Below, in pieces: positions 1-10,066 of a stretch of 10,066 nt of DNA. The DNA comes from an uncultured Oscillospiraceae bacterium (lineage in GTDB: Bacteria; Bacillota; Clostridia; Oscillospirales; Ruminococcaceae). The first letter of the stretch is position 1, and each line of letters begins with the position of its first letter. The notes beneath the pieces are model-generated. The model ran no database searches. It saw nothing but the letters and a program-made list of their open reading frames with translations, and was not told the DNA's origin. Made by a program: the position numbers and the translations under genes. The stretch spans positions 1-10,066 of the forward strand of contig UREN01000067.1 of assembly GCA_900546885.1 (NCBI GenBank), in the 5' to 3' direction.

Positions 1-82
1 CACCCTTTGTGGTTGTCAAGGCGCTTTGACGATGCTATGCGCCCGAATTTCTGTTTCAGAGGCAATGTTTTCTTACGTCAAC

Positions 83-103
83 GCGCCTTTGGCAGGCGCT
101 TTT
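83..103 (+). terminator. Possible intrinsic terminator of an off-window gene
   Basis: Stem GCGCCT / AGGCGC with a five-base loop TTGGC, followed directly by TTTT. It would end a plus-strand transcript arriving from left of the window. The stem is only six base pairs and the T-run is short, so this is tentative. The rest of 1-238 shows no convincing coding sequence: the open frames there lack ribosome binding sites and run into the tRNA. Confidence 0.4.
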
Positions 104-166
104 GCATGCATGCGTGCCTGCGGCGAGGCAGTGCAAAAGGTAAGCGCCTGGCTCTGTTTTCACTTC

Positions 167-190
167 AAAGTGTGAACAAAAGTGTGAACA
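167..190. repeat. Two-copy 12-bp tandem repeat
   Basis: AAAGTGTGAACA occurs twice in direct succession with no mismatch (167-178 and 179-190). It lies just beyond the terminator of the tRNA-Gly gene. No function can be assigned from the sequence. Confidence 0.8.
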
Positions 191-200
191 GAAGGGATAG

Positions 201-236
201 AAAAAGCCCGCGGAACGTTGGTTCCACGGGCTTTTT
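201..236 (-). terminator. Intrinsic terminator of tRNA-Gly
   Basis: On the minus strand a near-perfect stem begins AAAAAGCCCGTGGAAC and its partner arm ends GGGCTTTTT, with one G-T wobble inside. It starts two bases after the encoded CCA end of the tRNA, which is where a terminator of a single tRNA transcript should sit. A- and T-runs on both sides make it potentially bidirectional. Confidence 0.85.
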
Positions 237-238
237 GA

Positions 239-312
239 TGGAGCAGATGATGGGAATCGAACCCACACAGCCAGCTTGGGAAGCTGGAGTTCTACCACTA
301 AACTACATCTGC
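239..312 (-). tRNA. tRNA-Gly(CCC)
   Basis: The minus strand folds into a full cloverleaf. The acceptor stem is GCAGATG / CATCTGC, the D arm contains AGTGGTA, and the anticodon stem CCAGC / GCTGG encloses loop TTCCCAA with anticodon CCC. The variable loop has four bases. The T arm is GTGGG / CCCAT with loop TTCGATT, and the discriminator base is U. The CCA end is encoded (239-241), so the mature body is 242-312 (71 nt). Anticodon CCC reads GGG glycine codons. It is a single-gene transcript with its own promoter (333-361) and terminator (201-236). Open frames drawn across it on either strand are artefacts. Confidence 0.97.
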
Positions 313-332
313 ACAAACTGAGAACGCTACTT

Positions 333-361
333 AGTATACAGCATGGGGCCAAAAAAGTCAA
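333..361 (-). promoter_or_regulatory. Promoter of tRNA-Gly
   Basis: On the minus strand TTGACT (356-361) and TATACT (333-338) are separated by exactly 17 bases. Transcription would start near 326, about 14 bases before the tRNA 5' end. Each hexamer differs from the sigma-A consensus at one position. Confidence 0.8.
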
Positions 362-461
362 ATGTTTCTGTGCACAAACCGGCGTGTATTGCAGCTGTTT
401 TTCGTTTTGCAGCGGGCGGCTGTGAAAAAGACAATAATTTCCAAAATTTTACAATTATGTT

Positions 462-470
462 TGCTATACT
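462..470 (+). promoter_or_regulatory. Extended -10 promoter of the 71-aa gene
   Basis: TGCTATACT combines a TGN extension with the -10 hexamer TATACT (465-470). No good -35 hexamer lies at the proper distance, which is common for extended -10 promoters. The surrounding stretch 430-470 is clearly more AT-rich than its neighbours. The start codon follows 44 bases downstream. Confidence 0.55.
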
Positions 471-514
471 GTAGGTGTATGGGGAAACCCGGCGCAAAAA
501 GAGGAGGCGGCACG

Positions 515-730
515 ATGAAGTGCGAGGTAGTGTGCCACCAGCTGCAGGGCCCGCAGGGGCTATACGAAACATATGGCCTGCGCCTGGTGGAAACGGGGGA
601 GTTTTACGGCGATATCACGCTGGACAAAGCGCAGGCACAGGCGCTTGCGGCTGCGCTGGAAGAAAACGATTGTGAGGCGTGCCATGTGCCCGGCATCCTG
701 GACGACTTCCTGGCCGGGGCACAGTTCTAA
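515..730 (+). CDS. Small acidic protein of unknown function, 71 aa (DUF6514-like)
   Basis: The ATG at 515 is preceded by GAGGAGG (501-507) at 7-nt spacing. The frame stays open further upstream, but that part lacks a ribosome binding site and lies over the promoter, so the short version is the real one. The protein is acidic and soluble, with no signal peptide or membrane segment. A YGLRLVETG strand is followed by a helix rich in Ala and Gln and a C-terminal LDDFL. The order 'YG(I/L)xx... ITxDKxxAxxLxxxLxxN...HVxxIxDDFL' resembles, from memory, the short clostridial DUF6514 family, whose function is unknown. The fit is by eye only. It has three cysteines (C3, C8 and the C-x-x-C-like DCEAC region), which may be incidental. 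It stands alone between its own promoter and that of the next gene. Confidence 0.75.
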   Translation: MKCEVVCHQLQGPQGLYETYGLRLVETGEFYGDITLDKAQAQALAAALEENDCEACHVPGILDDFLAGAQF

Positions 731-742
731 GGCCCCTGGCAC

Positions 743-772
743 TTGAAAAAGGGCTGCGTGCAGTGGTACAAT
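743..772 (+). promoter_or_regulatory. Promoter of the PHP-domain gene
   Basis: TTGAAA (743-748) and TACAAT (767-772) are separated by 18 bases, close to the sigma-A consensus. The untranslated leader is about 73 nt. It contains an inverted repeat, CTGCCC (793-798) with GGGCAG (822-827), that has no T-run after it and so is not an ordinary terminator. Confidence 0.75.
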
Positions 773-852
773 CCACATAAAAGAAAGCCTGCCTGCCCCG
801 GCGCGGCGCGTGTGCCCGGGCGGGCAGGGCCAAGCACAGAGGAGGCCTTTTT

Positions 853-1716
853 ATGCCGGGCGACCTGCATACGCACACCAATTTTTCAGATGGCTCCAGC
901 GACATTGAGCTGCTGCCAAAGCTGGCGGCGCGGGCCGGGCTGACGCACCTGGCCGTGTCGGACCATGACACCACGCTCAGCGCCGAATATGCATATGGGC
1001 ACCCTGTGGTGCAGGGGGTGCGCATGATTCCGGCAGTGGAACTGACGGGCTTTGATGTTGCGCGCGGGCGCCGGGTGCACCTTCTGTGTTACTGGCCCAA
1101 GCTGACGCCGGCGCTGAAAGAGTTCTGTGCCCTGATGGCGGCGCGGCGCAACGCGGCCACAGAAAAAAGCATGGAAGAGCTGGAGGCCTTATACCCGCAG
1201 TTCTGCCGGGAAGAGGCAAAGGCGTTTTCCCGGCGCAGCGGCGTCACCTACAAAACACACCTCATCCGCCTGCTGTTTGAATATGGATACACAGACGGGA
1301 TTTATAAAGAGCTGTACCGCGAGCTGTTCGGCGCGGGCCGCGGGCGCGTGCTGCACGACCCGGCCTACGAGCCCGTGCAGGCCGTGCTGGAACTGGCGCA
1401 CGGCACAGGCGGCGTAGTGGTGCTGGCGCACCCCAGCGTGTACAGCAGCATGGAGCTTGCGGCCCAGCTTGCCGCACAGGGGGCCATTGACGGGGTGGAG
1501 ATTGACCACCCGCGCAACACCCCGCAGGACAAGGCCGCTTTGCACGAGCTGGCGCGGCAGTATGGGCTGATTGTGACAGGCGGCACAGATTTTCACGGCA
1601 TGCACATGTCAAAGCCCACGCCGCTGGGCGCCATGACAACCCGGGACGAGATGCTGGCGCGCATCGAGGCGCTGGCACAAAGCCGCGGCGGCGCGCCGCA
1701 GGGCGAAGGGGCCTGA
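853..1716 (+). CDS. PHP-domain metal-dependent phosphoesterase (TrpH/YciV-like), 287 aa
   Basis: The protein belongs to the PHP superfamily of trinuclear-metal phosphoesterases. Relatives of this length act on nucleoside 3',5'-bisphosphates or on short RNA 5' ends (YciV/RnaAM group). The metal ligands can be read in order: DLHTHTNFSDG (H6, H8, D13), SDHDT (D37, H38, D39), AVE (E63), H76 in RVHLLCYW, AHPS (H193), and TDFHG (D246, H248). The segment 85-180 is mostly helical and looks like the insertion domain of this subfamily. The start is ATG 853 behind AGGAGG (840-845). No signal peptide or membrane segment is present, so it should be cytoplasmic. It has its own promoter and a possible terminator, so it is probably monocistronic. 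The PHP fold is certain. The exact substrate cannot be told from sequence, and a polymerase-type or histidinol-phosphatase role is less likely at this size and motif set. Confidence 0.93.
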   Translation: MPGDLHTHTNFSDGSSDIELLPKLAARAGLTHLAVSDHDTTLSAEYAYGHPVVQGVRMIPAVELTGFDVARGRRVHLLCYWPKLTPALKEFCALMAARRNAATEKSMEELEALYPQFCREEAKAFSRRSGVTYKTHLIRLLFEYGYTDGIYKELYRELFGAGRGRVLHDPAYEPVQAVLELAHGTGGVVVLAHPSVYSSMELAAQLAAQGAIDGVEIDHPRNTPQDKAALHELARQYGLIVTGGTDFHGMHMSKPTPLGAMTTRDEMLARIEALAQSRGGAPQGEGA

Positions 1717-1728
1717 GGCACGCGGGGG

Positions 1729-1759
1729 CAGCCGGTGTGGGCTGATGCACAATTTTTTT
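1729..1759 (+). terminator. Possible weak terminator after the PHP gene
   Basis: CAGCC / GGCTG (1729-1733, 1740-1744) forms a short stem, and a run of seven T follows at 1753-1759. The eight-base gap between stem and T-run is larger than usual, so termination here may be inefficient. No better candidate lies between this gene and the next. Confidence 0.35.
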
Positions 1760-1830
1760 AGTGCCTGCCGGCATGATTCTGGCTTGTTCGCCAAATCCTG
1801 CAAAAGGGCGGTGTTTTTCCACGCGCATTG

Positions 1831-1839
1831 TGCTAAAAT
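1831..1839 (+). promoter_or_regulatory. Extended -10 promoter of the TSCPD gene
   Basis: TGCTAAAAT has the TGN extension and a -10 hexamer TAAAAT (1834-1839) with only a poor -35. The preceding bases TTG make the core TTGTGCTAAAAT, the same word seen before nth and the cytidylate-kinase-like gene. The start codon follows 36 bases later. Confidence 0.55.
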
Positions 1840-1875
1840 GAAAACCAGCATTTTGAGTTGCGCGGAGGGAAAACC

Positions 1876-2127
1876 ATGACATATCAGAGAAAGAACAGGG
1901 GAGTGTGCTCCCTTTCCACCACGGTGACGCTTGCAGAGGACGGCACCATTGAAAATGTGGAGGTGCTGGGCGGCTGCAACGGCAACCTGAAGGGCATCTG
2001 CTCGCTGTTAAAGGGCATGAAGGCGCAGGACGCCATTGGCCGTATGCGCGGCACCACCTGCGGCAACAGGCCCACTTCCTGCCCGGACCAGATTGCCCAG
2101 GCGCTGGAAGAAGCCCTGGCCCAGTAA
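1876..2127 (+). CDS. Stand-alone TSCPD-domain protein (TIGR03905 type), 83 aa
   Basis: The protein matches the small TSCPD family in its whole length. It shows GVCS at the N-terminus (C11), a beta region ending in LGGCNGNLKGI (C34, C42), CGNRPTSCPDQIA near the C-terminus (C62, C69), and a final amphipathic helix. The pattern of conserved cysteines suggests metal binding or redox chemistry, but no function is established. The same domain is found at the C-terminus of some B12-dependent ribonucleotide reductases. The start is ATG 1876 with GGAGG at 1864-1868. A TTG at 1858 in the same frame would put the ribosome binding site inside the gene and was rejected. It is a single-gene unit ended by a perfect terminator. 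Confidence 0.92.
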   Translation: MTYQRKNRGVCSLSTTVTLAEDGTIENVEVLGGCNGNLKGICSLLKGMKAQDAIGRMRGTTCGNRPTSCPDQIAQALEEALAQ

Positions 2128-2155
2128 AACAGAATCTACCAAAGCCACGCATTTC

Positions 2156-2197
2156 AAAAAGGCCCGGCAATCCATCCATGGATTGCCGGGCCTTTTT
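2156..2197. terminator. Perfect 18-bp intrinsic terminator
   Basis: AAAAAGGCCCGGCAATCC (2156-2173) and its exact reverse complement (2180-2197) enclose a six-base loop and end in TTTTT. The A- and T-runs allow it to work in both directions. It ends the TSCPD gene and sits 85 bases before the start of the Clp ATPase, isolating that gene from upstream transcription. The first ATG of the Clp open frame lies inside its loop and cannot be the real start. Confidence 0.92.
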
Positions 2198-2282
2198 GAT
2201 GCGGCGCGGCTGGAAGAAAACGCCTTTGTGCATGCCCCTTGCCCACCCAGGCCATACTTGCACAGGGAAAGGGGAGAAGACG

Positions 2283-4565
2283 TTGTTATACCGATTCAAA
2301 GGGTTCGATAAAGCCGCGCGCCGGGTGCTGAACGAGGCTGTGAGCACGGCGGCCTCCTTTGGCCACGCCGCGGCCGGCACAGAGCACTGCCTGCTTGCCA
2401 TCCTGCGCGAAGATGAAGGCGAGGCGGCGGCCTTTCTGCTGTCCAGAAAAATATACGGGTTTCGCCTGGCGCGTCTGATTTGCGAAGAGAAAGGGCAGAA
2501 TACGCCCTGTTACCTGTGGCCCGGCACGGTGAATGCCGAGCTGCGCGCCGCCATGGATGAGGCTGTGCGCACGGCCCAGGCGGCCGGGGAGGAAAAGGCC
2601 GGCCCGCTGCATCTGCTGGCGGCCTTTCTGCAGCAGGAATGCACCGCCCGCCAGATGATGGAACAGCTGGGCCTGGACGCCAAGGCCGAGGCCGCCGAAT
2701 GCGGCCGCCGCGCCAAAGCGCCGCTGTGGAAACCGGCGGCGCCCCACATGGCCCCGCCCGCGCCGAAAAATGCCCTGCGCTATGGGCAAGACCTCACCCA
2801 GCTTGCCCGCGAGGGCAGGCTGGACCCCGTGTTCTGCCGGGAGGAAGAGATAGCGGCCGTTGAGCGCATTCTTCTGCGGCGGCGCAAAAATGCCCCCTGC
2901 CTTGTGGGCGAGGCGGGCGTGGGCAAAACGGCTGTGGTGGAAGGGCTTGCGCTGCGCATTGCAGAGGGGCGGGCGCCTGCGCGCCTGTGCGGGAAAAGCG
3001 TGCTTTCACTGGATATTGGCAGCCTTGTGGCGGGCACCAAATACCGGGGCGATTTTGAACAGCGCCTGCATGATGTCCTGGCCGAGGTGCGGCAGGCGGG
3101 CAGCGCCATCCTGTTTCTGGATGAGGTGCATTCCATCATGGGTGCGGGCGCTTCAGAGGGCGGTGTGGATGCGGCCAGCATCCTCAAGCCCATCCTGGCG
3201 CGCGGCGAGGTGCAGGTCATTGGCGCCACCACGCGCGAGGAATATGCAAAGCATATCGAGAAGGATGCCGCTATGGCACGCCGCTTTGAGGCCGTGCCGG
3301 TGGAAGAGCCCAGCCGCACGGCGGCGCTGGCCATTTTGCAGGGCCTTGCGCCGCGCTATGAAAGCTACCATGGCGTGTGCATTGAGCCGCAGGCGCTGGA
3401 GGCTGCGGTGGAGCTTACGGCCACCTACATGCCCGGCCGGTTTCTGCCAGATAAGGCCATTGATGCGCTGGATGAGGCATGTGCGTCGGTAAAAATGGAA
3501 GAGCGGTGCCCGCCCGCCGTGGGCCGGGCCGATGTGGCCGCCGCTGTGTCACGGCACAGCGGCGTGCCCGCAGCCCTGCTGTGCCGCAGCCGGGACGAGC
3601 GGCTGGATGGCCTGGAACAGGCGCTTTGCCGGCATATTATAGGGCAGGAGGAAGCAGTGCACACTGTGGCGGGCGCTATGCGGCGTGCACGGCTGTTTCC
3701 GGAAAGCGCACGGCGGCCCATGGCCTCGTTTTTGTTTTTGGGGCCCACGGGCGTGGGAAAAACGGCGCTGGCCAAGGCCGTTGCCCGGGAATGCTTCGGC
3801 GGGCCGCAGGCGCTTTTGCGCTTTGACATGAGCGAGTATATGGAAAAGCAGGCGGCGGCCCGCCTTGTGGGCGCGCCGCCGGGCTATGTGGGCCACGAGG
3901 AGGGCGGCCAGCTTACCCGCGCCGTGCGCGAGCGCCCGCACTGCGTGGTGCTGCTGGACGAAGTGGAAAAGGCACACCCGGACGTGATGCACCTGCTTTT
4001 GCAGGTTTTGGAAGAGGGCGAGCTGACGGACGGCCTTGGCCGCCGCGTCAGTTTCCGCACGGCGCTGGTGGTGCTCACCTCAAACCTGGGCGCCAGAGCG
4101 CTGGGCGGCGCGGCGCGCCCCACCGGCTTTGGCGCGGGCCAGGCGCTGTTTGCCCGGCACGATGCGCTGCAAAGCGCGCGCGGGCATTTTTCGCCCGAAC
4201 TTTTGGCGCGTTTGGATGAGTGCGTGGTGTTCGGCCCGCTTTCTGCCGGCGCCCTGGAGCGCATTGCACAGCGCGAACTGGACGAAACCTGTGCCCAGCT
4301 GCACGAGGCGGGCATAAGCCTTTCCTACGAGCCGCCGGTGCCCGGCGCCCTGGCCGCCCTGGCAAAGCCGGAACTGGGTGCCCGTGCGCTGCGCCGCCTG
4401 GTGCGCACCCGCGTGCTGGAACCCCTGGCCCTGCTGGAGCCGCCCGGCACCCCGGCCCGGGTGGCGGTGCACGGCGGGGATATTTGTGTGGAGGCCTGCG
4501 GCCCGCAGCCTGTGCCCGCGCCCACGGCCGGGCCCGCGGCCGCAGGTGCGGCCGTGCCGTCGTGA
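2283..4565 (+). CDS. ClpA/ClpC-type AAA+ unfoldase without a middle domain, 760 aa
   Basis: This is an HSP100 ATPase that would unfold proteins and feed them to ClpP in the cytoplasm. Domains in order: two Clp_N repeats (about 1-67, 77-140; the second with LHLLAAFLQQ); a proline/alanine linker (about 145-162); D1 with Walker A GEAGVGKT (209-216), pore loop GTKYRG (251-256), Walker B ILFLDEVH (276-283) and arginine finger ARRFE; D2 with Walker A GPTGVGKT (487-494), GYVG pore loop (534-537), Walker B VVLLDEVEKAH (555-565), sensor 1 LTSN and sensor 2 GARALRR (699-705). The TTG at 2283 is chosen because GGGGAGA lies at 2271-2277 and MLYRFKGFDKAARRVL aligns with the family N-terminus. Upstream ATGs at 2178, 2199 and 2232 lack this. 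Residues 405-436 run straight from D1 to D2, so the coiled-coil/UVR middle domain of ClpC is absent. TGF (614-616) sits where the ClpP-binding IGF/VGF loop belongs. The C-terminal 20 residues are a Pro/Ala tail. No convincing promoter is visible at 2198-2282. Confidence 0.93.
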   Translation: MLYRFKGFDKAARRVLNEAVSTAASFGHAAAGTEHCLLAILREDEGEAAAFLLSRKIYGFRLARLICEEKGQNTPCYLWPGTVNAELRAAMDEAVRTAQAAGEEKAGPLHLLAAFLQQECTARQMMEQLGLDAKAEAAECGRRAKAPLWKPAAPHMAPPAPKNALRYGQDLTQLAREGRLDPVFCREEEIAAVERILLRRRKNAPCLVGEAGVGKTAVVEGLALRIAEGRAPARLCGKSVLSLDIGSLVAGTKYRGDFEQRLHDVLAEVRQAGSAILFLDEVHSIMGAGASEGGVDAASILKPILARGEVQVIGATTREEYAKHIEKDAAMARRFEAVPVEEPSRTAALAILQGLAPRYESYHGVCIEPQALEAAVELTATYMPGRFLPDKAIDALDEACASVKMEERCPPAVGRADVAAAVSRHSGVPAALLCRSRDERLDGLEQALCRHIIGQEEAVHTVAGAMRRARLFPESARRPMASFLFLGPTGVGKTALAKAVARECFGGPQALLRFDMSEYMEKQAAARLVGAPPGYVGHEEGGQLTRAVRERPHCVVLLDEVEKAHPDVMHLLLQVLEEGELTDGLGRRVSFRTALVVLTSNLGARALGGAARPTGFGAGQALFARHDALQSARGHFSPELLARLDECVVFGPLSAGALERIAQRELDETCAQLHEAGISLSYEPPVPGALAALAKPELGARALRRLVRTRVLEPLALLEPPGTPARVAVHGGDICVEACGPQPVPAPTAGPAAAGAAVPS

Positions 4566-4580
4566 AAAGCCGCGGGCAGA

Positions 4581-4616
4581 AAAACGCCCCTGCGCCTTGC
4601 AGCGCAGGGGCGTTTT
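4581..4616. terminator. Convergent bidirectional terminator
   Basis: AAAACGCCCCTGCGC and its exact reverse complement enclose loop CTTGCA, giving a 15-bp stem with T-runs in both directions. It ends the Clp ATPase on the plus strand and the cytidylate-kinase-like gene on the minus strand. A second hairpin, GCCGCCGG (4623-4630) with CCGGCGGC (4639-4646), lies between it and the minus-strand gene. Confidence 0.92.
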
Positions 4617-4674
4617 GGTCATGCCGCCGGAGAGGGGGCCGGCGGCTAGGGAGGTGACAGAGAAAAGCCAGACG

Positions 4675-5283
4675 CTATTTTACAAGCTTTGCCGCATCTG
4701 CCAGAAGCTGGGCCGCTATGGGGATGGGCAATTTGCCGGTGTTCAGGGCAATGTCATACCGGTCCGCACGGCCCCAATCGCCATCGGCATAATAGTTGTA
4801 ATAGTTGGCGCGCGTTTTGTCTGTTTTGCGAATGCGGGCGCGCGCTTTGTCCTCGTCAATGTTGTACAGCCGCGCCACGCGAAGCACGCGCTGTTCCAGC
4901 GGGGCATGGATGAACACGCTGAGCATGCCCGGCTGCTGGCGCAGCACATAATCGGCACAGCGGCCAATGAACACACAGGGGCCCTGCTTTGCCAGCTCGC
5001 GGATGGTGTTCGACTGGAACACAAACAGCTTGTCGTCTGTGAGGTAATCGTCATAGCTGGCAAAGGCGGGCGCCGCCCCGATGCTGAGCGTATACAGAAA
5101 GCTGGAGGAGGGGCGCTCGTCTGCACGCTCGAACAGCTCTTGCGAGATGCCGCTGTCCTGCGCGGCCTTTTTCAAAATTTCCTTGTCATAAAAGGGAATG
5201 CCCATTTTCTGTGACACGGCAAGGCCAATTTCCCGCCCGCCAGAGCCGAACTGGCGGCCAATGCAAATGACAGGGTGCGCCAT
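4675..5283 (-). CDS. Cytidylate-kinase-like family protein, 202 aa
   Basis: The protein belongs to the P-loop nucleoside-monophosphate-kinase-like family often named cytidylate kinase-like (Cytidylate_kin2). It opens with a beta strand and the nucleotide-binding loop GRQFGSGGREIG (9-20), then FYDKEIL (31-37), FIGRCADYVL (105-114), an arginine-rich lid region (R147-R158, DKTRANYYNYY) and the typical YDIALNTG (176-183). The P-loop has GGR where classical kinases have GK(S/T), as is usual for this family, so the substrate is uncertain. It should not be called cmk. The ATG at 5283 is preceded by AAAGGAGG at an eight-base distance. It has its own promoter (5349-5379) and shares the terminator at 4581-4616, so it is monocistronic. 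It is cytoplasmic, with no membrane segments. Confidence 0.9.
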   Translation of the reverse strand: MAHPVICIGRQFGSGGREIGLAVSQKMGIPFYDKEILKKAAQDSGISQELFERADERPSSSFLYTLSIGAAPAFASYDDYLTDDKLFVFQSNTIRELAKQGPCVFIGRCADYVLRQQPGMLSVFIHAPLEQRVLRVARLYNIDEDKARARIRKTDKTRANYYNYYADGDWGRADRYDIALNTGKLPIPIAAQLLADAAKLVK

Positions 5284-5348
5284 ACAAAAACCTCCTTTGC
5301 AGCAACGGCACGGAAGGCGTGCGCCAGCCGCGCACTTTCTTTACCTTT

Positions 5349-5379
5349 ATCATAGCACAAACCGCACGGCGGCGCACAA
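5349..5379 (-). promoter_or_regulatory. Promoter of the cytidylate-kinase-like gene
   Basis: On the minus strand TTTGTGCTATGAT contains the -10 TATGAT (5349-5354) with a TGC extension. A TTGTGC hexamer at 5374-5379 could act as -35, although the spacer of 19 is long. The same 13-base word is the -10 region of nth. Confidence 0.65.
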
Positions 5380-5380
5380 A

Positions 5381-5418
5381 AAACACGGCGCGAAGCCATA
5401 GAACTTTGCGCCGTGTTT
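5381..5418 (-). terminator. Intrinsic terminator of thiT
   Basis: On the minus strand AAACACGGCGC pairs exactly with GCGCCGTGTTT, and four further inner pairs shorten the loop. A TTTTTT run follows in the minus direction. It lies 31 bases after the thiT stop codon and just upstream of the promoter of the next minus-strand gene, so the two are separate units. Confidence 0.88.
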
Positions 5419-5449
5419 CTTGGCAATTTTGCCCAAATGTCTTAACTCA

Positions 5450-6094
5450 TTACAATTTTGCCCGCGCGTCAAACAGCTTGGGGGCTGCCAGCATCAGCAC
5501 CACGGCGGCTGCCACGGTGAAGAGGGCCTCCGGAATCATATATGTGGCGTTGTATACAATGCTGTACAGCCAGCACAGCGCGTTTTCCGCCATGCCCTCA
5601 ATGGCCTGGCCCCAGCCGAAATTGGTCATCCAATCAAAGGCATAATCGTAGTCTTTCCACACCACATAGCCCGAGAGCACGCTGCACACATAGCGCAGCA
5701 CGCACACCACAAACGTGCTTACGCCGGCGCCAACGGCACGGCCAACCTTTGAAGAGGGAAACGGCCGGGCAATGTACCATGCCAGGCCCAGCACGGTGAA
5801 GGCCAGCACATAATCCAGCAGCACGCAGCCAATTTGCGCGCCCAGCGTCTGGCAGTAGGTGAGGTTTTTCAGGCCGAGAAACAGTTGGATGAGGCTGTGC
5901 ACAAAGGCCGTGAACAGGCCCCACTTCGGGCCGTGGCGCAGGCTCATCAGAATAATGGGCAGCATGCTCACAAAGGTGACAGAGCCGCCGTGCGGCAGCT
6001 CGTAAATGGGAAAGTAGCTGAGCACGGTGCTAAGCGCAATCATCAGTGCGCCTTCCACAAGGGTGCGTGTTCTTGCGTGTGTTTTTGTCGTCAT
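5450..6094 (-). CDS. thiT: Thiamine ECF transporter substrate-binding subunit ThiT, 214 aa
   Basis: ThiT is the membrane S-component that binds thiamine and works with the shared ECF energising module (EcfA, EcfA', EcfT), none of which is encoded here. The protein is very hydrophobic, with about six membrane segments (roughly 12-30, 38-53, 56-76, 86-108, 120-143, 172-203). Family signatures are LPHGGSVTFVSMLPI (33-47), RHGPKWGL (53-60), GYVVW (142-146) and YSIVYNATYMIPE (177-189), the last including the Tyr/Asn region that lines the thiamine pocket in known ThiT. The start is ATG 6094 with AAAGGGG just upstream. The in-frame extension to 6196 runs through the attenuator and was rejected. The TPP riboswitch immediately upstream independently supports the substrate. 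Confidence 0.94.
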   Translation of the reverse strand: MTTKTHARTRTLVEGALMIALSTVLSYFPIYELPHGGSVTFVSMLPIILMSLRHGPKWGLFTAFVHSLIQLFLGLKNLTYCQTLGAQIGCVLLDYVLAFTVLGLAWYIARPFPSSKVGRAVGAGVSTFVVCVLRYVCSVLSGYVVWKDYDYAFDWMTNFGWGQAIEGMAENALCWLYSIVYNATYMIPEALFTVAAAVVLMLAAPKLFDARAKL

Positions 6095-6130
6095 GGGAAA
6101 TACCCCTTTCAAAATGATGTGACACAAAAA

Positions 6131-6173
6131 CCAAAAACGTGCGCCGTGTGGCACAAAAACCACACGGCGCACG
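6131..6173 (-). terminator. Riboswitch-controlled attenuator terminator of thiT
   Basis: On the minus strand CGTGCGCCGTGTGG (6160-6173 region) pairs perfectly over 14 bp with CCACACGGCGCACG (6138-6151), followed by TTTTTGGTTTTTG. It lies between the TPP aptamer and the thiT start codon, so it is the expression platform: TPP binding should favour it and stop transcription. A CGCCG stretch in its first arm could instead pair with CGGCG at the 3' side of the aptamer, which is a plausible antiterminator but is inferred. Confidence 0.88.
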
Positions 6174-6194
6174 CTGAGCTTTGCTGTTTTATGC

Positions 6195-6291
6195 AAAAAC
6201 TCCCTACGCCGGCATTACCCGGATCAGGTAAGAAGGGTCTATGGCCCCGCGTACGGCAGCCAAATCTAAGCCTTTCGGCCCCCCTGTTTTT
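6195..6291 (-). ncRNA. TPP (THI-box) riboswitch aptamer
   Basis: The minus strand carries the diagnostic 3' half of the THI box: ACCTGATC, then GGGTAATGCCGGCGTAGGGA. P1 is formed by AAAAAC (6286-6291) and GTTTTT (6195-6200). P2 uses GGGG and ACCC, and P3 is GCC-GAAA-GGC. The CUGAGA pyrimidine-sensing motif reads CUUAGA. An extra hairpin with a C(UACG)G tetraloop (about 6240-6263) is inserted between this motif and P2. The RNA begins a few bases after the start point of the 6305-6332 promoter. It controls thiT transcription together with the terminator at 6131-6173. Confidence 0.93.
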
Positions 6292-6304
6292 ATGTCCATT
6301 CCCC

Positions 6305-6332
6305 ATTATACGCGCCGCGCGTTTCTTGTCAA
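6305..6332 (-). promoter_or_regulatory. Consensus sigma-A promoter of the thiT unit
   Basis: On the minus strand TTGACA (6327-6332) and TATAAT (6305-6310) both match the consensus exactly, with a 16-base spacer. Transcription should start near 6298, a few bases before the aptamer. It lies only 53 bases after the azlD stop codon, and no strong terminator separates them, so some readthrough from the nth-azlCD operon is possible. Confidence 0.9.
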
Positions 6333-6341
6333 GGGCAAAGT

Positions 6342-6384
6342 GCTGCCCCCCAACAATATGGGCAGGCCTGCGCAGCAGGGCAGC
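6342..6384 (-). repeat. Inverted repeat after azlD, possible weak terminator
   Basis: GCTGCCC (6342-6348) and GGGCAGC (6378-6384) are exact inverted copies around a 29-base centre that itself contains CCTGC / GCAGG. No T-run follows in the minus direction, so it is at best a poor intrinsic terminator for the nth-azlC-azlD transcript. Confidence 0.35.
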
Positions 6385-6702
6385 TTACCGCCAAATGCCC
6401 AGCAGCCATTCGGCGCAGAACACCGCCCCGCAGGCCGCCAGCGCCACGGGCAGAAGCCCGGCGCCCAGGTAAGACAAAAGCACCGCCACCAGAAGGCCCG
6501 CCATAGCCGAAACGGCGCTGGCCGTGCTTTCCAAAATGGCGGGCACCGTCATAGCCGCCAGCACGGCATAGGGCACATAGTAAAGAAAGCTTTGCACAAA
6601 GCGGTTTTTTATTTTTTTGCGCACCAAAAGCATGGGCAGCGCGCGAATGAGATAAGTGGTGCCCGCCATCACGGCAATATAGCACAGCATCTGCACCGTC
6701 AT
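6385..6702 (-). CDS. azlD: AzlD-type branched-chain amino acid export subunit, 105 aa
   Basis: AzlD is the small membrane partner of AzlC in branched-chain amino acid export. The 105-residue protein has about four membrane segments and the family signatures TYLIRALPMLL (16-26) and YYVPYAVLAAMTVPAIL (41-57), plus a C-terminal AEWLLG. The ATG at 6702 overlaps the azlC stop codon as ATGA, and AAAAGGAGG sits just upstream inside azlC, so translation is coupled. An in-frame extension to 6768 has no ribosome binding site. Length and topology are normal for the family. Confidence 0.93.
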   Translation of the reverse strand: MTVQMLCYIAVMAGTTYLIRALPMLLVRKKIKNRFVQSFLYYVPYAVLAAMTVPAILESTASAVSAMAGLLVAVLLSYLGAGLLPVALAACGAVFCAEWLLGIWR

Positions 6703-7451
6703 GCCAGCACCTCCTTTTCCTTCACAGGCGCCAGCCATGCGAACACCAGCGCCGCGCACACGGTGCACAGAATGATGGAAAAGCCCGAAGAGATGTGCGC
6801 GTGCAGAAACGGCACATACCGCACAAGGCAGCTAAGCGCAGCCGCCAGCACCGCCACGCCCAGCACGGGGCGGTGCGCCTTGGCCGCAGGCACCACAATG
6901 GCCACAAACATGCCATACAGCGCCACACCCATGGCGCTTTGCACACTTTGGGGCAGCAGCCCGCCGGCCACAGCCCCCGCCAGGGTGCCCAGCGCCCAGC
7001 CAAGGTAGGGTGCAATGGCAACGCCCATAAAATAGCGCCTGCCCACTTCACCCGGCTTGGAGGCAGACACGGCAAAAATTTCGTCTGTGATAAAAAAGCT
7101 TACCCACAGCCTGTCGGCAAAACGCACGCTTTTGTGCAGCTTTTGAGAAAGCGAAATGCTCATCAGCGCATAGCGCAGGTTGATGACAAGCTGCGTCAGG
7201 GCCATTTCCAGCAGCGTGCCGCCGCCGAAAATGACGCCCGCGCCCGCAAGCTGCCCGGCGCTGGTGAGGTTCGTCATGCTGATCAGCACGGTGGCGCGAA
7301 TGTCCATGCCGTTTACCGCGCACAGAATGCCGAACGCAATGGAGACGGAAAAATAACCAAGCCCGATGGGCACGCCGTCCAGAAAGCCGCGGCGAAAACT
7401 GTTTTCGGCCGCCGGCCTTCGGCCCTCGGGCGCCTGTTCCTGCTGTGTCAT
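6699..7451 (-). CDS. azlC: AzlC-type branched-chain amino acid export permease, 250 aa
   Basis: AzlC is the large subunit of the AzlCD exporter in the cytoplasmic membrane. After a short hydrophilic N-terminus come FLDGVPIGLGYFSVSIAFG (23-41), MTNLTSAGQLAG (59-70), the conserved NLRYALMSISLS (91-102), FFITDEIFAV (119-128) and several further membrane helices, all typical of the family. The ATG at 7451 is preceded by GAGGGGG (7460-7466), which overlaps the nth stop codon, and its last four bases overlap azlD. It is therefore the middle gene of nth-azlC-azlD. Substrates in relatives include 4-azaleucine, branched-chain amino acids and branched aromatics. Which of them applies here cannot be seen. 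Confidence 0.94.
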   Translation of the reverse strand: MTQQEQAPEGRRPAAENSFRRGFLDGVPIGLGYFSVSIAFGILCAVNGMDIRATVLISMTNLTSAGQLAGAGVIFGGGTLLEMALTQLVINLRYALMSISLSQKLHKSVRFADRLWVSFFITDEIFAVSASKPGEVGRRYFMGVAIAPYLGWALGTLAGAVAGGLLPQSVQSAMGVALYGMFVAIVVPAAKAHRPVLGVAVLAAALSCLVRYVPFLHAHISSGFSIILCTVCAALVFAWLAPVKEKEVLA

Positions 7452-7464
7452 ACTGCGCGCCCCC

Positions 7465-8118
7465 TCAGCACCCGGCGCCCGCAAGGGCTTTTTTGCCCGT
7501 GGGGCAAAGCTGCGCAAGGCAGCAGCGCTCGCAATATGGCTTGCGCGCCGTGCACACAGCGCGCCCGTGCAGCACGCACCGGTGGCAGAAATCGTTCGAC
7601 TCCTCCGGCGGCAGCACCTTCACCAGGGCCTTTTCCACCTTTACGGGGTCTTTGGTGTCTTTCACAAAGCCCAGGCGGTTCGAAAGGCGGATGCAGTGCG
7701 TGTCTGCCACCACGGCAGGCAGGCCAAACACATCGCCGCGCACCAGGTTGGCGCTTTTGCGCCCCACGCCGGGCAGCCGCAAAAGGTCTTCCATGGCCTG
7801 GGGCACTTTGCCGCCAAATTCATTCAGCAGCATGCTGCTCATGGCGGCAAGGTCCCGCGCTTTCGAGCGCCCCAGCCCGCACGGGCGCACAATGGCCTCA
7901 ATGTTATCCGCCCCGGCGGCGGCCAGCGCCTCCAGCGTGGGATATTTGGCAAACAGCTCTTCCGTCACAATATTCACGCGCGCGTCGGTGCACTGGGCAG
8001 CCAGCCGCACGCTCACCAGCAGCTGCCAGGCGCTGGCATAATCCAGCGTGCACTCTGCCAGGGGATATTCCTCTTTCAGCCTTTGCACAATCTGCAAAGT
8101 GTCCTGTTTTGTTCTCAT
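7465..8118 (-). CDS. nth: Endonuclease III (DNA glycosylase/AP lyase), 217 aa
   Basis: Nth removes oxidised pyrimidines and cleaves the resulting abasic site in base-excision repair. The sequence shows the helix-hairpin-helix LPGVGRKSAN (115-124), with the catalytic lysine K121 and aspartate D139 in ADTH. The C-terminal [4Fe-4S] cluster ligands are C189, C196, C199 and C205, in the exact C-x6-C-x2-C-x5-C spacing. The segment SVRLAAQCTDARVN (36-49) is the usual substrate-recognition region. The length is normal. The ATG at 8118 has GAGGAGG at 8128-8134. The frame stays open far upstream through antisense glyA, but that is not coding. It is the first gene of the nth-azlC-azlD operon and is divergent from glyA. 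Confidence 0.96.
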   Translation of the reverse strand: MRTKQDTLQIVQRLKEEYPLAECTLDYASAWQLLVSVRLAAQCTDARVNIVTEELFAKYPTLEALAAAGADNIEAIVRPCGLGRSKARDLAAMSSMLLNEFGGKVPQAMEDLLRLPGVGRKSANLVRGDVFGLPAVVADTHCIRLSNRLGFVKDTKDPVKVEKALVKVLPPEESNDFCHRCVLHGRAVCTARKPYCERCCLAQLCPTGKKALAGAGC

Positions 8119-8160
8119 GTGGCAAAACCTCCTCAAAACCGCCCCAAAACGGCCGTTTTC

Positions 8161-8189
8161 ATCATAGCACAAACAGCGCTTGTGCACAA
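8161..8189 (-). promoter_or_regulatory. Promoter of the nth-azlC-azlD operon
   Basis: On the minus strand TTGTGC (8184-8189) and the extended -10 TGCTATGAT (8161-8169) are 17 bases apart. The -35 hexamer overlaps that of the glyA promoter by two bases within the palindrome TTGTGCACAA (8180-8189). Confidence 0.75.
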
Positions 8190-8208
8190 CCGCATTTCGT
8201 TGTATACT
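8180..8208 (+). promoter_or_regulatory. Promoter of the glyA unit
   Basis: TTGTGC (8180-8185) and TATACT (8203-8208) are 17 bases apart. The start point would be near 8215 and the leader about 35 nt, too short for a folate or glycine riboswitch. It overlaps the nth promoter on the other strand. Confidence 0.75.
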
Positions 8209-8249
8209 GATGGAAGAACCGAAAAAACCACAAGATATGGAGGATGCAC

Positions 8250-9500
8250 ATGTACGCGGATATGTTGGACACCATCGGCTTTGTGGCCGAAAGCGACCCG
8301 CAGGTTGCGCGGGCCATGCAGGGCGAGCTTTGCCGCCAGCGCCAGAACATTGAACTGATTGCCTCGGAAAACGTGGTATCGCCCGCCGTGCTGGCCGCCA
8401 TGGGCAGCGTGCTGACGAACAAATATGCCGAGGGCTACCCCGGCCACCGCTATTATGGCGGCTGCGCCTGGGTGGATGAAGTGGAAAACATCGCGCGCGA
8501 GCGCGCCTGCCGCCTGTTCGGCGCGCAGCACGCCAACGTGCAGCCCCACTCGGGCGCACAGGCCAACCTGGCTGTGTACTTTGCGCTTTTGAATGTGGGC
8601 GATACCGTGCTGGGCATGGACCTTTCAAACGGCGGCCACCTCACGCACGGCAGCCCCGTGAACATGAGCGGCAAAAACTACCGCTTTGTGCCCTATGGCG
8701 TGGATGAAAACGGGTATCTGGATTATGAGGACCTGGCCCGCAAAGCGCGCGAGCATCACCCCAAACTGATTGTGGCAGGCGCCTCGGCCTATGCCCGCAC
8801 CATTGATTTCGAGCGCATTGGCCGCATTGCGAAAGAGAACGGCGCGCTGTATATGGTGGATATGGCCCACATTGCGGGGCTTGTGGCCGCGGGCCTTCAC
8901 CCCAGCCCCGTGCCGTATGCAGACGTTGTCACCACCACCACGCACAAAACGCTGCGCGGCCCGCGCGGCGGCATGATTTTGTGCAAAGAGGAATATGCCA
9001 AAGCCATTGACAAAGCCATTTTCCCCGGCACGCAGGGCGGCCCGCTGGAACACATCATCGCCGCCAAAGCGGTGGCGCTGGGCGAGGCGCTGCGGCCAGA
9101 GTTTAAAGAATACCAGCAGCGCATTGTGGCAAATGCAAAGGCGCTGGCCGCCGCCCTTGTGCGCGAGGGCCTTGCCCTTGTCAGCGGCGGCACAGACAAC
9201 CACCTGATGACGGTGGACCTGCGGGGCACCGGCGTGACAGGCAAAGAGCTGGAGGCCCGCCTGGACGAAGTGCGCATCACGGCCAACAAAAACACAGTGC
9301 CGAACGACCCGGCCTCGCCCTTTGTCACCTCTGGCCTGCGCATTGGCACGCCCGCTGTCACCACGCGCGGCATGGGCGAGGCAGAGATGGAGGCAATTGC
9401 CCGCTGCATTGCAGACACTGTGTTCCGCTTTGAAGAGACAAAGCAGCGCACGCTGGAGGCTGTGCAGGCCCTGACGGCGCGGTTCCCGCTGTACGAATAA
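8250..9500 (+). CDS. glyA: Serine hydroxymethyltransferase, 416 aa
   Basis: GlyA interconverts serine and glycine with tetrahydrofolate as one-carbon acceptor, and is PLP-dependent and cytoplasmic. Motifs: NIELIASEN (33-41), [13 protein letters not shown] (59-71), PHSGAQAN (99-106), the PLP-contacting VDMAHIAG (203-210; D204, H207), the Schiff-base lysine K233 in [14 protein letters not shown] (228-241), and SGLRIGTPA with R364 binding the substrate carboxylate. Of two nearby ATGs, 8250 is preferred because GGAGG ends at 8243, six bases before it. The ATG at 8244 directly touches that site and would leave no spacing. The length is normal for bacterial GlyA. A YbjQ-family gene follows after 35 bases with no terminator between. 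Confidence 0.97.
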
Positions 9501-9535
9501 AGGGCGCGGCAGGCAGAGAGAGGAGGGCACGGCAG

Positions 9536-9853
9536 ATGCTTTTGACAACGACATCCACAATAGAGGGGCGCGCCATTCAAGAATATAAGGGCATTGTGTT
9601 CGGCGAAGTGGTGGCCGGGGTAGATGCCCTGAAAGATATGGCCGCGGGCTTCACCAATTTTTTCGGCGGCCGCTCTGGCAGCTATGAGGAAGAGTTGATT
9701 GGCGCACGCGAAGAGGCCCTGGCAGAGTTGGAACGGCGCGCTGCCGCCCTTGGCGCCAACGCCGTGGTGGGCGTGGACGTGGACTATGAGGTGCTGGGCT
9801 CGAACAACGGCATGCTGATGGTGTCGGCAAGCGGCACCGCAGTGGTAATATAG
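9536..9853 (+). CDS. YbjQ/UPF0145-family protein, 105 aa
   Basis: The protein matches the small YbjQ family (putative heavy-metal-binding domain) from end to end. It has [25 protein letters not shown] at the N-terminus, then [13 protein letters not shown] (42-54), a helix, [14 protein letters not shown] (72-85), and [13 protein letters not shown] at the C-terminus. Members form pentameric rings. No catalytic activity is established, and the metal-binding name rests on weak evidence. The ATG at 9536 has AGGAGGG at 9521-9527. It lies 35 bases after glyA in the same direction and is probably cotranscribed, but a functional link is not apparent. Confidence 0.93.
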
Positions 9854-9994
9854 CCGGGCCCGTGTAAATATACAGCGTGAAAGATATGATGGATGGAATG
9901 GAACCGCCTTGGACCGCACGGTCAGCGCAGAGAAGGTTCCTGGTGTAATAATATTCAGTTTTAGCAGGAGTGGCGCAGCGTCAGCAGCGTCACT
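9854..9994. other. Contig-end intergenic stretch with nested inverted repeats
   Basis: There is no gene here. GGAACC (9900-9905) and GGTTCC (9935-9940) are inverted copies enclosing a small hairpin GACC-GCAC-GGTC (9912-9923). A 9-bp tandem repeat of GCAGCGTCA occupies 9975-9992, right against the adapter. The base composition is lower in GC than in the genes to the left. It could be the leader of a further gene, or low-quality or chimeric contig-end sequence. Confidence 0.5.
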
Positions 9995-10066
9995 AGATCG
10001 GAAGAGCACACGTCTGAACTCCAGTCACACAGTGATCTCGTATGCCGTCTTCTGCTTGAAAAAAAA
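9995..10066 (+). other. Illumina TruSeq index adapter (sequencing artefact)
   Basis: The stretch starting AGATCGGAAGAGCACACGTC at 9995 is the Illumina TruSeq 3' adapter. It continues through its 34-base constant part to 10028, a six-base index ACAGTG (10029-10034, as I recall TruSeq index 5), then the P7 part ATCTCGTATGCCGTC... ending TGCTTG at 10058, and eight A (10059-10066) from reading past the fragment end. It is synthetic and should be trimmed. Confidence 0.99.

Follow-up and report, generated by a model that had tools for sequence, protein, structure and literature searches.

Genes and terminal sequence of the window

The window, i.e., the whole stretch of DNA analyzed in this study, is 10,066 nucleotides long and carries genes for proteins of the PHP domain, TSCPD, cytidylate kinase-like, AzlC/AzlD, SHMT and YbjQ types. 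Furthermore, a Clp-type AAA ATPase scoring under the NCBIfam equivalog cut-offs and an endonuclease III-like HhH-GPD protein, the latter just short of the cut-off for TIGR01083 (209.7 versus 211.7 bits), were identified. The following features were located.

239-312, minus strand: tRNA-Gly (anticodon ccc)
5453-6196, minus strand: thiamine transporter gene (Thia_YuaJ)
6184-6295, minus strand: TPP riboswitch (69.4 bits), ahead of the thiamine transporter gene
8244-9500, plus strand: SHMT gene
9536-9853, plus strand: YbjQ gene
9900-9994, minus strand: apparent IS3-family insertion sequence end or remnant, genomic, cut by the adapter junction (from alignment to copies in related genomes)
9961-9993, minus strand: apparent last ten codons and stop of an IS3-family transposase frame (VTLLTLRHSC, then stop; from translation)
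9995-10028, plus strand: TruSeq constant adapter, 34 bases (exact match)
10029-10034, plus strand: six-base library index ACAGTG (read directly from the sequence)
10035-10058, plus strand: P7 flow-cell part, 24 bases (exact match)
10059-10066, plus strand: eight A (from the sequence; tails in IMG/VR contigs are similar)

The closest relative of the SHMT protein among the best 80 of at least 584 matches was encoded by an uncultured Clostridia metagenome-assembled genome (L001; 96% identity over residues 1-383), the contig of which ends within the SHMT gene, followed by MAGs of Ruthenibacterium. At the DNA level, the window and L001 share about 81% identity over 4.9 kb. Since this nearest DNA is only that similar, no same-species copy of the junction at 9994/9995 was found in these searches of relatives.

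The window closes with a stretch of 72 bases made up of AGATCGGAAGAGC... (34 bases), ACAGTG, the P7 part (24 bases) and eight A. The original prediction, which had described exactly this TruSeq structure with its index, was correct in order and coordinates, without a single mismatch. Searched without fixing the index, the 64-base adapter pattern was detected once in the window (9995-10058, zero mismatches), with the constant part, the six-base index and the P7 part in the expected order, and in none of 200 dinucleotide-preserving shuffles of the window (mean 0.00). Twelve-base words from the fixed parts of the adapter were found nowhere else in the window, from which typed-in P5, Nextera and second-read TruSeq sequences were likewise absent. 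We take ACAGTG to be TruSeq index 5. The adapter points outwards and stops 8 bases before the end of the window, which was taken as the end of the contig; the eight A in between probably represent bases called beyond the end of the library molecule.

It had also been proposed that the minus-strand open reading frame at 8897-10009 is spurious. This frame exists, and its GTG start at 10009 lies inside the adapter. Because its body runs largely antisense to the SHMT and YbjQ genes, the frame is doubtful even without the adapter.

The flank before the junction and its relatives

The genomic sequence preceding the adapter, a part of the contig overlooked in the original prediction, appears to end inside the end of an IS3-family element. 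In many related copies, the minus strand encodes a protein end such as ...RIQSKTGVAPLTLRHSC followed by a stop, and many of the relatives' transposase frames end in ...TGVAPLTLRHSC and a stop. An open stretch of 306 residues at one related locus (L270) was recognized as an IS3-family transposase (NF033516, 297.1 bits versus a cut-off of 160) with the Pfam domains rve, rve_3, rve_2 and HTH_21; a stretch of 135 residues at another (L258) reached 137.7 bits, under the same cut-off. No full transposase was recognized by eye beside the repeat in the open reading frames listed for L279, L280 and L283, L280 containing masked bases.

In six aligned relatives, the conserved part starts with TGAAC beside differing flanks, its start being more variable in the wider set of 39 aligned rows. 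The outer part of the window's element has diverged from these relatives, with the edge of the element lying near 9900. This edge, together with the transposase frame end, indicates that the genomic part of the contig would terminate within an IS3-type element or a remnant of one, roughly 95 bases from its edge. One end of the element is present in the window, the share of the transposase being ten codons and the stop. Some relatives keep a short element end with other sequence straight after it (e.g., L251 and L259), suggesting that the window's copy may be a remnant as well.

A hairpin in the flank had been considered as a terminator or regulatory repeat; this candidate was dropped, as the minus strand places the hairpin in the 3' end of the transposase frame. 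An Rfam search of 9500-10066 at a lax threshold returned one chance-level match (9503-9606; E 4.4; 14.9 bits versus a gathering score of 54.6), and the conserved flank is therefore without a known RNA match. For a 21-base piece of the flank, no exact match was obtained in viral contigs.

Region 9501-9994 gave a 40-base match (98%) on another contig of G002 in a search of six relatives, and the flank piece was present in 3 out of 11 genomes of the genus, with one copy in G002, two in G015 and five in G014, the last five all lying about 37 bases from the beginning of a contig. Within the family sample, 22 out of 297 genomes carried the piece at an E-value of 1e-5 or better; as at most three candidates were scored per genome, copy counts in this sample are lower bounds. 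For at least 21 of the 42 repeat places listed, the contig breaks off no more than 85 bases away on the interior side (16 from coordinates and five from the locus ends of L260, L266, L274, L278 and L282). No contig end was counted for the other 21 places, several of which have at least 1 kb beyond the repeat.

The alignment reaches the equivalent of 9994 in 16 of the 39 related rows (14 places, two of them represented twice). There, the sequence continues with CCTG (10 rows), CCAG (4), TCTG (1) or CTAA (1), and in none of these 16 rows does it continue into the adapter (AGATCGG).

The adapter pattern in other collections

An exact scan of IMG/VR for the adapter pattern yielded at least 120 contigs, and the values given here cover these 120 contigs with 121 matches. 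All 121 matches listed face outwards, and their 30-base flanks are all distinct. In 120 of the 121 listed matches, no more than 210 bases separate the adapter from the end of the contig (median 21), and 53 of the 121 lie within 12 bases of it. Among listed matches with at least four further bases, AAAA follows the adapter directly in 111 out of 117, and the A tail consists of exactly ten A in 27 listed cases. The original prediction had suggested that further contig ends in the window's dataset may carry the adapter; in IMG/VR, several adapter-bearing contigs can occur in one dataset, 20 listed matches being found in one of them. Of the 15 datasets with two or more listed matches, 14 had a uniform index; a single match out of 121 (dataset 3300007351) carries an index other than the one prevailing in its dataset. 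ACAGTG was the sole index among the matches listed for datasets 3300004457 (7 matches), 3300017791 (2) and two datasets with one match each. Constancy of the index, position at contig ends and differing flanks are the behavior to be expected of a library barcode, and not of a biological sequence.

Two contigs of this collection deserve separate mention. In L168 (4557 bases), the adapter is present at each end (1-71 and the opposite end). L126 holds the only listed match with more than 210 bases past the adapter (627, the maximum), possibly representing a contig join through the adapter.

The family to which the nearest relative belongs was sampled with 297 genomes, eight of which contain the exact 34-base constant part, and the control pattern read backwards gave no hit among the matches listed for the same genomes. 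One member of this sample, G263, contains 108 copies of the 34-base part; at least 6 of the 13 copies listed for it lie at a contig edge, on the minus strand and within 48 bases of the contig start.

Adapter read-through is supported by the exact match at the extreme end of the contig, the correct order and orientation of the parts and the A tail, as well as by the constant index per dataset elsewhere and by the relatives, which do not continue into the adapter. That the last 72 bases are leftover Illumina TruSeq adapter and not bacterial DNA is virtually certain, and no evidence against this identity was found in our analyses. If the stretch were instead genuine sequence from the organism or from a construct, it would have to reproduce an exact oligonucleotide structure with a barcode at the very position of the contig end, where relatives continue differently, and the index shared within datasets by unrelated contigs would be left to coincidence; with nothing found in its support, this explanation is practically inconceivable.

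Origin of the contig tip and comparison with known systems

The tip would have arisen from a library molecule with an insert ending at 9994 and shorter than the read. Sequencing would then have passed beyond the insert into the adapter, the index and the P7 part, and further bases would have been called after the molecule had ended. The assembler may have built the end of the contig from this short-insert, incompletely trimmed read. As for the site of the break, the sequence appears to enter a multi-copy IS3-family element near 9900, where related short-read contigs also stop. Because relatives have sequence past the equivalent of 9994 and their contig ends cluster at copies of the element, assembly likely stopped at this element, and we consider the repeat to be the probable cause of the contig break. 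Solitary ends in relatives, the diverged outer part of the window's copy and an argument made in PMC11536531 were counted against this reading.

According to that publication (PMC11536531; BMC Genomics 2024, 25:1033), the same artefact occurs in the MGnify databases, where 1110 out of 15,657 reference assemblies were enriched (p < 0.01; about 157 expected). Its authors propose that adapters themselves can break contigs, and report that contigs merged once contaminated ends had been trimmed. Applied to the window, adapter words present in many reads would have caused the assembly graph to branch, the position at the element end being coincidental. Consistent with this, the adapter junctions in IMG/VR were not preferentially located in hairpin-forming DNA (55 out of 120 had a lower folding value than their own control; mean -9.0 versus -8.6), and such junctions therefore have no general tie to structured DNA. 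On the other hand, contig ends also cluster at the element where the adapter is unseen, as in the five contigs of G014, a genome that lacks an exact copy of the 34-base adapter part. A break caused by the adapter itself is a less likely, if conceivable, course of events than the stop at the repeat. The window's own junction is not extra structured either (-15.3 versus a window mean of -14.7 with a standard deviation of 5.7).

A wider rule, namely that multi-copy insertion-sequence boundaries are favored sites for adapter-tipped ends of metagenome contigs, so that tips would mark repeat edges, appears improbable on this one case. Among the publications considered by title and start of abstract, none was recognized that combines adapter contamination with insertion sequences at contig ends.

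The tail is an ordinary artefact, known in print (PMC11536531), and nothing biologically novel. The original prediction had further deduced that the assembly was built from untrimmed reads. An adapter was indeed left in the assembly, but "untrimmed" is too strong a word; "incompletely trimmed" is safer, as the studies behind the contaminated databases of PMC11536531 all reported, according to that publication, efforts of adapter cleaning. As a matter of data hygiene, this 72-base tail should be removed before gene calling, binning and homology searches, since genes, repeats or host links deduced from it would be false. The index, in turn, could help to tie contigs to their sequencing library.

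Compared with IS3-family insertion sequences (NF033516), the flank is similar in that the transposase frame of the relatives of the repeat ends in nearly the same peptide as in the window; it differs in that the window holds merely about 95 bases, with a diverged outer terminal part. The contamination described in PMC11536531 agrees with the present case in the forward adapter, with the prefix AGATCGGAAGAG, being located near contig ends and its reverse complement at contig starts. Whereas a 12-base prefix was counted there, the window keeps the full adapter together with the index, the P7 part and the A tail.
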